The notes under the pieces are model-generated. The model was not told where the DNA came from. It saw only the letters and a program-made list of their open reading frames with translations, and did not search any database. The translations under genes were made by a program, and so were the position numbers. 64,000 nucleotides of DNA, from positions 2,728,001 to 2,792,000 of the forward strand of contig NZ_CP071597.1 in the NCBI RefSeq assembly GCF_017357405.1. Direction: 5' to 3'. The stretch is from Halomontanus rarus (lineage in GTDB: Archaea > Halobacteriota > Halobacteria > Halobacteriales > Natrialbaceae). Shown here one piece after another: positions 1 to 64,000 of this stretch (its first letter is position 1; every line of letters begins with the position of its first letter).

Positions 1-522
1 CGTGTCGTCGACGTGGTTCGGGAAACCGACGAACGGATCTCGACCCACCGGAGCGCGGTCGAAGCGTCCGTGACCGCCCTCGAGGAGATTTCGTCGTTCG
101 CCGATCGGACGAACGACGGGATTCAGGAGATTTCGGCGGCCAGCGACCAACAGGCGACCGCGACGCAGGAGGTTGCGACGATGACGGACGACGTGACCGC
201 GATCGGCGAGGAGACCAGCGCCGAGGCGGAAACGGTCGCGGCGGCTGCGGAGGAACAGACGGCCTCGGTGGTCGACGTCTCCCGGAACGCCGAAACGCTT
301 TCGGACCGCGCTCGAGAGCTCTCGGACCTGCTCTCGTCGTTCGAGGTATCGACCGACGTGTCGATCGACGCCTCGAGAGTCGACGTTTCGCGCGTCGGAA
401 CGGACGAGTCGACGGCTGAGTCCGAGACTGGTATCGAACGCGAGGGTGCACCCGATCGTCGGGACGACGGGAACGAAGCGGATGGAGGCGACGACCCGTC
501 GTCGATTCCAACGGAGAACTAA
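1..522 (+). CDS. Methyl-accepting chemotaxis (Htr-type) transducer, C-terminal part
   Basis: The frame is open from the first base, so the gene begins upstream of the window. The visible 173 residues are an alanine/glutamate-rich coiled coil with glutamate pairs and the heptad pattern that ends the cytoplasmic signalling bundle of chemoreceptors, including AAAAEEQTASV near residue 82 and the closing RARELSDLLSSFEV. An acidic, low-complexity tail follows and ends SSIPTEN. The hairpin tip that contacts CheA/CheW lies outside the window, as do any membrane and sensor domains, so the stimulus cannot be told. Family call is strong; subtype unknown. Confidence 0.85.
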   Translation, partial: RVVDVVRETDERISTHRSAVEASVTALEEISSFADRTNDGIQEISAASDQQATATQEVATMTDDVTAIGEETSAEAETVAAAAEEQTASVVDVSRNAETLSDRARELSDLLSSFEVSTDVSIDASRVDVSRVGTDESTAESETGIEREGAPDRRDDGNEADGGDDPSSIPTEN

Positions 523-575
523 CCGGATGACGTGATCCGACGGACCTAGGGTAATCGTCTTCGGGGTGCTCTCGC

Positions 576-1565
576 CTACTCTTCGACGGGGTGGTGTGGC
601 TGGATGAGCGGCCCGTTCTCGCCGTAGCCGACGCTGGCGACGACGCCGAATACCTTCTCGAGCAACTCGTCGGTCACGACCTCGTCCGGCGGTCCCCAGT
701 CGTAGACCGCGCCGTCTTTGAGTGCGATTAGGTTGTCGGCGTAGCGCGCCGCCTGCGCGATGTCGTGGAGGACGACGCCGACGGTGATGTCGCGCTCCTC
801 GGTCAGGGTGTCGACGATCTCCATGACCCGGAGCTGGTGGTGCAAGTCGAGGTAGGTCGTCGGCTCGTCGAGCAGGAGGACGTCGGTCTCCTGGGCGAGG
901 ACCATCGCGATCCACGCGAGTTGCTTCTGGCCGCCGCTCAGGTTGCCGACGGTCTCCTCGCGCAGGTGGTCGACCCCTGCGAGGTCGATCGCGCGTTCGA
1001 CGGCCCGAACGTCCTCGTCGCCGATGCTCTCGAAGAACCCGCGGTGGGGGTATCGGCCGTAGTAGACCAGTTCCTCGACGCTGAGGCTGCCCGGAGACTC
1101 GTTTTCCTGCGAGAGCAAGCCCACTCGCCGCGCGAACTCCTTCTTCTCGAAGCCGTCGATATTCCGGCCGTCGACGGTCACGACACCGGCCTCCGGCTCG
1201 AGTTGGCGTGCGAGTGACTTCAGCAGTGTCGACTTCCCGCTGCCGTTGGGGCCGACGAGGGCGGTCACTTCGCCGGCCGGCAGGTCGATGCGATCGCACT
1301 CGACGACGGGTTTCTCGGTCTGCGGGTAGCCAATCTCGAGGCCGTCGCCGACGAGTTCGGTGGCGTCGACTGTCGGGGACGGGGGCTGGTCGGCCTCGAC
1401 GGAAGCGCCGGGACTGACACCGGTCTGGATGCCGGTGCTGGAATCGGCCTGGGCGTCGGTCGTCGTCCGAACGTCGGTTCCGACCTCGACGTCGCTTTCA
1501 GGTTCGCCGTCGGGTTCGGTCCCGCTGCTCGCCTCCGACTCGGCCAGTCGACTGCGCTTACTCAT
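576..1565 (-). CDS. Iron/siderophore-type ABC transporter ATP-binding protein (FecE/BtuD-like)
   Basis: A 329-residue ATPase expected to energise import of ferric-siderophore, heme or cobalamin. Visible motifs: Walker A GPNGSGKST near residue 104, Q-loop LLSQENES, signature LSGGQKQ, Walker B VLLLDEPT and the H-loop VVLHD. The C-terminus resembles the FecE tail. The first ~70 residues are a low-complexity Thr/Ser/Asp/Glu extension not needed for the fold, so an internal start is possible; ATG at 1565 is kept because it is the only convincing start facing the operator at 1660-1677. No binding protein or permease gene lies beside it, unusual for this family, so partners must be encoded elsewhere. 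Iron repression is inferred from the palindrome. Confidence 0.9.
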   Translation of the reverse strand: MSKRSRLAESEASSGTEPDGEPESDVEVGTDVRTTTDAQADSSTGIQTGVSPGASVEADQPPSPTVDATELVGDGLEIGYPQTEKPVVECDRIDLPAGEVTALVGPNGSGKSTLLKSLARQLEPEAGVVTVDGRNIDGFEKKEFARRVGLLSQENESPGSLSVEELVYYGRYPHRGFFESIGDEDVRAVERAIDLAGVDHLREETVGNLSGGQKQLAWIAMVLAQETDVLLLDEPTTYLDLHHQLRVMEIVDTLTEERDITVGVVLHDIAQAARYADNLIALKDGAVYDWGPPDEVVTDELLEKVFGVVASVGYGENGPLIQPHHPVEE

Positions 1566-1659
1566 GGCTTCCCGCTCCGATATCGGGTCGCTCGAGTCGA
1601 GCCAGTCGGACCCGAGCTCCCGGTGTACGGTCGGCCGTCGATCCTGTCGCTCATTCGTA

Positions 1660-1677
1660 TTTTAGGCCGCCCTAAAA
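1660..1677 (-). promoter_or_regulatory. DtxR/SirR-like iron operator
   Basis: The 18-bp sequence TTTTAGGCCGCCCTAAAA is a perfect palindrome with 7-bp arms (TTTTAGG/CCTAAAA) and a 4-bp centre. It lies about 95 bp upstream of the ABC ATPase start. TTAGG-N-CCTAA palindromes are the known target type of metal-dependent DtxR-family repressors, which haloarchaea use for iron homeostasis. Seen: the palindrome and its place. Inferred: iron-dependent repression of the ATPase gene. Confidence 0.7.
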
Positions 1678-1703
1678 CAACTTAACAGCTTCGGTTCTTC
1701 GTC

Positions 1704-2123
1704 CTACTCGAGGAGCTCGATCTCGTCGTTTCCGTTCGGGACGGCACAGAGGAACGCGCCCGGTTCGTCGCTCTCGTTGCGATACCAGTGGATCGTTCCC
1801 GCGGGGATCAATAGCGAGTCTCCCTCGCTCACCAGGTGCTCTCGTCCCTGTCTCACTTTCTCGCTGTCGATCCCATCCCCGTTCGCTCCGGTCTCACCGA
1901 TACCGACCACGTACTCGCCGTCCAGAACGTACTGGACGTGTTCGACCTCGTTGGTATGTTTCGGGACTTCGGCCCCACTCTCGAGCGTGAATCGCCGGAG
2001 CGCGAAGTTCGGGGCGTTCTGGTCGTCGCCGATCAGGACGCCTTTCGAGAGGCCGGCGGCGGCGTCGACCGGTTCGGCGTCGATCTCGTCGTGTCGTCGG
2101 ACGACGGGTTCTGGATCGCGCAT
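1704..2123 (-). CDS. Cupin-domain protein
   Basis: A 139-residue single-domain cupin. The barrel is visible from GVLIGDDQNAPNFALRRFTL to the C-terminus. The first metal-binding motif reads as AEVPKHTNEVEHVQYVLDGE (His, Glu-His) and the second as IPAGTIHWYRNE with a conserved His. Start chosen at ATG 2123 (MRDPEPVV): the frame stays open further upstream but there it runs antisense-in-strand across the cold-shock gene and loses haloarchaeal composition. Small cupins of this kind serve as sugar or amino-acid isomerases, dioxygenases or sensors; the sequence does not decide. It is downstream of the cold-shock gene on the same strand with a 142-bp gap, so probably a separate unit. Confidence 0.75.
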   Translation of the reverse strand: MRDPEPVVRRHDEIDAEPVDAAAGLSKGVLIGDDQNAPNFALRRFTLESGAEVPKHTNEVEHVQYVLDGEYVVGIGETGANGDGIDSEKVRQGREHLVSEGDSLLIPAGTIHWYRNESDEPGAFLCAVPNGNDEIELLE

Positions 2124-2265
2124 GGTCTCGAAGAGGGATACGCGGTGCTGCGGGAAAACTGTCCGTGGTGTGGCCTCGAACCGAACTGGTCGCGTCGCTC
2201 GCGGGGTGATTAAATGAGAATCGTTCGTGTGCCGATGCTGCAGTGGTACGGTGAACTCGACTCGC

Positions 2266-2460
2266 TTACAGGCGAGTAACGTTCGTCGCGCGCGGGCCCT
2301 TCGGGGCCTGCTCGATATCGAATTCGAGTTCCTGTCCCTCCTCGAGGTCCGGACCGCCGATGTCTTCCATGTGGAAGAACACGTCGTCGTCCGCGTCGTC
2401 TGTCTCGATGAAGCCGTAACCGCCAGTGTCGTTGAAGAAGTCGACTTTGCCTTTCGCCAT
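2266..2460 (-). CDS. Cold-shock domain protein (CspA family)
   Basis: A 64-residue single cold-shock domain, an OB-fold that binds single-stranded RNA/DNA and acts as an RNA chaperone. RNP1 appears as GGYGFIET near residues 13-20 and RNP2 as DVFFHMEDI near 26-34. The domain begins at once with MAKGKVDFFND, so the start at 2460 is secure, and the length equals that of a complete domain. It is much more acidic than bacterial CspA, as expected in a salt-in halophile. Only 22 bp separate it from the upstream membrane-protein gene, so cotranscription is possible. Confidence 0.93.
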   Translation of the reverse strand: MAKGKVDFFNDTGGYGFIETDDADDDVFFHMEDIGGPDLEEGQELEFDIEQAPKGPRATNVTRL

Positions 2461-2482
2461 CGCCCCTGAAGAGAGGGTCCGA

Positions 2483-2827
2483 TCACAGATAATGCTTCCG
2501 ACTCGCCACTATCGGTGATGCGGGCCGACTCGAGCCCTGTCCGGTCGTTTTCCGTTCGGACGTTCTATCTCTCGAGAGCGTTCGTCGATCGTCCGTTTCG
2601 GAACGGTCCGCTACACGTCCGCTCCCCTCGAGTCGGCGAACCGACACCGAGACGAAGTACACCAGCATGAAGAGGAAGAAGCCGACGACGAACCCGACCA
2701 GTTCCCGCGTCCCGATCGCCTCGGGGTTCGTCACGCCGACGATAGCGAGACCGATCACGAAGACCGCGACCGTAAACGCCCCGACGGTGTAGTAAAAGCC
2801 CGTATCCGACTCGAGAACCTGTCGCAT
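2483..2827 (-). CDS. Small two-helix membrane protein, unknown function
   Basis: From ATG 2827 the protein is 114 residues: a short cytoplasmic start (MRQVLESDTGFYY), two hydrophobic helices (about residues 12-32 and 45-68), then a polar Arg/Ser-rich tail. The frame is open to 2938, but the extra 37 N-terminal residues are very arginine-rich and not haloarchaeal in composition, so the later start is preferred. No family recognised. It is divergent from the histidine kinase gene at 2998 and upstream of the cold-shock gene. Confidence 0.55.
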   Translation of the reverse strand: MRQVLESDTGFYYTVGAFTVAVFVIGLAIVGVTNPEAIGTRELVGFVVGFFLFMLVYFVSVSVRRLEGSGRVADRSETDDRRTLSRDRTSERKTTGQGSSRPASPIVASRKHYL

Positions 2828-2997
2828 ACGCCACCGTTCGAAGGCGAACCGCAAAACGATAGCGACCTGCGTCCGTCGGCCGGTCTCGGGCGTTCGTCCC
2901 ACCGTTGCCGCCGTGACCCGCCTCGCTCGCTCGACCAACCGCGACTCACCTTTCGACGGGAACCAGATTCAAGAGGGGTCCCCAGAATGGGTGGACT

Positions 2998-3906
2998 GTG
3001 CTGGGTACTCTCCGATCGTTACGGCTCACACCGGCGATGATCGCGAGTTGCTACTTCGTGCTCAGCAGCGGCTGGATCCTGTTCAGCGACCGGTTGATCG
3101 GTGCGTTGATCGACGATCCGGCCCGCCTGGCCTGGATCCAGACGGCGAAGGGCTGGTTCTTCGTCGCCGTCTCGGCGCTTCTCCTCTACGTTCTCGTCTC
3201 CCGCAGCCAGCGCGAACTCGAGCGGTCGAACGACCGCCTCGACGCGGTCGTCCAGCAGACGAGCGTCCTCCATCGCGTCCTCAGACACAACCTCCGGAAT
3301 ACGTGCAACGTGATCCGCGGCACCACCGAACGGCTCCGGAGCGACACCGACACCGACACCGACGTCGACGACGCGACGCTCCTCTCGATCGTCGCCGAGG
3401 AGACCGACTCCCTCGTCGAACTCAGTGAGAAGACGTCCCGGCTCCGCACGCTCGTCCTCGACGAGCGCGACCACACGACCGTCCTCGACCTCGTTCCGGT
3501 CGTCGAGGCCAGCGTCGACCGGCTACGCGAGACGACGTCGAACGTCGAGTTCCGGACCGATCTGCCGGCTCACGCTCCCGTCGAGGTCCATCCCCGATTC
3601 GAACTCGTCGTCGAGGAACTCCTCGAGAACAGCCTCGAGCACAACACGCACGAGGAGCTGCGGGTCGAAATCTCGGTTCGAACCGTCGACGGATCGACGG
3701 TCTTCGAGGTCTCCGACAACGGATCCGGACTGCCCGAAATCGAGCAGGACGTCCTCGAGATGGACGTCGAACGGCCGATGGTCCACTCGCAGGGGCTCGG
3801 GTTGTGGCTCGTCAGGACGATCGTCGCCGCCTCCGGTGGCGATTTCCGGATGGTCGACAACGACCCTCGCGGGACGGTTGCGAGGGTGTCCGTTTCCGTT
3901 CCCTGA
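2998..3906 (+). CDS. Membrane-bound sensor histidine kinase
   Basis: A 302-residue kinase starting at GTG 2998. Two membrane helices occupy about residues 13-35 and 50-70 with a very short extracytoplasmic loop, then a coiled linker. The phosphoacceptor helix carries the haloarchaeal H-box VLRHNLRN (His near residue 97). The ATPase domain shows the N-box ELLENSLEHN, G1 DNGSGLPE and G2 GLGLWLVRTIV. There is no PAS or GAF domain, so the membrane part is presumably the sensor. No response-regulator gene is adjacent, which is common for haloarchaeal orphan kinases. The promoter must lie in the 59-170 bp shared with the divergent membrane-protein gene. Confidence 0.88.
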   Translation: MLGTLRSLRLTPAMIASCYFVLSSGWILFSDRLIGALIDDPARLAWIQTAKGWFFVAVSALLLYVLVSRSQRELERSNDRLDAVVQQTSVLHRVLRHNLRNTCNVIRGTTERLRSDTDTDTDVDDATLLSIVAEETDSLVELSEKTSRLRTLVLDERDHTTVLDLVPVVEASVDRLRETTSNVEFRTDLPAHAPVEVHPRFELVVEELLENSLEHNTHEELRVEISVRTVDGSTVFEVSDNGSGLPEIEQDVLEMDVERPMVHSQGLGLWLVRTIVAASGGDFRMVDNDPRGTVARVSVSVP

Positions 3907-3960
3907 TGGTCCTCCGTGCCGGGCGACCCGTCGTCCGGTCGCCCCATCGCCTCGTCACCC

Positions 3961-4722
3961 TCAATCGGTCAACCCGAATCCGCGTTTAAACAGGGTGACG
4001 TCGATCGCCAGTACGACCGCCGTGAGTCCCACGAGCACGCCGAGGGACGTCAGCGGGACGAGGTCGCTGTAGCCCAGAAAGCCGTAGCGCACGCTGTCGA
4101 CCATGTACACCATCGGATTCAGTCGGGAGACCTGCCGCCAGGTCGGCGTGAGCATCTCGAGCGAGTAGAAGACGGCGCCGAAGAACACCAGCGGCCGGAG
4201 GATGAACTGGTTCATTACGGTGAGGTCGTCGAAGTCCCGCGCCCAGAGTCCGCCGATGATTCCGAACCCGGCGAAGAGGACGCTGATGACGCCCATCGTG
4301 ACGACGAGGTAGAGCGCGTGTTCGACGGTCACCGGCGTGAACAGGGCCCCGATGGCGGCGATGATCGCGCCGACGATCAGTCCCCTGACCGCGCTCGCGG
4401 CGACGTAGGCGACGACCATCTCGAGGTACGACAGCGGCGAGGTGAGCGTCTCGTGTATGTACTCGTTCCAGCGCCCGTGAAAGATCGAGAAGGAGGCGTT
4501 CTCGAAGGCGTTCGAGATCGTCCCCAGCACGATGAGACCGGGGAGGATGAAGAGGATGTAGTCGAAGCCGGCGATCCGGTCGATCCGGCCGCCGAGGACG
4601 ATCCCGAAGACGGCGAAGTAGAGGACGTTCGTGATCGCCGGCGGGAGGAAGGTGTTCTTGGGTCGACGGACGAACCGCAGGATCTCCCGGCGGAACAGCG
4701 CTCGAGCGCCGGTCGAAAACAT
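3961..4722 (-). CDS. ABC-2 type transporter permease
   Basis: A 253-residue membrane protein with six predicted helices and the ABC-2 fold: cytoplasmic start MFSTGARALFRREILRFVRRP, an intermediate helix region around FENASFSIFHGRWNEYIHET, and the typical C-terminal NPMVYMVDSVRYGFLG. It forms the channel of an exporter or multidrug/lipid transporter with the ATPase upstream. Its ATG overlaps the TGA of the ATPase gene (shared base 4722), so the two are translationally coupled. Substrate unknown. Confidence 0.9.
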   Translation of the reverse strand: MFSTGARALFRREILRFVRRPKNTFLPPAITNVLYFAVFGIVLGGRIDRIAGFDYILFILPGLIVLGTISNAFENASFSIFHGRWNEYIHETLTSPLSYLEMVVAYVAASAVRGLIVGAIIAAIGALFTPVTVEHALYLVVTMGVISVLFAGFGIIGGLWARDFDDLTVMNQFILRPLVFFGAVFYSLEMLTPTWRQVSRLNPMVYMVDSVRYGFLGYSDLVPLTSLGVLVGLTAVVLAIDVTLFKRGFGLTD

Positions 4723-5780
4723 CAGGCGACCCCCTCCGTTTCTCGCTCGGGCGGTCGGTCGTCGGTCTTCCCGTTCCCGTCACTGTCTTCCGCTCCCCCT
4801 CCTTCTCCGTCTCCGTCTCCTTCTCCACCCTCCCGCCCGCTCGCCGACGACCGCGTCACCGTCCGATCCTCCCGGTCGGTGAGATCGACGAAGATCTCCT
4901 CGAGCGAGGTCCGGGTGATCTCGAGATCGGCGATCTCGTGGCCCGCAGCTTCGAGGTCGTTGAGCAGCCGCGGGGCCGTCGAGCCGCCGTCGTCGACGCG
5001 GACCTCGAGTCGGTCGTCGGCGAGCGACGTTTCGTGGGCGTACTCCCCGAGCGGAGGAACGGACGCCGGCGGCGACTCGAGCCGAACCGCGATGGTGTCC
5101 GTTCCCCGCTCTTTGAGTTCGTCGGGGGTCGCGACCGTCACCGTCCGGCCCTCGTCGAGGATCGCGACGCGGTCGCAGAGTCGTTCGGCCTCCTCGATGT
5201 AGTGGGTGGTCAACAGGACGGTAGTCCCCTCCTCGTTGAGTTCGGTGACCAGCTCCCAGAGGTCGTGGCGCAGTTGGACGTCGACGCCGGCGGTCGGCTC
5301 GTCCAGAATGAGCAGATCGGGCTCGGTCACGAGCGCTCGCGCGAGCAGGAGCCGTCGTTTCATTCCGCCGGAGAGCCAGTCGAAGCGCTCGTTTCGCTTG
5401 TCGTAGATGCCGACCCGCTCGAGGACGTCGTCGGCCCGGCGTTTCGCTTCCGCCTGCGGGATTCCGTGGTAGCCCGCCTTGTGAGCGAGCACTTCCCGGA
5501 TGGGGAAGAAGCGGTCGACGTTGAACTCCTGGGGCGCGAGTCCGATCGCGTCTCTGGCCTGCTGGTAGTCGGTCTCGACGTCGTGACCGAACACCCGCGC
5601 CTCGCCGCCGCTCTTTCGAACCAGGCCGACGAGGGTGTTGATGAACGTCGTCTTGCCCGCCCCGTTTGGGCCGAGCAGCCCGAAGAACTCCCCCTCCTCG
5701 ACGGTCAGCGACAGCCCGGAAAGCGCCTGCAGGTCGCCGTACTCCTTGCGGAGGTCCCGCGTCTCGATGGCCGGTGGCAT
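4722..5780 (-). CDS. ABC-2 type transporter ATP-binding protein
   Basis: A 352-residue ATPase of the CcmA/NodI/DrrA type. Walker A GPNGAGKTTF (near residue 38), Q-loop GLAPQEFNVDR, signature LSGGMKRR, Walker B LLILDEPTAGVD and switch His in LLTTHYIEEAERL are present. A DrrA-like C-terminal domain follows, then ~45 residues of Gly/Glu/Asp-rich linker with no fold. Start MPPAIETRDLRKEYG fits the domain edge. It is the promoter-proximal partner of the permease that overlaps its stop; the divergent neighbour is an aldo/keto reductase. Confidence 0.93.
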   Translation of the reverse strand: MPPAIETRDLRKEYGDLQALSGLSLTVEEGEFFGLLGPNGAGKTTFINTLVGLVRKSGGEARVFGHDVETDYQQARDAIGLAPQEFNVDRFFPIREVLAHKAGYHGIPQAEAKRRADDVLERVGIYDKRNERFDWLSGGMKRRLLLARALVTEPDLLILDEPTAGVDVQLRHDLWELVTELNEEGTTVLLTTHYIEEAERLCDRVAILDEGRTVTVATPDELKERGTDTIAVRLESPPASVPPLGEYAHETSLADDRLEVRVDDGGSTAPRLLNDLEAAGHEIADLEITRTSLEEIFVDLTDREDRTVTRSSASGREGGEGDGDGEGGGAEDSDGNGKTDDRPPERETEGVA

Positions 5781-5937
5781 TCGTCTCGAGGTCGGCCATT
5801 GGTCCGGTTAAGGGTGTTGCATCCGGCCATCGCGTCGGTTCTGAAGTGACCGTTCTGTGACGTCTCCACCGTCATCGTGCGGCAAACCGGACCGGTAGCC
5901 GTACACCCAAGGGCGTCCGTCGGAAGGACTTACCAAC

Positions 5938-6747
5938 ATGGTACTCGAGGAACTCCCACGGATCGGACTCGGCACGTATTCGGACGACGACCGCGAGCAG
6001 TGGACCGAGAACGTCGAGACCGCACTCGAGGTCGGCTACCGACACGTCGACACCGCGCAGGTCTACGAGAACGAGCAGTACGTCGGCGAGGGACTCCGGC
6101 GGTCGTCGGTCGACCGCGACGACGTCTTCCTCGCGACCAAGACGGTCCACCACGACGTCCCACAGAGCGCGGATCGGGTCGGCGACGCGATCGACGGCTG
6201 TCTCGAGCGGCTAGGCGTCGATCACGTCGACCTGCTGTACGTCCACTGGCCGTCGGGGATCTACGATCACGACACGGTCCTTCCGCAGTACGACGAGGCC
6301 TACGAGGCGGGGAAGACCCGCCACATCGGCCTCTCGAACTTCTCGCCGGAACTCCTGGCCGAAGCACGAGAGGTCCTCGACGCGCCGCTGTACGCCCACC
6401 AGGTCGAGATGCACCCGCTGCTCCAGCAGGAGGAACTGCTCGCCGATTCCCGCGACCACGACTACCGGATGGTCGCCTACTCGCCGCTGGCGAAAGGCGA
6501 AGTGTTCGAGGTCCCGGTCCTGCAAGAAATCGCCGAGAAACACGACGTGACACCGGCTCACGTCAGTCTGGCGTGGCTCCTCGAGAAGGGCGTCACGCCG
6601 ATTCCGAAAGCCAGCAGCGAAGCGCACATGCGCGCGAACCTCGAGGCGCTCGAGGTGGCACTCGACGACGAGGACGTAGAGCGGATCGATTCGATCGATC
6701 GAGAGTATCGCGTCATCGACGCGGATCACGGACCCTGGAACTGGTAG
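5938..6747 (+). CDS. Aldo/keto reductase
   Basis: A 269-residue NAD(P)H-dependent carbonyl reductase with the AKR catalytic tetrad in place: Asp and Tyr in HVDTAQVYENE, Lys in LATKTVHHD, His in LLYVHWPSG. The cofactor end is visible in PIPKASSEAHMRANLEAL. It resembles the AKR5/2,5-diketo-gluconate reductase group rather than the longer AKR at 13.6 kb. It starts at ATG 5938 after the shared intergenic region with the divergent ABC exporter and is convergent with the first Gfo/Idh gene. Physiological substrate not deducible. Confidence 0.92.
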   Translation: MVLEELPRIGLGTYSDDDREQWTENVETALEVGYRHVDTAQVYENEQYVGEGLRRSSVDRDDVFLATKTVHHDVPQSADRVGDAIDGCLERLGVDHVDLLYVHWPSGIYDHDTVLPQYDEAYEAGKTRHIGLSNFSPELLAEAREVLDAPLYAHQVEMHPLLQQEELLADSRDHDYRMVAYSPLAKGEVFEVPVLQEIAEKHDVTPAHVSLAWLLEKGVTPIPKASSEAHMRANLEALEVALDDEDVERIDSIDREYRVIDADHGPWNW

Positions 6748-6810
6748 CGGTCCGTTCTCGTCCAGTTTCACTCTCCGTCGCGTTTCGCGTTTCACTCGTC
6801 GACCTGCAAG

Positions 6811-7950
6811 CTACAACTCGACGGCGCTCGACTCGGACCGTTCGGCGATCTCCTCCGTCGACAGTTCGCGGCCCGCTTCCTGTGCGAGGTAAATCCCTTC
6901 CATCACCAGCATCGAGTTGAGCGCGAGTTCCCCGGTCGGGATCGGGTCCTCCGCGCTGCCCTCGAGCGTGTCGATCCAGTGGGCGAACTGACTCTCGCCC
7001 TCGACGTCGTAGCCGGTCTCGCTTCCCAACAGTCCCTGTCGGCGCTCGAACTCGTCGAGATCGAGCGAGACGGTCGCCTCGTAGTCGGCCGCCGTCGTGT
7101 AGAACTCGAAGGGCTCGAGCTGGAGGCCGCCCTGCGATCCCGCGACGACGCTCGGCTCGTCGGGGAGGAACATGTGCCAGGCCGCTCGCAGCGACAGCAG
7201 CGAGCCGTCCTCGAGGTGGGCGAAGCCGACGCCGGCGTCCTCGACGTCGTAGCCCGACTCTGCGAGTCGCTCGCCGTAGACCTCGCGGTCGCCGACGAGT
7301 TCCTCGTCGTAGGCGTCCGCGGTGTGCTCGAACGTCGAGCCGCCGACGCGTTCGACCGGCGCGTTGCCCAGCAGGTAGAGCAACTGGCCGAGGACGTAGG
7401 TCCCGATGTCGATGACCGGGCCGCCGCCCGACGCCTCTTTCGAGACGAACGAGGGCGTCCCGTAGCCGTCGATGTACGGTCGACCGCGCCGGCGCGAGAA
7501 GACGCCGCGTGCGTAGTAGGGATCGCCGAGCTTCCCGTCGTCGATCAGCGTGCGAGCGGCCCGCGTCTCGGGCGTGAACAGTTCCACGTTCTGGACGCCC
7601 AACTCGACGCCCGCGTCCTCGCAGGCGTCGGCCATCGCCTTCGCGTCGGTGTAGGTCGCCGCCAGCGGTTTCTCGCAGAAGACGTGACAGCCGGCGTCGG
7701 CCGCCGCGACCGTCACCGGCCGGTGGAGGTTGTTGTGGACGCAGACGGAGACCGCGTCGAGACCGGCGTCCTCGAGCATGTCCCGGAAGTCCCCGTAGAC
7801 GGCGGCGCCGTGCTCCTCGGCGAGTTCGGTCGCCGCCTCCTCGTCGATGTCCGCGACGGCGGCGACGTTCGCGCCCTCGACCGCCTCGTACTCTCCCGCG
7901 TGTTGCTGTCCGCGATTCCCCGCACCGACGATGCCGATATCGATCGTCAT
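6811..7950 (-). CDS. Gfo/Idh/MocA family oxidoreductase
   Basis: A 379-residue NAD(P)-dependent dehydrogenase of sugars or inositols. The Rossmann motif IGIVGAGNRGQQH lies at residues 4-16; the signature CEKPLAATYTDAK (catalytic Lys) follows near residue 91; the C-terminal alpha/beta domain includes ASGGGPVIDIGTYVLGQLLYLLG, where the Asp/Gly-Thr-His-like position reads DIGTY. Length is usual for the family. A second, only distantly similar Gfo/Idh gene lies upstream on the same strand (gap 85 bp), so they may be cotranscribed and act on related sugar derivatives. Confidence 0.92.
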   Translation of the reverse strand: MTIDIGIVGAGNRGQQHAGEYEAVEGANVAAVADIDEEAATELAEEHGAAVYGDFRDMLEDAGLDAVSVCVHNNLHRPVTVAAADAGCHVFCEKPLAATYTDAKAMADACEDAGVELGVQNVELFTPETRAARTLIDDGKLGDPYYARGVFSRRRGRPYIDGYGTPSFVSKEASGGGPVIDIGTYVLGQLLYLLGNAPVERVGGSTFEHTADAYDEELVGDREVYGERLAESGYDVEDAGVGFAHLEDGSLLSLRAAWHMFLPDEPSVVAGSQGGLQLEPFEFYTTAADYEATVSLDLDEFERRQGLLGSETGYDVEGESQFAHWIDTLEGSAEDPIPTGELALNSMLVMEGIYLAQEAGRELSTEEIAERSESSAVEL

Positions 7951-8035
7951 AGCGGGAGGCGTGTTACGAATCGAAATAATTCCTTCTATCTGTACTCAAT
8001 TTTCACTCGGTTCTCGGGCGGCCGCTGCCGGCTCC

Positions 8036-9076
8036 CTACTCGACCAGCTCGAGTGCGCTCCCCTCTTCGACGCTCCGTCTCGCTGTTTCGACGATCCGCT
8101 GGGCCTCCCGACAGAACGCCGGGTCCGTCGGCCCCTCGAGCTCGCCGCCGCTCTCGAGGCGGTCGATCAGGTACGTCACGAGGTTCTCGAACCGCTCTGG
8201 CAGGGGGTCGGGGTCGACGACGTACCCCTCCGGTTCTTCGGCAGTCGTCACCCGGATCGGACAGCCGCGCTCGCGGGTGCTGATCGAACCCTCGGTGCCG
8301 ACGATCTCGTACCCCTTCATGGGCTGGGGTTCGACCTCCCAGGGATTCGTCAACATCCGCCAGCTGGTTTGCAGCGTCGAGAGCCCCTCGTCGTACCGGC
8401 AGACCGTCGAACTCTGGACGTCGACCGCGAGGTCGTCGGGGACGTAGGCGTCCGCGTAGACGGACTCGGGAAGGTCGCCGTCGCGGAACCACGTCGAGAA
8501 CGTCGCGCCGTAGCCCAGGTAGTCGAGCATCGACCCGCCGCCCGCCTCCGGGTCGTAGAACCAGCTGTCCGCGGGCGGTGCGCCGGCGTTCCCGCCGTAG
8601 TACTGGACTTCGAGGACGTCGCCGACGACGCCGTCGTCGACGAGTCGCTTCACCTCGTGTTTGACGGGATCCCACATCACCGGCCAGTTGAGGGCGAACA
8701 GCCCGTCGGTTTCGCCCGCCGCCTCGAGCATCCGGTCGGCGTCCGCGAGGTCGGCGGCCAGCGGTTTCTCGATCGCGATGTGGACGCCGTCGTCGAAGGC
8801 GGCGACCCGTTCGACGAACTCGGCGTGCAGCGAGTTTCGCGGGCAGCCAAGAACGACGTCGGGGTCGGTCTCCTCGAGACACCGGTCCAGATCGTCGTAG
8901 ACCGCCTCGTCGGGGATCTCGAGGTCGTCGACCGCCCGCTCGAGCGAGCCGGTCGAGGTCGCCGGCTCCTCGTCGCAGACGCCGACGAGTTCCGCGTCCG
9001 GGTGGTCACGGACCCACTCGAGGTTCGTGTTCATGTGCATCTGGTCGAAGTTCGCGCCGACGAATCGCCAGGTCAT
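8036..9076 (-). CDS. Gfo/Idh/MocA family oxidoreductase, second copy
   Basis: From ATG 9076 the protein is 346 residues. The N-terminal nucleotide fold is the haloarchaeal variant RFVGANFDQMHMNTNLEW, without the usual GxGxxG; the EKPLAADLADADRML segment with the catalytic Lys sits near residue 98, and the conserved GGGSMLDYLGYGA follows. The frame is open to 9487, but the upstream part reads as a decayed aldo/keto reductase and is not part of this enzyme. It is only distantly similar to the downstream copy, so not a recent duplicate. Confidence 0.9.
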   Translation of the reverse strand: MTWRFVGANFDQMHMNTNLEWVRDHPDAELVGVCDEEPATSTGSLERAVDDLEIPDEAVYDDLDRCLEETDPDVVLGCPRNSLHAEFVERVAAFDDGVHIAIEKPLAADLADADRMLEAAGETDGLFALNWPVMWDPVKHEVKRLVDDGVVGDVLEVQYYGGNAGAPPADSWFYDPEAGGGSMLDYLGYGATFSTWFRDGDLPESVYADAYVPDDLAVDVQSSTVCRYDEGLSTLQTSWRMLTNPWEVEPQPMKGYEIVGTEGSISTRERGCPIRVTTAEEPEGYVVDPDPLPERFENLVTYLIDRLESGGELEGPTDPAFCREAQRIVETARRSVEEGSALELVE

Positions 9077-9114
9077 GGCCGGTACCTCATCGTCGGGTGA
9101 CAAGAACGTTGATA

Positions 9115-9500
9115 TGGCGGCGATCTGTGGACTCCGCGAGCGATCGAGCGACGCTGTCGTCAAGGTCCTTTTCCCTTCCGCGTTGCTCGACACCGACGTT
9201 GTTGATCCGACCTCGCGAACGAACTCGTCGTTCTGGTGTTCGACGAAGTCCGGACGGATCATCGAACGATGTGCCCGGATTGACCGCTGGAATTGGTAGA
9301 GGTCGACGGTGTCAGTTCGGAGGAGATCGGTGATGACCGGCACACGATTTGGATGTGATCCGGATACGCGGGTACGAATCTCCTCACGATTCCAATGCGG
9401 CCTAGCCTTCGTCGTGGCGAGGACGTTTTCAGGAGCTAGTGACTCCCCGATGAGTCGGTCGCTCGTGCTCGTAGCGATCGTGATCACGCCGTCCCAGTCG
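9115..9500 (-). pseudogene. Remnant of an aldo/keto reductase
   Basis: In the frame upstream of the Gfo/Idh start, the translation matches the aldo/keto reductase at 13628-14488 in order: DRLIGESLAPENVLATTKAR against ERLIGEALGDRDDVLVATKAG, LRTDTVDLYQFQR against LRTDTIDLYQFHR, and NDEFVREVG against DDGFVREVG. The catalytic His position has become Gln, the first ~60 and last ~150 residues are missing, and a TGA interrupts the frame just above 9487. This is a middle fragment of a dead gene, related to but not copied recently from the 13.6 kb gene. Confidence 0.75.
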
Positions 9501-9566
9501 ACACAGATTCATTGGTGAAACTAACGCACTGAGCGAAACGAACCTTTAGGCTCTCCAGCCTTTTAT

Positions 9567-10367
9567 TTATAGTATGTGCGAATCGCAGTGGTTTCGTATC
9601 TTCCTCGCTGTACAGAAGGAGACCCGACTCTGTTTCACCTCGGCGTCGGCGAACGGGTTACACTCTCTGGGGGAATCGTCGTAGTTCTCGTCGCTATTTA
9701 ATTCGTACATAAGTGATGCACCGTTGTAATAAACAGTTGCATCGTTGTGCTCGGCATTGAAGAGATGGGCGAGTTCGTGAAACGCTAATCCCTCCGAGCC
9801 AACTTCCGCGTACAAGTCAGTCAGGTTGGATTCGTCGTCGTGCCAGAGATTAATTGCTGCAGTATACCTCTTATCGTCGTACTCGTCGACTCCGCCTGCG
9901 CTCCCGTTTTTGGCTGTGGACCCAAACCAACCTCCTATTTCGTCGCGATCGAAACCCCCGAAATCAGTATCGTCGTTGCCGAGATAGTCGAGAACGAGAA
10001 TTGCATCCATTTCGCCGTATCGGTCCCAGTTTTCGTTGAGCCAATCGTCCATCTCTTGGACCCGATCTACCCCTAAAAAATAATTATCGAAGTCATTTGC
10101 TCGAACAGTAGGTGAGAGATACGGCGTGAAAGATACGGGGCGATCGACGTACTTATCCCACATCTCTCTCACGAACTCTAAAATTGATCCCTGCTTCCCA
10201 ATGGAGTTGCTGTGGTTCAAGTGGTAATTCATCGTTTGCAACACTGCAACGTTCACGCGTTCTTCTGCAGTAGCAGTGCCGGGAATCGCTGCCACTATAC
10301 TTGCACCGCTCGTGACGGCAGCGGCGGACGATTTCAGGATAGTTCGTCGATTGGTATTTCCTTCCAT
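9567..10367 (-). CDS. Tat-exported zinc metalloprotease-like protein (metzincin motif)
   Basis: A 266-residue protein with a twin-arginine signal (R7-R8 in NRRTILKSS, hydrophobic stretch, TATA-EE junction near residue 35). The zinc-binding motif HELAHLFNAEH (HExxHxxxxxH, about residues 197-207) and a following SLMYE that could be the Met-turn (about 12 residues on) place it with metzincin-like proteases acting outside the cell. Two Cys in the last 35 residues could form a disulphide. The gene is clearly richer in A/T and Asn/Tyr codons than its neighbours, a sign of transfer. No named family recognised; protease activity is inferred from the motif. Confidence 0.75.
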   Translation of the reverse strand: MEGNTNRRTILKSSAAAVTSGASIVAAIPGTATAEERVNVAVLQTMNYHLNHSNSIGKQGSILEFVREMWDKYVDRPVSFTPYLSPTVRANDFDNYFLGVDRVQEMDDWLNENWDRYGEMDAILVLDYLGNDDTDFGGFDRDEIGGWFGSTAKNGSAGGVDEYDDKRYTAAINLWHDDESNLTDLYAEVGSEGLAFHELAHLFNAEHNDATVYYNGASLMYELNSDENYDDSPRECNPFADAEVKQSRVSFCTARKIRNHCDSHIL

Positions 10368-10400
10368 TGTCGTTACACATTACCGTTAACAATACCGGCC

Positions 10401-10410
10401 CTTATATCTT
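10401..10410 (-). promoter_or_regulatory. TATA-like element of the metalloprotease gene
   Basis: On the minus strand this reads AAGATATAAG, centred about 38 bp before the ATG at 10367, the spacing expected for an archaeal TATA box with a short leader. The surrounding 10370-10460 is AT-rich. Confidence 0.45.
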
Positions 10411-10574
10411 ATTATCTATACTAAAATCATCAAAACCCAGAACATTATATTCGCGGTGGGGTGACGATATGCTACTACTCGTTTTTGATCGGCGGATTTC
10501 GAGTATCTGAGCGCCATCACCGATCGTCGTTCACCGCCAGTGACCTTTTTCTCCCCTCGGGAGAGTACCCCACT

Positions 10575-11378
10575 ATGAACCTCGTCGACGACTGGTCGAC
10601 CGACACCGTCCGCGCGAACGGGATCGACGTCCACTACTATCGAACCGGCACCCGCGACAGCCCGCCGGTCGTCCTCGCCCACGGCTTCACGGACAACGGC
10701 CGCTGCTGGTCGCCGGTAGCGGCCGACCTGCGTGAACTGGGCTACGACGTGATCGCCCCCGACGCCCGCGGCCACGGTCGCTCCTCGGCCCCCGATACGG
10801 GGTATACGGTCGAGGACCGCGTCGCCGACCTCGTCGGCCTGGTCGACGCCCTCGAGCTCTCGGACCCCATCCTGATCGGACACTCGATGGGCGGGACCAC
10901 GGCGGCGTGGACCGCCGCGACCCACCCCGACCTCCCCCGCGGACTGGTTCTCGAGGACCCGGCGGGGATGCTCGAGGACGCCCGCGAGACGGCGACCGAC
11001 GAAGCCGTCCGCGGGATGCGCCAGCAGGTCCGCGCGTGGCGGAAGCAACCCTTCGAGGAGACCGTCGCCGATATCGACCGCGAGCCCGAACTCGCCGAGA
11101 TCCTCGCCACCGCTCGCACCGAGTGCAGTGAACCCATCGCCGAGGTCATCCGCGAGGGGTTCCCCCACCCTCGCGAGGCATTCGTCGAGGTCACCTGCCC
11201 GACGTTGATCCTGAAGGCCGACGCCGACCCCGACGCGCAGGCGGAACACCGGGAGACCGCGTCGGCGCTCGCGAACGGCCGCCTCGTCCACGTCGACGGG
11301 GCGGGTCACTGCGTCTTCCGGGACCAGTACGACGCCGCGTCCGAGGAGCTGCGGGCGTTTCTGGACGACCTCGAGTAG
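10575..11378 (+). CDS. Alpha/beta hydrolase
   Basis: A 267-residue alpha/beta-hydrolase fold enzyme. The oxyanion strand-turn is VVLAHGFTDNG, the nucleophile elbow GHSMGG (Ser near residue 107), the acid is probably Asp in LILKADADPDAQ and the His is in VDGAGHCVFRDQ near the end. The fold starts directly after MNLVDDWSTDTV, so ATG 10575 is chosen over an upstream in-frame ATG that adds a Cys/Ser/Phe-rich stretch. Esterase, epoxide hydrolase or C-C hydrolase are all possible. It stands alone between the metalloprotease and the GT87-like gene. Confidence 0.88.
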   Translation: MNLVDDWSTDTVRANGIDVHYYRTGTRDSPPVVLAHGFTDNGRCWSPVAADLRELGYDVIAPDARGHGRSSAPDTGYTVEDRVADLVGLVDALELSDPILIGHSMGGTTAAWTAATHPDLPRGLVLEDPAGMLEDARETATDEAVRGMRQQVRAWRKQPFEETVADIDREPELAEILATARTECSEPIAEVIREGFPHPREAFVEVTCPTLILKADADPDAQAEHRETASALANGRLVHVDGAGHCVFRDQYDAASEELRAFLDDLE

Positions 11379-11499
11379 CGGCCTCCGGTTTCGACGACTG
11401 GCGGCCGTCGAGCGCTCGGCGCACTCGAGGCGCGTCGTCCGACCGCCGACGCGTGTCCACAACGTTTTCGACCGAGGGTGCGTATCGACGCCAGTACCC

Positions 11500-12762
11500 G
11501 TGACAGACGACCCGTCCGTCCGCCGCAGCACTCGTGCGGTGCTGGCGATCGGCATCCTCGTGGGGCTCACCCTCGCCGTCGAGACGGCGCTGTCCACGCC
11601 GGAACAGGTCGGTCTCGCGTCGACCGTCTACTACTACGCCGGGGAGGCGATACTCACCGGCGAGAACGTCTACACCGTGACGCCGCCGGACTACGACGGC
11701 TACAACTACCTCTACCCGCCGATCGTCGTCCTCGCGTTTCTCCCCCACGCGCTGCTCGGGAGCGAAACCGCGGCGTTCGCCCTCCAGACGATCCTGAACG
11801 TCGCCGCCGGAACTGGCATCGCGATCGTCGTCTGGCGCGGCCTCGCCCGTCGAGGCGTCTCGCTCGAGCGCGTCGACTACGCGCTCGTACTCGGGTTCAC
11901 CCTGCTCTCTTCGCACGCGATCACTCAGGTGATCCAGGGGCAGGTGACCCTGTGGCTCGCCTTCCTGCTGGCGGCCGGTTTCGACGCCCTCGAGCGAGAG
12001 CGAGAGCGAGAACGGGAGGCGGTCGCGGGCGCGGCGTTCGCGCTGGCGGCGCTCGTGAAGCTCTTTCCCGCCGTGATCGGGCTCTGGCTCGTCCGTCGGC
12101 GGGCCTGGCGCGGGGTCGCCGCCGCGGTTGCGACCGGCTGTGGCGGTTTGCTCGCCGGCCTGGTGCTCTTCGGCCCGGACCTGACGATCCAGTACGTCAC
12201 CGAGGTTCTCACCGGCCGGTTTCAGGAGTCGACGTTCGACGGGGTACCCGACCCCGATCGCAGTCTCGTGACCGTTCGCCGCCTGTTCGCGGCCCTCGGC
12301 GTCGGGCCGACGCTGCTCACCCCGCTCGCGCTCGCCACCCTCGCGCCCTTCGTCGCCGCGCTCTATCGCCGCGTCGACACCGACGAGCGGCGACTGGCGG
12401 CTCTCCTCGGAACGCTCGTCGCAACTCTGCTGTTCATGCCGCTCCAGCCGCTTTACTTCTCGTTGCTCGCGTTCCCGTTGCTCGTCCTGCTGTACCGACT
12501 TCCCGCCGGTCGCTCGCGACGCCTGTTCGTCGCCGGCGTCTACTGTACCTACGCCATGTTCAGCCTCGAGATGGTCGTCGTCGCCGTCGGCGTCGTCCCG
12601 TTGCCGGCGGGACTCGAGGCCGCCGTCCTGTCCGTCGCGGAGACGGTCTTCACCGCGATTCTGCCGCCGACCGTCGGGATGTGGCTCCTGTTGTTCGCGT
12701 GCGTATCGATCTGCTACGACGGCGAGACGGCCGCGCACCGGGTTCCGTCGCCCGCGGACTAG
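11500..12762 (+). CDS. GT87/DUF2029-like polyprenyl-sugar glycosyltransferase, membrane protein
   Basis: A 420-residue protein with about ten membrane helices. After the first helix comes a large extracytoplasmic loop with STVYYYAGEAILTGENVYTV and the motif YLYPPIVVLAF typical of DUF2029/GT87 transferases that use polyprenyl-phosphate sugars (PimE-like), where an acidic residue in the first loop is catalytic. A short (Glu-Arg) run near residue 166, encoded by repeats of GAGCGA, lies in a cytoplasmic loop. It starts at GTG 11500. Likely role: surface glycolipid or glycoprotein assembly; substrate unknown. Confidence 0.75.
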   Translation: MTDDPSVRRSTRAVLAIGILVGLTLAVETALSTPEQVGLASTVYYYAGEAILTGENVYTVTPPDYDGYNYLYPPIVVLAFLPHALLGSETAAFALQTILNVAAGTGIAIVVWRGLARRGVSLERVDYALVLGFTLLSSHAITQVIQGQVTLWLAFLLAAGFDALEREREREREAVAGAAFALAALVKLFPAVIGLWLVRRRAWRGVAAAVATGCGGLLAGLVLFGPDLTIQYVTEVLTGRFQESTFDGVPDPDRSLVTVRRLFAALGVGPTLLTPLALATLAPFVAALYRRVDTDERRLAALLGTLVATLLFMPLQPLYFSLLAFPLLVLLYRLPAGRSRRLFVAGVYCTYAMFSLEMVVVAVGVVPLPAGLEAAVLSVAETVFTAILPPTVGMWLLLFACVSICYDGETAAHRVPSPAD

Positions 12763-12805
12763 GCTCTCGGGTTCACGCCGGTCGAGTTCGCGACCGCGAT
12801 CGAGT

Positions 12806-13447
12806 TCACGGTGGCGACGTCGACTCGCCGATCCAGCCGCTACGCGTTCCGATGGTAACCGTTCCGCTACGTTTGACGACGATTCCGTATCCCAGCAAGG
12901 AGAACTCGGCGACGATATCGTCCGCTCGTCCGCCGTCGCTGCTGATCGACTCCTCGACGGCGAACGTGATCGACTCGAGCGTCGGCTGTCGATCCGACCG
13001 AGTCAGGTCGTCGATCGTCGCCGGTGAGACGCCCTCGATGACTCCCTCGACGGTGAACGCGATCACGCCCGGCTCCGGTTTCGGATCGAGACCGGGATCG
13101 GGATCGGGATCGGAAGCGGAATCGGAGAGGCTGCTCACCGGCGACTCGAGCGCATCTCCGTCCGGAACGAGAGCTCCCGTGTCGGGCGGTTCGATCCCGA
13201 TGTCGATCGTCTCGAGGCGCAACCGGCCGTCTTTCCGGAGATCGACCGTCACGGACTCGGACTCGTCGACCGCGAGCTCGACCGCGACGGGCTCGAGTGT
13301 CGTGGCTTCGAACTGACCGAGCAGCGCCCCGGTGATGGTGACGGTGCCTTCGATGATCACCTCGATCGTGCCCGGCGGGTGCGGCTCGACGATGTCGGTG
13401 CGCAGGCGAATGTTCTGGTTGTCGACGATAGGTACTGTGACGCTCAT
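12806..13447 (-). CDS. Hypothetical acidic protein
   Basis: From ATG 13447 (MSVTVPIVDNQNIRL) this is a 213-residue soluble protein without signal peptide. Two similar beta-rich blocks (TIEVIIEGTVTITG and GVIAFTVEGVIEG) are joined by a linker containing a DPDPDPG run encoded by GATCGG repeats. Both blocks repeat the pattern hydrophobic-Glu-Gly-Val, hinting at an internal duplication. The frame extends to 13531 but the added residues are basic and unlike the body. No family recognised; possibly a structural or scaffold protein. Confidence 0.55.
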   Translation of the reverse strand: MSVTVPIVDNQNIRLRTDIVEPHPPGTIEVIIEGTVTITGALLGQFEATTLEPVAVELAVDESESVTVDLRKDGRLRLETIDIGIEPPDTGALVPDGDALESPVSSLSDSASDPDPDPGLDPKPEPGVIAFTVEGVIEGVSPATIDDLTRSDRQPTLESITFAVEESISSDGGRADDIVAEFSLLGYGIVVKRSGTVTIGTRSGWIGESTSPP

Positions 13448-13583
13448 AATTCGTGGACTGCTCCCGTACTCGCCCGTGCGACGCGGAGCGCCGAAACCGT
13501 GCTGCAGGAATAGTGAGATTCGCATCTGCACACCGACACGTGTTTGGATCGTCTCGAGGTCGGTTCGGGATCACGCCGTCGCT

Positions 13584-13637
13584 TCACTCGTTCACTCGCC
13601 CACTCGCCCACTCGCGTACTCGTTCACTCACTCGCTC
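13584..13637. repeat. CACTCG-type hexamer repeat
   Basis: Eight or more imperfect CACTCG units stand in tandem between the hypothetical gene and the aldo/keto reductase and run over the reductase stop codon at 13628. Simple 6-bp repeats like this recur throughout the window. Confidence 0.7.
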
Positions 13638-14488
13638 GCCTCGGTCAACCGCCGAACCTCCTCGTCGTCGAGCGAGAGCTGTGAGGCGGCGACGTTCGAC
13701 TCGAGGTGTTCCGGACTCGAGGTGCCCGGAATCGGCAGGACGACGTCGGAGTGGTGGAGGTGCCACGCCAGCGCCACCTGTCGACGGGTCGCGTCGTGGG
13801 CCTCGGCGATTTCGTCGACGACGTCGCCGACCGCGTCGATGTCGTCCGCGTCGATCGGTGCCCACGGGATGAAGCCGATATCCTCGTCCTCGCAGACCTC
13901 GAGGACGTCCGCGCTCGAGCGGTCGGCGAGGTTGTACCGGTTCTGGACGGTGGCGACGTCGACGTACTCGCGGGCCGTTTCGAGTTGCTCGACGGAGACG
14001 TTGCTCAGGCCGACCTCGCGGACGAAGCCGTCGTCCTGGAGTTCGGCGAACGTCTGAACGGAGTCCTCGAAGGGTGTGTCAGGGTCGGGACGGTGGAACT
14101 GGTAGAGGTCGATGGTGTCGGTTCGCAGTCGGTCCAGGGAGGTGAGCACCTGATTGCGGATGTAGTCCGGGTCGCCGTGGGCGAGCCACTCGCCGTCGCT
14201 GTTGCGGAGCAGCCCCGCCTTCGTCGCGACCAGCACGTCGTCGCGGTCGCCCAGCGCCTCGCCGATGAGCCGCTCGCTGACGCCGGGTCCGTAGGAGTCG
14301 GCCGTATCGACGAGGTCGACGCCGAGCTCTACTGCGTGCTCGAGGACCTCCCGCGCGGTCTCCTCGTCGTCGGGTGCGCCGATGATGTTCTCGCCGGTGA
14401 TGCGCATCGCGCCGAAGCCGAGGCGGTGGACGGTCGTCTCGCCGATCTCGAATGTGCCACTCTCGTTTTCGATCGTATCGTCACTCAT
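13628..14488 (-). CDS. Aldo/keto reductase (YajO/Tas-like group)
   Basis: From ATG 14488 (MSDDTIENESG) a 286-residue reductase with a full AKR tetrad: Asp and Tyr in LVDTADSYGPG, Lys in LVATKAGLL, His in YQFHRPDPD. The cofactor-binding end is VLPIPGTSSPEHLESNVAA. Length and motifs fit the oxidoreductase group widespread in haloarchaea. Nine further residues are open upstream, but the ATG at 14488 leaves a normal N-terminus. It is the live relative of the fragment at 9.1-9.5 kb. Divergent from the transglutaminase operon. Confidence 0.92.
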   Translation of the reverse strand: MSDDTIENESGTFEIGETTVHRLGFGAMRITGENIIGAPDDEETAREVLEHAVELGVDLVDTADSYGPGVSERLIGEALGDRDDVLVATKAGLLRNSDGEWLAHGDPDYIRNQVLTSLDRLRTDTIDLYQFHRPDPDTPFEDSVQTFAELQDDGFVREVGLSNVSVEQLETAREYVDVATVQNRYNLADRSSADVLEVCEDEDIGFIPWAPIDADDIDAVGDVVDEIAEAHDATRRQVALAWHLHHSDVVLPIPGTSSPEHLESNVAASQLSLDDEEVRRLTEASE

Positions 14489-14852
14489 ACGACGATACAC
14501 CATCGCACGCGCCATAACGGTTGGTCCCTCGGCAAAGCGGCGATCGGAACGCTCGAGAGACGGGACGAGTGCGGACGAACCGGGTTCATGGGCACACTCG
14601 AGGGCGTGAGAAACGGCGCTGCCGGTGAACTCCGCGATGCCACCGTCGACGTCGATATGGAAACTGTATCCAGAAGAGTAAATACAACGGTCCTATCTGT
14701 AAACTGTTTCGTTCGAACATCAGATCGATTTCAGTCGAACGGCGACGTATCTCCGTCTCCGGACGATTCTCCTGTCGACGACACACTAACATGACCGAAG
14801 CTTTATGAATTACTGAGATATACCGGATGACATCAGCGATGCACGGAGTGAT
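14489..14852. other. Intergenic region, divergent promoters
   Basis: No gene seen. Two AT-rich patches stand out: around 14661-14690, placed for neither start in particular, and CTTTATGAAT at 14801-14810, about 45 bp before the transglutaminase start and a possible TATA element for that operon. Confidence 0.4.
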
Positions 14853-17800
14853 GTGGTGACCGAGAGCCGTCCCGACTCGAGTACGAGGGACCGTCGGCCT
14901 CGCGACGTTCTCTTCGCGGTCGGCTGTCTGTTCGCGCTCGCGGCCGCCGCCGTGCTCGTCCCGCACCTCGGCGCGTCCGCGTCGATCGGTGGCGGGTTCG
15001 GAAGCGGAATCGGCGGGCTCGACGCCGGTAACAGCCTCGGTGCCGGCGACGGCGACGTTGCAAGAACCCTCGGTGACGGACTCGGCGCGACCGACTCGAG
15101 TCCGCTCGCCGGCACCGGAACCAGCGCCAGCGGCGGCGGCAGCGAGAGCGAGAGCGAGAGCGAGAGCGGCGAGACCGCGATCGGTGCCGACGACGAGACG
15201 ACGGCCGGCAGTTCCGAGAACCCGTTTCAGAACGGCTCCGCCGCGGTCCAGTTCACCGTCGATAGCGAACGCGCAGACTACTGGCGCATCGACGCCTACG
15301 ACCACTACACGGGACAGTCCTGGGAGCGGACCGGCGACCACCGCGACTACCCCGGCGAACTCCGCCCGGAGGGGCCCGTCACGGGGACGATGACCCAGGA
15401 AGTCACGCTCGAGGCGCCGGCGGGTGCGTTGCCGGGCGCGTGGCAACCCCGCCGGGTCGACGTTCGGGGCGAGGCCGACCTCTCGGTCAGTAGCCAGGGC
15501 GGGGTTCACGCCGAGGGATTCCTGCCCGCCGGGACGACGTACACGATCGAGAGCTACCGGTACGCGCCGGAGCCGGACGCGCTCCGCGCTGCGGGGACCG
15601 AGTATCCCGACGCGGTCGACCGGCGGTACACGCGGCTGCCGGCGGAGACGCCCGATCGGGTCCACGACCTCGCGAGCGAGATCACCGCCGACGCGGAGAC
15701 GGCCTACGACGCGGCCGACGCGATCGACCGATGGATCGAGACGAACAAGAACTACTCGCTCGAGGCGGAACACGACCCCGACGGCCGCCCGGTCGACGAG
15801 TACCTCTTCGAGATGGACGCCGGGTACTGCCAGTACAGTGCCTCGAGTATGGTCGTCTTGCTCCGAAGCCAGGATATTCCGGCACGGTACGTGACCGGCT
15901 ACGCCCCGGGGACGGTCGCCGAGGGCGGCGGCTACGAAGTTCGGTCGGCGAACGCCCACGCGTGGGTCGAAGTCTACTTCCCGGACCACGGCTGGGTCCG
16001 ATTCGACCCGACGCCGGCCGAGGAGCGCCTGGAGGAGGAACGAGCCGACCTCGAGGAGGCGGGAACCGACGAGCAACTCGCCCACGCGCCGTCGGTCAAC
16101 GACGACCCGAGCGAGTTGGGCGAAGCGTACCGGAACGGCACCGTCTCGTCGGTCGACGGCTGGGAGCCGTCCGGGGACGGCGAGGGGTGGGAGCCGTCGG
16201 ACGACTCGAGCGGCGGATCCGGTGAGTTCGACGATACCAACGGTTCCGATGGGTTCGGAGACACCAACAGTTCCGGCGAGTTCGACGACCCCGACGGTGA
16301 ACCCGGTGAGCGGGGCGACTGGAACGGGACGACGGATGACGGGGACGGTGGCGAGGATGAGGGCGACGACTCGAGCGACGGTGACGAGACCGCGGCCGAA
16401 GATGTGGATGAGGGCGACGTCACCGACGAGACCGACGAGACCGGCGAGACCGGCGAAAACGGACAGAACGAGGACGGCGACCGGGACGGGGACGACCGGG
16501 ACGACGCCGACACGCCATTCTACGACGTCTCACTCTCCCCGGCGGAACCGATCCCCGGCACCGAGGCGACCGCCACGGTGACGAGATTCGAGTCCGCGGA
16601 CGACGCGACCGGAGAGCCGGTCTCCGGCGCGACGGTCCGGTTCAACGGCGAGTCGATCGGCAAAACCGATGCGAACGGGCGAGTCACCGGGACGGTCCCG
16701 TTCGAGGACTCCCTCGAGGTCTCGGTTTCGGTTCCCGATGCGGAGGGCGTTGAGGGTGAGGGTGGAGATGGAGGCGGGACTGACGAGCGATCGACGGCCG
16801 AGTCGTCGTCGGCGTCGGCAGCGGCGGCCTTCGGCGCCGGCGGAAGCCTCGGACCGCTGGCGTCGATCGGCTCGACCGACACGGACGCGGCACCCGCCAG
16901 CAACGAGACGACACGAACCTATACGACCGTCTCCGACCTCGAGATCGGCGTCTCGACCAGCCCGCTCGTCGCCGGCGGGGAGACCGCGGTTCGGGTGACG
17001 ATCCGCGGGACGCCGGTCCCCGAGGCGACCGTCGCGGTCGACGGTGAGACCGTCGGCGAAACCGATTCGGAGGGGCGACTCTCCGTTCCGATTCCGGACG
17101 ACGCGTCGGGTGCCGAGAACGGGACCGTCTCCCTCTCCGCCCGACGCGACGGCCTGTCGGCCGAACGGACCGTCCCCGTCGAGACCCTCGTCATCGAGGC
17201 GGATCACGAGTACGGCCTTCCGCTGCCCACTCGAGCGGCAACGCTGACGGTCACCGCGGGCAACGAAACGCTGTCCGGCGTCGCGATTATCGGCGGCGAC
17301 GGCTCCGCCGTCGGAACGACCGACGGCGACGGGACGGTGACGACGAAGCTCCCGCTCGAGAACGAGGTCACCTACGGCGTCGCGTACGACGGCGGAACCG
17401 CCGAACTCGAGGTCGATCGGCTCTTCGGGATCGCGGCCGCCGTCGTCGGCGCCGGTCTGGGCGTCCTCGTCGGACTCCTGCTCCTCGCTCGGCGGCTGGG
17501 GGTGACACCTCGTCGGGTGGCGACGGCCGCTCGATCGACGATCGCCTCCGCGATCGATTTCGTCGTGCTGGCGACCGCGCGTTTCGACTCGCTTCTCGAG
17601 CTCGTCGTCGCCCGCGTCAGGGGTGGCTGGGCGTCACTCCGGGCCCTGCCCGGGGAACTCTACGCGCGCTTTCAGGCGTGGCGGCCCGATTCGGTCCTCG
17701 GCGCGATCCGCGCGCGTCTCGCGGCCGTCGTCGCCCGGTTGCAGTCGGCGGTCTCCCGATCGGAAACCGGTTCGAACAGGAACGTGACGGCTGCCGGCGA

Positions 17801-18155
17801 ATCGACGGACGGGACCGACGGCGCGAACGAACGCGTTCGGTCGACGGTTCGCCGGGCTTGGCAGGCGTTCGTCGGCATGGTGTCCCGGTCTCGATCCCGG
17901 TGGCGCACGAAGACGCCCGGCGAGGTCGCCCGAACGGCGACCGCGATGGGCTTTCCGGAACGACAGGTGTACGAGCTCACCGACGCGTTCCGCGAGACGG
18001 AGTACGGCGACGGCGTGAGCCGCGAGCGGGCCGCGGACGCGACCGACGCGCTCGAGTACCTGCAGAAGCGAGAACGCGAGCGAGAGCGAGAGCGAGCGGC
18101 CGCCGGGTCGGAATCGCGCTCGGAAGGTGACGAACGGACGGAGGACGCCCGATAA
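14853..18155 (+). CDS. Membrane-anchored transglutaminase-like protein with DUF4129-type tail
   Basis: A 1100-residue protein, GTG start at 14853 (or the adjacent GTG 14856). One N-terminal helix (about residues 20-40) is followed by a Ser-Glu repeat linker, then a transglutaminase core with catalytic Cys in DAGYCQYSASS (~326), His in ANAHAWVEVYF (~368) and Asp in WVRFDPTPAE (~385). After a long acidic Gly/Asp linker come three beta domains of the carboxypeptidase-regulatory type (GxTDxxGR turns), a helix near 855-880, and a cytoplasmic tail with FPERQVYELTDAFRETEYG, as in DUF4129. This is a TgpA-like enzyme lacking the usual N-terminal membrane bundle; it likely crosslinks or cleaves cell-surface proteins. 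First gene of an operon with overlapping junctions. Confidence 0.85.
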   Translation: MVTESRPDSSTRDRRPRDVLFAVGCLFALAAAAVLVPHLGASASIGGGFGSGIGGLDAGNSLGAGDGDVARTLGDGLGATDSSPLAGTGTSASGGGSESESESESGETAIGADDETTAGSSENPFQNGSAAVQFTVDSERADYWRIDAYDHYTGQSWERTGDHRDYPGELRPEGPVTGTMTQEVTLEAPAGALPGAWQPRRVDVRGEADLSVSSQGGVHAEGFLPAGTTYTIESYRYAPEPDALRAAGTEYPDAVDRRYTRLPAETPDRVHDLASEITADAETAYDAADAIDRWIETNKNYSLEAEHDPDGRPVDEYLFEMDAGYCQYSASSMVVLLRSQDIPARYVTGYAPGTVAEGGGYEVRSANAHAWVEVYFPDHGWVRFDPTPAEERLEEERADLEEAGTDEQLAHAPSVNDDPSELGEAYRNGTVSSVDGWEPSGDGEGWEPSDDSSGGSGEFDDTNGSDGFGDTNSSGEFDDPDGEPGERGDWNGTTDDGDGGEDEGDDSSDGDETAAEDVDEGDVTDETDETGETGENGQNEDGDRDGDDRDDADTPFYDVSLSPAEPIPGTEATATVTRFESADDATGEPVSGATVRFNGESIGKTDANGRVTGTVPFEDSLEVSVSVPDAEGVEGEGGDGGGTDERSTAESSSASAAAAFGAGGSLGPLASIGSTDTDAAPASNETTRTYTTVSDLEIGVSTSPLVAGGETAVRVTIRGTPVPEATVAVDGETVGETDSEGRLSVPIPDDASGAENGTVSLSARRDGLSAERTVPVETLVIEADHEYGLPLPTRAATLTVTAGNETLSGVAIIGGDGSAVGTTDGDGTVTTKLPLENEVTYGVAYDGGTAELEVDRLFGIAAAVVGAGLGVLVGLLLLARRLGVTPRRVATAARSTIASAIDFVVLATARFDSLLELVVARVRGGWASLRALPGELYARFQAWRPDSVLGAIRARLAAVVARLQSAVSRSETGSNRNVTAAGESTDGTDGANERVRSTVRRAWQAFVGMVSRSRSRWRTKTPGEVARTATAMGFPERQVYELTDAFRETEYGDGVSRERAADATDALEYLQKRERERERERAAAGSESRSEGDERTEDAR

Positions 18156-18874
18156 TGGCGACCGCTCGGCGCTCCAAATTCGGAACACTGCTCGTGGCCG
18201 TCGCGCTCGTCGCGCTCGTCGGAACGGTCTCGATGCTCCTCGCTCCGCAGGTCGTTCCCGAGGAGATCGGAGACTTGCTGATCGAGACGTCCGAATCGAT
18301 CGACACCGAGCGGGCGGCGACGGTCGTCGCCGTCGTCGTCACGCTGTGTGCGCTCGTCTATCTCCGCGGTGACTCGTCGACAGCCGATCACGAGCCGCTC
18401 GTCGAAACCCCGCCGGAGGAGGCGACGCGGCCGGTCGCCGTCGTCGGCGCGGCGTTCGACGCGCGTCTCGCGGACGCGCTCGAGGCGATCGAACGCGGCG
18501 ACCGGTCCGCCTCGGAGACGGGCCTCGAGACGACGCTCGAAGACGCCGTCTGCGAGGCGCTCCGGTTGCAGCGAGGCTGTTCGCGCGACCGGGCGCGCTC
18601 GATACTCGAGTCGGGTGAGTGGACCGACGACGGGGTCGCCGCGGCGTTTCTCGCGGCCGACGCGGTCGACTTCCCGCTCCGGTTCCGAATCCTCCGCTGG
18701 CTTCGGCCGGAGCTGGCCGCCGAGCGAGCGGTCGACCGGACGGTGGCTGAACTCGAACTGGCTCTCGAGGGCGTTTCGGCCGTCGGGCACGTGGGTCCTG
18801 GGGTCGAGGCAGTCTCCGACGACGACGACGCGCGAGCCCGCACGGACTCCTCGGGGCCCGGAGGTGACCGATGA
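18155..18874 (+). CDS. Two-helix membrane protein of the transglutaminase operon (DUF7269-like)
   Basis: A 239-residue protein with helices at about residues 8-30 and 55-70, then a cytoplasmic helical domain (VCEALRLQRGCSRDRARSIL ... AFLAADAVDFPLRFRILRWL) and a disordered acidic end. Its ATG overlaps the TAA of the transglutaminase gene (TAATG), and its own end overlaps the DUF58 gene by 4 bp, so it is translationally coupled to both. I recall the family as DUF7269; the number is from memory. Probable role: assembly partner of the DUF58 protein. Confidence 0.75.
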   Translation: MATARRSKFGTLLVAVALVALVGTVSMLLAPQVVPEEIGDLLIETSESIDTERAATVVAVVVTLCALVYLRGDSSTADHEPLVETPPEEATRPVAVVGAAFDARLADALEAIERGDRSASETGLETTLEDAVCEALRLQRGCSRDRARSILESGEWTDDGVAAAFLAADAVDFPLRFRILRWLRPELAAERAVDRTVAELELALEGVSAVGHVGPGVEAVSDDDDARARTDSSGPGGDR

Positions 18875-20169
18875 CGTTTCGCCGCGTCACGCGGTGGCGA
18901 CCCGCCCTCGGGGTCACGCTCGCGCTCGCCGGCGTCGCGCTCTGGCGCGGGACTCCCGAGTTACTGGTCGCGGCGATGGTGCCGGTCGCGTACGTCGCCT
19001 ACAGCGCGGCGACCAGCGCCGTCCCGGTCGACGACGTGCTCACCGTCGAGCGAACGGTCGACCGCGAGCGTCCGTTTCCGGGCGAACGGGTGTCGGTCAC
19101 GCTGACGCTGACGAACACCGGGTCGACGCCGCTGCCGGACGTCCGGATCGTCGACGGCGTTCCCGACGACCTCCCGGTCGCCGACGGCTCGCCGCGAGCG
19201 TCGACCGCGATCCGCGCCGGAGGATCGGCGATGATCCGATACTCGGTGACCGCCCGCCGCGGCGACCACGAGTTCGATCCAGTGCGAGTTCGGACCCGCA
19301 GCACGAGCGCCTCGAGTTGGTACACGACCGACCTGATCGCGAGTGGGATCGCGGAACTCTCGTCGACGATTCCGGTCGGCGAGTGGCCCCTCGGCGAGCG
19401 GACGATCCGGTTCACCGGACAGCTGCCGACCGACTCCGGCGGCGACGGCCTCGAGTTTCACACGACCCGGAGCTACCAGCCGGGCGATCCGATCGGGCGG
19501 ATCAACTGGCGGCGGTACGCCAAAGAGGGGGAGCTGACGACGATCGATTACCGGGAGAACGAGGCGGCCAAGACCGTCGTTCTCGTCGACGCCCGGTCGG
19601 GGAACCACGTCGCGCGCGCCGCGGACGAACCCACGGCGACGGAACTATCGGTCTACGCCGCGATCCGGGCGCTCGGCGGCCTGCTGTCGTCCCGACAGCA
19701 CGTCGGCCTCGCGGCGATCGGTATCGACGACCCGACGACCGGGATCGATCCGGCCTGGGTCCCCCCGGGGGCCGGTCCGGAGACGAGACGACGCGCGCTC
19801 GCCGTCCTCGATCGGATCGCCGCAGCCGCCTCGCCCGCCAGCGACGTGACCTCGCGTTCGAACGCCGGCGACGACCTCCGTCGCCTCGAGGCGTCGATCG
19901 ACTCGAACGCGCAGGTGCTCGTCGTGAGCCCCGTCCTCGATTCGTATCCGCGGCGGCTCGTCGAACGGCTTCGCGCCCGCGGCCACGCCGTCACCGTCTT
20001 CTCGCCGAACGTCACGGACGGCGAGACGCCCGGAACGACGATCGCCGCCCTCGAGCGGACGGGGGCGATCCGCGAACTCCGCGAGACCGGCGCGACGGTC
20101 GTCGACTGGGACGTCACCGAGCCGATCGAACTGGCGTTGAATCGAGCGTTCGATCCCCTGCCCGCGTAA
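18871..20169 (+). CDS. DUF58 domain protein
   Basis: A 432-residue protein with two N-terminal helices, an extracytoplasmic CARDB-like beta domain (VSVTLTLTNTGSTPLPDVRIVD) and the DUF58 motif YQPGDPIGRINWRRYAK near residue 204, followed by a vWA-like fold (KTVVLVDARSG). DUF58 proteins usually pair with MoxR AAA ATPases in envelope or complex-maturation loci; here the MoxR gene is at the far end of the locus on the other strand. Start overlaps the previous stop by 4 bp (ATGA). Confidence 0.92.
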   Translation: MTFRRVTRWRPALGVTLALAGVALWRGTPELLVAAMVPVAYVAYSAATSAVPVDDVLTVERTVDRERPFPGERVSVTLTLTNTGSTPLPDVRIVDGVPDDLPVADGSPRASTAIRAGGSAMIRYSVTARRGDHEFDPVRVRTRSTSASSWYTTDLIASGIAELSSTIPVGEWPLGERTIRFTGQLPTDSGGDGLEFHTTRSYQPGDPIGRINWRRYAKEGELTTIDYRENEAAKTVVLVDARSGNHVARAADEPTATELSVYAAIRALGGLLSSRQHVGLAAIGIDDPTTGIDPAWVPPGAGPETRRRALAVLDRIAAAASPASDVTSRSNAGDDLRRLEASIDSNAQVLVVSPVLDSYPRRLVERLRARGHAVTVFSPNVTDGETPGTTIAALERTGAIRELRETGATVVDWDVTEPIELALNRAFDPLPA

Positions 20170-20175
20170 TTACCC

Positions 20176-21738
20176 ATGTCCACACCGTTCACTACACTCG
20201 TCCGAACGATCGACGCGACGGTCGGCCTCCCCGAAGAGGCGCCCCGAGTCCCGCCCGCAACCGCCGTGCTCGCCGGAACGATCGCGCTCGTGACTCTGGT
20301 CGGCGTCGGGGTCGCCGTCGACGCCGTCTTCGACGTCGCGGTCGGGTTCGGCCTCGGGCTCGTCCTCGCACTTTCAATCGCGCTCGCGGCGAGCGATCGA
20401 CCGGTCGCGATCGCGGCGGGGACCGGACTCCTGCTGGTCGCCGCCCCGCTTTCCGTCTACGCGCCGGTGTACCGCTTTTTCGGCCTCGGTCACCCGGTCT
20501 CGAGTCTGGTGCTCGTCTGTGCCGGCCTCGTCGGGTACGGCGTCGCTCGGTTCCGGCTCGACGCGTTCGGGACCCGGGCGGGATACGTCGCGCTCGGACA
20601 GCTGTTCGGCGCGGTCGCGGTCGCCTCGTTCGGCGCCGTCGGACTGGTCGTCGTCCGCGTGGAGACGCTGTCGGCCGTCGCCGGTGAGACCGTGCCGTCG
20701 GTCGGCGATGCCGTCGACGCCCTGCTCACGCCGTCGCCCTCGGCGGTGGCGCTCGTCGAGTTCTGCGTCCTGCTCGCGCTCGCCGCGGTCGCCGTCTGGT
20801 TGGCCCTCGCCACCCTCCCGATCGTCCAGCTCGCCCCCCGCCGTCACGAGGCGACCGTCCGGCGGGTCGTCGACGCCGTTACCGACGTCCTCGGGGTCGT
20901 GATCGCACTCTGTGCGGTTTCGTTCGTGCTCTCGCTGGCCGCCACGGCGGGCGCGAACCGTCTCGAGACGGTCTACTACGATCTCTCGCCGACGCTGCAC
21001 GCGGTGCTCTCGACGGTCGCCGAGTCCGCGGTTCTACGGCTCCTGCTGGTGCAGTTACTCGTCGTCAGCGTCGTCCTCGCGGGCGCCGTCGCGCTCCTGA
21101 AGGTCGTCGGAACGCGACGACTCGGCGACGCGCCGAGCCGGGTCGCACCGGCGGTTCTGTGGGGGCTCCTGCTGGTCGTCGGAATCGCCGTCGCCGCACC
21201 GTCGGTTCTCGAGTCGGCGGTGGGCACGCTGGACCCGGCCCAGGAACGGGTGGTTGCCGGCGCGCTCGAGGAGTTCGGACCGCGAGTCGTCGGACTACTG
21301 ATCGCCGTCGTCGGTCTCTGGATCGCCGGCGTCGTCCTGCTCGCGATTCCGGCGGCGGGCTGGCTGGGGTTCGTCCCCGAACGCACCGCCGGCGTTCGGC
21401 TGGTGACGAGCGGGACGGCCCTCGCGACCGTCGCCGGTGCGATCGCCGGGCTCGGAACGACGTTCTTGGTGGGCGGAATCGTCGCGGCGATGGTGATCTG
21501 GGACGTCGGCGAGTTCGGGCTGGGGCTCTCCGAAGAACTGGGTCGGGACGCGCCGACGCGCCACGGCGAACTCGTCCACGGCGCCGCCAGCGTCGTCGTC
21601 GGCGGCCTGCTGTTCGCGGGGACGGTCGCGACCGCCGGGTTCCTCGCGGGGACCGCGCTCGAGGGGGCGCTCGTCCTTCCGGGGCTCGTGTTCGCGACGG
21701 TCGCGGCGGTCGCGTTGACGCTCGTGATCAGGGGCTGA
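20176..21738 (+). CDS. Polytopic membrane protein of the transglutaminase/DUF58 operon (DUF7519-like)
   Basis: A 520-residue protein with about twelve to fourteen helices and hardly any soluble domain. It follows the DUF58 gene by 6 bp and ends the operon. No catalytic motif is visible. Given that the transglutaminase here lacks the multi-helix N-terminus of TgpA, this protein may supply that membrane part in trans; this is inference from context. The DUF number is recalled, not checked. It is convergent with the MoxR gene, 12 bp between stops. Confidence 0.75.
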   Translation: MSTPFTTLVRTIDATVGLPEEAPRVPPATAVLAGTIALVTLVGVGVAVDAVFDVAVGFGLGLVLALSIALAASDRPVAIAAGTGLLLVAAPLSVYAPVYRFFGLGHPVSSLVLVCAGLVGYGVARFRLDAFGTRAGYVALGQLFGAVAVASFGAVGLVVVRVETLSAVAGETVPSVGDAVDALLTPSPSAVALVEFCVLLALAAVAVWLALATLPIVQLAPRRHEATVRRVVDAVTDVLGVVIALCAVSFVLSLAATAGANRLETVYYDLSPTLHAVLSTVAESAVLRLLLVQLLVVSVVLAGAVALLKVVGTRRLGDAPSRVAPAVLWGLLLVVGIAVAAPSVLESAVGTLDPAQERVVAGALEEFGPRVVGLLIAVVGLWIAGVVLLAIPAAGWLGFVPERTAGVRLVTSGTALATVAGAIAGLGTTFLVGGIVAAMVIWDVGEFGLGLSEELGRDAPTRHGELVHGAASVVVGGLLFAGTVATAGFLAGTALEGALVLPGLVFATVAAVALTLVIRG

Positions 21739-21750
21739 GCGGAGACCCCG

Positions 21751-22722
21751 CTAGACGGTTTCCATCGCCGGCACGGTCGTCCCCTCGAGAATCGCCTCGA
21801 CTACGTCCTCTTTCGTCGTTCCGTCGACGTTCGCTCTCGCGGTCGTGACGAGTCGGTGGGTCATCACCGGCCGCGCGACCGCCTTCACGTCGTCCGGCGC
21901 GACGTACCCCCGCCCGCGGATCACGGCGCGGGCGCGGGAGGCCTCGAGCAGTCGCTGGACCCCTCGCGGCGAGACGCCGGCGGCGACCGCATCGTGCTCG
22001 CGGGTGGCGCGGCCGAGGTCGATCATGTAGTCTTTGAGTTTCCCGTCGACGGTGACGAACTCCGGGACCTGCTGGAGGTCGGCGACGGTCCGCCCGTCGA
22101 CGACCCGCTCGACCGTCGGCGACGCGGTCAGCCGGTCGGTCCGCCGGTCGAGCAACTCGCGCTCGCCGTCGCCGTCCGGATACCCCATCTCCGTCTTGAC
22201 GATGAACCGGTCGCGCTGGGCCTCCGGAAGCTCGAAGGTCCCCTCCTGTTCGACGGGGTTCTGGGTCGCGATGACGAAGAACGGATCGGGTAACTGGCGG
22301 ATCTCGCCGTCGACGCTGACCTGCTTCTCCTCCATCGCCTCGAGCAGCGCGGCTTGCGTCTTCGGCGGCGCGCGGTTGATCTCGTCGGCGAGGACGACGT
22401 TCGCGAAGATCGGCCCCTCGTTGAACTGGAACTCGTGGGTATCCTCGTTGTAGACGTGCGAACCTGTGATGTCCGAGGGGAGCAAGTCGGGTGTGAACTG
22501 GATCCGGTTGAACTCGAGGCCGAGCGCCTGCGCCAGACATCGGGACGTGAGCGTCTTCCCGGTCCCGGGAACGTCCTCGAGGAGGACGTGGCCGCCGGCG
22601 AGGGTACCGGTCAGGACGGTCTCGAGGAACTCGCGGTTCGTGATGACGGCGCCGCTGATCGACTCGAGGACGTCGTCGCAGGTGGCCGCCGCGTCGGCGA
22701 CGGAAATCGGAGCTGTCGACAT
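21751..22722 (-). CDS. MoxR-family AAA+ ATPase
   Basis: A 323-residue AAA_3 ATPase: Walker A EDVPGTGKTLTSRC (near residue 54), Walker B VVLADEINRAPPKTQ (near 118), sensor 1 FFVIATQNPVEQEGTFELPE, and the C-terminal lid with SPRGVQRLLEASRARA. MoxR proteins act as chaperones that mature complexes with vWA/DUF58 partners. It faces the DUF58/transglutaminase operon rather than leading it, so the partners are under separate promoters. Start MSTAPISVADAAATCDDVLE at 22722 fits the family. Confidence 0.95.
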   Translation of the reverse strand: MSTAPISVADAAATCDDVLESISGAVITNREFLETVLTGTLAGGHVLLEDVPGTGKTLTSRCLAQALGLEFNRIQFTPDLLPSDITGSHVYNEDTHEFQFNEGPIFANVVLADEINRAPPKTQAALLEAMEEKQVSVDGEIRQLPDPFFVIATQNPVEQEGTFELPEAQRDRFIVKTEMGYPDGDGERELLDRRTDRLTASPTVERVVDGRTVADLQQVPEFVTVDGKLKDYMIDLGRATREHDAVAAGVSPRGVQRLLEASRARAVIRGRGYVAPDDVKAVARPVMTHRLVTTARANVDGTTKEDVVEAILEGTTVPAMETV

Positions 22723-22869
22723 CTGTTGGCCTCCTGTTTCGATTCGAGAGACGTATGTGTAGTGGTAGGTGGGTCACAGTCGGCATCGCGCACTCTCTTC
22801 GAGATGTGCGGCTCTCTCGATGGGTACCGGTCCCCGCCGAATACGTATCGGACCGTTTCGGGACGGTTC

Positions 22870-23520
22870 TCACGGACGAGGTCGGTCGACGGTGATCCCG
22901 TCCGCACCCGCCTTCCGGGCCGCCTCGACGGCCGCCGGATTCGTCTCCGCACCCCACGCGTACACGTCGAGACCGGCCGCTCGAGCGCGCTCGACGACGT
23001 TCGTCTCCGCGCAGGTCCGCCAGTGGGGGTGGACGTTCGAACACCCGAGAGCGCGCGCGAGCCCGACGTTCTCGCCGGGATTGCCCTCGAAGAGGTACCC
23101 CGTCGGCACGTCCCCGTCCTGAACCTCCCGAAGGGACGCGGTCTCGAACGACGAGAGACGGGCGTTCGGAACGGTCCCGAGGCGCGCGAGGACGTCGACG
23201 CCGAGCCCGCGTTCCTTCAGTTCGACCTGCAGCCCCAGGGCGTTCGGAACGGCCGAGACGATCTCCTCGAGCGTCGGAATCCGTTCGCCGCTTCCCTGAA
23301 CGTCCAGTGCGCGTAGCTCTGCGAGTGTGTGATCTGCGACCCGGCCGGAGCCGTCGGTCACTCGATCGACGGTCGCGTCGTGTACGCAGACGAGCTCCCC
23401 CGACGCGCAACGTCGGACGTCGACCTCGACCGCCGGCAGGCGCTCGGCGGCGTCTCGAACCGCCCGAACCGTATTCTCCGGGTTGACAGCACCGCAGCCG
23501 CGATGTGCGATCAGTTCCAT
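22870..23520 (-). CDS. Glycerophosphodiester phosphodiesterase
   Basis: A 216-residue GDPD of the TIM-barrel family that hydrolyses glycerophosphodiesters to glycerol-3-phosphate and an alcohol. Catalytic motifs: HRGCGAVNPENT (His-Arg and Glu) at the start, EVDVRR (metal-binding Glu/Asp), VCVHDATVDR (second His), and VELKERG. Start chosen at ATG 23520 (MELIAHRG), directly on the first strand; the 9 residues upstream are not family-like. No signal peptide, so intracellular. Length is at the short end for GDPDs. Confidence 0.9.
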   Translation of the reverse strand: MELIAHRGCGAVNPENTVRAVRDAAERLPAVEVDVRRCASGELVCVHDATVDRVTDGSGRVADHTLAELRALDVQGSGERIPTLEEIVSAVPNALGLQVELKERGLGVDVLARLGTVPNARLSSFETASLREVQDGDVPTGYLFEGNPGENVGLARALGCSNVHPHWRTCAETNVVERARAAGLDVYAWGAETNPAAVEAARKAGADGITVDRPRP

Positions 23521-23752
23521 TCGTCGGCTACACGGAGGCCATTTCAAAAAACGTTCGTGCGGAACACTCGGCGGCTCGCCCTACACCGGTCGTCTTCCGG
23601 TCCGGATCAGTCTGTTCGCGTCGACTGACGAGAATTCGGTGAAAGTGACCGGTAATCGACGTGACCTGTTGTGAGAACTGGCAGTCTCCGAGGCTGGCAG
23701 TACATGTCTGTTGAATAAATTGTTAAGTTTTAGATCGTCCATACACCAGAGT

Positions 23753-25015
23753 ATGGGAGAGATTAACAGCCATGCTGATCGGCGTACCGTTCTTCGAGGC
23801 ATCGGCGCTGGTGCCGTCGGATTGACAGGGTTCGGAAGCCTCGGGACGGCGTCCGCACAGGATTCCATCACCGTCACCGGCGTCTGGACCGGCGGTGAGC
23901 AGGAGGACTTCCTCGCCGTCGTCGACTACGTCGAGGGCGAAACGGACCTCGAGATCAGCTACGAACCGCGGGACACCGAAGCCATCCTGACGGGAACCCT
24001 GATCGACTACGAGGCGGGCGTCGCGACCGCCGACGTCGTCGTGATCCCGTCACCGGCACGCATACAGTCGGACGCGGAACGCGGCCACCTGGCATCGCTC
24101 GGCGACACCTGGGATCCCGAGGCGTTCGCGCCGGATCCGGACCAGGTACTCTTCGAGGACGAGATCTACGCGGCCCCCTTCAAGATGGACCTCAAGCCGG
24201 GATTCTGGTATCGACCGTCGTTCTTCGAGGAACACGACCTCGAGGAGCCCGAGGACTACGACGGGTTCCTCGACCTCCTCGCGGAGATCGACGGGATCGA
24301 GGGCGTCGAGGCGCCGCTGGCCTCGGGCAACGGGGTCGGCTGGCCGCTCAGCGACCTGACGGAGGCGTTCATCCTCCGGCAGGAGGACGGCCAGGAACTT
24401 CAGCCGGCGCTCATCGAGGGCGAGGCCGCGTTCACCGACGAGCGCGTCCGTCAGGCGTTCGAGGAACTCCAGCAACTCCACCAGGAAGGGTACTTCAGCG
24501 AACTCCGCGACTTCGGCGTCCAGTACGAGTTCTTCTGGGAGAACCAGACCCCGCTGTACTTCATGGGTTCGTGGACCCCGGGATTCGAAGCGATCCAGGA
24601 CCCCGAGGACCTCGACTTCTTCATGCTCCCGGGAACGGAGTCGATGGTCGCCGCCGAAAACTGGTTCACCGTGCCGGCGTACTCGGACGCCGTCGACGCC
24701 GCCCGGACGGCCGTCGAAGCGTTCGTCTCGGCCGACGGCCAGCAGGTCTGGGCCGAGCGCGGCGGATTCGTCGCCTCGAACCTCGAGGTCCCCGAGGAAG
24801 CCTACGACCTAGAGGTCATGCGCGAGCTGACGGCACTGTCGGGCGAGGTGGAACTCGTCCCCGACCTCGACGACACGATCGGCGACCCGTTCCAGTCCGA
24901 ATTCTGGTCGCAGCTCACCGGCTTCTGGGCGGAGTCCGACCAGGACATCGATTCGATGCTCGAGTCGCTCGACGGCGCGTTACAGGAGACCGTCGCCGAC
25001 GGGAACGAGGGGTAA
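23753..25015 (+). CDS. Sugar-type ABC transporter substrate-binding protein, Tat-exported
   Basis: A 420-residue family-1 extracellular solute-binding protein. ATG 23753 gives a clear Tat signal (R10-R11, DRRTVLRGIG, cleavage after TASA); a TTG 42 bp upstream is less likely. The binding fold is recognisable from TGVWTGGEQEDFLAVVDYVE through AAPFKMDLKPGFWYRPSFFEE to the Trp-rich C-terminus. No lipobox Cys follows the signal, so anchoring is unclear. Ligand is probably an oligosaccharide or glycoside. It is on the plus strand and convergent with its likely permease and ATPase genes. Confidence 0.9.
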   Translation: MGEINSHADRRTVLRGIGAGAVGLTGFGSLGTASAQDSITVTGVWTGGEQEDFLAVVDYVEGETDLEISYEPRDTEAILTGTLIDYEAGVATADVVVIPSPARIQSDAERGHLASLGDTWDPEAFAPDPDQVLFEDEIYAAPFKMDLKPGFWYRPSFFEEHDLEEPEDYDGFLDLLAEIDGIEGVEAPLASGNGVGWPLSDLTEAFILRQEDGQELQPALIEGEAAFTDERVRQAFEELQQLHQEGYFSELRDFGVQYEFFWENQTPLYFMGSWTPGFEAIQDPEDLDFFMLPGTESMVAAENWFTVPAYSDAVDAARTAVEAFVSADGQQVWAERGGFVASNLEVPEEAYDLEVMRELTALSGEVELVPDLDDTIGDPFQSEFWSQLTGFWAESDQDIDSMLESLDGALQETVADGNEG

Positions 25016-25016
25016 C

Positions 25017-25313
25017 GTGGCGGGGAGTCGGGGTGCCGGTCGCGACGGTGTCGTCGACTCCCTGCTCGTCGTCGGACAGGAGTTGCGACGGCGCAACGCC
25101 AGTACCGTCGCGATCGACGTCCTGTACGTGTTCACGACGGCGTTCCTCGCCACGCTGGCACTGCGCGGATTCTGGCCAGCGGTGATCGCGGGGCTCCCCC
25201 TCGTGACATTCCTCTATTTCGCCTGGAAGTCCTCGAGAATCTTCTTCCTCGCGAATTTCGCGGTGATCGCGCTGACCGTCGCCGCGACCGAGGCGGACCT
25301 CCTGCCGTTTTGA
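25017..25313 (+). CDS. Small membrane protein next to the sugar-binding protein
   Basis: A 98-residue protein beginning at GTG 25017, one base after the binding-protein stop, so almost surely cotranslated with it. It has three hydrophobic helices (about residues 33-50, 53-68, 73-93) and a polar start. No family recognised. The tight coupling suggests it serves the transporter, for instance as membrane anchor for the binding protein, which lacks a lipobox; this is inference. Confidence 0.65.
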   Translation: MAGSRGAGRDGVVDSLLVVGQELRRRNASTVAIDVLYVFTTAFLATLALRGFWPAVIAGLPLVTFLYFAWKSSRIFFLANFAVIALTVAATEADLLPF

Positions 25314-25344
25314 GCGGTGCCGGCGGTTCCGCTCTCGTCGCCCC

Positions 25345-25380
25345 GTCGGCGTCGGCATCGGCATCAGCATCGGCATCGGT
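25345..25380. repeat. GGCATC hexamer repeat
   Basis: Six imperfect GGC(A/G)TC units in tandem in the gap between the convergent transporter genes. It may act in transcript ending for both strands, but no stem-loop is evident. Confidence 0.7.
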
Positions 25381-25435
25381 CTCGAACCGGCGAGAGCGCG
25401 GGCGCTTCGCTGGCGTCGTCGGACCGAAACCGGGT

Positions 25436-26410
25436 TCAGTCCGCGACGGCGGCGACCATCCCCCGCTTGTAGTACCGCTCGAGGAGGAGAAACAGGATCA
25501 CGGGCGCGGCCATCGTCAGCACCGACCCGGCTGCCATGAGTCCCCACTCCACCTGAATGCGCCCTCGCATCAGCGGCAGGACCTGCGGAGCGAGGTAGAG
25601 TTCGGGTGACCGCATGAACACGAGCGGGAAGAAGAAGGCGTTCCAGACCCAGGTGAACTGAATGACCGCCACGGAGACGAGCGCCGGCGTCGAGAGCGGC
25701 AGGATGATCGTCCGGAAGATCTGGTAGCGCGACGCGCCGTCGATGCGCGCGGCCTCCTCGAGTTCCTTCGGGATGCCCAGCAGGTAGTTTCGCAGGAACA
25801 GAACCACCCAGCCGAGTCCCCAGCCGATGTGGACCAGAATCAACCCCATGTAGGTGTCGAACAGCCCGATCTCGCGGAGAGTGTTGTAGTTGCCCATCGC
25901 CACCAGCTCGGGCGGGGCTGCCATCACCAGCAGGATCAGGAAGAACAGCGTCGTCTTCAGCGGAAACTCGAACTTGGCGAACGGGTACGCCGCCATCGCA
26001 CCCAGCAGCATCACGACCAGTACCGAGGGGACCGTGACGATCAGGGTGTTGAACAGCGCCCGTCCCATCGGCGCCGTCTGGTACGACCACGCTCGGCGGT
26101 AGTTCTCGAGGGTGACGGTCATCCCCTCGAGGTGCCACCAGCCCTGGATGATCTCCCCGAGGGGTCGAAACGACGCCATGAACAGTCCGACGAACGGGAC
26201 GATCCAGAGGACCGCGACCGCGATCGCGACTCCGTACTTGAGGACCCGCCACGCGGTCGGAGTGGCGGCGACGATCCGCGTTCGCCAGTCGAGCTCCTTC
26301 GACGGCGCAACGTCCGGTATCTCGTCGACGGGCGTGTATCGCTGGCCACCCGTTTCCGCTCTCGTTTCGGCGCTCGGTTCGGTCGGTGTGAATGGATTGT
26401 CTTCAGTCAT
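25436..26410 (-). CDS. Sugar ABC transporter permease (MalG type)
   Basis: A 324-residue inner-membrane permease with six helices after a ~50-residue cytoplasmic Thr/Glu-rich start. The EAA loop that docks the ATPase reads EEAARIDGASRYQIFRTIILP near residue 236. The C-terminal YYKRGMVAAVAD is typical of MalG. It is the last gene of the order ATPase, MalF-type, MalG-type, 6 bp downstream of the MalF-type stop. Confidence 0.95.
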   Translation of the reverse strand: MTEDNPFTPTEPSAETRAETGGQRYTPVDEIPDVAPSKELDWRTRIVAATPTAWRVLKYGVAIAVAVLWIVPFVGLFMASFRPLGEIIQGWWHLEGMTVTLENYRRAWSYQTAPMGRALFNTLIVTVPSVLVVMLLGAMAAYPFAKFEFPLKTTLFFLILLVMAAPPELVAMGNYNTLREIGLFDTYMGLILVHIGWGLGWVVLFLRNYLLGIPKELEEAARIDGASRYQIFRTIILPLSTPALVSVAVIQFTWVWNAFFFPLVFMRSPELYLAPQVLPLMRGRIQVEWGLMAAGSVLTMAAPVILFLLLERYYKRGMVAAVAD

Positions 26411-26416
26411 ATCTGA

Positions 26417-27382
26417 TCAGTTCATTCGGGCGATGTACGCGGCGAGCGGGGCGACGATCAGTAACTGGACCAGCGCCACCACCATGGCCTTCCCGTAATC
26501 GATCGGCGGTTCGAACGCGGCTCTGTACACCTCGATCCCGAGCACCGAGTACGAGTGGTTCGGCCCGCCCGCGGTGCCGCCGGCCGCGTAGACGATGTCG
26601 AAGACCCGCATGACCCAGATGATCCCCATGATGACGACGACGGCCGTCACGGGCTTGACCAGTGGCCAGATAATGTCTCTGAACCGCCGGTACGGGCCGG
26701 CACCGTCGACTTTGGCCGACTCGATGAGGGAGGGATCGATCGCCGACAGCGCCGAGCTGTACAGCAGCATGTTGAACCCCGTCTGGACCCAGATCCCGCC
26801 CGCGACGAGGGCGTAGATCGCCACCTGCGGCGACTGCGTCCAGTTGCGGACGAGCTGTCCCTGCCCAACCACTCTGAGCAATTCGTTGAAGACTCCAGCC
26901 TGCGGATCGTAGACGAACAGGAGGACGAGGCCGATGACGATCGTCGGGACGGTGAACCCAAGAAAGACCATCGATCGGAGGATCCGCCGCCCTCGCAGGT
27001 CGGCGAACAGCAACGCCATTCCGAGCCCCAGCAGGGTGCTGATGGGGACGTGGAGAACCACCCAGAGGAGGTTCTGCGTGAGCGCACCCATCGGGAATCG
27101 ATACTGTCGAATGTTCTCCCAGTGGACAATGAGCGGGTCCCTGAACGTCCGAAACCAGTTGTCCAAGCCGACGAAGCTCTGCATCGTGAAGGCGTCCCAC
27201 GAGAAGAAACTCCCGACCGCCGAGTAGACGATGGGGCCGACGGAAAAGATCCCGAAGAGGGTCATGCCGGGCACCAGAAACACCGCGAGGGCGATCGCCT
27301 TCTCGCGGTCGAACGCCGGATCTCCCGTCGAATCGTGACCGCCCTCGAGGCCGTCGATGTGATCTCGTAAGCTCATGGTCAC
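26417..27382 (-). CDS. Sugar ABC transporter permease (MalF type)
   Basis: A 321-residue permease with six helices. The EAA-type loop reads IESAKVDGAGPYRRFRDIIWP near residue 223, the docking site for the ATPase. Its start overlaps the ATPase stop by 4 bp. With the MalG-type partner it forms the channel for the sugar delivered by the binding protein at 23.7 kb, inferred from proximity. Confidence 0.95.
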   Translation of the reverse strand: MTMSLRDHIDGLEGGHDSTGDPAFDREKAIALAVFLVPGMTLFGIFSVGPIVYSAVGSFFSWDAFTMQSFVGLDNWFRTFRDPLIVHWENIRQYRFPMGALTQNLLWVVLHVPISTLLGLGMALLFADLRGRRILRSMVFLGFTVPTIVIGLVLLFVYDPQAGVFNELLRVVGQGQLVRNWTQSPQVAIYALVAGGIWVQTGFNMLLYSSALSAIDPSLIESAKVDGAGPYRRFRDIIWPLVKPVTAVVVIMGIIWVMRVFDIVYAAGGTAGGPNHSYSVLGIEVYRAAFEPPIDYGKAMVVALVQLLIVAPLAAYIARMN

Positions 27383-28491
27383 GTCGTTTTCGCGCTCGCC
27401 GTTCGGGTGAGCAACTCGCCGTTCTCGTCGTACAGGTAGGCGTCGTCGTCGCCGAACGTCAGGTAGACGCGGTCGTCGCGCTCGACGCCGGCGTCCGATA
27501 CTTTCACGGTCACGAGCTGGTCGTTCACGGAGACGTTGACGAGCGCGTACTCGCCGAGGGGCTCTACCGTGTCTACCGTTCCCTCGATCGCGTTCCCGTC
27601 GGTCGGCGGGTCGGTCGAAATGAAGAGGTCCTCCGGTCGGACGCCGAGCGAGACGTCGCCCGCGGCGGTGTCCGCCTCGAGATCGCTACCGACCACGCCG
27701 TCGAGGGTGACGGTCCCCGCGTCGCCGAGGTCGACGGCCCCGTTGCGGCGAGTCCCGCGGAACAGGTTCATCGGCGGCGAGCCGATGAACCGGGCCACCC
27801 AGGCCGTCCGGGGGCGGGCGTAGAGTTCCTCCGGCGGCGCGATCTGCTGAATCGTCCCCCGGTACATGACCACGACGTTGTCGGCCATGCTCATCGCCTC
27901 CTCCTGATTGTGCGTCACGTAGATCGTCGTGATGTCGAGTTCGTCCTGCAGCCGCTTCAGCTCGCTGCGCATCTCTTGGCGGAGCTTCGCGTCCAGATTC
28001 GACAGCGGCTCGTCGAGGAGGAACACCGACGGCTCCCGAACGATGGCGCGAGCGAGCGCCACCCGCTGTCGCTGCCCGCCGCTCAGCTCGCCCGGGTGTT
28101 TGTCGACCTGCCCTTCGATGTGGAGCAGCTCCGTCACCTCCTCGATCCGTCGGTCGCGCTCGTCGGGCGGAATCCCCCGTATCTTTAGCGGATAGGCGAT
28201 ATTCTCCCGAACCGACATGTGCGGATACAGCGCGTAATTCTGGAAGACCATCGCCACGTTCCGGTCGCTCGGCGAGCGCCTGTTGACGCACTCGTCGTCG
28301 AAGTAGATGTCCCCTTCCGAGGGCGTCTCGAGCCCCGCGATGAGCCGAAGCGCCGTCGTCTTTCCACACCCCGACGGTCCGAGTATGACGAGAAACTCGC
28401 CGTCGGCGACCTCGAGGTCGAGTCGGTAGTTCGCGACGGTTTCCCCCGCGTCGAAATACTTGCTAACACCGTCCATGGAAATAGTTGTCAT
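27379..28491 (-). CDS. Sugar ABC transporter ATP-binding protein (MalK/UgpC type)
   Basis: A 370-residue ATPase: Walker A GPSGCGKTTALR (near residue 38), Q-loop MVFQNYALYPHMSV, signature LSGGQRQRVALARA, Walker B VFLLDEPLSNLD, H-loop IYVTHNQEEAM. The C-terminal ~130 residues form the MalK regulatory OB domains (VSLGVRPEDLFI). First gene of the permease operon. The 285 bp upstream contain no gene; a 10-bp palindrome GATACGTATC at 28550-28559 might be a regulator site but is short. An alternative start is the ATG five codons in. Confidence 0.95.
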   Translation of the reverse strand: MTTISMDGVSKYFDAGETVANYRLDLEVADGEFLVILGPSGCGKTTALRLIAGLETPSEGDIYFDDECVNRRSPSDRNVAMVFQNYALYPHMSVRENIAYPLKIRGIPPDERDRRIEEVTELLHIEGQVDKHPGELSGGQRQRVALARAIVREPSVFLLDEPLSNLDAKLRQEMRSELKRLQDELDITTIYVTHNQEEAMSMADNVVVMYRGTIQQIAPPEELYARPRTAWVARFIGSPPMNLFRGTRRNGAVDLGDAGTVTLDGVVGSDLEADTAAGDVSLGVRPEDLFISTDPPTDGNAIEGTVDTVEPLGEYALVNVSVNDQLVTVKVSDAGVERDDRVYLTFGDDDAYLYDENGELLTRTASAKTT

Positions 28492-28776
28492 GCACTACGG
28501 AATTACGTTGGATTCGCCCATTAATCCCGGTTGCATCGCCAGATTCGTTGATACGTATCGGGGGACGTTCGGCGGCGCTATCGCGCTCTGTGACCAGGTC
28601 CAGATCCGTAACTCAACTCGGCACTCGACTATCGATCCGACCGCGCGGTTCGCCGTTCGGGACGTGTCTGCACCTCGAACGCGCACCAGTGCCAGCCCCG
28701 AATTCGATTCCGACTCCGATTCTAATTCTGGCCGTTTCGATCGACGAGGTCGCGTTCGTCCGGGTGATCGACGTAT

Positions 28777-29295
28777 TCAATCAGCGTCGATCTCGTCCGT
28801 GTACTGCTCGACGCTCGAGACCGTTCGGTTCTGGGATTCGTCGTAAGACGCGCCCAGCGCGATGAGGAACCCGACGATGGCGGTTATGAGCCCGACGGTC
28901 CCGACGGCCACGATGGCGATCGAGAGCAGTGCACCGCCGAGAACCTGTGCCGAGGTCAGGAGCGAAACCGCCGTCACGGCCCCGATGAGTGCGAGCAAGC
29001 GGCCGAACCGGCCGGTATCGAACCTGCCACCGGCCTCGCGGTCGGTGTCCAGCAGTTCGTTCAGGATACCGTTGTACTCGTCGTCAGTCGCGACGTTACC
29101 GAGCGAGTGAACCGAGTGTGCCACCCACAGTCCGGCGGTGAAGTTGAGCAGCGCGACGAACGAGACCCAGCCCAGTTGCCCGTCGACGAACAACCCAGAC
29201 AGGATTGCGCCGACGAACGTGACGACCATGATCGAGTGGACCACCAGCGACCGCGTTCCGAAGTCTTCCAGACGAGTGAGGTGTGCGAGTTTCAT
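28777..29295 (-). CDS. Four-helix membrane protein, unknown
   Basis: A 172-residue protein with helices at about residues 17-38, 42-65, 98-118 and 122-150, and a 30-residue polar loop between helices 2 and 3. The start MKLAHLTRLEDFGTRSLVVHS at 29295 is the only good ATG and sits inside the left arm of a perfect inverted repeat (29293-29322), suggesting a controlled, near-leaderless transcript. No family recognised with confidence. Confidence 0.7.
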   Translation of the reverse strand: MKLAHLTRLEDFGTRSLVVHSIMVVTFVGAILSGLFVDGQLGWVSFVALLNFTAGLWVAHSVHSLGNVATDDEYNGILNELLDTDREAGGRFDTGRFGRLLALIGAVTAVSLLTSAQVLGGALLSIAIVAVGTVGLITAIVGFLIALGASYDESQNRTVSSVEQYTDEIDAD

Positions 29296-29322
29296 ACCCT
29301 CTAGTGGCTTCCAGAGGGTATG
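29293..29322 (-). promoter_or_regulatory. Perfect inverted repeat covering a start codon
   Basis: Arms CATACCCTCT (29293-29302) and AGAGGGTATG (29313-29322) are exact reverse complements separated by 10 bp. The left arm contains the ATG (read on the minus strand) of the four-helix membrane protein. A repressor site or an RNA hairpin that hides the start codon would both fit. Confidence 0.55.
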
Positions 29323-29596
29323 TCGGTAGTCCCTTACTATCGTAACATCGTTCAGGAGAACCGGAACGAACTGAACGCAATCATCGGTGACTGGCGGGTT
29401 CCCGCTCGATCACGAGCGACGGCCGGTCGGCTCTCTCATTTCCGTTCTCGTTCCCGTTCTCGTTTCCGTCCTCGTTCGTACTTCCCTCTCAAGTATCGCG
29501 ATGCCCGTTTCGTGTGTTGGAGGACCACCTCGCTCGTGCTGTGAATCGGTGCGTGCCGGAGGAAGGGTTAGGCTGGTTCCCACCGAACTGGTACGT
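29323..29596. other. Intergenic region with hexamer repeats
   Basis: No gene seen. 29449-29485 is a run of CGTTCTCGTTCC-like 6-bp units. The 60 bp before the SOUL gene are not AT-rich and show no clear TATA box. Confidence 0.4.
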
Positions 29597-30283
29597 ATGG
29601 TTCGTTCGTCTACTGTCGCCCTCGGCGTTGTCGGGAGTCTCTTCGCTGCTGTGGGTGCCTGGAACCTCTATCAGCGGCAGACGACCGCAACCGTCCCGTA
29701 CGAGACCGTCGCGACGGTCGGCGACGTCGAACTCCGTCGGTACCCGTCGACGGTCCTCGTCCGGACGGACGCCCCGTCCGAGCGGGAGGCATTCGGCCGT
29801 CTGTTCCGGTACATCACCGGCGCGAACGGGGGTAACGAGCAGATCTCGATGACCGCACCCGTCGAAGTAGATGGACGCGGACCGTCAGTTGGAACGAGTT
29901 CACCAGCCGAGCCGTCGGATCGAGGGACACGCCTCTCGATGACTGCACCAGTCGAGATCGAGACGGGTCGTACCGAGTCGGGGGTCCGAATGGCGTTTTA
30001 CCTCCCCCGGGAGTACGATATCGACTCGGCTCCGGAACCGACCGAGGCCGATCTCGAGCTCGTTTCCGTCCCGGAGCGAACGCTCGCAGTTCGTCGGTTC
30101 TCCTGGCGTCCCACCGACAGTCGCGTCGCTCGCGAGAGCGAACGATTGCTGGAGACCCTCGAGCGAGCAGCGGTTCCCGTCGGTAGAGAGCCGTTCTTTC
30201 TGGGGTACGACGCACCGTGGACGCTTCCATTCCTTCGGCGGAACGAAGTTGCCGTCGAGGTCGAGGTCGAAGCTGAATCGTGA
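29597..30283 (+). CDS. SOUL-family heme-binding protein
   Basis: A 228-residue protein from ATG 29597: one N-terminal helix (residues 5-24), then a SOUL/HBP domain beginning YETVATVGDVELRRYPST. Family landmarks include GNEQISMTAPVEV and its second occurrence RLSMTAPVEIE, and MAFYLPREYD. Such proteins bind heme or tetrapyrroles; the N-terminal helix suggests membrane attachment. The frame is open to 29387 but the upstream residues are not family-like. Short poly-Glu/Val end (EVEVEVEAES) is encoded by GAGGTC repeats. Confidence 0.88.
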   Translation: MVRSSTVALGVVGSLFAAVGAWNLYQRQTTATVPYETVATVGDVELRRYPSTVLVRTDAPSEREAFGRLFRYITGANGGNEQISMTAPVEVDGRGPSVGTSSPAEPSDRGTRLSMTAPVEIETGRTESGVRMAFYLPREYDIDSAPEPTEADLELVSVPERTLAVRRFSWRPTDSRVARESERLLETLERAAVPVGREPFFLGYDAPWTLPFLRRNEVAVEVEVEAES

Positions 30284-30337
30284 CGAGACTGGTAACGCGG
30301 GGACGCGAACCCGAACCCGAACTCGAACTCGAGGAGT

Positions 30338-31399
30338 TCACTCCTCACGCTCAGACCGAGCGATCAGCATCTCGTACAGTTCTCTGGTGCCAGTCACGGT
30401 GACACAGGAGACGAACGCGACCGTCCCGAGTTTCCCGCCGGCCCCGACGAAGGCGGGGGTAACGGCGATGAAGACGAGTCCGCACAGGCAGCCAGCGAGT
30501 GCGACGTGGGCCTCGTCCCGTAATCGACCGGTCGCCGACATCCCGACGAACGATGCACAGAAGGCGACGGCGGCCAGTGTTTCCCCCAGCCCCGGTAGCA
30601 GTGTCGGGAACGCAGCCCCCGCGACGACCCCGACCAGCGCGGAACCGACGACCGCTCCGAGTTCGAGACGGACGCTCAGGACGACGGTCGAGACGGCGCC
30701 GACGACTGCCACCGGAACGACGACGCGCGCGCTGTCCCACTGCAGTGCGCCCCCGACGCCGTAGTCGACGCCCGTCAGGACGACCGCTGTCGCGCATCCG
30801 AACAGCGCCACGGTCCCGAGCTTTCCGCCCATTCCGGCGAACGTTCCCCGTGTGGCGACGTAAGCGAGACCGGCGACGAACCCCGCTCCGACGAGATACT
30901 CCGCGGACGGGAACAGCGTCGGCGACGTCATGCCGACGAACGATCCGCAATAGACTGGACCGTCGAGGTCGTCTGCACCGAGTCCGACGACGAGTCCGAC
31001 GAACGCGGAGCCGAGCACCGGTCCGAGACCGGCGTGGACGCTCAGCCCGTACGCGAGCATCGTGCCGGCGACGACTGCGAGCACGTCGACGGCATCCGCG
31101 CGGTCGAACCCGGCGGCGTCCACGTGCAGTCGCTCGAGCGCTCGCTCGCGTTCTGCCACCGCGGCGATTCCGCCGACGAGGACGATTCCGACCTCGAGGC
31201 CGACGATCCCGGTCTGAGCGCCCCTCGGTGTGAGGAGGGCGCTTCCGAGCAACGCGGCAGGTATCAGTAGCAACGCGACGTATCCGCAGCCTCGAACCAG
31301 CCCGTACACGAACTCCAGTCGGCGAGAGTCCCACGAGAGGGTTCCGATTCCACTGTGTATTACTCGGTTCGCGAGTGGGGGCTCTCGTGTTCGGGTCAC
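30338..31399 (-). CDS. Polytopic membrane protein with internal duplication
   Basis: A 353-residue protein, GTG start at 31399, with about ten to twelve helices. Two halves match: YCGSFVGMTSPTLFPS then GTFAGMGGKLGTVALFGCAT, against FCASFVGMSATGRL then PAFVGAGGKLGTVAFVSCVT. The repeated pair (SFVGM and GGKLGT) suggests two inverted or parallel bundles meeting at conserved glycines, as in small channels or transporters. No named family recognised. It stands alone, convergent with the SOUL gene. Confidence 0.75.
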   Translation of the reverse strand: MTRTREPPLANRVIHSGIGTLSWDSRRLEFVYGLVRGCGYVALLLIPAALLGSALLTPRGAQTGIVGLEVGIVLVGGIAAVAERERALERLHVDAAGFDRADAVDVLAVVAGTMLAYGLSVHAGLGPVLGSAFVGLVVGLGADDLDGPVYCGSFVGMTSPTLFPSAEYLVGAGFVAGLAYVATRGTFAGMGGKLGTVALFGCATAVVLTGVDYGVGGALQWDSARVVVPVAVVGAVSTVVLSVRLELGAVVGSALVGVVAGAAFPTLLPGLGETLAAVAFCASFVGMSATGRLRDEAHVALAGCLCGLVFIAVTPAFVGAGGKLGTVAFVSCVTVTGTRELYEMLIARSEREE

Positions 31400-31565
31400 C
31401 CGTTAACGGTCCTCTAAAGCGCACTGGTCGTCCTCGAGGATCTGAATCTGGTCGTCCTTCGCCGCTGTTTCGGTCGCGCGTCCCAGTGTCGAGGTGCGTA
31501 GTACGTAGCGGGTCACAAAATCGGAATCGAAGACTCGACTGCCGATCAGACGTCGCCGCGGGTGT

Positions 31566-33104
31566 TCACTTGCCGGCCGTCAGCGCCCGCAGCGGCCCGT
31601 TCGACTCGTTGAAGTAGGCGACGCCGTCCGCCACTGCCAGCGACCCCGGAACGCCCGACGGAACGCTCGTGGACCACAGCGTCTCGCCGGTCTCCGTGTC
31701 GAACCCGTACAGCGTCCCCTGTTCGCTGTTGACGACGATCGCTCCGTTCGACCCCGAAGGCGGCCCGAGCACGCCGTCAGTCTCGCCGGACACCCACTCG
31801 AGGTTGCCGTTCGCGGCGTCGACCGAGACCATACGATAGTCGCCAGCGCGCTGTGCGTACACCGATCCGTTCCCGACGACGAGTCGCTCCTCGTGGAACG
31901 GGCCGGGCGCGAACCAGCGGGTGCGCCCTTCGGCCAAGTCGAGCGCGACCAATTGGGACTCGGTGAGCGCGAAGACGGTGTCGTGGGCGATGGCCGCGGC
32001 GCCGATCGGTTCCCCGGCGGAGACCGTCCATCGGACGGTCCCCGTCCCGGCGTCGATCGCGCGAAGCGGCTCGCCACCCGACACGACGACGCCGTCGGTG
32101 ACCGCCGGCGGCCCCGCCAGCGATCCGCCGGAATCCGCCGTCCAGTCCACCTCTCCCGAGGCCGCGTCGATCGCGTGGAGATCGCCGTGTGACGTGTACA
32201 CCCGTCCGTCGGCGACGGTAGGGGGCCCGTGCCAGATATCGCCGTCCGACGAGATGGTCCATCGAACGTCCCCGCTTTCGACCTCGACGGCACGGAAGTC
32301 CTCCGGCGTGCCGAACGCGACGACGTCCTCGCCGACCGCGAGGGGAGTGGTCCGAGCGGGGCCCTCGTGGACCCACTGTTCGCTGCCGTCCTCGACGGAC
32401 AGCGCCCGAACGTTACGGCCGGCGACGACAGTCCCGTCCGCGACGACCGGCCCCGACGAGCGGTAGGCGTACTCGACTTCCGAAACGGTCCAGGCCGACG
32501 TCGGTTCGGAGCGGGGCGCCTCCGTGCCCGGATTGTGAGCGCTCGCACCCGGATCGTACGCGACACCGGGCCACGCGTTCCCGCCGTCGATGGCGGACCG
32601 ATCCGACGGTGTCACGAGTCCGGGGTAATCTTCGGAGACCTCGACGTTCTCGAACGTCGCGTCGAAGCGAAACTCACCGTCCTCCGGGCGGTCGACGCCG
32701 TCCTCCCCGAAGAACTTCGGCCGGAACGAGAGGACGATCTCGCGCTCGAGTCCGGACGCCAGGAGTACGGGCCGTTTGCGGTCGATCGACCCCTCCGCTT
32801 CCGTGTGAGACAACGCCACGACGAGGTTGGCTTGCCGGGCTGCTTCCCCGGCGTTCTCGACGGTCACGGTAACTTCGACCGTCCGTTCGCCGGCCACGTG
32901 TTCGATCCCGTTCACCTGTAATGGTCCACTATAGCTGGACTCGTCGGGAGTCGTGACGTCGTCGGACGACTCGGAATCGTCGGGAGATTCGGACTCGTCG
33001 GAAGAGGCGAGACGGCCCAGACAGCCCGCCATTCCTCCGAACGAGACGACGGTTCCGGTCGTGAGACACTGACGACGCGTCATCGATGGTCGATCGTTAG
33101 ACAT
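31566..33104 (-). CDS. PQQ-like beta-propeller repeat lipoprotein
   Basis: From ATG 33104 a 512-residue protein with Tat motif (R10-R11, MTRRQCLTTG) and lipobox GMAGC (Cys28), so a lipid-anchored surface protein. A Ser/Asp/Glu linker is followed by a CARDB-like beta domain (VEVTVTVENAGEAARQ) and about seven PQQ/BamB-type blades, each with the pattern AIDAASGEVDWTADSGG. This is a propeller of the BamB/quinoprotein-like group; no metal or PQQ ligand set can be assigned, so enzyme activity should not be assumed. Upstream ATG at 33143 gives a non-signal extension and is rejected. Confidence 0.9.
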   Translation of the reverse strand: MSNDRPSMTRRQCLTTGTVVSFGGMAGCLGRLASSDESESPDDSESSDDVTTPDESSYSGPLQVNGIEHVAGERTVEVTVTVENAGEAARQANLVVALSHTEAEGSIDRKRPVLLASGLEREIVLSFRPKFFGEDGVDRPEDGEFRFDATFENVEVSEDYPGLVTPSDRSAIDGGNAWPGVAYDPGASAHNPGTEAPRSEPTSAWTVSEVEYAYRSSGPVVADGTVVAGRNVRALSVEDGSEQWVHEGPARTTPLAVGEDVVAFGTPEDFRAVEVESGDVRWTISSDGDIWHGPPTVADGRVYTSHGDLHAIDAASGEVDWTADSGGSLAGPPAVTDGVVVSGGEPLRAIDAGTGTVRWTVSAGEPIGAAAIAHDTVFALTESQLVALDLAEGRTRWFAPGPFHEERLVVGNGSVYAQRAGDYRMVSVDAANGNLEWVSGETDGVLGPPSGSNGAIVVNSEQGTLYGFDTETGETLWSTSVPSGVPGSLAVADGVAYFNESNGPLRALTAGK

Positions 33105-33228
33105 GAAATATGGTTTTAATGTACAGTAAATAAATCTATACATCTGTCCTATTGTTTCTCGAGACCGTGTTCGTCGACCCTCGCTCGCTCGCTCGAGTGA
33201 GACGCTTCATCCGCCGGTACGACCGAGG

Positions 33229-33537
33229 TTGTGCCGTCTCCTGAACTGTCGACACCGCCTGAATTCACCGTTTCGCGAGAGCGGATTCCCACCTCGGAAG
33301 CTCGACGCCGGAGGGCAACTCTCGGTCTTTTCGCTCCTCGTGAACGTCATCGCTGGAATCGACTATGGGGACGTGAGTGGCGCTGATCTCGGGTCGAATG
33401 GTCTGACCGTACCGGAAGTCAAGCACCGAACGAAACGCGGGAAAACCTACGTTTTCAAAGCGGACAAATCGGACGAAGTCGAACTCAAGGAGATGGTGAA
33501 TTCCGTCCAAAGCCGGATCACCACCGTGTGGCTGTGA
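33229..33537 (+). pseudogene. Fragment resembling the end of a bacterial-PH-like domain protein
   Basis: The last ~65 residues (from IAGIDYGDVSGADLGSNG to SVQSRITTVWL) look like the final strands and C-terminal helix of a PH-like (bPH) domain: a Gly-turn, KTYVFKADKSDEVELKEMV, then the closing helix. The first ~35 residues are unlike a protein N-terminus and no membrane or start signal precedes, so the gene seems truncated at its 5' end. Similarity is judged from pattern only. Ends exactly where direct repeat A begins. Confidence 0.4.
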
Positions 33538-33651
33538 GAGGTGTTAGAAGAGAAATTGTAGATCAGGATAGTTGGGGCGAAAGCGCGATGAACCCCATTC
33601 ACGGTCTATCCTACGGCCTCTCGCCGGGCTATAGAATTCCTCTTCTGTGAG
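33534..33651 (+). repeat. Diverged direct repeat, copy A
   Basis: About 118 bp that align with 34617-34727 at roughly three positions in four, beginning GTGAGAGGTGTTAGAAG here and GTGAGAGGGGTTAGAAG there, with shared blocks GATGAA, CTACGGC-TCTCG and TCTTC-GTGAG. Weaker similarity continues beyond, up to the ATG of the 34774 gene in copy B. The two copies bracket the Mrr-type gene. Confidence 0.75.
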
Positions 33652-33690
33652 TTTGATCGTCGACTCTCTAGTTCGTATTGGTTACTCCCT

Positions 33691-34503
33691 TCACGCGTTT
33701 AACCTATCGGATCGTCGAATAAAATAGAACGGAACGGTTAGATATGGGACGAAGAATGCTCCAGCAACCCACCACTTCGGATTTGGATACCACGATACTC
33801 GCGATCGCTGGATTAGCAGTATATCTTTATAGATTCCCGCTGCGGTTATTCCACCTGCGACAACCGCTACTGCTGTCAATATTTGGCTGACAATCGAATC
33901 CGATGGAACTTCAACGAAACTGACCAGTAGAATAGCTATCGTACTGGGAATCGCTCCCAAAATCACCAATCCGATCCAGAGATACTCTTCATCACTTTCA
34001 TTTTGTCGGTTTTGCCTTTCCCGCGCGCACTGATTCTTCGATCCTGTACGTTGCGGTGATGTACTATCGGAATGTTTGGCTACTAAATCGAGCGCATCGG
34101 CTTGCAAAACCATCTCAACAAGGTCATCACCGCCGATCAATTTCACGTTCAGCGTCTTCGAGCGTTCTTGAGCGTCCAACGTGAATCCACTTGTCGTCAC
34201 AACTACCGCGGCGTCAGCATCGAATTGATCGCGGAGACTTGCGTATTCGGAAATCTTCGGTCCACCAACGTTGTTACCCTCTTGATACCGCTTTGCCTGA
34301 ATTGCGTGTCGTTGATGATAAGGAGCCTCTTTCTCCGCGAGAACATCGAGACTCTTGTCCCGGGATTGTTGACTGACCACCGTGTTCCACCCGTTGCGGG
34401 ACCAGAGGTCAGCGACGAAGTGCTCAAATTTCTCGTCGTCCATCGCCTGCAAGTGACGCTTGACCGTCACATTAGGTGGCGATGGGCCACTCAAATCAGC
34501 CAT
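33691..34503 (-). CDS. Membrane-anchored Mrr-type restriction endonuclease-like protein
   Basis: A 270-residue protein with an N-terminal PD-(D/E)XK nuclease of the Mrr_cat type: LQAMDDEKFEHFVADLWSRNGW, then the active-site Asp in KSLDVLAEKEA (~residue 52) and the QAK variant in HAIQAKRYQEGN (~68-70), then DAAVVVTTSGFT. After a polar linker the last ~105 residues contain three hydrophobic segments and an aromatic end. Mrr nucleases cut modified DNA or act in defence; a membrane tail suggests sensing at the envelope. AT-rich, and flanked by the direct repeats A and B, which points to acquisition. An AT-rich promoter stretch precedes ATG 34503. Confidence 0.82.
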   Translation of the reverse strand: MADLSGPSPPNVTVKRHLQAMDDEKFEHFVADLWSRNGWNTVVSQQSRDKSLDVLAEKEAPYHQRHAIQAKRYQEGNNVGGPKISEYASLRDQFDADAAVVVTTSGFTLDAQERSKTLNVKLIGGDDLVEMVLQADALDLVAKHSDSTSPQRTGSKNQCARERQNRQNESDEEYLWIGLVILGAIPSTIAILLVSFVEVPSDSIVSQILTAVAVVAGGITAAGIYKDILLIQRSRVSWYPNPKWWVAGAFFVPYLTVPFYFIRRSDRLNA

Positions 34504-34616
34504 ACAGCGGATGACACTACAATTTACTTAAAATATCGGTTATGATATGAACACGTACATCTCGTGAGGAATCAAACGATATCCTTTCTATAAGATTATC
34601 ACGGCATAGCAAGACC

Positions 34617-34727
34617 GTGAGAGGGGTTAGAAGGAAAGCTGGAGATTAGGGTAATTGGACGGAAGTACGATGAAAACGATTCACTCTACGGCTTCTCGTC
34701 GGAGCCATAGACCGTCTCTTCCGTGAG
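34617..34727 (+). repeat. Diverged direct repeat, copy B
   Basis: Partner of 33534-33651 in the same orientation. It ends about 45 bp before the start of the 34774 gene and so may include that gene's promoter; copy A then looks like the promoter of a lost paralogue. Confidence 0.75.
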
Positions 34728-34773
34728 CACGCTTTACCGTCAGTTCTATCGTTTGTACACTCTGACTGATACT

Positions 34774-35151
34774 ATGGTACAAGAGACAGACCTTGACCGT
34801 GATCGGGATGCGATCCGCGAACTTCTCTACCGACTTCGTCCGGGTGACGAAGTTGCCGTGGCGACCAACGCAAGCTGGAGTGGGGGACGTGACGGGACGC
34901 GGAAAATGCGGATCGAAACAGTGACCCTCGAAACGTCACCCGCAGACGGTGAAGAGTACTATCGGATCTACGGGAAGGGGAAGAGACAACGCCAACAGGA
35001 AGAGAGCGGGAGTTACGTTTTGATGCCCGAGAAGCCGTCGGGAAAAGGGAATCATCCCGCTCCGGAAGGCTATCACCGTACCCCCAACTCGGATGCCGAG
35101 TATCAGGAAACCACCGGTGGTGCGATCACGGGGATCGAAGTGAGTCGGTAG
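34774..35151 (+). CDS. Hypothetical protein
   Basis: A 125-residue soluble protein from ATG 34774 (MVQETDLDRDRDAIRELLYRL). It begins with a short helix, then a beta-rich region (DEVAVATNAS ... MRIETVTLETSP ... EEYYRIYGKGKRQ) and a Gly/Pro/His-rich end. Composition is haloarchaeal, and the frame shows coding-type codon use. An upstream start at 34723 lies in repeat B and is rejected. No family recognised; being in an accessory region it may be a mobile-element gene. Confidence 0.55.
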   Translation: MVQETDLDRDRDAIRELLYRLRPGDEVAVATNASWSGGRDGTRKMRIETVTLETSPADGEEYYRIYGKGKRQRQQEESGSYVLMPEKPSGKGNHPAPEGYHRTPNSDAEYQETTGGAITGIEVSR

Positions 35152-35510
35152 TCACTCACTCGATCACATTCCGATCTTCTTGAGCGGATCATCCACTTCA
35201 CCGTAGATTGGACCAGTCGCGTGAATCCGACTCCGGTCGAGCGCGCCCCAGATTCTTCGACTGGGATACCTCGGTTATCCCGCGAGCCAATTACGACAAC
35301 CGATCGAACATCCGCGGTACACACATCCAACACGCCGACGTTCATCTCTACGGATGGGTCTTTGTTAAGTTCACAACTCCTGTGGATATATAGGAACGCC
35401 CGGCCGCTCTGGGGTGCGCCCGTCTCCCGGCTTAAATCTTTCCGGAATCTTCGGGGGCTGTACCGTCGAAACCTACCGTTGTACGGTCAATGTATATCGT
35501 TTGGAGAAGG
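35152..35510. other. Intergenic region left of the integrated element
   Basis: No convincing gene. A minus-strand frame at 35103-35345 is discussed among rejected items. The stretch near 35420-35450 (CTCCCGGCTTAAAT) faintly recalls the tRNA-Phe 3' end and could be an older scar. Confidence 0.3.
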
Positions 35511-35666
35511 ATGCCGGCTCCCGGATTTGTGAACTACGCCTGAGAACCTGCTCGCTTCGCTCGCAGAACCTCTGTCTAATTCAAATCAGCTCGGACAGAT
35601 TTCTGCTGCTCGCGGAATTGCTCGCAGCAGAAATGCCGCCTCCCGTATTTGAACCAGGGGCAGCTC
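35511..35666. repeat. Left attachment-type repeat (attL) with tRNA-Phe 3' fragments
   Basis: About 156 bp nearly identical to 39061-39216 in the same orientation. Its right end (35634-35665) matches the 3' third of tRNA-Phe with three mismatches; its left end (35511-35535) is a second partial copy of the same tRNA end. Between them is a hairpin TCTGCTGC...GCAGCAGA (35600-35630). Direct repeats carrying a tRNA 3' end beside an integrase gene mark site-specific integration. Confidence 0.8.
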
Positions 35667-35725
35667 ATTGAAATAAATGCGCTAAGCCACTCTATCCCGC
35701 GTCAATGGCGTTTCAGTGAACGTCA

Positions 35726-36792
35726 ATGACGAAGAACAAACTCGAACCTATTTCGCCTACTGAGGCGAAGGAGATGTACCTCAACGCGAGGAAGCAAGAA
35801 GTATCGCAAAGTACTCTCGATGGCTATCATTACCGGCTCAAGCACTTCATCCGTTGGTGCAGGGAAGTAGAGGGACTCGAGAACATGAATACTCTTTCCG
35901 GCCGAGACCTACAGAGATACAAAACATGGCGACGAGACGATGGCGATCTGAAGCCGATAAGCCTTGAAGGCCAACTCGACGCGCTACGAATCTTCATCCG
36001 CTGGTGCGGATCTATTGATGCAGTCGAACAGGATCTTCACGAGAAATTCGAAGCGCTGATGCCGAAACTCAGTAAGAACGACGAGCAGAGTGAGGCAGTT
36101 CTCGATAGTGAAGAAGCAGAGCTCCTACTCGAGTATCAATGTCGATTCGAGTATGCCTGTCGCGCTCACGTTATCATGGAGATCTTATGGCATACCAGAG
36201 TTCGACTCGGAGCACTACACTCGCTGGACGTTGAGGACTTCGACTCGGAGCACTACACTCGCTGGACGTTGAGGACTTCGACGAGGAGCATGAACGACTC
36301 GAATTCACTCACCGGCCTGATGAGGAGACGCCTCTCAAGAATGGACAAGAAGGAGAGCGCATGATCGCGCTCAACGCTGAAGTTTGCCGAGTCATCGAGG
36401 ATTGGAGAGATCATCATCGTCATGACGTAGAGGACGAATATGGCCGTGAGCCGCTTCTCACGAGCCGCAACGGGCGCATGAATCGGGCGAGCATTCGAGA
36501 TGCCATTTATCGAGTCACTCGACCCTGCTACTACGCCAACGAGTGCCCAAAGGGACGTGATCTAGATGAGTGTGAAGCCGGGAGATACCCGCACTACTCG
36601 AAGTGCCCAGCGAACGTCTCACCTCATGCTATCCGGCGTGGATCGATAACGCATTTCCTCTCCGAAGACGTGCCCGAGAAAGTCGTGAGTGATCGGATGA
36701 ACGTCGGGCAGGAAGTCCTTGACAAGCACTACGACAAGCGGACTGAAGAACAGAAAGTCGAACAGCGACGACCCTATCTAAGCGATCTCTTA
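35726..36792 (+). pseudogene. Tyrosine integrase disrupted by a 38-bp tandem duplication
   Basis: The first part (35726-36250) gives a SAM-like core-binding domain (QSTLDGYHYRLKHFIRWCRE) and the start of the catalytic domain with Arg in HTRVRLGALHSLDVEDFD. At 36201-36276 a 38-bp unit is present twice and throws the frame. Removing one unit restores an unbroken reading: VEDFDEEHERLEFTHRP ... running into MIALNAEVCRVIEDW, then HAIRRGSITHFL (HxxR) and the tyrosine in LDKHYDKRTEEQK. All of R, HxxR and Y are then present, as in haloarchaeal XerC/D-like integrases. The family normally ends shortly after RRPYLSDLL; here the frame runs on to 37371 through AT-rich DNA. Sits 60 bp inside attL. Confidence 0.85.
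36201..36276 (+). repeat. Exact 38-bp tandem duplication in the integrase gene
   Basis: Unit 1 is 36201-36238 and unit 2 36239-36276, identical base for base, starting TTCGACTCGGAGCACTACAC and ending TTGAGGAC. As 38 is not a multiple of three, the duplication shifts the frame; loss of one unit would restore the integrase. Confidence 0.97.
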
Positions 36793-37112
36793 TTCGTCGC
36801 CTCTCGGATGCTCTCTTTTGTTCTGAGAGTCCATCTACAGCTGTTGAGGATGCTCTGGACAATTGTAAGAGCTTCTATCGGACGCTATCCTGACTGGCTG
36901 GAGAAACCGTGCTCGCGGCTCTGGAGATTTTGCTTCTCAAACGTCGCCAATGATGCTCGAATCTGTGACGAACTGAACTCAATTCATCGTAGAATTAATC
37001 TCGATTGCTCAGAAGCAGCCCTTTTCAATCATATTCCTCCCAGGAACACATGCTTGATAGTCATGTATGCGTGGCAATTGACTGATACGGCTAGCACATC
37101 TAAAACATATCA
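36793..37112. other. AT-rich stretch inside the element
   Basis: No gene recognised. The integrase frame stays open here without family similarity, and composition is lower in GC than anywhere nearby. Possibly the relic of element genes between integrase and the DUF8139-like gene. Confidence 0.4.
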
Positions 37113-37371
37113 ATGGAGGATATCCCACAACCATCTACTGATCCATATTCTGCCGGCGACCGGGTACAAGTCTATCTTGGATTTGGCGGTCCTGACGCCC
37201 AATATCATGGCGTGGTCTGTGAGATTGTTGAAGTTATTACGGATAATCTCAGTGCCGAAACCGGTCGAACCACCGATGCATACTCATATACTCTTCGAGA
37301 CCTCGACACAAACGAAGAACCTCATTTTGTTTCGTCACGACGATTTAGTGCCAGTTGAGAGTACTCAGTAA
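37113..37371 (+). pseudogene. Frameshifted small haloarchaeal protein (DUF8139-like)
   Basis: ATG 37113 opens MEDIPQPSTDPYSAGDRVQV and continues through HGVVCEIVEVITDNLSAETG to YSYTLRDLDTNEE, a small family I know from many haloarchaea (recalled as DUF8139). Its expected end, FRHDDLVPVES, is present but in the other frame (37330-37371), so one base was gained or lost near 37315-37325. In the current frame the protein ends early with PHFVSSRRFSAS. Function of the family is unknown. Confidence 0.6.
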
Positions 37372-37550
37372 TTCCACTCCGAACGGATTTGAACTAGACG
37401 AGTCGCAGTCCGGGAGCGCAGCGACGCGAGCACCCGGACCGTCTCGGCGTGGTTCGAAGCCGGGAGGCGACATTCGGGTCGGAAACCCCCGAGGAACCAG
37501 TCCAAACAGCTTGGGCCACCATTTTTCTGGTTTGTGATCGTACTGGACGT

Positions 37551-38639
37551 ATGGCCGCTTTTGCTGACCGGGAGGATAACCGACTACTCTGGGTCGTAGT
37601 CGGTGCCCTGATAGCGGTCCTGATCGGGTTTGCACTTCTCACGTACGTCGGTTCGCTCGTGTCGGCCATCTTTCTCTACTACGCGACGCGGCCGATACAC
37701 CGCAGGATCGACCGCCACGTCGATCACTCGGATCTCGCGGTAACGGTTACGGTTTTCGTCGTCGTCCTTCCAATGGCGTTCGTCGCCGGGTACGCGCTGT
37801 TCCTGATCGCCCAGGAGCTCGACCGCGTCCTCTCCGGTGGCGCCCTCGAGGCGGTACGACCGTACGCCCAACCGTACTTACGACTCGCCCGGGCCGGGCA
37901 ACTCCAGCAGCTTCAGGAAGCGATCACGGGCGCCAGCGGGGGAGGAGGATCCACGCTGCGGACGGTGATGGAGAACGCGTTGGGGAGCGTTGCGAGCGCC
38001 GCCGCGATCGCGTTCAGTTTCGTCGCGCAGGTGTTCCTGCTGACCGTGTTTCTCTTTTACCTTCTCCGGGACGGCCACAGTATCAGGGAGTGGTTCTATC
38101 GGAGCATCGACTACGACGACCGAATCGTCGAGTTCGTCGACGCCGTCGACGAGGAGCTGGAGATCGTCTTCTTCAACAACCTCGTGCTGGTCGTGCTCAC
38201 GGCGATCCAGGCCGCTGTCATCTACCTGGCGATGAACCTGCTCGTTCCCGGCGGAACGATCGTCGGAACGCCGGTGCTGCTGGGGACGCTCGTCGGGATC
38301 GGCATGATCATCCCGATCGTCGGGATGAAAATCGTCTACGTGCCGTACGCGGCGTATCTCGCCCTCGTGGCGGCGACGACCGGGACGCCGACCTGGCACC
38401 CGATCGTGTTCCTCGCCGTGTCGGCGGTCGTGGTCGATACCATTCCCGATATCTTCATCCGCACGTACCTCTCGGCGCGGGGGTCGCTCCACATGGGTCT
38501 CGTCCTCCTCGGATACGTGCTCGGGACGATGGCGTTCGGCTGGTACGGATTGTTCCTGGGGCCGATCATCGTGGTCGTCACGTACCAGTTCGCTCATACG
38601 GTGTTCCCGCGGCTCGCGACGTCGTACCTCGAAGAGTGA
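37551..38639 (+). CDS. AI-2E family transporter (PerM/DUF20-like permease)
   Basis: A 362-residue protein with about eight helices. Family landmarks: a first helix pair ending YYATRPIHRRIDRH, a soluble stretch, then LTVFLFYLLRDGHSIREWF, the central GIGMIIPIVGMKIVYVP and the end FGWYGLFLGPIIVVVTYQFA. Family members export the quorum signal AI-2, indole or act as sodium/proton antiporters; which applies here is open. ATG 37551 is chosen because the upstream frame (from 37449) is basic and unlike the family. It is GC-rich and intact, unlike the rest of the element, so it may be recently acquired cargo. Confidence 0.88.
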   Translation: MAAFADREDNRLLWVVVGALIAVLIGFALLTYVGSLVSAIFLYYATRPIHRRIDRHVDHSDLAVTVTVFVVVLPMAFVAGYALFLIAQELDRVLSGGALEAVRPYAQPYLRLARAGQLQQLQEAITGASGGGGSTLRTVMENALGSVASAAAIAFSFVAQVFLLTVFLFYLLRDGHSIREWFYRSIDYDDRIVEFVDAVDEELEIVFFNNLVLVVLTAIQAAVIYLAMNLLVPGGTIVGTPVLLGTLVGIGMIIPIVGMKIVYVPYAAYLALVAATTGTPTWHPIVFLAVSAVVVDTIPDIFIRTYLSARGSLHMGLVLLGYVLGTMAFGWYGLFLGPIIVVVTYQFAHTVFPRLATSYLEE

Positions 38640-39060
38640 TCAGTCCGGTCGGGGATTCGGGAGCGCCGGTTCCGCTGCGGGCGAGACGATGAGCGGAGCG
38701 AATCGTCCGTGAGCAGCAGAAGTGGAATCCTGCCTATTCAACTTACTATTAAATTCCACTTTGGTTTGGAGAAGAGGAAAACGTATACTTTTACTCGTTG
38801 ATGCTGAGCCATGATCTCAAAGCTACCGGATTTGGCGGCTACAGGTCGCGTTCCTTCTGACTAAGCGCCAGTGCCAGTTGACAAACGATTCTCGCCTTAT
38901 GAGTCCTAAGATATTTTACCATTCCGGAGGATCGAATGCCTGTAAACGCCAGTTGAGGCCGAGGCGCGAGCGGAACCCGAATCCAATGATCCGGTGGAAA
39001 TCGTCGACGCGCGGGGCAAATCCAACGGTGTCGGTCGATTGCGGATCGCGCGGAAAAGGA
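38640..39060. other. Gene-free right part of the element with a coding relic
   Basis: No complete gene. From 38946 to about 39090 the frame PVEAEARAEPESNDPVEIV followed by DARGKSNGVGRLRIARKR has haloarchaeal coding character but begins after a stop and has no start, so it looks like the tail of a lost gene. 38720-38800 is AT-rich. Confidence 0.3.
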
Positions 39061-39216
39061 ATGCCGCCTCCCGGATTGTGAACTACGCCTGAGAACCTGC
39101 TCGCTTCGCTCGCAGAACCTCAGTCTAGTTCAAATCAGCTCGGATAGATCTCTGCTGCTCGCGGAATTGCTCGCAGCAGAAATGCCGCCTCCCGGATTTG
39201 AACCGGGGACAGCTCG
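39061..39216. repeat. Right attachment-type repeat (attR), overlapping tRNA-Phe
   Basis: Partner of 35511-35666. It starts with a partial tRNA-Phe 3' end at 39061-39085, contains the same hairpin TCTGCTGC...GCAGCAGA (39151-39180) and finishes within the intact tRNA-Phe gene at its anticodon arm. The distance to the left copy is about 3550 bp, taken as element length. Confidence 0.8.
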
Positions 39217-39256
39217 ATCTTCAGTCGAGTGCTCTCCCAGTCTGAGCTAAGGCGGC
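39183..39256 (-). tRNA. tRNA-Phe (anticodon GAA)
   Basis: Read on the minus strand: acceptor GCCGCCT pairs with AGGCGGC, discriminator A; the D-arm GCTCAGACTGGGAGAGC, the anticodon loop CTGAAGA (anticodon GAA, 39220-39222) and the T-arm CCGG-TTCAAAT-CCGG are all canonical. CCA is not encoded. The 3' half is duplicated at the left end of the integrated element. Confidence 0.95.
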
Positions 39257-39471
39257 TTACCCGAACTTCGGTCGATGGTACAAAAAAGCATTTCGAATGT
39301 CGACCGCCGTCTGACGGTGAGTAGTCACCCCCAACAGCGAACACGCAACTCGACTAACATCTCATTGGTCCGCTCACCACACGCTCAGTTAGAACATACA
39401 TCCGGCCGCCGTGTGTTGGATTTACGGATATTCAAGACACGCTTTTCCGCTCCGGTGAGTAATATCACGTT

Positions 39472-39918
39472 ATGGAAGCGCTTACCACGAGTGAGAAACC
39501 GGAGGATCTCACCGCAGACACGATCCTAGAACTTTTGGCCAACCGCCGCCGGCGCTACCTCCTGTACGCGCTTCGCGGCCACGACGACCCGATCGAACTC
39601 TCGGAACTGGCCGAACAGGTCGCCGGCTGGGAACACGACGTCCCGCCGGCCGACGTCGCGAAAAACGAATACAAGAGCGTCTACGTCTCTTCCGTGCAGT
39701 GTCACGTTCCGAAACTCGACGACGCCGGCGTGGTCGACCACGACGAGGACAACCACACCGTCATCCTCTCGGAGAACTTCACCCAACTCGAGCCCTACCT
39801 CCAGCTGGTGGTCCTCGACGAGCCGAAGAACTCGACGCTCCACACGGCGCTTCACGGAGAGTCCAGCGAGGGACTCATCGGCCAGATCCGCGAGAACGTC
39901 TCCCGTCTCAAGCCGTGA
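39472..39918 (+). CDS. Winged-helix DNA-binding protein (DUF7344-like)
   Basis: A 148-residue protein. LTADTILELLANRRRRYLLY begins a helix-turn-helix domain, followed by DDPIELSELAEQVAGWE and SVYVSSVQCHVPKLDDAGVV with a beta wing DHDEDNHTVILS. This is the small haloarchaeal regulator type recalled as DUF7344. A C-terminal helix may dimerise. It stands alone between the two tRNA genes. A TATA-like stretch is not obvious; the ATG at 39472 is preceded by AATATCACGTT. Confidence 0.85.
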   Translation: MEALTTSEKPEDLTADTILELLANRRRRYLLYALRGHDDPIELSELAEQVAGWEHDVPPADVAKNEYKSVYVSSVQCHVPKLDDAGVVDHDEDNHTVILSENFTQLEPYLQLVVLDEPKNSTLHTALHGESSEGLIGQIRENVSRLKP

Positions 39919-40376
39919 CTAGTGCGGCCAAGCACGAGCTATCGTCGCATAGTCTCTGATTAGCGGTCCCGCTCACTCGTGATTGCGTCCGCTGTTCTTC
40001 GATTGTCCGTATTGGTCCCGCGGTGCGGATTCTCCGGTCGGTGTGAACCGTTTCAGCTGTTACTGTAATGGGTGCTCGTGTCGCTCTTCGAGCGGTGACC
40101 GAATGCTAACGACACAGCCGGTATATCCATCGTCTGTTTCTATCGGTTTCATCTCGAGTAGAGAACGCATACAGTCTGCCCACACTCCTCGTCGCTCTCG
40201 GTTTCCGATTTTCGGTCGCCGGCCGTCTCGAGTCTCCCGGCTGCTCGAGCGGGTGACAGTGCTGTCGCTCACGAGTGATTCGTTGCAGGAATCGGGTCGA
40301 GCGGGATCGAACAACGTCGAGTGGTTCTCACTTCGTTGTGCGCGTCTCGTCTCGTTCGACCTGCTCTCGGATACAT
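39919..40376. other. Gene-free stretch with tRNA-Val-like scars
   Basis: No convincing gene on either strand. 40270-40317 is a degenerate copy of the tRNA-Val 3' end (about 22 of 28 positions over its core). The rest holds frames with mixed composition only, probably decayed element DNA. Confidence 0.4.
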
Positions 40377-40434
40377 TTCTGTGACTCACTTTCTCGTTCG
40401 TTCGAAAAATGGGTTCGGGCGGGTTCGAACCACG
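40377..40434. repeat. Partial copy of the tRNA-Val 3' end and flank
   Basis: Matches 40480-40540, the 3' end of tRNA-Val plus about 38 bp of flank: both read CTGT-ACTCACT, then TCTCGTTCGT and GGGCGGGTTCGAACCAC. Such end fragments are left by site-specific integration at tRNA genes. Confidence 0.7.
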
Positions 40435-40479
40435 GTCGCAGTGAAGCAGCTCCCTGATTGGAACCGCCCTCACGTACGT

Positions 40480-40540
40480 CTCTGTAACTCACTGTCGTTC
40501 TCGTTCGTCCCAGAAATGGGCTCGGGCGGGTTCGAACCAC
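40480..40540. repeat. tRNA-Val-end repeat, copy at the intact gene
   Basis: Partner of 40377-40434; its last 24 bp are the T-arm and acceptor of the intact tRNA-Val. Confidence 0.7.
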
Positions 40541-40590
40541 CGACCTCGGCCTTGTAAAGGCCGCGTCATAACCAGCTAGACCACGAGCCC
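40517..40590 (-). tRNA. tRNA-Val (anticodon TAC)
   Basis: On the minus strand acceptor GGGCTCG pairs with CGAGCCC, discriminator A; the anticodon stem CGGCC/GGCCG encloses loop TTTACAA, giving anticodon TAC (Val, GTA); the T-arm is GGTGG-TTCGAAC-CCGCC with the usual TTCGA. CCA is not encoded. Confidence 0.95.
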
Positions 40591-40648
40591 GTATTCGAAC
40601 GAAACCGGTCCGTCCGAATAACCTTTACCTTCTCGAGTCACACGTCCG

Positions 40649-41155
40649 ATGTACCCGATGGTACGCGTCGAACGGGCGTGGAAACTGCTTCTCGTCCTCG
40701 CAGTCGTCTCGCTCGTCGGAGTCGTGCTCGTCGAAGCGAGCGTTCTCCCGGCTCCGTGGACCGACGACCGCGCCGAGGTTCGGATCGTCGACGACGACGG
40801 AACGACCAAAGCGGAGATCGACGTCTCAGTCGCGGACACCTACCGCGAGCGCTACACGGGACTGAGCGATCACGAGTCGCTCGAGTCCGGCGATGGAATG
40901 TTGTTCGTCCACTGGCGCGAGGGTGATCGAACGTACGTCATGCGAGACATGGACTTCGATATCGACATCGTCTTCGTCGCGAGCGACGGCGAGATCACGA
41001 CGATTCATCACGCGCGAGCGCCCGACCCGGACGAGGACGGCGGAGAACTCCAGTACTCCGGTCGGGCGAAGTGGGTACTCGAGGTGCCACGCGGCTATGC
41101 CAACGAGACGGGGATCGAGGTCGGCGACGAGCTGGTGATCGACGAGACGCGGTAG
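40649..41155 (+). CDS. DUF192 family protein, membrane-anchored
   Basis: A 168-residue protein with an N-terminal helix (about residues 10-30) and a DUF192 domain (COG1430): AEIDVSVADTYRERYTGLSD, then GDGMLFVHWREGDRTYVMRDMDFDIDIVFV and the end AKWVLEVPRGYANETGIEVGD. The domain is a small beta barrel of unknown biochemical role, often secreted. Two ATGs (40649 and 40658) are possible; the stretch AACCTTTACC at 40621-40630 is a plausible TATA region about 25 bp before the first. Confidence 0.88.
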   Translation: MYPMVRVERAWKLLLVLAVVSLVGVVLVEASVLPAPWTDDRAEVRIVDDDGTTKAEIDVSVADTYRERYTGLSDHESLESGDGMLFVHWREGDRTYVMRDMDFDIDIVFVASDGEITTIHHARAPDPDEDGGELQYSGRAKWVLEVPRGYANETGIEVGDELVIDETR

Positions 41156-41301
41156 CGTGCCGAGTGACGATTTCGTCCGCCTCGCCCGATGGCCGGACGT
41201 ATCCCTCGAGCGACCGGTTCGGAGACCGAACTGTCGGTTCGAACATCGTATTTCGATTCGTAGGAAATGCTTATTGCTGACCGTCCATTCAGGCGAGTGT
41301 A

Positions 41302-43224
41302 ATGAGTAGTGTCGACTGGGACGAAGACGACCCGTTCGAAGAACAACGGGAGAACATCGACAGCCCGATGAAGCGGCTGATCTTCGAGTACGGTCGTCCC
41401 TACTGGTTTTCGGTCTTCGCCGGCATCACTGGCAGCGTACTGGCACGACTGCTCGATCTGATCCCGCCGATCTTGCTCGGGGTCGCGATCGACGCGATCT
41501 TTCTCGAGTCCCAGCCCTTCAGTATCCGGTTCGTTCCGGACGCGTGGCTCCCGACGGATCAGACCGGGCAGTTCGCATTGACCGTCGTGATAATCGCGCT
41601 CTCGTTTCTCATCGGCGCGTTGTTTCACTGGATCCGCAACTGGGGGTTCAACTCGTTCGCACAGGACATCCAGCACGACGTGCGGACCGACACCTACGAC
41701 AAGATGCAGCGACTGGACATGGACTTCTTCGCCGACAAGCAGACCGGCGAGATGATGTCCATCCTGAGCAACGACGTCAACCAACTCGAGCGATTTCTCA
41801 ACGACGGACTCAACTCCGCGTTCCGGCTGGGCGTGATGGTGCTCGGGGTCGGCGCGGTCCTCTTTACGATCAACCCGCAACTCGCGCTCGTCTCGATCGC
41901 TCCCGTGCCGCTGATCGCCGCTTTTACCTACATTTTCGTCAAGAAGATCCAGCCGAAGTACGCCGCCGTTCGCTCCTCGGTCGGGAAGGTCAACTCCCGC
42001 CTCGAGAACAATCTCGGCGGCATCCAGGTTATCAAGGCGAGCAATACCGAAGTCTACGAGTCCGACCGCGTCGAAGACGTCTCCCGGAAGTACTACGACA
42101 CGAACTGGGGGGCGATCAACCTCCGGATCAAGTTCTTCCCGGGGCTGCAGGTCATCTCCGGCATCGGCTTCGTGCTCACATTCCTCGTGGGCGGCTACTG
42201 GGTGTTCGCCGGCGCACCCGGTCCGTTCACCGGCACGCTTGAGGTCGGCCAGTTCGCGACCTTCATCCTGCTGACCCAGCAACTCGTCTGGCCGATGGCC
42301 CAGTTCGGGCAGGTGATCAACATGTACCAGCGCGCGGAGGCCTCGAGCGAGCGGATCTTCGGGCTGATGGACGAGACGGGCCGCATCGAGGAGGACGCCG
42401 GTGCCGAGCCGCTCGCGGTCACGGAGGGCCACGTCGAGTACGACCACGTCACCTTCGGCTACAGCGACGAGGAGACGATCATCGAGGACGTCTCCTTCGA
42501 CGTCCCGGGCGGCGAGACGATCGCGCTCGTCGGGCCGACCGGCGCCGGGAAGTCCACTGTGCTCAAGCTCTTGCTTCGGTTGCACGACATCGACGACGGC
42601 GAGATTCGGATCGACGGTCAGGACATCCGAGACGTCTCCCTGCCCAGCCTCCGCCAGTCGATGGGGTACGTCGGTCAGGAGTCGTATCTCTTCTACGGCA
42701 CCGTCGAGGAGAACATTACCTACGGCACCTTCGAGGCCGACGAGGGGGAGGTCGTCGCGGCCGCCAAAGCGGCGGAGGCTCACGACTTCATCGAGAACTT
42801 ACCGGATGGATACGACACGATGGTCGGTGAACGCGGCGTCAAACTCTCGGGCGGACAGCGCCAGCGGGTCGCTATCGCCCGCGCGATCCTCAAGGATCCC
42901 GACATCCTCATTCTCGACGAGGCGACCAGCGACGTCGACACCGAGACGGAGATGCTCATCCAGCGGTCGATCGACCGCCTCACTGAGGATCGGACGACCT
43001 TCGCCATCGCCCACCGCCTCTCGACGATCAAGGACGCGGACCAGATCGTCGTCCTCGAGGGCGGCGAGATCGTCGAACGCGGTTCACACGACGAGTTACT
43101 CGAGAACGACGGACTCTACGCTCACCTCTGGGGGGTTCAGGCCGGCGAGATCGACGAACTGCCCCAGGAGTTCATCGAGCGAGCGCAGCGTCGGCAGGCG
43201 CGAACTGAAGCCGGAAACGACTGA
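41302..43224 (+). CDS. ABC exporter, fused membrane and ATPase domains (MsbA/MdlB type)
   Basis: A 640-residue half-transporter expected to act as a dimer. Six helices occupy about residues 35-340, including the cytoplasmic coupling region LDMDFFADKQTGEMMSILSND. The ATPase has Walker A GPTGAGKSTVLKLL (~residue 411), Q-loop GYVGQESYLFYGT, signature LSGGQRQRVAIARAIL, Walker B ILILDEATSDVD and H-loop AIAHRLSTIK. Substrate is likely a lipid or drug-like compound. Start ATG 41302 is preceded by AATGCTTATTGC, a possible TATA region. A (CTGATA)3 repeat follows directly at the stop. Confidence 0.95.
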   Translation: MSSVDWDEDDPFEEQRENIDSPMKRLIFEYGRPYWFSVFAGITGSVLARLLDLIPPILLGVAIDAIFLESQPFSIRFVPDAWLPTDQTGQFALTVVIIALSFLIGALFHWIRNWGFNSFAQDIQHDVRTDTYDKMQRLDMDFFADKQTGEMMSILSNDVNQLERFLNDGLNSAFRLGVMVLGVGAVLFTINPQLALVSIAPVPLIAAFTYIFVKKIQPKYAAVRSSVGKVNSRLENNLGGIQVIKASNTEVYESDRVEDVSRKYYDTNWGAINLRIKFFPGLQVISGIGFVLTFLVGGYWVFAGAPGPFTGTLEVGQFATFILLTQQLVWPMAQFGQVINMYQRAEASSERIFGLMDETGRIEEDAGAEPLAVTEGHVEYDHVTFGYSDEETIIEDVSFDVPGGETIALVGPTGAGKSTVLKLLLRLHDIDDGEIRIDGQDIRDVSLPSLRQSMGYVGQESYLFYGTVEENITYGTFEADEGEVVAAAKAAEAHDFIENLPDGYDTMVGERGVKLSGGQRQRVAIARAILKDPDILILDEATSDVDTETEMLIQRSIDRLTEDRTTFAIAHRLSTIKDADQIVVLEGGEIVERGSHDELLENDGLYAHLWGVQAGEIDELPQEFIERAQRRQARTEAGND

Positions 43225-43268
43225 TACTGATACTGATACGGTCTATTGTCAACTGGCTGAGTTTGAGA

Positions 43269-43610
43269 TCAAAAGGACTCCTTGTCGTCGACGTCCTGAC
43301 CGGGAGCACCCTCGTCCTGACGTTCCTCGCCCATCGCGGGCGGCGTGCGGTCGCTGTAGTTCTTCCGTCCGATCGCCTCGTCGCCGACCATGTTCATGAT
43401 CGCCTGTTCGACGTCGCCGTAGGACTCGTACTCCTCCTGATTGAGCGGCCCGACGAGTTCCTCGAACGTCGCCGTCTCCTCGGCCATCTCGATCTCCTCG
43501 TCGCCGTACTCCTCCATGAGTTCGTCGTGACTCGCTGGATAGTCGTGTTTCTGGAGCTTGTCGCCGAGGTCGCCCAGTTCGACGCCGAGTGTGCGATTGT
43601 CGTCGGTCAT
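43269..43610 (-). CDS. DUF5789-like small acidic protein
   Basis: A 113-residue soluble acidic protein from ATG 43610 (MTDDNRTLGVELGDLGDKLQ). Conserved-looking blocks are YPASHDELMEEYGDEEIEM and SYGDVEQAIMNMVGDEAIGR, with a disordered end. I recall it as DUF5789, a haloarchaeal family of unknown role. The frame is open to 43892 but the extension is basic. It is convergent with the ABC exporter. Confidence 0.75.
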   Translation of the reverse strand: MTDDNRTLGVELGDLGDKLQKHDYPASHDELMEEYGDEEIEMAEETATFEELVGPLNQEEYESYGDVEQAIMNMVGDEAIGRKNYSDRTPPAMGEERQDEGAPGQDVDDKESF

Positions 43611-43707
43611 ACGAGAGCGTTCGTCGAACAGCCGGATACCGTTTGACCATGTTTGTGCGTGCCGACGCGGCGACCGTCGGTCGACCGTGTATCGGCGAGA
43701 CGTCGAG

Positions 43708-44622
43708 TCATGCGAACGACACGTCGCTCGAGAGCAGAGACGGCGCGACGCCGAGTCCGAACAGCCCACTGCGGGTGGCGGCGTAGTCAAGCAGGATGGC
43801 TCCGACGGCGACGACGGCGACTGCTGCGACCACCGGACCACGTATTTTTGCGCGCGCGACTCGAACGCGGCGGTCGGATCGCGTCTCCTCACGCCGATTG
43901 CGAACCACCCAGACGACTAGCGCGCCGGCGGTCAGCGCGAGCAACTGGAGCATCGACCCGGACCCATCACTGACGACGGCCGCGACGAGGGCGAGCCCGC
44001 TCGCGATGGCGAGCGTGACCGTCGTCCGATCGACGCTCGTCCGCTCTACGAGCCACAACGTCGCGCCGAGGTAGGCCAGTCCGACGAGCACGCCGGCGAC
44101 GATGTCGATCGGGTAGTGGACGCCGAGGACGAGCCGCGAGAAACTCACGAGTCCGACGATCGCCGCGGCGACGGCGATCCGCTGGCGTCGGGTTCCGACG
44201 TCGAGAACGGCGGCCAGCAGGCCGAAGGTGACCGTGGATCCGAGCGCGTGACCGCTCGGGAACCCGTAGCCTGCAGCCGTCCCGAGATTCGAGTACCACG
44301 GTCGCAGCGCTTCGGGCGCGTTCTCGACGGGCATGAGGACCGTCTCGGGACGAGGCATCGCGAAGGCGTACTTGAGCGCGCTCAGGAGTGCGAGTCCGCC
44401 GACGACGACCGCGAGCGGCCAGGGCCCCTGTTTCCGTCCGCGCTCGTCCTCGAGGGCCCACGACGCGCCGATGGCGACGAGCAGGAGGAACCAGACGTCG
44501 CCGAGCTGGGTGACGACCGCCATACACAGGGCCGCCCACTCCGGAAGGACGTCGTGGATCCCCTCGAGGACCGTCGTTCCGCGAACGAGAGACACGTTAC
44601 GTGTAACGACGGAGAGACACAT
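43708..44622 (-). CDS. PAP2-family membrane phosphatase
   Basis: A 304-residue protein with about nine helices and the three PAP2 motifs: KYAFAMPRPE (KxxxxxxRP), YGFPSGHALGS (PSGH) and SRLVLGVHYPIDIVAG (SRxxxxxHxxxD). It likely dephosphorylates a lipid phosphate or polyprenyl diphosphate. ATG 44622 is used; a GTG at 44595 would remove nine residues and would put the small palindrome CGTTAC-GT-GTAACG (44595-44608) just upstream of the start. Divergent from the creatininase-like gene with only 57 bp between. Confidence 0.92.
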   Translation of the reverse strand: MCLSVVTRNVSLVRGTTVLEGIHDVLPEWAALCMAVVTQLGDVWFLLLVAIGASWALEDERGRKQGPWPLAVVVGGLALLSALKYAFAMPRPETVLMPVENAPEALRPWYSNLGTAAGYGFPSGHALGSTVTFGLLAAVLDVGTRRQRIAVAAAIVGLVSFSRLVLGVHYPIDIVAGVLVGLAYLGATLWLVERTSVDRTTVTLAIASGLALVAAVVSDGSGSMLQLLALTAGALVVWVVRNRREETRSDRRVRVARAKIRGPVVAAVAVVAVGAILLDYAATRSGLFGLGVAPSLLSSDVSFA

Positions 44623-44679
44623 AATTCCCGCCCCGGCAGAGCCGTGGGTTTGATGCTCGTTCGCTGGGTGAGAGTCGCT

Positions 44680-45420
44680 ATGGCGCTGGACCTCACCGCG
44701 GCCACGTGGACGGACGTCGCCGACTGCGAGACCGACCTCGCCGTGCTTCCGGTCGGGAGCACAGAACAGCACGGCCCGCACGCACCTCTCGGAACCGACG
44801 TGCTGACGGCGGAAGCGATCGCCGACGCAGGCGTCGAGCGCTTCGACGGCGAGGTCGTCCGCGCGCCCGCAATCTCGATCGGTGTCGCCGAGGAACACCG
44901 TCACTTCCCGGGGACGATGTGGGTCTCCCCGGACACGTTTCGATCGGTCGTCCGAGAGTCCGTCGAGAGCCTCTCCTACCACGGCTTCGACCGGGTCGTG
45001 CTGGTCAACGGCCACGGCGGCAACGTCGGCGCCCTGCGAGAGGTCGCCGGCACGATCTCCCGCCACGACGAGGCCTACGCCGTCCCGTTCACCTGGTTCG
45101 ACGCGATCGACGCCGACGACATGGGCCACGGCGGCCCGCTCGAGACCGCGCTCCTCCGTCACCTTCGTCCGGACCTCGTGCGCGAGGACCGGATCGATGC
45201 GGCTCGCGAGGGTGGCGCACCCGGCTGGGGAGAGTGGGTCAGTTACACGAACCTCGCCTACGATTCGGCGGCGTTCTCGGAGAACGGCGTGGTCGGCGAT
45301 CCGGCGGCTGGAGACGCCGACAGGGGACACGAACTGTTCGACGAAGCGGCCGCTGCGCTCGTGGCGCTTCTCGAGGCCGTCGCCGCTCGAGACATCTCGG
45401 AGCCCGCTCGGCGGGGGTGA
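44680..45420 (+). CDS. Creatininase-family amidohydrolase (ArfB-like)
   Basis: A 246-residue metal-dependent hydrolase. Family motifs: LPVGSTEQHGPHAPLGTD (metal Glu, His, Asp) near residue 24, EEHRHFPGTMWVSPDTF, VLVNGHGGNVGAL and the C-terminal metal Glu in GHGGPLETALL. In archaea the family includes ArfB, the deformylase of riboflavin and F420 precursor synthesis; haloarchaea also have paralogues, so the exact substrate is not certain. Starts at ATG 44680. Confidence 0.88.
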   Translation: MALDLTAATWTDVADCETDLAVLPVGSTEQHGPHAPLGTDVLTAEAIADAGVERFDGEVVRAPAISIGVAEEHRHFPGTMWVSPDTFRSVVRESVESLSYHGFDRVVLVNGHGGNVGALREVAGTISRHDEAYAVPFTWFDAIDADDMGHGGPLETALLRHLRPDLVREDRIDAAREGGAPGWGEWVSYTNLAYDSAAFSENGVVGDPAAGDADRGHELFDEAAAALVALLEAVAARDISEPARRG

Positions 45421-45441
45421 CCGATCGTCGTCGGTGGGTCG

Positions 45442-45930
45442 TTACTCTTCGTCTTCTTCTTCGTCCTCGTCCTCGTCGTCCGCTTCGTCGGCCTCGGCTT
45501 CGTCCTCTTCTTCGTCTTCGTCTTCGTCGTCGCTCTCGTCGACACCCGCCTCCTGGAGCGTCCCGCGAAGCGCTGGAATCGTCGCGGTGAGCTCGCCAAC
45601 CTGCTCGCCGGCCGCGGAGATGTCTTCGATGGCGTCCTCGATGGCTTCGATCTCCGCCTCGAGGTCGTCGGCGTCGTCGAAGGCGTCGGCGCGCTGGCCC
45701 ATCGTGAACCACTTCTTCGCGTCCCGGAGGTGGTCCTCGGCGTCGCCCGCGTCGAGGGCGGATTTCAGTCCGTTGAGGACGCCGAGGACGTTGTCGGCGT
45801 CGGTCTCCCAGACGTCGTCGGCTTCCGGAAGGGCGTCCCACGCCTCCGCGAGCGAGGCTTCGACGTCCTCGCGCATCTCGTTGGCCGCTTCGCCGAACAG
45901 TTCGTCGTTGTCGAGTGCCGTCTGGCTCAT
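45442..45930 (-). CDS. DUF5790-like acidic helical protein
   Basis: A 162-residue protein: a helical body (EMREDVEASLAEAWDALPEA ... LNGLKSALDAGDAEDHLRDA ... EAIEDAIEDISAAGEQVGEL) and a ~40-residue tail made almost only of Asp, Glu and Ala. It resembles the haloarchaeal family I recall as DUF5790; role unknown, with a coiled-coil look. The tail is encoded by GAAGAC-type repeats. It is convergent with the creatininase-like gene, 21 bp apart. Confidence 0.8.
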   Translation of the reverse strand: MSQTALDNDELFGEAANEMREDVEASLAEAWDALPEADDVWETDADNVLGVLNGLKSALDAGDAEDHLRDAKKWFTMGQRADAFDDADDLEAEIEAIEDAIEDISAAGEQVGELTATIPALRGTLQEAGVDESDDEDEDEEEDEAEADEADDEDEDEEEDEE

Positions 45931-46145
45931 GTCACGTCCTTCACGCCCGGTGGGGTTAAAAGATAGCCCGAAAGTGAAAGTGAAATACGGCTCGAGCGGC
46001 CCGGTATCGACGAATTAGCTGCGAAATTTCGAAAGGGATGTCGTCGTCTCTGATGGCGGTTCAGTGTTCGTCGGCTGTCTGTCGTCGGTAGTTCCCGACT
46101 GGTACTCTCGAACAGGGGTAGACGATGACACCGAATTCGCCGGCG

Positions 46146-46334
46146 TCACTGGTGATTCTTCGTGACGGCGTACAGCACTGTCGCCGTCGCGACGCCGCCA
46201 GCGGTCGCCGGGAGCAGCGAACTGCGAAGCGACGCATCGCCGAGGATCGACCCGACGAGCGTGTAGACGACGATCCAGGTGACGACGGTTACTGACCCGA
46301 AGAGCCACGGGTTCTCGAGTGCGAATCGATTCAT
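46146..46334 (-). CDS. Small two-helix membrane protein
   Basis: From ATG 46334 (MNRFALENPWLFGSVTVV) a 62-residue protein with two hydrophobic helices (residues 10-30 and 38-55) joined by a short polar loop and ending TKNHQ. A start at 46367 would add 11 polar residues. No family recognised. Isolated between the acidic protein and the MptD gene. Confidence 0.55.
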   Translation of the reverse strand: MNRFALENPWLFGSVTVVTWIVVYTLVGSILGDASLRSSLLPATAGGVATATVLYAVTKNHQ

Positions 46335-46457
46335 TTCGCTCGTGGGTTCCTTCGTGACACCTCCCAAAACCAGCGTCGATACCGTACCGCACTCGTAGTC
46401 GATACTCGTCTCGGAACCCGCGTCTCGAGGGTCGGTCTCGAGACGTCCCGGACCGTC

Positions 46458-46796
46458 TCACCGATCGACGGAAACGACTCGCATCCGCGGGTATCCATCC
46501 TCCATCTCCATTCGGGTGACGACCTCGCAGCCGTCGTGGTCGACGACGATTTCGACTTCCACGAACTCGCCTGTCATCTCGGTGTAGCCGTGCTGGCAGG
46601 CCGCCGCGAGTGCGTCCTCGCGGACGTCGACGGTCACCGACCGGCAGTGGGGCTGGTTCTCGATCGCCTCTTCCATCGCTCGAGCGAGGCTGGGTGCGCT
46701 CTCTGGGGAGACGGGCGTGCCCGCGAACTGGTGGTAGAGCGATCCGAACTTGATACCCGCTTCGAAACAGGCGATTTCGGCGTTTGTCGCGTCCAT
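46458..46796 (-). CDS. mptD: Archaeal dihydroneopterin aldolase (MptD family)
   Basis: A 112-residue enzyme from ATG 46796. The start MDATNAEIACFEAGIKFGSL and the motif YHQFAGTPVS are typical of MptD (former DUF372), which converts 7,8-dihydroneopterin to 6-hydroxymethyl-dihydropterin in methanopterin/folate-type synthesis. The middle (AIENQPHCRSVTVDV) and end (GEFVEVEIVVDHDGCEVVTRMEMEDG) also fit. The frame extends to 46886 with basic residues, rejected. It is divergent from azf. Confidence 0.87.
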   Translation of the reverse strand: MDATNAEIACFEAGIKFGSLYHQFAGTPVSPESAPSLARAMEEAIENQPHCRSVTVDVREDALAAACQHGYTEMTGEFVEVEIVVDHDGCEVVTRMEMEDGYPRMRVVSVDR

Positions 46797-46962
46797 GCGT
46801 GGGGGTCGTCCGGACGAGGGAAGGTCGTTGTGGTGCTCGTAGAACGCCGTGACCGGCTCCTCGAGAATCGGTACTCGAGCCGACACTCTCGTCGCTATGG
46901 CCCCGTCGATCGGAATCGCACGTTACTTATCGGCGGTTACCCTCAGGCCCAACGAGAACAGA

Positions 46963-47706
46963 ATGGCACAGTCGGTCCTGCTCACAGGGGCTGCGGGGCG
47001 CGTCGGGCAGGCGATCCTCGCCGACCTCGCAGACGAGTACGAGTGGCGGTTGCTCGATCGCGATCCGCCAACCGAGGAGCATCCAGGAGAGTTCGTCGTC
47101 GCGAACATCACCGACGACGAGGCCGTCCGCGAGGCGATGGAGGGCATCGACGCGGTGATCCACCTCGCGGGCGACCCGCGGCCGGAAGCGCCGTGGAACA
47201 GCGTCCTCACCAACAACATCGACGGGACCCAGACCGTCTTCGAGGCCGCCATCGACGCCGGCGTCGAAAAGGTCGCGTTCGCCTCCTCGAACCACGCCGT
47301 CGGCGCCTACGAGACCGACGACCGCGTCCCCGACATGTACCGCCCTCACGACCAGTACCGTCTCGACGGCACCGAACTCCCCCGCCCGGGGAACCTCTAC
47401 GGCGTCTCCAAGGCCGCCGGCGAGTCGCTTGGCCGGTACTACCACGACGAACACGACCTGTCGGTCGTCTGCGTGCGCATCGGCAACCTCACGAAGGGTC
47501 ACCCACCGATCGACTACGAACGCGGACAGGCGATGTGGCTCTCCTACCGCGACTGTGCGCACCTCTTCGATCGCTGCGTCCGCGCCGACTACGGCTACGA
47601 GATCGTCTACGGCATCTCCGACAACGACCGGAAGTACTACTCCTTGGAGCGCGCTCGAAACGCGCTCGGCTACGAGCCGCGGGACAACTCCGCCCACCAC
47701 GACTGA
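46963..47706 (+). CDS. azf: NAD-dependent glucose-6-phosphate dehydrogenase (Azf)
   Basis: A 247-residue extended short-chain dehydrogenase. TGAAGRVGQAIL at the N-terminus is the nucleotide site and YGVSKAAGE the catalytic Tyr-Lys pair. The sequence DAVIHLAGDPRPEAPWNSVL and the end YGISDNDRKYYSLERARNAL agree with Haloferax volcanii Azf as I remember it, the entry enzyme of the haloarchaeal oxidative pentose phosphate pathway, which is unrelated to bacterial Zwf. ATG 46963 gives the expected start MAQSVLLTG. Confidence 0.88.
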   Translation: MAQSVLLTGAAGRVGQAILADLADEYEWRLLDRDPPTEEHPGEFVVANITDDEAVREAMEGIDAVIHLAGDPRPEAPWNSVLTNNIDGTQTVFEAAIDAGVEKVAFASSNHAVGAYETDDRVPDMYRPHDQYRLDGTELPRPGNLYGVSKAAGESLGRYYHDEHDLSVVCVRIGNLTKGHPPIDYERGQAMWLSYRDCAHLFDRCVRADYGYEIVYGISDNDRKYYSLERARNALGYEPRDNSAHHD

Positions 47707-47805
47707 GTGTCGTCGATTGCTCGAGCGTTCTCGTTCGCGCTCAGTCTCGCACTTTCACCCAGGCTTGCGGAGCCGTCCCCGACCCGATCAGAATTGACGA
47801 CCGAG

Positions 47806-48420
47806 TCAAAACAACCCGTCTACATCTCGTTCTTTCGCAGCTCGCCGCTCAACGTGACCCGTCAACCGCTGATAGACGATTCCGCGGTGGTCCTCCTCGC
47901 GCACGAAGTCGAACACCAGCGAGACGAACCGGCTGTCGTCGCGACCGGCCTCGAGGTCGACCTCCGCGTACTCGATCGCCCGTTCGATCGGCTCCTCGTC
48001 GAAGCCGAGGTCCTCGGCGAGAATCGGTGCGGCGATCGTCGTCGCGGACAGCGAGAGCTCCTCGAGTCCCGGAACCGTCCCCTCGTGGGCGACCGGCTGG
48101 GGCGGTCGGCGTTCGATCACTTCGGGGTCGGTCGCGAGCGTCTCGAGGAACCCCTGGATCGGCTCGAGTGCGACGTCGCGGGAGTCGGCGGGGAGGCCCG
48201 CGAGGTAGTCCCCGGCGCTCGCCGCGAGTCCGACGGCTCCCTCCCAGTTGCCGTTGCGAGCGTGGTAGACCGCCGCGGTGAACTGGATGAGCCCGTGGAG
48301 CAGCCGCTCGTCGGGCGTTCCGGACTCGCACTCGAGCCAGCGGGCTTCCCAGGCGTCGTGGGCGGCGTGGTAGTAGCCGGCGTTGTAGATGGCGATGCCG
48401 GCCCGAAGGGAGTCGCGCAT
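47806..48420 (-). CDS. DUF309-domain protein
   Basis: A 204-residue soluble protein from ATG 48420 (MRDSLRAGIAIYNAGYYHAA). The DUF309 signature is the N-terminal helix pair with GYYHAAHDAWEARWLE and DERLLHGLIQFTAAVYHARNGN; the C-terminal half is a helical extension. Structure is known for relatives, function is not. The frame continues far upstream across the MFS gene in another reading, which is not coding. Confidence 0.88.
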   Translation of the reverse strand: MRDSLRAGIAIYNAGYYHAAHDAWEARWLECESGTPDERLLHGLIQFTAAVYHARNGNWEGAVGLAASAGDYLAGLPADSRDVALEPIQGFLETLATDPEVIERRPPQPVAHEGTVPGLEELSLSATTIAAPILAEDLGFDEEPIERAIEYAEVDLEAGRDDSRFVSLVFDFVREEDHRGIVYQRLTGHVERRAAKERDVDGLF

Positions 48421-48533
48421 GCTGTCGATCGATTCGGTCTCGAGGGGGATATTCCTGTTCCCGTTCTGTTCCCGTTCCCCGGCCGTCGGTCGTCGTTCGG
48501 GTCGCCCGTCGGATCCGCTCGAGCCGCGGACTA

Positions 48534-49913
48534 CTACCGGTAGGCTTCGAACTCCTCGCCGAACAGCAGGAAGTAGGCCGTGCCGACGAGGCCGATGCCG
48601 GTCGCGACCGCGAACGCGAGCGTGGGGTCGCCCGCGAAGACCTCCGCCCCGGTCAACGGATTCGAGAACCCGCCCCAGACGAGTCCGCCCAGCGCCGCGG
48701 AGGGGATGACGATCAGGTTCCGCAGGAGGTAGTAGGTCCCCGTCACTCGACCGCCGGCACCCATCTCCGCGGGGCCGACGATGAGCGCCTTGTGCGCGGG
48801 CAGTCCCGCGAAGCGCAGGCCGGAGAACGCGAAGAGCACCGCGAGGACCGCAGCGCTCTCGGGCGCGTTGATCAACAGAACGGGGAAGATCGCGTACACC
48901 GAAAAACCCAGGGCGACGACCGGCTTCAAACCGACGCGCTCGGCGACTTTCGCGGCCGGGATCATGATCAGCAAGGCGACGAGCATCTCGAGGCCGAGCA
49001 GGATCCCGAAGTACGACTGCGGGCTGAGCTCGAGGGTGCCGACGGCCGGCAGGGACAGCGAGAGGCCGACTTCGAGGAACTGCGTCACCACGAGGACGAA
49101 GAAGATGTAGACCATGCCGTTGGCGAAGCGCACGAGGGTGTCGCCGACGAGCAGCGGGTGGAGTTCCGCGGGCATCTCCGTGAGGTCTCGTCTGATCTGG
49201 GCGAGACCGCCGAACTCCTTGCCGAAGCTGTCGCCGCTCGAGTCGTAGAGGAAGTGCTGGACGAGGGTGCCGACGACGCCGAAGACGATCGCGACGACGA
49301 GGATCAGCTGGAAGGCGAGTTCGACGTCGCCGGCGCCGGAGCCGAACGGGTAGAACAGCGCCGCGGCGATCAGCGGGCCGACGAGAAACGCGGTCCGGCG
49401 GAAGGTCTCGGTGCTGGCGAAGCCGGCGGCCAACTTCGACGGCGGGACCGCCTGTTTGACGATCGCGAAGGAGGCACCCAGTCCGAACGACTTCCAAGCC
49501 TGCGAGAAGACGAGCCCGATGAAGACCGCGACGATCGCGAGCGAGGTCGGGCCGACGGCGACGGCGGTCAGCCAGGGTGCGACGAACCAGATCGCGAACC
49601 CGACCGTCGAGAGCAGTCCGAACGCCGTCAGCGCGTATCGCGATCCGATCCGATCCGAGATCGCACCGCCTGGATAGGGATAGACGGCACTGATGACGTT
49701 TCCGAAGGTGCCGAAGATCCCAATCACCAGCGCCGTCGCGCCCAGCGCGGACATGTACTCGGCCATGTACCGACTGGTCATCTGGAAGCCGAGGCTGAAC
49801 GCGAACATCGCCAGCGAGAGGACCAAGACGTCCCGCTCGAGGGCGAAAAACTGGCGGAACGCGTCGAGCGGATCCGCCTCCTCCGTCCCGCCCGCACCGG
49901 TCTCGAGGCTCAT
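48534..49913 (-). CDS. Major facilitator superfamily transporter
   Basis: A 459-residue transporter with twelve predicted helices. The loop 2-3 motif is present as GAISDRIGSRYALT, and its counterpart in the second half as AAKVAERVGLKPVV. An unusually long cytoplasmic loop (about residues 205-235) joins the halves. Haloarchaeal MFS proteins of this type are poorly characterised; drug or metabolite efflux is possible. 113 bp upstream of the DUF309 gene on the same strand. Confidence 0.92.
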   Translation of the reverse strand: MSLETGAGGTEEADPLDAFRQFFALERDVLVLSLAMFAFSLGFQMTSRYMAEYMSALGATALVIGIFGTFGNVISAVYPYPGGAISDRIGSRYALTAFGLLSTVGFAIWFVAPWLTAVAVGPTSLAIVAVFIGLVFSQAWKSFGLGASFAIVKQAVPPSKLAAGFASTETFRRTAFLVGPLIAAALFYPFGSGAGDVELAFQLILVVAIVFGVVGTLVQHFLYDSSGDSFGKEFGGLAQIRRDLTEMPAELHPLLVGDTLVRFANGMVYIFFVLVVTQFLEVGLSLSLPAVGTLELSPQSYFGILLGLEMLVALLIMIPAAKVAERVGLKPVVALGFSVYAIFPVLLINAPESAAVLAVLFAFSGLRFAGLPAHKALIVGPAEMGAGGRVTGTYYLLRNLIVIPSAALGGLVWGGFSNPLTGAEVFAGDPTLAFAVATGIGLVGTAYFLLFGEEFEAYR

Positions 49914-50129
49914 GTGTCTGTGTATCGGTGCTCGCTCGAGGCTCTTTGTCGTTCGGCTCGCGGAAGGGAGCGTGACGCGAAACGGGGGAGTGGAGGCGGT
50001 GTGAGAACGGAGGTGGAGTGGGGTGTGGTCGGGAGTAAACGCGCAACCGGACGTCGTTGCCGGCGCTCACCCATCCGCTGGCGGTGAAACCCCGAACAGT
50101 AAAGGCGGGTGCGACCTTCGACGGTGATA

Positions 50130-51086
50130 ATGACGAGGCTCGGAACGGCGGAGGCGGGCCCCGGCGAGATCGACACGGGCCGTCTCGAGGTCGGCGAGAC
50201 CCGAGACGGCAGCTCGTTCGGGCTCCCGGTCGCCGTGATCAACGGCGCAGAGCCGGGACAGACGCTCTACATGCAGGCCGTCAGCGACGGTGACGAATTG
50301 AACGGGGTCGGCGTCGTTCAGCGGGTCGTCCCGCGACTTGACCCGGCCGAACTCTCGGGGACCATCCTCGTAGTTGGCATCGTCAACTACCACGCGTTTC
50401 AGGTCGCCGAACACCGAAACCCGATCGACGACACGAAGATGAACCGGACCTACCCCGGCAACGAGAACGGGACCTCGAGCGAGCGGATCGCCCACGCGAC
50501 GTTCGAGGCGGCCACGCGGGCGGACCTGATCGTCGACCTTCACCAGGGATCGACCAGTCGGATGATCGACGAGGTTCGCGTCCGCTGTGGGAAACGCCAC
50601 CGACTCCACGAGGAGTGTCTCGAGCTGGCGAAGGTCTTCGGCTGTGGCTACATTCTGGATCAGCGGGGGCCGGACGGCCAGCTCGCCCGAGCCGGCCCGG
50701 ACGACGGCATCCCGACGATCGATCCCGAACTCGGGGGGGCCGTCGGCTGGGACGAAACCAGCATCGAGAAGGGCGTCGCCGGCGTCTTCAACGTCCTCTC
50801 TCACTACGGCTTCCTCGAGGGTGACAGCGACTACGAGCGCCAGACTCGAGCGAGCGGCTTCGACCAGTACGGCTCGCCCGTCGGCGGGCTCGTGACCTTC
50901 AAGCGGGAACTCGGCCAGCGGGTCAGCGCCGGCGAGGTACTCTTCGAGGTGACGACGCCCTTCGGCGAGACGAAAGCCGAGATCACGGCCGACAGTGATG
51001 GAATCCTCTGGCGGACCCGTCGGTTGCCACAGGTCGCGACCGGCGAGTACGTCTGTTCGGTCGGCACCGATATCGACACTTACTGA
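50130..51086 (+). CDS. Succinylglutamate desuccinylase/aspartoacylase family protein
   Basis: A 318-residue member of the M14-like AstE/AspA amidohydrolases. Visible: LYMQAVSDGDELNGVGV where typical members have HGDE, then HRNPIDDTKMNRTYPG, the metal-binding ADLIVDLHQGS, and the biotin-carrier-like barrel at the end (GQRVSAGEVLFEVTTPFGE). The first metal His is replaced by Asp or Ser, which may be a subfamily feature or may change activity. ATG 50130 (MTRLGTAEAG) is preferred over 50109. Confidence 0.85.
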   Translation: MTRLGTAEAGPGEIDTGRLEVGETRDGSSFGLPVAVINGAEPGQTLYMQAVSDGDELNGVGVVQRVVPRLDPAELSGTILVVGIVNYHAFQVAEHRNPIDDTKMNRTYPGNENGTSSERIAHATFEAATRADLIVDLHQGSTSRMIDEVRVRCGKRHRLHEECLELAKVFGCGYILDQRGPDGQLARAGPDDGIPTIDPELGGAVGWDETSIEKGVAGVFNVLSHYGFLEGDSDYERQTRASGFDQYGSPVGGLVTFKRELGQRVSAGEVLFEVTTPFGETKAEITADSDGILWRTRRLPQVATGEYVCSVGTDIDTY

Positions 51087-51108
51087 GGCCGCTCGAACCG
51101 GTTGGACG

Positions 51109-51189
51109 CGACACACGATACCCGTCCACGATATACGACACCCGATCTACGAGACACCGTACACGACACACGACACACGACACACGATG
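51109..51189. repeat. ACACACG heptamer repeat before the threonine-synthase-like gene
   Basis: Degenerate ACGA(C/T)ACACG units become exact toward the right (CGACACACGACACACGACAC at 51164-51183) and run into the ATG at 51187. It occupies the place of the promoter, so repeat length could affect expression. Confidence 0.7.
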
Positions 51190-52290
51190 CCTACCGCTCT
51201 CACCTGCCCCGACTGTGGAACCGACTACGACCCAGGCCCCGACGAACCGTGGCGCTGTTCCTGTGGCCACGCCCTCGAGTTCGTCGACCGACCGCATCCC
51301 GAGGGGAGTCCGCGTCCGTTAGGGCAACTCGACACGACCGGCGGGCTGTGGACGTTCTTCGAGTTCCTCCCGATCGAAAAACACGTCTCGTTCGACGAGG
51401 GGTTCACCCCGCTGGTCGACGCCCCCGAGTGGAACGCCGCGTTCAAACTCGAGTACGTCTTCCCGACGGGTTCGTTCAAGGACCGCGGGGCGACGACGAC
51501 GCTCTCGCGGGCCGTGGAACTCGGCGTCGACAAGGTGATCGAGGACTCCTCCGGAAATGCGGGTGCGGCTATCGCGACCTACGCCGCCCGTGCGGGCCTG
51601 GAGGCGGACATTTACGTACCGGCGGACGTCAAGCAGTCGAAGCTGATGGCGATCCAGCGCACGGGCGCTCGTCCGATCCGCGTCGAGGGGACCCGGGAGG
51701 ACGTGACGACAGCGTGTATCGACGCCGTCGAGTCCGGCGAGGGGTGGTACGCGAGTCACGCCTGGAATCCCGCGTTCTACGCCGGGACGATGACGTTCGC
51801 GTTCGAGGTCGCCGCCCAGCGAGGCTGGACCGTCCCCGACGCCGTCGTACTCCCGATCGGTCACGGGACCCTCTTTCTGGGCGCCTATCGCGGCTTTTCC
51901 TTGCTCAACGAAGCCGGCATCGTCGACCGGATGCCGCGACTGCTTGGCGCACAGGCCGCCGGCTACGCCCCGATCGTGGGTGCACTCGGCGGCGAAACCG
52001 ACGTCGAAGACGGCGACGAGACCGACATCGCCGACGGGATTCAGATCACCGAACCCGCCCGCGGCACCCAGATCCTCGACGCGATCGAGGCGACCGACGG
52101 CGACGCGATCGCGCTCGGCGCCGACCCGATCGAGACCGCCCTCGACACGCTCCACCGGAACGGGTTCTACGTCGAGCCAACCTGCGCGGTCGCCCCCGCT
52201 GCGCTCCGACAGTACCGCGAGGACGGCGTTCTCGAAGACGACGACGACGTGGTCGTGCCGCTGACGGGGAGCGGACTGAAAACGCTGTAA
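51187..52290 (+). CDS. Threonine synthase-like PLP enzyme
   Basis: A 367-residue fold-type II PLP enzyme. An N-terminal zinc ribbon (CPDCG and CSCG) is followed by the PLP lysine in GSFKDRGATTT, the phosphate-adjacent SSGNAGAAIATYAA and the glycine/serine end PLTGSGLKTL. It resembles threonine synthase (O-phosphohomoserine to threonine), but several haloarchaeal paralogues of similar length exist, so the reaction is not certain. Start at 51187, at the end of the heptamer repeat. Confidence 0.87.
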   Translation: MPTALTCPDCGTDYDPGPDEPWRCSCGHALEFVDRPHPEGSPRPLGQLDTTGGLWTFFEFLPIEKHVSFDEGFTPLVDAPEWNAAFKLEYVFPTGSFKDRGATTTLSRAVELGVDKVIEDSSGNAGAAIATYAARAGLEADIYVPADVKQSKLMAIQRTGARPIRVEGTREDVTTACIDAVESGEGWYASHAWNPAFYAGTMTFAFEVAAQRGWTVPDAVVLPIGHGTLFLGAYRGFSLLNEAGIVDRMPRLLGAQAAGYAPIVGALGGETDVEDGDETDIADGIQITEPARGTQILDAIEATDGDAIALGADPIETALDTLHRNGFYVEPTCAVAPAALRQYREDGVLEDDDDVVVPLTGSGLKTL

Positions 52291-52384
52291 GCGGCCCCCG
52301 TGGTTCGGTGTGTGTCGTCGCTGTTCTCTCCGCTTGCAGGTTGGATACAACAGTGTGAAGTGGAGAACCGCCGTCTCAAGCGTC

Positions 52385-54844
52385 TCAGAGACTATCGAAG
52401 AGTTCGACGACGTCGGTGACGCTCACCTGCCCGTTGCCGTCGAAGTCGTAGTACTCTGGATAGTCGGCGACGTCCGGATTGTCGACGTTCTCGAAGAAGA
52501 CGTTCACGTCCGTGGTCGTCGTCGACTCGCTGGCGGTGAAGTCGTTGTGCAACCCGTCGCCGGTCGTATCCTGCGGCTGAGTGCCGTCAATCGCCGGCGG
52601 GCCCTCGCCGTCGAGCTGCGTGGTCACCGTCGTCGTCACCACGTCGGATTCCTCGCCGTCGACGACCGCCGAGAGTCCGATTTCGTAGCTCGTGCCGGCC
52701 TCGAGGCCCGTGACCGTCGCCGTCGTCGTCGACGTTTCCGTCTCGTGGCTCCCCTCGAGGTAGACGCGGTAGCTATCGGCCTCGGCGACCGCCTCCCAGC
52801 CCATTTCGATGCTCGTCTCGGTGACCTCGTTGGTCCACTGGTCGTCCGGTGACGTGGGTGTCTCGGGATCGGTATCACCCGTTTCAGGCTCGGGCGTCTC
52901 GTCGATCTCGCCGACGGTCTCCGCGAGCATCATGAAGAGCGGCGCGGTGTAGTTGATCGCCCACTCGTTGGTTGCGTACGAACAGTGTTCGTCGACGTAG
53001 GACATGAGGTGGGGCGTCCCCTCGCCCTCGATGTGATCCGAAGTGCAGTCGCCGCTGTCGACGCCGTTCTCGGGGAACACGGCGTTGTGGCCGCCGCCGA
53101 CGAGCATCCCGGGGATGAGCGTACCGGTGCTCTGGACGATCCGGTCGTGGGGGTTCTCGGTCGACTTCTCGCCGTGGCCGGTGACGAACGAGTGGCCGGT
53201 TGCGCTGCGGCCCAGCGCGTGGTGGAGCGGTCCTGCGATCGTGTCCGAAAACTCCTCGTCGGTGTACCAGTGCGGGCTGTAATCGACGGATTCCTCGTAG
53301 ACTTCCTTGGCCCAGAGTCCCTGGACGCCGCGAGAGAGACCGGACTTGAGGTGCCCCCAGTAGAAGTCGTAGACACCGGTCGTGTAGACGTCGTGGACGT
53401 CGGCGGCGGCGTCCCCCACGTACCGCTGGCCGACCCAGAAGGCACTCGTGAGTCCTGCGGCCGCCGAACCGCTGTCGTCCTGTCCGGTGCCGCCCAGCGC
53501 GCCACCGGCCTTGTAGTAGGCGTACTGACCCAGCCCGACAGGGTTGTTCCAGTCGATGGGCGCTTCGACGTCGCCGGGGACCTCGGCCGCGCCGTCGAAA
53601 CTCCCCCAGCTCAGGTCCGTGTTCTGAATCCACTGATCGTAGGAATCGTCGCCGGTCGTCCGCAGCAACTCCGCGGCGGCCCAGTAGCGGTCCGGCTCGT
53701 CGTAATCCGAGCGGCCGTACGCGCCCGACCCCGCGTCTTGGTTCCGGGACTGCTCCCAGACGAGGTCGGGGTTCTCCTCGAGCCAGCTCCAGGCGTCCTC
53801 GGCGCGCCCGAGCATCTCGTCGGCGAACTCGGGGTCGTGGTCCTCGTAAATACGGGCGGCCATCGCGAACGCCCCGCAGGCGTGGGCCGTGCCGACCGAG
53901 GAGTGACCGAACACGTAGCGTTCCTGATCGTCCTCCTCCGGCGCGACGTCGTCCGGCGGGAAGTTCTCGTTGCCGGCGACCTTGTAGAACAGCGAACCGC
54001 TCGAGCGCTGCATCTGCGCGAGAAAGCGCAGGGCGTACTTACACTCCACCAGGACGTCCGGCAGCTCGCCGACGTCGGGGTCGTCGACGCTGTCGGGAAT
54101 GTAGAACTGACCGACGTGGAACGCCTCTGGGTTGCGCTCGTAGGCCAGCAGCAACTGGGCAACGCTGACGGCTTGCGGGTTGACGTACTTCCCGTAGTCG
54201 CCGGCGTCGTACCAGCCGGCGGAGACGTCGATCGTGTCGCCGGGGGCGACGTCCTCCTCGGCCAGAAAGTCCGCGGCGTCGTCGGCCGGTTCCGCGACGA
54301 TCGCTTCCTCGTCCTGACTGTGGCCGGGGCCGATCTCGAGGCCGGTGTAGGGATCGTCGATGTGCGTGTTGGATCGTTTGAGCGTGTAGAGGCGGCCGAC
54401 GTCCCGGAGGAGTTCGGCGTAGACCTCGCTGGCTTCGTCGACCGTAAAGGAGTAGGACTCCGCTTCGCCCGCGACGATTCGGTACTCACCGGGTTCGTCC
54501 AGGTCGGTGAAATCGGCCCACTTGACGGTGTGATCCGTGCCGAACTCGTCGTCCATCGCAGACGATAGGCTATCCTGATAGACGGTCTCACCGGTATCGG
54601 CATCGACGACCTCGAACGAAGAGACGCTCTCGACGTCCATCGCCTGCGAGGTGAGGATCGCTCGCTTGCCGCCGTCGATGGGATACCCGACCTGATTCAC
54701 TCGAACGCCTCGATACTCGTCGTCGTCGTGACCTGCGAAGGCTGTCCCAGTCATCGAACCCCCGATTGCTGTGGTCGCAGCAATGCCGCCGACCGCCTTC
54801 AATATACTCCGTCGATCGATCGATCGCTGATGAGTGCGTTCCAT
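52385..54844 (-). CDS. Tat-exported GH9 endoglucanase with FN3 and dockerin-like domains
   Basis: An 819-residue secreted glycosidase. Order: Tat signal (R11-R12, SIDRRSILKAVGG); CelD-type Ig domain (GVRVNQVGYPIDGGKRAIL, ~44-140); GH9 barrel with the nucleophilic-water Asp in SAGWYDAGDYGKY (~211), the HSFVTGHGEKS loop, VGGGHNAVFP, and the catalytic Glu in YATNEWAINYTAP (~626); an FN3 domain (~665-745); and a dockerin-like end with two EF-hand-type segments, DTTGDGLHNDF and DFDGNGQVSVTDVVELFDSL. It should cut beta-1,4-glucans such as cellulose outside the cell. Start at ATG 54844; the open frame beyond it is antisense to argS. Confidence 0.93.
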   Translation of the reverse strand: MERTHQRSIDRRSILKAVGGIAATTAIGGSMTGTAFAGHDDDEYRGVRVNQVGYPIDGGKRAILTSQAMDVESVSSFEVVDADTGETVYQDSLSSAMDDEFGTDHTVKWADFTDLDEPGEYRIVAGEAESYSFTVDEASEVYAELLRDVGRLYTLKRSNTHIDDPYTGLEIGPGHSQDEEAIVAEPADDAADFLAEEDVAPGDTIDVSAGWYDAGDYGKYVNPQAVSVAQLLLAYERNPEAFHVGQFYIPDSVDDPDVGELPDVLVECKYALRFLAQMQRSSGSLFYKVAGNENFPPDDVAPEEDDQERYVFGHSSVGTAHACGAFAMAARIYEDHDPEFADEMLGRAEDAWSWLEENPDLVWEQSRNQDAGSGAYGRSDYDEPDRYWAAAELLRTTGDDSYDQWIQNTDLSWGSFDGAAEVPGDVEAPIDWNNPVGLGQYAYYKAGGALGGTGQDDSGSAAAGLTSAFWVGQRYVGDAAADVHDVYTTGVYDFYWGHLKSGLSRGVQGLWAKEVYEESVDYSPHWYTDEEFSDTIAGPLHHALGRSATGHSFVTGHGEKSTENPHDRIVQSTGTLIPGMLVGGGHNAVFPENGVDSGDCTSDHIEGEGTPHLMSYVDEHCSYATNEWAINYTAPLFMMLAETVGEIDETPEPETGDTDPETPTSPDDQWTNEVTETSIEMGWEAVAEADSYRVYLEGSHETETSTTTATVTGLEAGTSYEIGLSAVVDGEESDVVTTTVTTQLDGEGPPAIDGTQPQDTTGDGLHNDFTASESTTTTDVNVFFENVDNPDVADYPEYYDFDGNGQVSVTDVVELFDSL

Positions 54845-54870
54845 GTACACTGTTCCTCTCCACACCCGGG

Positions 54871-54880
54871 GATAAATATT
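54871..54880 (-). promoter_or_regulatory. TATA-like element of the GH9 gene
   Basis: Reads AATATTTATC on the minus strand, about 27-36 bp before the ATG at 54844, in a very AT-rich stretch (54870-54925). A possible ribosome-binding site GGAGAGG lies 11-17 bases before the ATG, unusual in a genome where many starts seem leaderless. Confidence 0.5.
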
Positions 54881-55102
54881 TCTCCATAATTTAATTAATA
54901 AATTACTGTGTAGTGGTGAAAATACAACCACATCTCTCTCGGCGGGCGTCGTGACTACGCGTGAGTGGACGAGTGCACCGTTGAACGCGCCGTGGCGTTC
55001 CCCTCGCCGCTCGAGGTGTCGGACGCGGAACCGAGTGTCGTCGACCCCGACGACGAAACCCGACATTCCTTTACTCTCGGCCTGAATACGGGCGGGTATA
55101 CC

Positions 55103-56872
55103 ATGTTCCTCTCTCTCCGTACGGAGGTCGAGACCGCGCTCGAGGACGCGCTCGTCGCTCTCGAGTACCCCGCAGACGACCTCGGCATCGAAGAGCCGCC
55201 GGAGGACGTCGCGAGCGTCCTCGCCTCGAGCGTCGCGTTTCGACTGGCCGGCGAGGCCGGGGCCGCGCCGCCGCAGGTCGCCGGTCAACTCGCCGACGAG
55301 ATCGATCTCGACGGGTTGACCTACGTTTCCCGCGTCGAGACGCAGGGGCCGTACCTCAACTTCCTGCCCAGCGACGCCTACTTCGAGACGACGCTCGCGG
55401 CGGCCACGGAAGCCGATTACGGGGCCCTCGAGGACCGCGACCAGTCGGTCGTCGTCGAGCACACCAGCGCCAACCCGACCGGACCGGTCCACGTCGGCCG
55501 CGCTCGCAATCCGATCATCGGGGACGCCGTCGCAAACGTCCTCGACTTCGCGGGCTACGACGTGTCCCGACACTACTACGTCAACGACGCCGGTCGCCAG
55601 ATGGCGGTCTTCACCTGGGCCTACGAGACCTTCGACGCCGAGGACCTCGAGGACGACCCCGCCCGCGAACGGATCGAGTACGACCTCGTGCGCTACTACC
55701 GCAAGGGGAACCGGTTCCTCGAGAACGCACCCGACGACGAGGTCGCGGCCGCGGAAGCCGAGATCGACGCCATCATGCAGGGTCTCGAGGAAGGCGACGA
55801 GGAGACCTACGAGCGCGTCAGCGAGGTCGTCGATCAGGTGCTGGGGGGCATGAAGCAGTGTCTCGCCCGTCTCCCCGCCGAGTTCGACGAGTTCGTCAAG
55901 GAGACGCGGTTCATGTTCGACGGCGCGACCGACGACCTCGTCGCCCGCCTGAAGGAACTCGACGGTGCCGTCTACGAGGAAGACGCCTGGCAACTCGAAC
56001 TCGACGACCACGGCATCGACAAGAATCTGGTCTTCCTGCGATCGGACGGTACCTCGCTATACCCCACGCGCGATCTGGCCCACCACGAGTGGAAGTTCGA
56101 CAACTACGACCGCGCGGTGACGGTCCTCGGCGAGGACCACAAACTACAGGCCAGACAGCTGCGCACGACCCTCGAACTCCTGGGTAACGACACCGATCAG
56201 CTCCGGCAGGTGCTCTACTCCTACGTCAACCTGCCGGAGGGGAAGATGTCCACCCGTCGGGGCACCGGCGTCGACTTAGACGACCTGCTCGACGAGGCGA
56301 TCGACCGCGCTCGCGGGGAGGTCGAGGATCGACTGGACGACCGGATCCGCGACGACGACCTTCAGGAGGAGGACATCGAGCGCATCGCCCACCAGGTCGG
56401 CATCGGCGCGGTTCGCTACGATATCGTCTCGAAACAACCCACCAAGGCGATCACCTTCGAGTGGGATCAGGCGCTGGACTTCGAGGCGCAGTCGGCCCCC
56501 TACGTCCAGTACGTCCACGCACGGTGTTGTGGGATCCTGGAAGAGTCCGGGTTCGGCATCGACGGCGACCTCGAGACGGACGTCGACGCCTCGCTCCTCG
56601 AGACGCCCGCAGAACGGGACCTCCTCGAGACCATCGCCCGTTTCCCGGCAGTCGTCGAGGAAGCCGCCGACGACCTCGAACCCCACCAGGTCGCGACCTA
56701 TACCCGCGAGTTCGCCGATCGATTCAACACCTTCTACCGGGAGTGTCCGGTGCTCGCCGACGACGTCGACTCCGATCTGCAGGAGGCACGACTCGCGCTC
56801 GTGGCGGCCTCGAGACACACGGTCGCGAACGCGCTCTCGATTCTGGGTGTGGCCGCGCCACGGTCGATGTAG
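55103..56872 (+). CDS. argS: Arginyl-tRNA synthetase
   Basis: A 589-residue class I synthetase that charges tRNA-Arg. The HIGH region reads [15 protein letters not shown] (~residue 120) and the KMSKS region [14 protein letters not shown] (~380). The N-terminal Arg-tRNA synthetase additional domain ([18 protein letters not shown]) and the C-terminal DALR anticodon-binding domain ([17 protein letters not shown]) are complete. ATG 55103 gives [10 protein letters not shown]; the frame is open further upstream without family match. Confidence 0.97.
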
Positions 56873-56922
56873 CGCTGGTCAATACGTATTTTCCATATAC
56901 TACGAAGATATAACCAACCTGC

Positions 56923-57534
56923 GTGGACAAATCAGACGTGAACCGTCGGAAAATATTGATCGCGTCTGGGATCGGCCTCGCTATTCCTTTGGGCGGGTGC
57001 CTCGATAAGGAGGACGGATTTACACTCGACAACGCAGCGGAAGACGATACATTCGAGAGAACGGTCTCGATCGAACACGTCGAAGCAGCACCCGAGGACT
57101 CTCCGCTCGAGTTCGACGCGTCCGTCACGGACGAAACGATCACCGAAGACCGAACGGCGACGCTCGAGGTCTCGATCACCAACGCCGGCGATTCGGTTCG
57201 AACGGTCCAGCCTGCGTTCTACAAGGGGGCGAGTTCTGCGAATGGCGAAGCGGGGATTCTGTTGTACTCGGTGCGAGCACCAGACAGCCCGTCGGCGGAT
57301 GACGGCCCGGAGTGTCACGACGAGACGAGCGAGCGCCTCGAGTGGACGACGGAAGAACTGCCGCAGACGAGCATCGAACCGGAAGAAACCGCGACCGAAA
57401 CGCTCGTCGTCGTCGACGATCCCACGGTCGAGGGGTGCGTTCCGTCGGGGACGTATCGGTTCGAGCGGAAACACGACGTCGGAGACGAGGAGGCCGTTAC
57501 GTTCACGTGGAGTTTTACAGTCTCTATCAACTGA
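56923..57534 (+). CDS. Tat lipoprotein with CARDB-like domain
   Basis: A 203-residue protein, GTG start at 56923. Twin arginines R8-R9 (VNRRKILIASG) and lipobox PLGGC (Cys26) predict a lipid-anchored surface protein exported by Tat. The mature part is a single beta-sandwich (DRTATLEVSITNAGDSVRTV ... GTYRFERKHDVGDEEAVTFTW) with two Cys that may pair. No catalytic residues recognised. AT-rich flanks on both sides. Confidence 0.82.
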   Translation: MDKSDVNRRKILIASGIGLAIPLGGCLDKEDGFTLDNAAEDDTFERTVSIEHVEAAPEDSPLEFDASVTDETITEDRTATLEVSITNAGDSVRTVQPAFYKGASSANGEAGILLYSVRAPDSPSADDGPECHDETSERLEWTTEELPQTSIEPEETATETLVVVDDPTVEGCVPSGTYRFERKHDVGDEEAVTFTWSFTVSIN

Positions 57535-57791
57535 TCTTCACCAGTTTGGCTAGTATTCTGTATCGAAAAATCCAACTGCCGTTTTGCACGTCTAAGAACG
57601 CAGCCTTCTCGAGATACACAGATCTCGATTGCGACGGCCTCGAGCGTTTTTGCACGTGCGACGTTGGGACGGGCTATTCGCACCCTACACATCAACCCCC
57701 TCTCTCGAATCTCGAGGAGAATAACAGAACCGCGCTGGGATCAGAACAGAACCAGTGACAGTGGTATTCGACTCGAGTTCGCCGACTCAGT
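57535..57791. other. Intergenic region
   Basis: No gene seen. Convergent ends of the lipoprotein and MinD genes; AT-richer than average. Confidence 0.4.
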
Positions 57792-58724
57792 TCAGTTCGG
57801 GTCCGACTCCGCTTCCGTGATCGCACTCGAGACGTCGTCGTGAGAGGCGGTTCCCGTGCCCGTGTCCTCGCCTTCGCCTCCGTTTTCGTCCCCGGTCCGT
57901 GGTCGTTTCTCCGCTTGTCCTCCGCTCTCTGTCTCTGTTTGCTTCTTCGTCTCGCTCGTCCCCGCCGCCTGCTCACGTTCGGCGACCGCTTCCGCCGGCG
58001 TCCTGTCGGGAGCGTCGAGATCCGTGAGGTTCGCGGCGAGGTGTCGGTACGCGACCGCGGCCGGACTGTCGACGTCGTGGACCACGAGCGGCGTTCCGGC
58101 GTAGACGCTGTCGCGCACGACGGGATCGTCGGGGACCGCGACGAGCAACGGAGTCTCGAGTCGCGCGGCGATCTCGTCGTAGGAGACGTCCCCCGTGGGC
58201 CGCGTGCGGGTGATGACGAGTCCCTCGACGCTGCCGCCGGCGCGGTCGGTGAGCTCGAGGGTTTTCTTCGCGTCGTGGACGGAGGCGGGCTCGGGGGTCG
58301 TGACGAGGAGGACGGCGTCTGCGAGTCCCAGCGGCAGGACGGTTTCGTGGCTGACGCCGGCACCGACGTCAAGCAGGACGTAGTCGAAGTTCTCGCGGAG
58401 CGCCGTGATCGCGTCCCCGAGTCCCTCGGGGGAGGTCTCCGCGTAGTCGTCGAGACCGGTGCCGCTCGGGATGGCGACGATGTTCTCCGCGAGTTTGTAC
58501 GTCGCGTCTTCGATCGACGCGTTACCCGCCAGCACGTCGTGGAGGGTGGTCGAATCGGCGTTGAGACTGACGAACCCGGCGAGGTTCGCCATCCCGAGGT
58601 CGACGTCGACGATGGCGACCCGCTTGCCCGCCTGCGCGAGCGCCGTCCCGAGGTTCACCGTCGTCGTCGTCTTCCCGACGCCGCCTTTACCGCTCGCGAT
58701 GGCGTAGACCGTCTGATCAGACAT
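57792..58724 (-). CDS. minD: MinD/ParA-family ATPase
   Basis: A 310-residue deviant-Walker ATPase: GKGGVGKTTTTVNLG (residues 13-27), then VDVDLGMANLAGFV (switch I), YVLLDVGAG (Walker B) and VITRTRPTGDVSYDE. The MinD fold ends near residue 235 and is followed by a ~70-residue disordered acidic tail rich in Glu, Thr and Gly without the usual amphipathic membrane helix. Haloarchaea have several MinD paralogues; MinD4 type proteins position archaella and chemosensory arrays, so a positioning role is likely but division is not implied. Confidence 0.88.
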   Translation of the reverse strand: MSDQTVYAIASGKGGVGKTTTTVNLGTALAQAGKRVAIVDVDLGMANLAGFVSLNADSTTLHDVLAGNASIEDATYKLAENIVAIPSGTGLDDYAETSPEGLGDAITALRENFDYVLLDVGAGVSHETVLPLGLADAVLLVTTPEPASVHDAKKTLELTDRAGGSVEGLVITRTRPTGDVSYDEIAARLETPLLVAVPDDPVVRDSVYAGTPLVVHDVDSPAAVAYRHLAANLTDLDAPDRTPAEAVAEREQAAGTSETKKQTETESGGQAEKRPRTGDENGGEGEDTGTGTASHDDVSSAITEAESDPN

Positions 58725-58914
58725 ACTCGGTTATTACGCGGACAGTGTGGCGGGACCACCGTGAATCTTGCCTTACTCGAGTTGGGCATTCCGGTCTCCC
58801 GACACGACCTGCAGGCCCCGAGCGGAACCCGTTCGCGTTCACGACACCCACGCGTCGTCTCCCGGCGATAGCGTGTCAAAGGATACTTAGCCACAGCACC
58901 GTTTTATACACCCA

Positions 58915-60180
58915 ATGAGTCAGGAGGGCGAGCAGGGACAGGAGCAATCCGACCGGAAGAAATACGAGTTCCGGAAGGTCATCGAAGAACTCGAGAACTT
59001 CGAGGGGTCGGGGACGCAACTCGTCACGATCTACATCCCCGAGGACCGTCAGATCAGTGACGTCGTCGCCCACGTCACCCAGGAGCACTCCGAAGCGGCG
59101 AACATCAAGTCCAAACAGACCCGAACCAACGTTCAGGACGCGCTGACGAGCATCAAGGACCGACTCCGATACTACAGTACCTTTCCGCCGGAAAACGGAC
59201 TGGTGCTCTTCTCCGGTGCCGTCGACTCCGGCGGCGGCCAGACCGAGATGATCACCCGCGCCCTCGAGAGCCCGCCACAGCCCGTCGAATCCTTCCGGTA
59301 TCACTGCGACTCCGACTTTCTGATCGAGCCGCTCGAGCACATGCTGGCCGACCAGGGCCTCTACGGCCTGATCGTCCTCGACCGTCGCGAGGCCAACGTC
59401 GGCTGGCTCAAGGGCAAACGGATCGAACCCGTCAAGTCCGCCTCCTCGCTCGTCCCCGGCAAGCAGCGAAAAGGTGGCCAGTCCGCCCAGCGATTCGCCC
59501 GCCTCCGACTCGAGGCGATCGACAACTTCTACCAGGAGGTCGCGGGGATGGCAAACGACCTGTTCGTCGCCAAGCGCCACGACCTCGACGGCATCCTCGT
59601 CGGCGGTCCCTCGCCCACCAAAGACGAGTTCTTAGATGGCGACTACCTCCACCACGAGATTCAGGACAAGGTCCTGGGGAAGTTCGACGTGGCCTACACC
59701 GACGAATCCGGCCTGAAAGACCTCGTCGACAACGCCGAAGACGCGCTGGCCGACGCTGAGGTGATGAAGGACAAACAGGAGATGGAGACGTTCTTCAAGC
59801 AACTTCACGCGGGCGAGCGTGCGACTTACGGGTTCGAGCAGACCCGCCAAAATCTCGTGATGGGATCCGTCGACCGACTCCTGATCAGCGAGGACCTCCG
59901 CAAAGATGTCGTCACCTACGACTGCGAGGAGTGTGGCGAAACCGAACGCGAGATGATCGACCGGCGAAAAGCGACACCGACCCACACCTGTACCGAGTGC
60001 GGCACCGAGGTCGAAGCGACCGACGAGGACCGCGAGGACGCCATCGACCACCTCATCGAAATCGCCGAACAGCGCGGCACCGAGACCAAGTTCATCTCGA
60101 CGGACTTCGAGAAGGGTGAACAGCTCTACAACGCCTTCGGCGGCGTCGCCGGCATCCTCCGGTACTCGACCGGCGTCTAG
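58915..60180 (+). CDS. prf1: Peptide chain release factor aRF1
   Basis: A 421-residue class I release factor that reads all three stop codons. Domain 1 has NIKS (AANIKSKQTR, ~63-66) and the YxCxxxF motif as FRYHCDSDF; domain 2 has the GGQ loop KGGQSAQRFARLR (~187); domain 3 contains a zinc-type CEECG/CTECG pair. The acidic first residues are normal for halophiles. It is near argS, as I recall for other haloarchaea, though here two genes lie between. Confidence 0.97.
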   Translation: MSQEGEQGQEQSDRKKYEFRKVIEELENFEGSGTQLVTIYIPEDRQISDVVAHVTQEHSEAANIKSKQTRTNVQDALTSIKDRLRYYSTFPPENGLVLFSGAVDSGGGQTEMITRALESPPQPVESFRYHCDSDFLIEPLEHMLADQGLYGLIVLDRREANVGWLKGKRIEPVKSASSLVPGKQRKGGQSAQRFARLRLEAIDNFYQEVAGMANDLFVAKRHDLDGILVGGPSPTKDEFLDGDYLHHEIQDKVLGKFDVAYTDESGLKDLVDNAEDALADAEVMKDKQEMETFFKQLHAGERATYGFEQTRQNLVMGSVDRLLISEDLRKDVVTYDCEECGETEREMIDRRKATPTHTCTECGTEVEATDEDREDAIDHLIEIAEQRGTETKFISTDFEKGEQLYNAFGGVAGILRYSTGV

Positions 60181-60258
60181 ACGCCAGCCGTTCGAACTGC
60201 ACCCGCACCCGCACCCGTACCCGTACCGTGGTACTTTTAGGATAGTAACATGAATCCT

Positions 60259-60273
60259 GGGACAACTAGTCCC
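60259..60273 (+). promoter_or_regulatory. Inverted repeat at the FilR1-type regulator start
   Basis: GGGAC-AACTA-GTCCC ends one base before the ATG at 60275; a second small palindrome GTACC-GT-GGTAC sits at 60223-60234. Both could be autoregulatory sites; the lengths are modest. Confidence 0.4.
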
Positions 60274-60274
60274 G

Positions 60275-61063
60275 ATGTCGCCTCCGAGTTCGGACCTCGA
60301 CGTTCTCCAGACACTCTCCCGACGACGCGGCCTACTATCGTGTCTCGAGAACGGATCCCGGGACAAACGCGATCTCGTCGCCGAACTCTCGGTCTCTCGA
60401 TCGACGATCGATCGGGCGATTCGGGAACTCGAGTCCGTCGAGTTCGTCGAGCGCTGCGAGGGTGCCTTCCGACTCACTGCTGCCGGTCGCCTCGCGTTGT
60501 CGGAGTATCGCCGCCGCCTCGAATCACTCGGTGCGATTGCCGACTGTTGTGAGTTACTCGCGCATCTTCCACCGGATGCACCGATGTCCGTGGATATGCT
60601 GATCGGCGCATCCGCGGCCGAACCGAAACCGCACGCGCCGAACGAACCGATCGAGGAAATCGTCGACCTCCTCTCGTCGGCCGATCGATTTCGCGGCTTC
60701 GCGACGGCCCAGCGATTACCCCGTCTGCGCGACCGACTGTACGAACTGACGATCGGCGGATCGCTCGAGGCGGAGGCGATCTTCACCGAGGAACTCGCCG
60801 ACTTCTTGCTCGAGAATCACCCCCAGCAGATGCGAGACGTCCTGCGTGACGGACACTTCGACATGTACGCGATCCCCACGATTCCCTTCGGACTCGGTAT
60901 CGTCGAGACACCGTCACAGTCCCGGGCGTTCGTCGTCGTCCACGGTGACAGCGGGCAAGTCCGCGGCGTCATCCAGAACGACTCCCCGGCTGCCCTCGAG
61001 TGGGCAGACGGTGTCTTCCGGCGGCTCAGAGCGCGGGCGTCGTCGCTCGAGCCGCCGGAGTAA
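60275..61063 (+). CDS. Transcriptional regulator with winged helix and FilR1-type domain
   Basis: A 262-residue protein. The N-terminal winged helix is DLDVLQTLSRRRGLLSCLEN with SVSRSTIDRAIRELESVEFV; the C-terminal half matches the FilR1/methanogenesis-regulator domain (COG4742) in RDRLYELTIGGSLEAEAIF and FDMYAIPTIPFGLGIVET. Haloarchaea have many such putative sensors of small molecules. Preceded by small palindromes that may be its own operator. Confidence 0.88.
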   Translation: MSPPSSDLDVLQTLSRRRGLLSCLENGSRDKRDLVAELSVSRSTIDRAIRELESVEFVERCEGAFRLTAAGRLALSEYRRRLESLGAIADCCELLAHLPPDAPMSVDMLIGASAAEPKPHAPNEPIEEIVDLLSSADRFRGFATAQRLPRLRDRLYELTIGGSLEAEAIFTEELADFLLENHPQQMRDVLRDGHFDMYAIPTIPFGLGIVETPSQSRAFVVVHGDSGQVRGVIQNDSPAALEWADGVFRRLRARASSLEPPE

Positions 61064-61074
61064 ATTACGGGGCA

Positions 61075-61131
61075 AAGACGAAGACGAAGACGGAGACAGA
61101 GATGGAGATGGAGATGGGGACAGGGACGGGA
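61075..61131. repeat. GACGAA/GAGATG hexamer repeat
   Basis: A purine-rich run of 6-bp units that drifts from AAGACG through GGAGAT to GGGACA, between the convergent regulator and DUF6276-like genes. Confidence 0.75.
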
Positions 61132-61145
61132 CACCCCTCCGTTTT

Positions 61146-61598
61146 TCAGTAGAACAACTGCTCGAGTTGCTGCTGTCGTCGCTCGAGGTCGATCGCCGGT
61201 TCGAGTTCGGTCGCCGGTTCCGCGAGCAGCCGATCGATCGCGAGGAGTGGATCGGTTCCCGACCGTGCGAGATCCTCGAGCAGCCGCTCGATCGCGGTGC
61301 GGTTCGTCGCGAGTGACGAACAGTTGCCGAGCAGCAAGGCGAACGGGATCGCCGCTTCATCGGCCGGAAACGCAGTACTCACGCGCGTGAAATCGGGATC
61401 GTGGTCGGCGTCGGGACTGGACTCGGACTCGGGCTCAGGCTCGGCTTCCGACTCCGCAGATTGCTCGATCGATCGAACCGTCATGCAGTGCGTACAGATA
61501 GAGGCCATCGTCGCCGTCGTGGCGTCCGGAACGCACTCGTGGTACGTCTCGGGAACGACGAAATCGACCGTCGGGGAATCACAGTGTGGACAGGTCAT
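61146..61598 (-). CDS. DUF6276-like zinc-ribbon protein
   Basis: A 150-residue protein starting MTCPHCDSPTVDF, with Cys pairs CPHC (residues 3-6) and CTHC (~35-38) that can bind zinc. A Glu/Ser linker is followed by a helical C-terminal domain (AIERLLEDLARSGTDPLLAI). I recall it as DUF6276, commonly next to atpD in haloarchaea, 69 bp downstream here. Function unknown. Confidence 0.82.
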   Translation of the reverse strand: MTCPHCDSPTVDFVVPETYHECVPDATTATMASICTHCMTVRSIEQSAESEAEPEPESESSPDADHDPDFTRVSTAFPADEAAIPFALLLGNCSSLATNRTAIERLLEDLARSGTDPLLAIDRLLAEPATELEPAIDLERRQQQLEQLFY

Positions 61599-61667
61599 CG
61601 GTCGTAGGTCGTACGTGGTCGAGGACGAGAGAAGGGGGAAGGGAAGGAAGTAGAGATATCGTCGTAT

Positions 61668-62414
61668 TCAGTCGCCGCCCGGAAGACCGCCCGCGGTCGA
61701 CTGTTCGAGTTCGTCACCGCTGACGACTTCGTCGGCACTGGCTGCCGCCGCTTCTTCCGCTTCTTTCTCCGCTTTCTCCGCTTTCTCTTCCGCTTCTTTC
61801 TTCTCCTTGATCTTCTTCAGCCGGAAGGTCTCCTCCCGTTCCTGTTCCTCGAGTTTCTGTTCGATGTACTCCTGGTTGTCGTAGAGTTCCGGCAGGAGTT
61901 TGAACTCGAGGGCGTTGACGCGGCGTTTGGTCGTCTCGATCTCGCGGAGCATCTTCTTCATCGCCGTCTCGACCTCGGCGGCGAGGATGATGCTCTCGAG
62001 GAGGTCCTCGTAGGCCTCGGCGGCCTCGTCGATCCGCGCAGAGGTTCCCATGATCCCGTAGCCGCGCTGGTCTAAGCTCTTGCTCACGCGGGAGGACTCG
62101 ATCTGCGGGACGACGACGCCCATGATGTTCTTCGACTCGGTGGTGATCTCCGGGTGCTCTTGAAGCGCCGCTGCGGCGCCGCGGACGGCGACGTCACCTT
62201 CCATCGCACGGGCCATGTTGATCTTCTTTTGTGCTTCCTCGTAGTCGTCGGAGAGTTCTCCGCGGACGTCCTGGGCCTTGTCGAGGATGTCCATGAACTC
62301 CATGATTAGCCCGTCGCGTTTCTTCTCGAGTGTGCCGTGGCCCCGCTCGGAGAGATCGATACGATCCTCGATTGCCATGAGGTTCTTGCGGGTTGGCTTG
62401 ACGTCCTTGGCCAT
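61668..62414 (-). CDS. atpD: A-type ATP synthase subunit D
   Basis: A 248-residue subunit D, the central rotor axle of the archaeal A1Ao ATP synthase. The N-terminal [20 protein letters not shown] and the C-terminal helix [21 protein letters not shown] are diagnostic of the long coiled-coil pair. A ~45-residue Lys/Glu/Ala-rich extension follows. Other ATP synthase genes are not in the window; upstream on this strand is a small exported protein instead, so atpD is expressed from its own promoter. The 50-nt palindrome at 62428-62477 lies 14 bp before the ATG. Confidence 0.96.
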
Positions 62415-62427
62415 CTTGTGGGGTCCT

Positions 62428-62477
62428 AACGCCTGCAGTCGGATAACTGTTTACAGTTGTGATCGACTGCAGGCGTT
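62428..62477 (-). promoter_or_regulatory. 50-nt nested palindrome upstream of atpD
   Basis: Outer arms AACGCCTGCAGTCG (62428-62441) and CGACTGCAGGCGTT (62464-62477) are exact reverse complements; within the 22-bp centre AACTGT-TT-ACAGTT (62445-62458) is another. It could be the operator or core promoter of atpD (AT-rich inner part), the terminator of the upstream minus-strand gene, or an RNA hairpin in the atpD leader. Confidence 0.65.
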
Positions 62478-62533
62478 CGTTCCTGAGGGTCCGCGGCGAT
62501 CGTGCCACTGTCTACCCGAGCGTCTCGCCGCGC

Positions 62534-62986
62534 TCACTCGAGGGGAACGACGTCGACACCGATCAGGTTCTGACCGGCGACCGCTCGAGCGCCCGAGCCG
62601 TCGAATCTGTACCGTCGTCCTTCTCGGACCGACGAGTCGTCGGTGAACAGGAACGCCCGATAGGACGAGGAGAAGTCGTACCGGATCACGTGACTGCTCG
62701 CCCTCGTGTCGGTCTCACCGATCCCGCTCGGTCGCCAGCCGACGTCGGACTCGACGATCTCGAACCGGGCACCAGGTGTCCACTGGTACGGAAACACTTT
62801 GCCGTGCGTGGCTACTTGTGCGCCGGAATCCGTCCCACCGTCGGAACCGTCGGAGGAGGTCGTATTTGCGCTCGCATTCGCATTCGCATTCGTGGTTGAA
62901 CTCGCCAGCGCCCCACTCGAGACTGCGAATCCGTACCGAAGAAGCGTTCGACGCGACGGGGTCAGCGATGATTGCTGTCTGGTCAT
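62534..62986 (-). CDS. Tat-exported hypothetical protein
   Basis: A 150-residue protein with a Tat signal (R12-R13, TPSRRTLLRYGFAVSSGALA), an Asn/Ala/Ser/Thr linker (ANANASAN, encoded by GCATTC repeats), and a small beta domain from GKVFPYQWTPGARFEIVES to IGVDVVPLE. No lipobox. Repeated Arg-Tyr and Ser-rich segments (RYDFSSSYRAFLF) suggest a compact secreted domain; no family recognised. Confidence 0.7.
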   Translation of the reverse strand: MTRQQSSLTPSRRTLLRYGFAVSSGALASSTTNANANASANTTSSDGSDGGTDSGAQVATHGKVFPYQWTPGARFEIVESDVGWRPSGIGETDTRASSHVIRYDFSSSYRAFLFTDDSSVREGRRYRFDGSGARAVAGQNLIGVDVVPLE

Positions 62987-63243
62987 TTGTCGGAAGTGGG
63001 ATTTTCACGACTGGTGGTTGCATAAACGCCGACCCTTGGGAATGACGGCCGCCGTCGTAATCGTGCTTCGAGCGTCCGAGACGGTTCGAAATCGAGTCAG
63101 TCACTGCTACTTGATCGACTTTCAGTAGTGACCCTCCCTCCTCGGCGAGTCCCTCGAGTCCCGGAACTACTGACGAGTCAGACCATCTCATATGTAATCA
63201 TCATGTTACATTTAATACCAGGTTCGCCGTGCCACACCGTGCA
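62987..63243. other. Intergenic region with the catalase promoter
   Basis: No gene seen. ACATTTAATACC at 63208-63219 is a TATA-like element about 30 bp before the catalase ATG. Confidence 0.45.
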
Positions 63244-64000
63244 ATGTTCTTTCAGGAACCGGAGCTGCAGTACGAAGTCACCGTCGAAGAGCCGGACCCG
63301 CACTTCGCGAAACTCCTCCAGCAGGCGATCGGAGGGCAAGAAGGAGAGATGCGCGTCGCGATGCAGTACATGTTCCAGGCGTGGGCACTGCCGGACGAGT
63401 ACAAGGGATACCGGAAGTTGCTGATGGAGACCGCCGCCGAAGAGCTCGGCCACATCGAAATGCTGGCGACGGCGGTCACGAAGAACCTGCGGGGCTCGCC
63501 GAAACAGATGGACGACGACGCCGAGGAGACCGCGGCCGCCGCCGCGGCCATGACCGGACAGAACCCGCGGCAGTTCCTCTCCTCGGGAATGTCGGCGATG
63601 CCCGTCGACAGCAACGGCGTCCCCTTCACCGGCGCGTACATCGCGGCCTCCGGCAACCTCGCCGGCGACCTCTACGCGAACGTGATGGCCGAGGCGACCG
63701 GCCGCACCCTCGCGACGCGGCTGTGGGAGTACACCAACGACCCCGGGATGAAGGACATGCTCTCGTATCTCATCGCCCGCGACACCATGCACCAGAACCA
63801 GTGGCTCGCGGCCCTCGACTCGCTCGAGGATCCGGTGCCGGTCCCCGCGAGCTTCCCGCAGGAAGAGGAGAACCAGGAGGTCAATTACGCGTTCATGTCG
63901 ACCTCGCGCGAACCCGAGGACGATCCGCAGCAGCCGTGGACGCAGGGCGAATCCCCGGATGGGAAGGGGCAGTTTTCCTACCTCGCCGAACAGCCGGGCG
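63244..64000 (+). CDS. Manganese catalase, N-terminal part
   Basis: The frame starts at ATG 63244 (MFFQEPELQYEVTVEEPDPH) and is open to the end of the window, 252 residues. Ferritin-like four-helix motifs with metal ligands are visible: GGQEGEMRVAMQYMFQ, ETAAEELGHIEMLATAV (Glu, Glu-x-x-His), LAGDLYANVMAEATGRTLA and IARDTMHQNQWLAAL. This is the non-heme dimanganese catalase that breaks down hydrogen peroxide in the cytoplasm. The C-terminal strand exchange region lies outside the window. Confidence 0.93.
   Translation, partial: MFFQEPELQYEVTVEEPDPHFAKLLQQAIGGQEGEMRVAMQYMFQAWALPDEYKGYRKLLMETAAEELGHIEMLATAVTKNLRGSPKQMDDDAEETAAAAAAMTGQNPRQFLSSGMSAMPVDSNGVPFTGAYIAASGNLAGDLYANVMAEATGRTLATRLWEYTNDPGMKDMLSYLIARDTMHQNQWLAALDSLEDPVPVPASFPQEEENQEVNYAFMSTSREPEDDPQQPWTQGESPDGKGQFSYLAEQPG

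What the first reader, a model, noticed from the sequence alone, without database searches (positions are those of the whole stretch)
36201..36276. Exact 38-bp tandem duplication inactivates the element's integrase
Two identical 38-bp units break the frame in the catalytic domain. Removing one joins VEDFDEEHERLEFTHRP to MIALNAEVCRVIEDW and restores R...HxxR...Y. The sequence shows the lesion directly; that loss of one copy by slippage or recombination could switch mobility back on is inference. It could also simply be a recent fossil or an assembly error.
Basis: partly seen in the sequence, partly recalled or inferred. Interest (0 to 1): 0.78.

Follow-up and report, generated by a model that had tools for sequence, protein, structure and literature searches.

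The report
Recently broken haloarchaeal integrase, decaying element
A mobile DNA element sitting beside a tRNA-Phe gene in a salt-loving archaeon has an integrase gene that was recently broken by a 38-base tandem duplication, but further damage to the gene and its attachment site makes ordinary decay a better reading than a reversible mobility switch.

Summary
Two exact 38-bp copies lie at 36201-36238 and 36239-36276, followed by six bases of a third. They shift the frame of a tyrosine integrase gene just after its first catalytic arginine. No exact tandem copy overlaps the integrase in 79 related genome loci. The gene was under purifying selection over most of its divergence (dN/dS 0.04 to the nearest relative). 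The copies do not differ, so the duplication looks young.

The reading as a single removable lesion is weakened. The residue two before the catalytic arginine is Arg, where 105 of 105 full-length relatives have Gly; in wider relatives the site varies, but Arg is in 0 of 106. The stop codon is lost and the frame runs 193 codons further. The attachment core differs from the tRNA-Phe gene at 3 of 34 bases, while three relatives match 34 of 34. The element spans 3.6 kb, against 6-9 kb in four relatives. Frame breaks recur in other integrases of the family.

Best reading: slippage-born pseudogene in a decaying tRNA-Phe element. Assembly error cannot be excluded. Interest is low.

The parts
36201..36238 (+). 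first copy of the 38-bp unit; holds the codon of catalytic Arg160 (36203-36205)
36239..36276 (+). second, identical copy (period 38, not a multiple of 3)
36277..36282 (+). six bases repeating the start of the unit (microhomology at the far edge)
35726..36364 (+). N-terminal integrase frame (SAM-like domain and first catalytic Arg), 212 aa, out of frame after residue ~175
36235..37371 (+). downstream frame with the rest of the catalytic domain (K192, H288, R291, Y323); runs past the normal end
36197..36199 (+). codon 158: Arg where 105 of 105 full-length relatives have Gly
36790..36792 (+). sense codon at the place where L007, L008, L009 and L011 have their stop
35633..35666 (+). attL-like core: 3'-part of tRNA-Phe, 31 of 34 bases equal to the intact gene
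39183..39256 (-). intact tRNA-Phe gene (GAA), other end of the element; core 39182-39215
35469..35666 (+). direct repeat with 39018-39215 (tRNA-Phe 3' flank plus core)
39018..39215 (+). second copy of that direct repeat, reaching into the intact tRNA-Phe gene

Best explanation
This is a tRNA-Phe-integrated mobile element of a haloarchaeon whose integrase gene has recently become a pseudogene. A replication or repair misalignment between short similar stretches 38 bp apart duplicated 38 bp in tandem and shifted the reading frame just after the first catalytic arginine. The gene also carries other damage, and the element is short and has a mutated attachment core. So the duplication is one step in ordinary decay of a trapped element, not a switch. 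Shown: the duplication, the frame break, the other changes, the relatives, and past purifying selection. Inferred: the slippage mechanism, the loss of activity, and the order of the lesions.
For: Exact copies with six bases of a third at the edge fit misalignment. No exact tandem place overlaps the integrase in any of 79 genome loci, nor occurs anywhere in 20 further loci fetched around broken or control integrases. dN/dS to L007 is 0.038 and 0.041 for the two pieces, so the gene was under constraint over most of the divergence. The window branch has 44 changes at 164 polarised third positions, while the copies differ at 0 of 38, which puts the duplication in roughly the last tenth of that branch. 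Further damage: Arg158, lost stop, attL core 31 of 34 against 34 of 34 in L007, L008 and L019. From attL core to the end of tRNA-Phe the element is 3.6 kb, against 8.8 (L007), 8.9 (L013), 8.1 (L015) and 6.3 kb (L014). Between 36790 and 39000 the window shares only short weak matches with the L007 cargo (at most 32 residues and 27 bits among those printed). Other family members are broken too: L204 (contig length equal to that given for the Natrialba asiatica protein P0122) lies in three frames; 6 of 13 picked loci lie in two or more frames.
Against: The low dN/dS and the kept catalytic residues would also fit a gene still used from time to time. Gly158 is not absolutely required: in wider relatives it is G 83, M 15, S 4, A 3, P 1 of 106. 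A C-terminal extension need not inactivate. The attL core mismatches may be tolerated; 11 other listed relatives have 26-33 of 34. None of the broken relatives checked shows an exact tandem copy as its cause, so this route of damage is not shown to be usual in the family. The sister species lacks this integrase at the locus, so no very close allele could be compared.
Confidence: 0.8

Rival explanations
1. Reversible lock: the tandem duplication is a metastable OFF state, and rare loss of one copy turns the integrase and mobility back on.
For: R160, K192, H288, R291 and Y323 are all present. The copies are exact, so contraction by slippage is plausible. Copy-number variants of a 57-bp tandem duplication were seen in rare reads in another organism (passages of PMC12817950).
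Against: Arg at 158 (in 0 of 105 close and 0 of 106 wider relatives), lost stop codon, mutated attL core, shortened element. No tandem copy in the integrase of 79 related loci.
Confidence: 0.06
2. Assembly or sequencing error: the genome has only one copy.
For: No reads can be seen here. Short tandem duplications are a known weak point of assemblies (general knowledge).
Against: The assembly is nearly closed: 5.17 Mb in 2 contigs, 99.95% complete. The other changes in the same gene point to decay whatever the copy number.
Confidence: 0.1
3. Split enzyme or regulator: the 212-aa N-terminal frame and the next frame (start codon at 36361) overlap by four bases and could be made as two coupled proteins.
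For: The start codon at 36361 overlaps the stop at 36362-36364.
Against: The codon of Lys192 (36337-36339) lies upstream of that start codon and beyond the point where the N-terminal frame goes wrong, so neither product would have it (my reading). The overlap follows from a Met-Ile pair in the protein, so chance explains it (my reading).
Confidence: 0.03

Closest known systems
Classical (non-suicidal) archaeal tyrosine integrases of haloarchaeal elements, such as the integrase in Natronolimnohabitans sp. A-GB9 (L007)
   Same: Family, domain order, tRNA-Phe 3'-end target, attachment core just upstream of the gene
   Different: L007 gene is one intact frame with a normal stop and a perfect 34-base core; the window's gene is broken by the duplication and altered elsewhere
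Suicidal SSV-type archaeal integrases (int(N)/int(C))
   Same: Gene present as two inactive pieces in an integrated element (passages of PMC8371274)
   Different: There the split is made by integration at an att site inside the gene; here by a local 38-bp duplication, with the att core outside the gene
Tandem-repeat phase variation
   Same: Short tandem copies that could in principle expand or contract
   Different: Only 2.2 copies, not found in related loci, and other damage in the same gene

Membership tests
Classical archaeal tyrosine integrase | N-terminal SAM-like domain | tested here: met
   PF02899 31.5 bits, cut-off 22.3, in the N-terminal piece
Classical archaeal tyrosine integrase | C-terminal Phage_integrase domain | tested here: inconclusive
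   The downstream piece alone scores 27.0 bits against a cut-off of 27.1; relatives such as P0003 carry PF00589
Classical archaeal tyrosine integrase | Catalytic R, K, H, R, Y | tested here: met
   All at the positions of 105 relatives, split over two frames
Classical archaeal tyrosine integrase | One open reading frame | tested here: not met
   Two frames
Classical archaeal tyrosine integrase | Attachment core outside the gene, at a tRNA 3' end | tested here: met
   Core 35633-35666 upstream of the start; intact tRNA-Phe at 39183-39256
Suicidal SSV-type integrase | Phage_integr_3 domain (PF16795) | tested here: not met
   Not among Pfam matches at E 0.01 of either piece
Suicidal SSV-type integrase | Gene split at an att site within it | tested here: not met
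   The break is at the 38-bp duplication; no tRNA is found there
Phase-variable tandem-repeat locus | Copy number varies within a population | not testable with these tools
   No reads; only one other genome of the genus is held
Phase-variable tandem-repeat locus | Repeat kept in relatives | tested here: not met
   An exact tandem place overlaps the integrase in 0 of 79 related loci
Pseudogene in a decaying element | Broken frame plus further unusual changes | tested here: met
Pseudogene in a decaying element | Relaxed selection | tested here: inconclusive
   dN/dS 0.04 over the whole divergence; 9 against 0 polarised amino-acid changes and 44 against 11 polarised third-position changes on the window and L007 branches

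The most novel reading that the evidence does not exclude
The duplication is a metastable lock on an element that still moves now and then: the gene contracts to one copy in rare cells, the extra changes are tolerated, and the gene is kept under selection through those rare active cells.
Probability: 0.05. Interest if true: 0.55.

Novelty: new member of a known kind. Interest (0 to 1): 0.16.

Why it matters
It gives a clean example of how an integrated archaeal element becomes trapped: an integrase under strong constraint for most of its history, then broken by a slippage-type duplication, with damage to the gene end and the attachment core. If one-copy molecules were ever found together with excision, it would be a slippage switch on integrase activity; the present evidence makes that unlikely.

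Tried and rejected
A hotspot or programmed frameshift near the first catalytic Arg was considered, because several truncated relatives of about 180-212 aa turned up. It was dropped: a frame shifted one way anywhere upstream can run into the stop hidden in a Met-Ile pair (my reading of the sequences), and breaks elsewhere also occur. No statistic was computed for clustering.

The absence of the duplication from full-length relatives is no evidence by itself, because they were chosen for an unbroken length; the DNA check of 79 loci is used instead.

Searches that led nowhere: plasmids and phages, no DNA match for 35630-36800; viral contigs, only 4 relatives of 37-41% identity; Rfam on 33000-41000, only the two tRNAs above a family cut-off; solved structures, one match, to the N-terminal domain (3nrw).

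The order of events that left the same tRNA-Phe flank at both ends of the element (93% identical) was not resolved.

Full report
Observation. The window holds two identical 38-bp units at 36201-36238 and 36239-36276, followed by six bases that repeat the start of the unit (36277-36282). A scan for two full exact copies at periods 15-200 finds no other place in the 64 kb; 1,227,156 bases of 79 related loci hold 11 such places, two with a period that is not a multiple of three, and none overlaps an integrase match. The finding is therefore real and well beyond chance.

What it breaks. The N-terminal frame 35726-36364 carries the SAM-like domain (PF02899, 31.5 bits) and the first catalytic Arg; the downstream frame, open from 36235, carries the rest of the catalytic domain (27.0 bits to PF00589, just under its cut-off of 27.1). 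tblastn of relatives places them in two frames that overlap in the duplicated part, so Arg160 is encoded once in each copy. R160, K192, H288, R291 and Y323 are the same in 105 of 105 relatives of at least 320 aa and are present in the window's pieces. That these residues are the catalytic set is recalled knowledge of tyrosine recombinases, not a call.

Relatives. One search found 537 proteins at E up to 0.001 among 575 candidates, of which the best 120 were listed. The closest, P0003, is 91% identical to the downstream piece; the N-terminal frame is 92% identical to it over 83% of its length. One search kept 79 genome loci, all with haloarchaeal titles except one labelled Nitriliruptoria; the closest is Natronolimnohabitans sp. 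A-GB9 (L007). Of 131 relatives of 325-352 aa, 121 end six residues after the EQRR motif; 8 lack the motif and 2 differ.

Timing. Against L007, dN/dS is 0.038 for the N-terminal piece and 0.041 for the downstream piece; synonymous distances are high (0.84 and 1.27), so the ratio is rough. Purifying selection therefore acted over most of the divergence. On the window branch 44 of 164 polarised third positions changed, while the two copies differ at 0 of 38. Under a simple clock, a duplication one tenth of the branch old would show no difference with probability 0.08, and one fifth old with 0.007. Gene conversion between the copies could also keep them equal, so this is an estimate only.

Other damage. 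Codon 158, two residues before the catalytic Arg, reads Arg where 105 of 105 relatives have Gly. In a wider set of 106 aligned matches of 31-99% identity the residue is Gly 83, Met 15, Ser 4, Ala 3, Pro 1, never Arg; 13 identical rows were dropped before that count. So the change is unusual and probably harmful, but not proven to be so. At 36790-36792 the window has a sense codon where L007, L008, L009 and L011 have their stop, and the frame runs on to 37371, across a separate 81-aa frame at 37113-37358. The attL-like core 35633-35666 equals the intact tRNA-Phe at 31 of 34 bases. The scan for this core looked at the 400 bases before position 8001 in loci of 9000 bases or more and lists 14 loci with 26 or more matches: L007, L008 and L019 have 34 of 34, the other 11 have 26-33.

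The element. Among 24 loci scanned for tRNAs, 5 have an intact tRNA-Phe gene downstream of the integrase on the other strand (L007, L011, L013, L014, L015); seven of the 24 are only 3.4 kb long and could not show it. Four of the five also have a core of 29 or more of 34 before the integrase. From the core to the end of tRNA-Phe the distance is 8.8, 8.9, 6.3 and 8.1 kb in L007, L013, L014 and L015, and 3.6 kb in the window. Between 36790 and 39000 the window shares only short weak matches with the L007 cargo. In the other genome of the genus, about 1.75 kb stands at the same place where the window has 5.9 kb, with its own partial copies of the tRNA-Phe flank, and no match to the integrase P0003 at E up to 10. 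The tRNA-Phe 3' side thus looks like a repeatedly used site (inference).

How it most likely arose. The six bases at the start of the unit recur directly after the second copy, which fits misalignment during replication or repair (inference). The copies then stayed because the element no longer needs the enzyme (inference). Frame breaks recur in this family. Of 13 loci picked for short open frames or stops, or as their neighbours, 6 lie in two or more frames and 3 have only the C-terminal part; two controls are intact. Among the 11 closest N-terminal matches, 2 have open frames under 300 aa: the window and the locus fetched as L204, which lies in three frames. None of the 20 loci fetched for this purpose holds an exact tandem copy, so the other breaks have other causes.

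Why not a switch. A one-lesion switch would need an otherwise sound gene and sites. Three further changes argue against that, though none is decisive alone, and no related locus shows the repeat. Precedent that tens-of-bases tandem copies vary within a population was read in passages of PMC12817950; it concerns promoters in an unrelated bacterium. Passages of PMC8371274 describe split integrases of integrated archaeal elements and their excision by an outside integrase. The window's genome has four further matches to each integrase piece; the two listed are 53-54% identical to the C-terminal piece and 41-45% to the N-terminal piece. Whether any could act on this element was not tested.

Verdict. 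Observation confirmed, interpretation partly supported. It is an ordinary though clear case of a recently inactivated integrase in a decaying tRNA-Phe element. Assembly error remains possible without reads.

Noticed in passing
35469-35666 and 39018-39215: The tRNA-Phe 3' flank is present at both ends of the element; the two share a hairpin that differs from that in the sister species and in L007 (93% identical over 128 bases). Simple integration would not leave the host flank on both sides; unexplained.
   Followed up: partly
37378-37474: Inverted, degenerate copy of the tRNA-Phe flank unit (22 nt 91% and 24 nt 88% complementary to 39123-39144 and 39181-39204) between the integrase and the AI-2E family transporter gene.
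   Followed up: partly
39073-39136: Near-palindromic unit of about 64 bases beside tRNA-Phe that also matches scattered places in other genomes of the family; in the window's own genome an 86-base query found only the two copies here. Its single-strand fold is only weakly better than shuffles (z -1.54).
   Followed up: partly
33534-33651 and 34617-34727: Direct repeats (71% identical) on either side of an Mrr-type restriction endonuclease gene (33691-34503, PF04471); similar DNA (80%) lies in a genome of another genus.
   Followed up: partly
   Followed up: partly
40384-40433 and 40491-40540: A tRNA-Val 3' fragment repeated next to the intact tRNA-Val gene (86% over 50 nt), a possible scar of another integration.
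   Followed up: no
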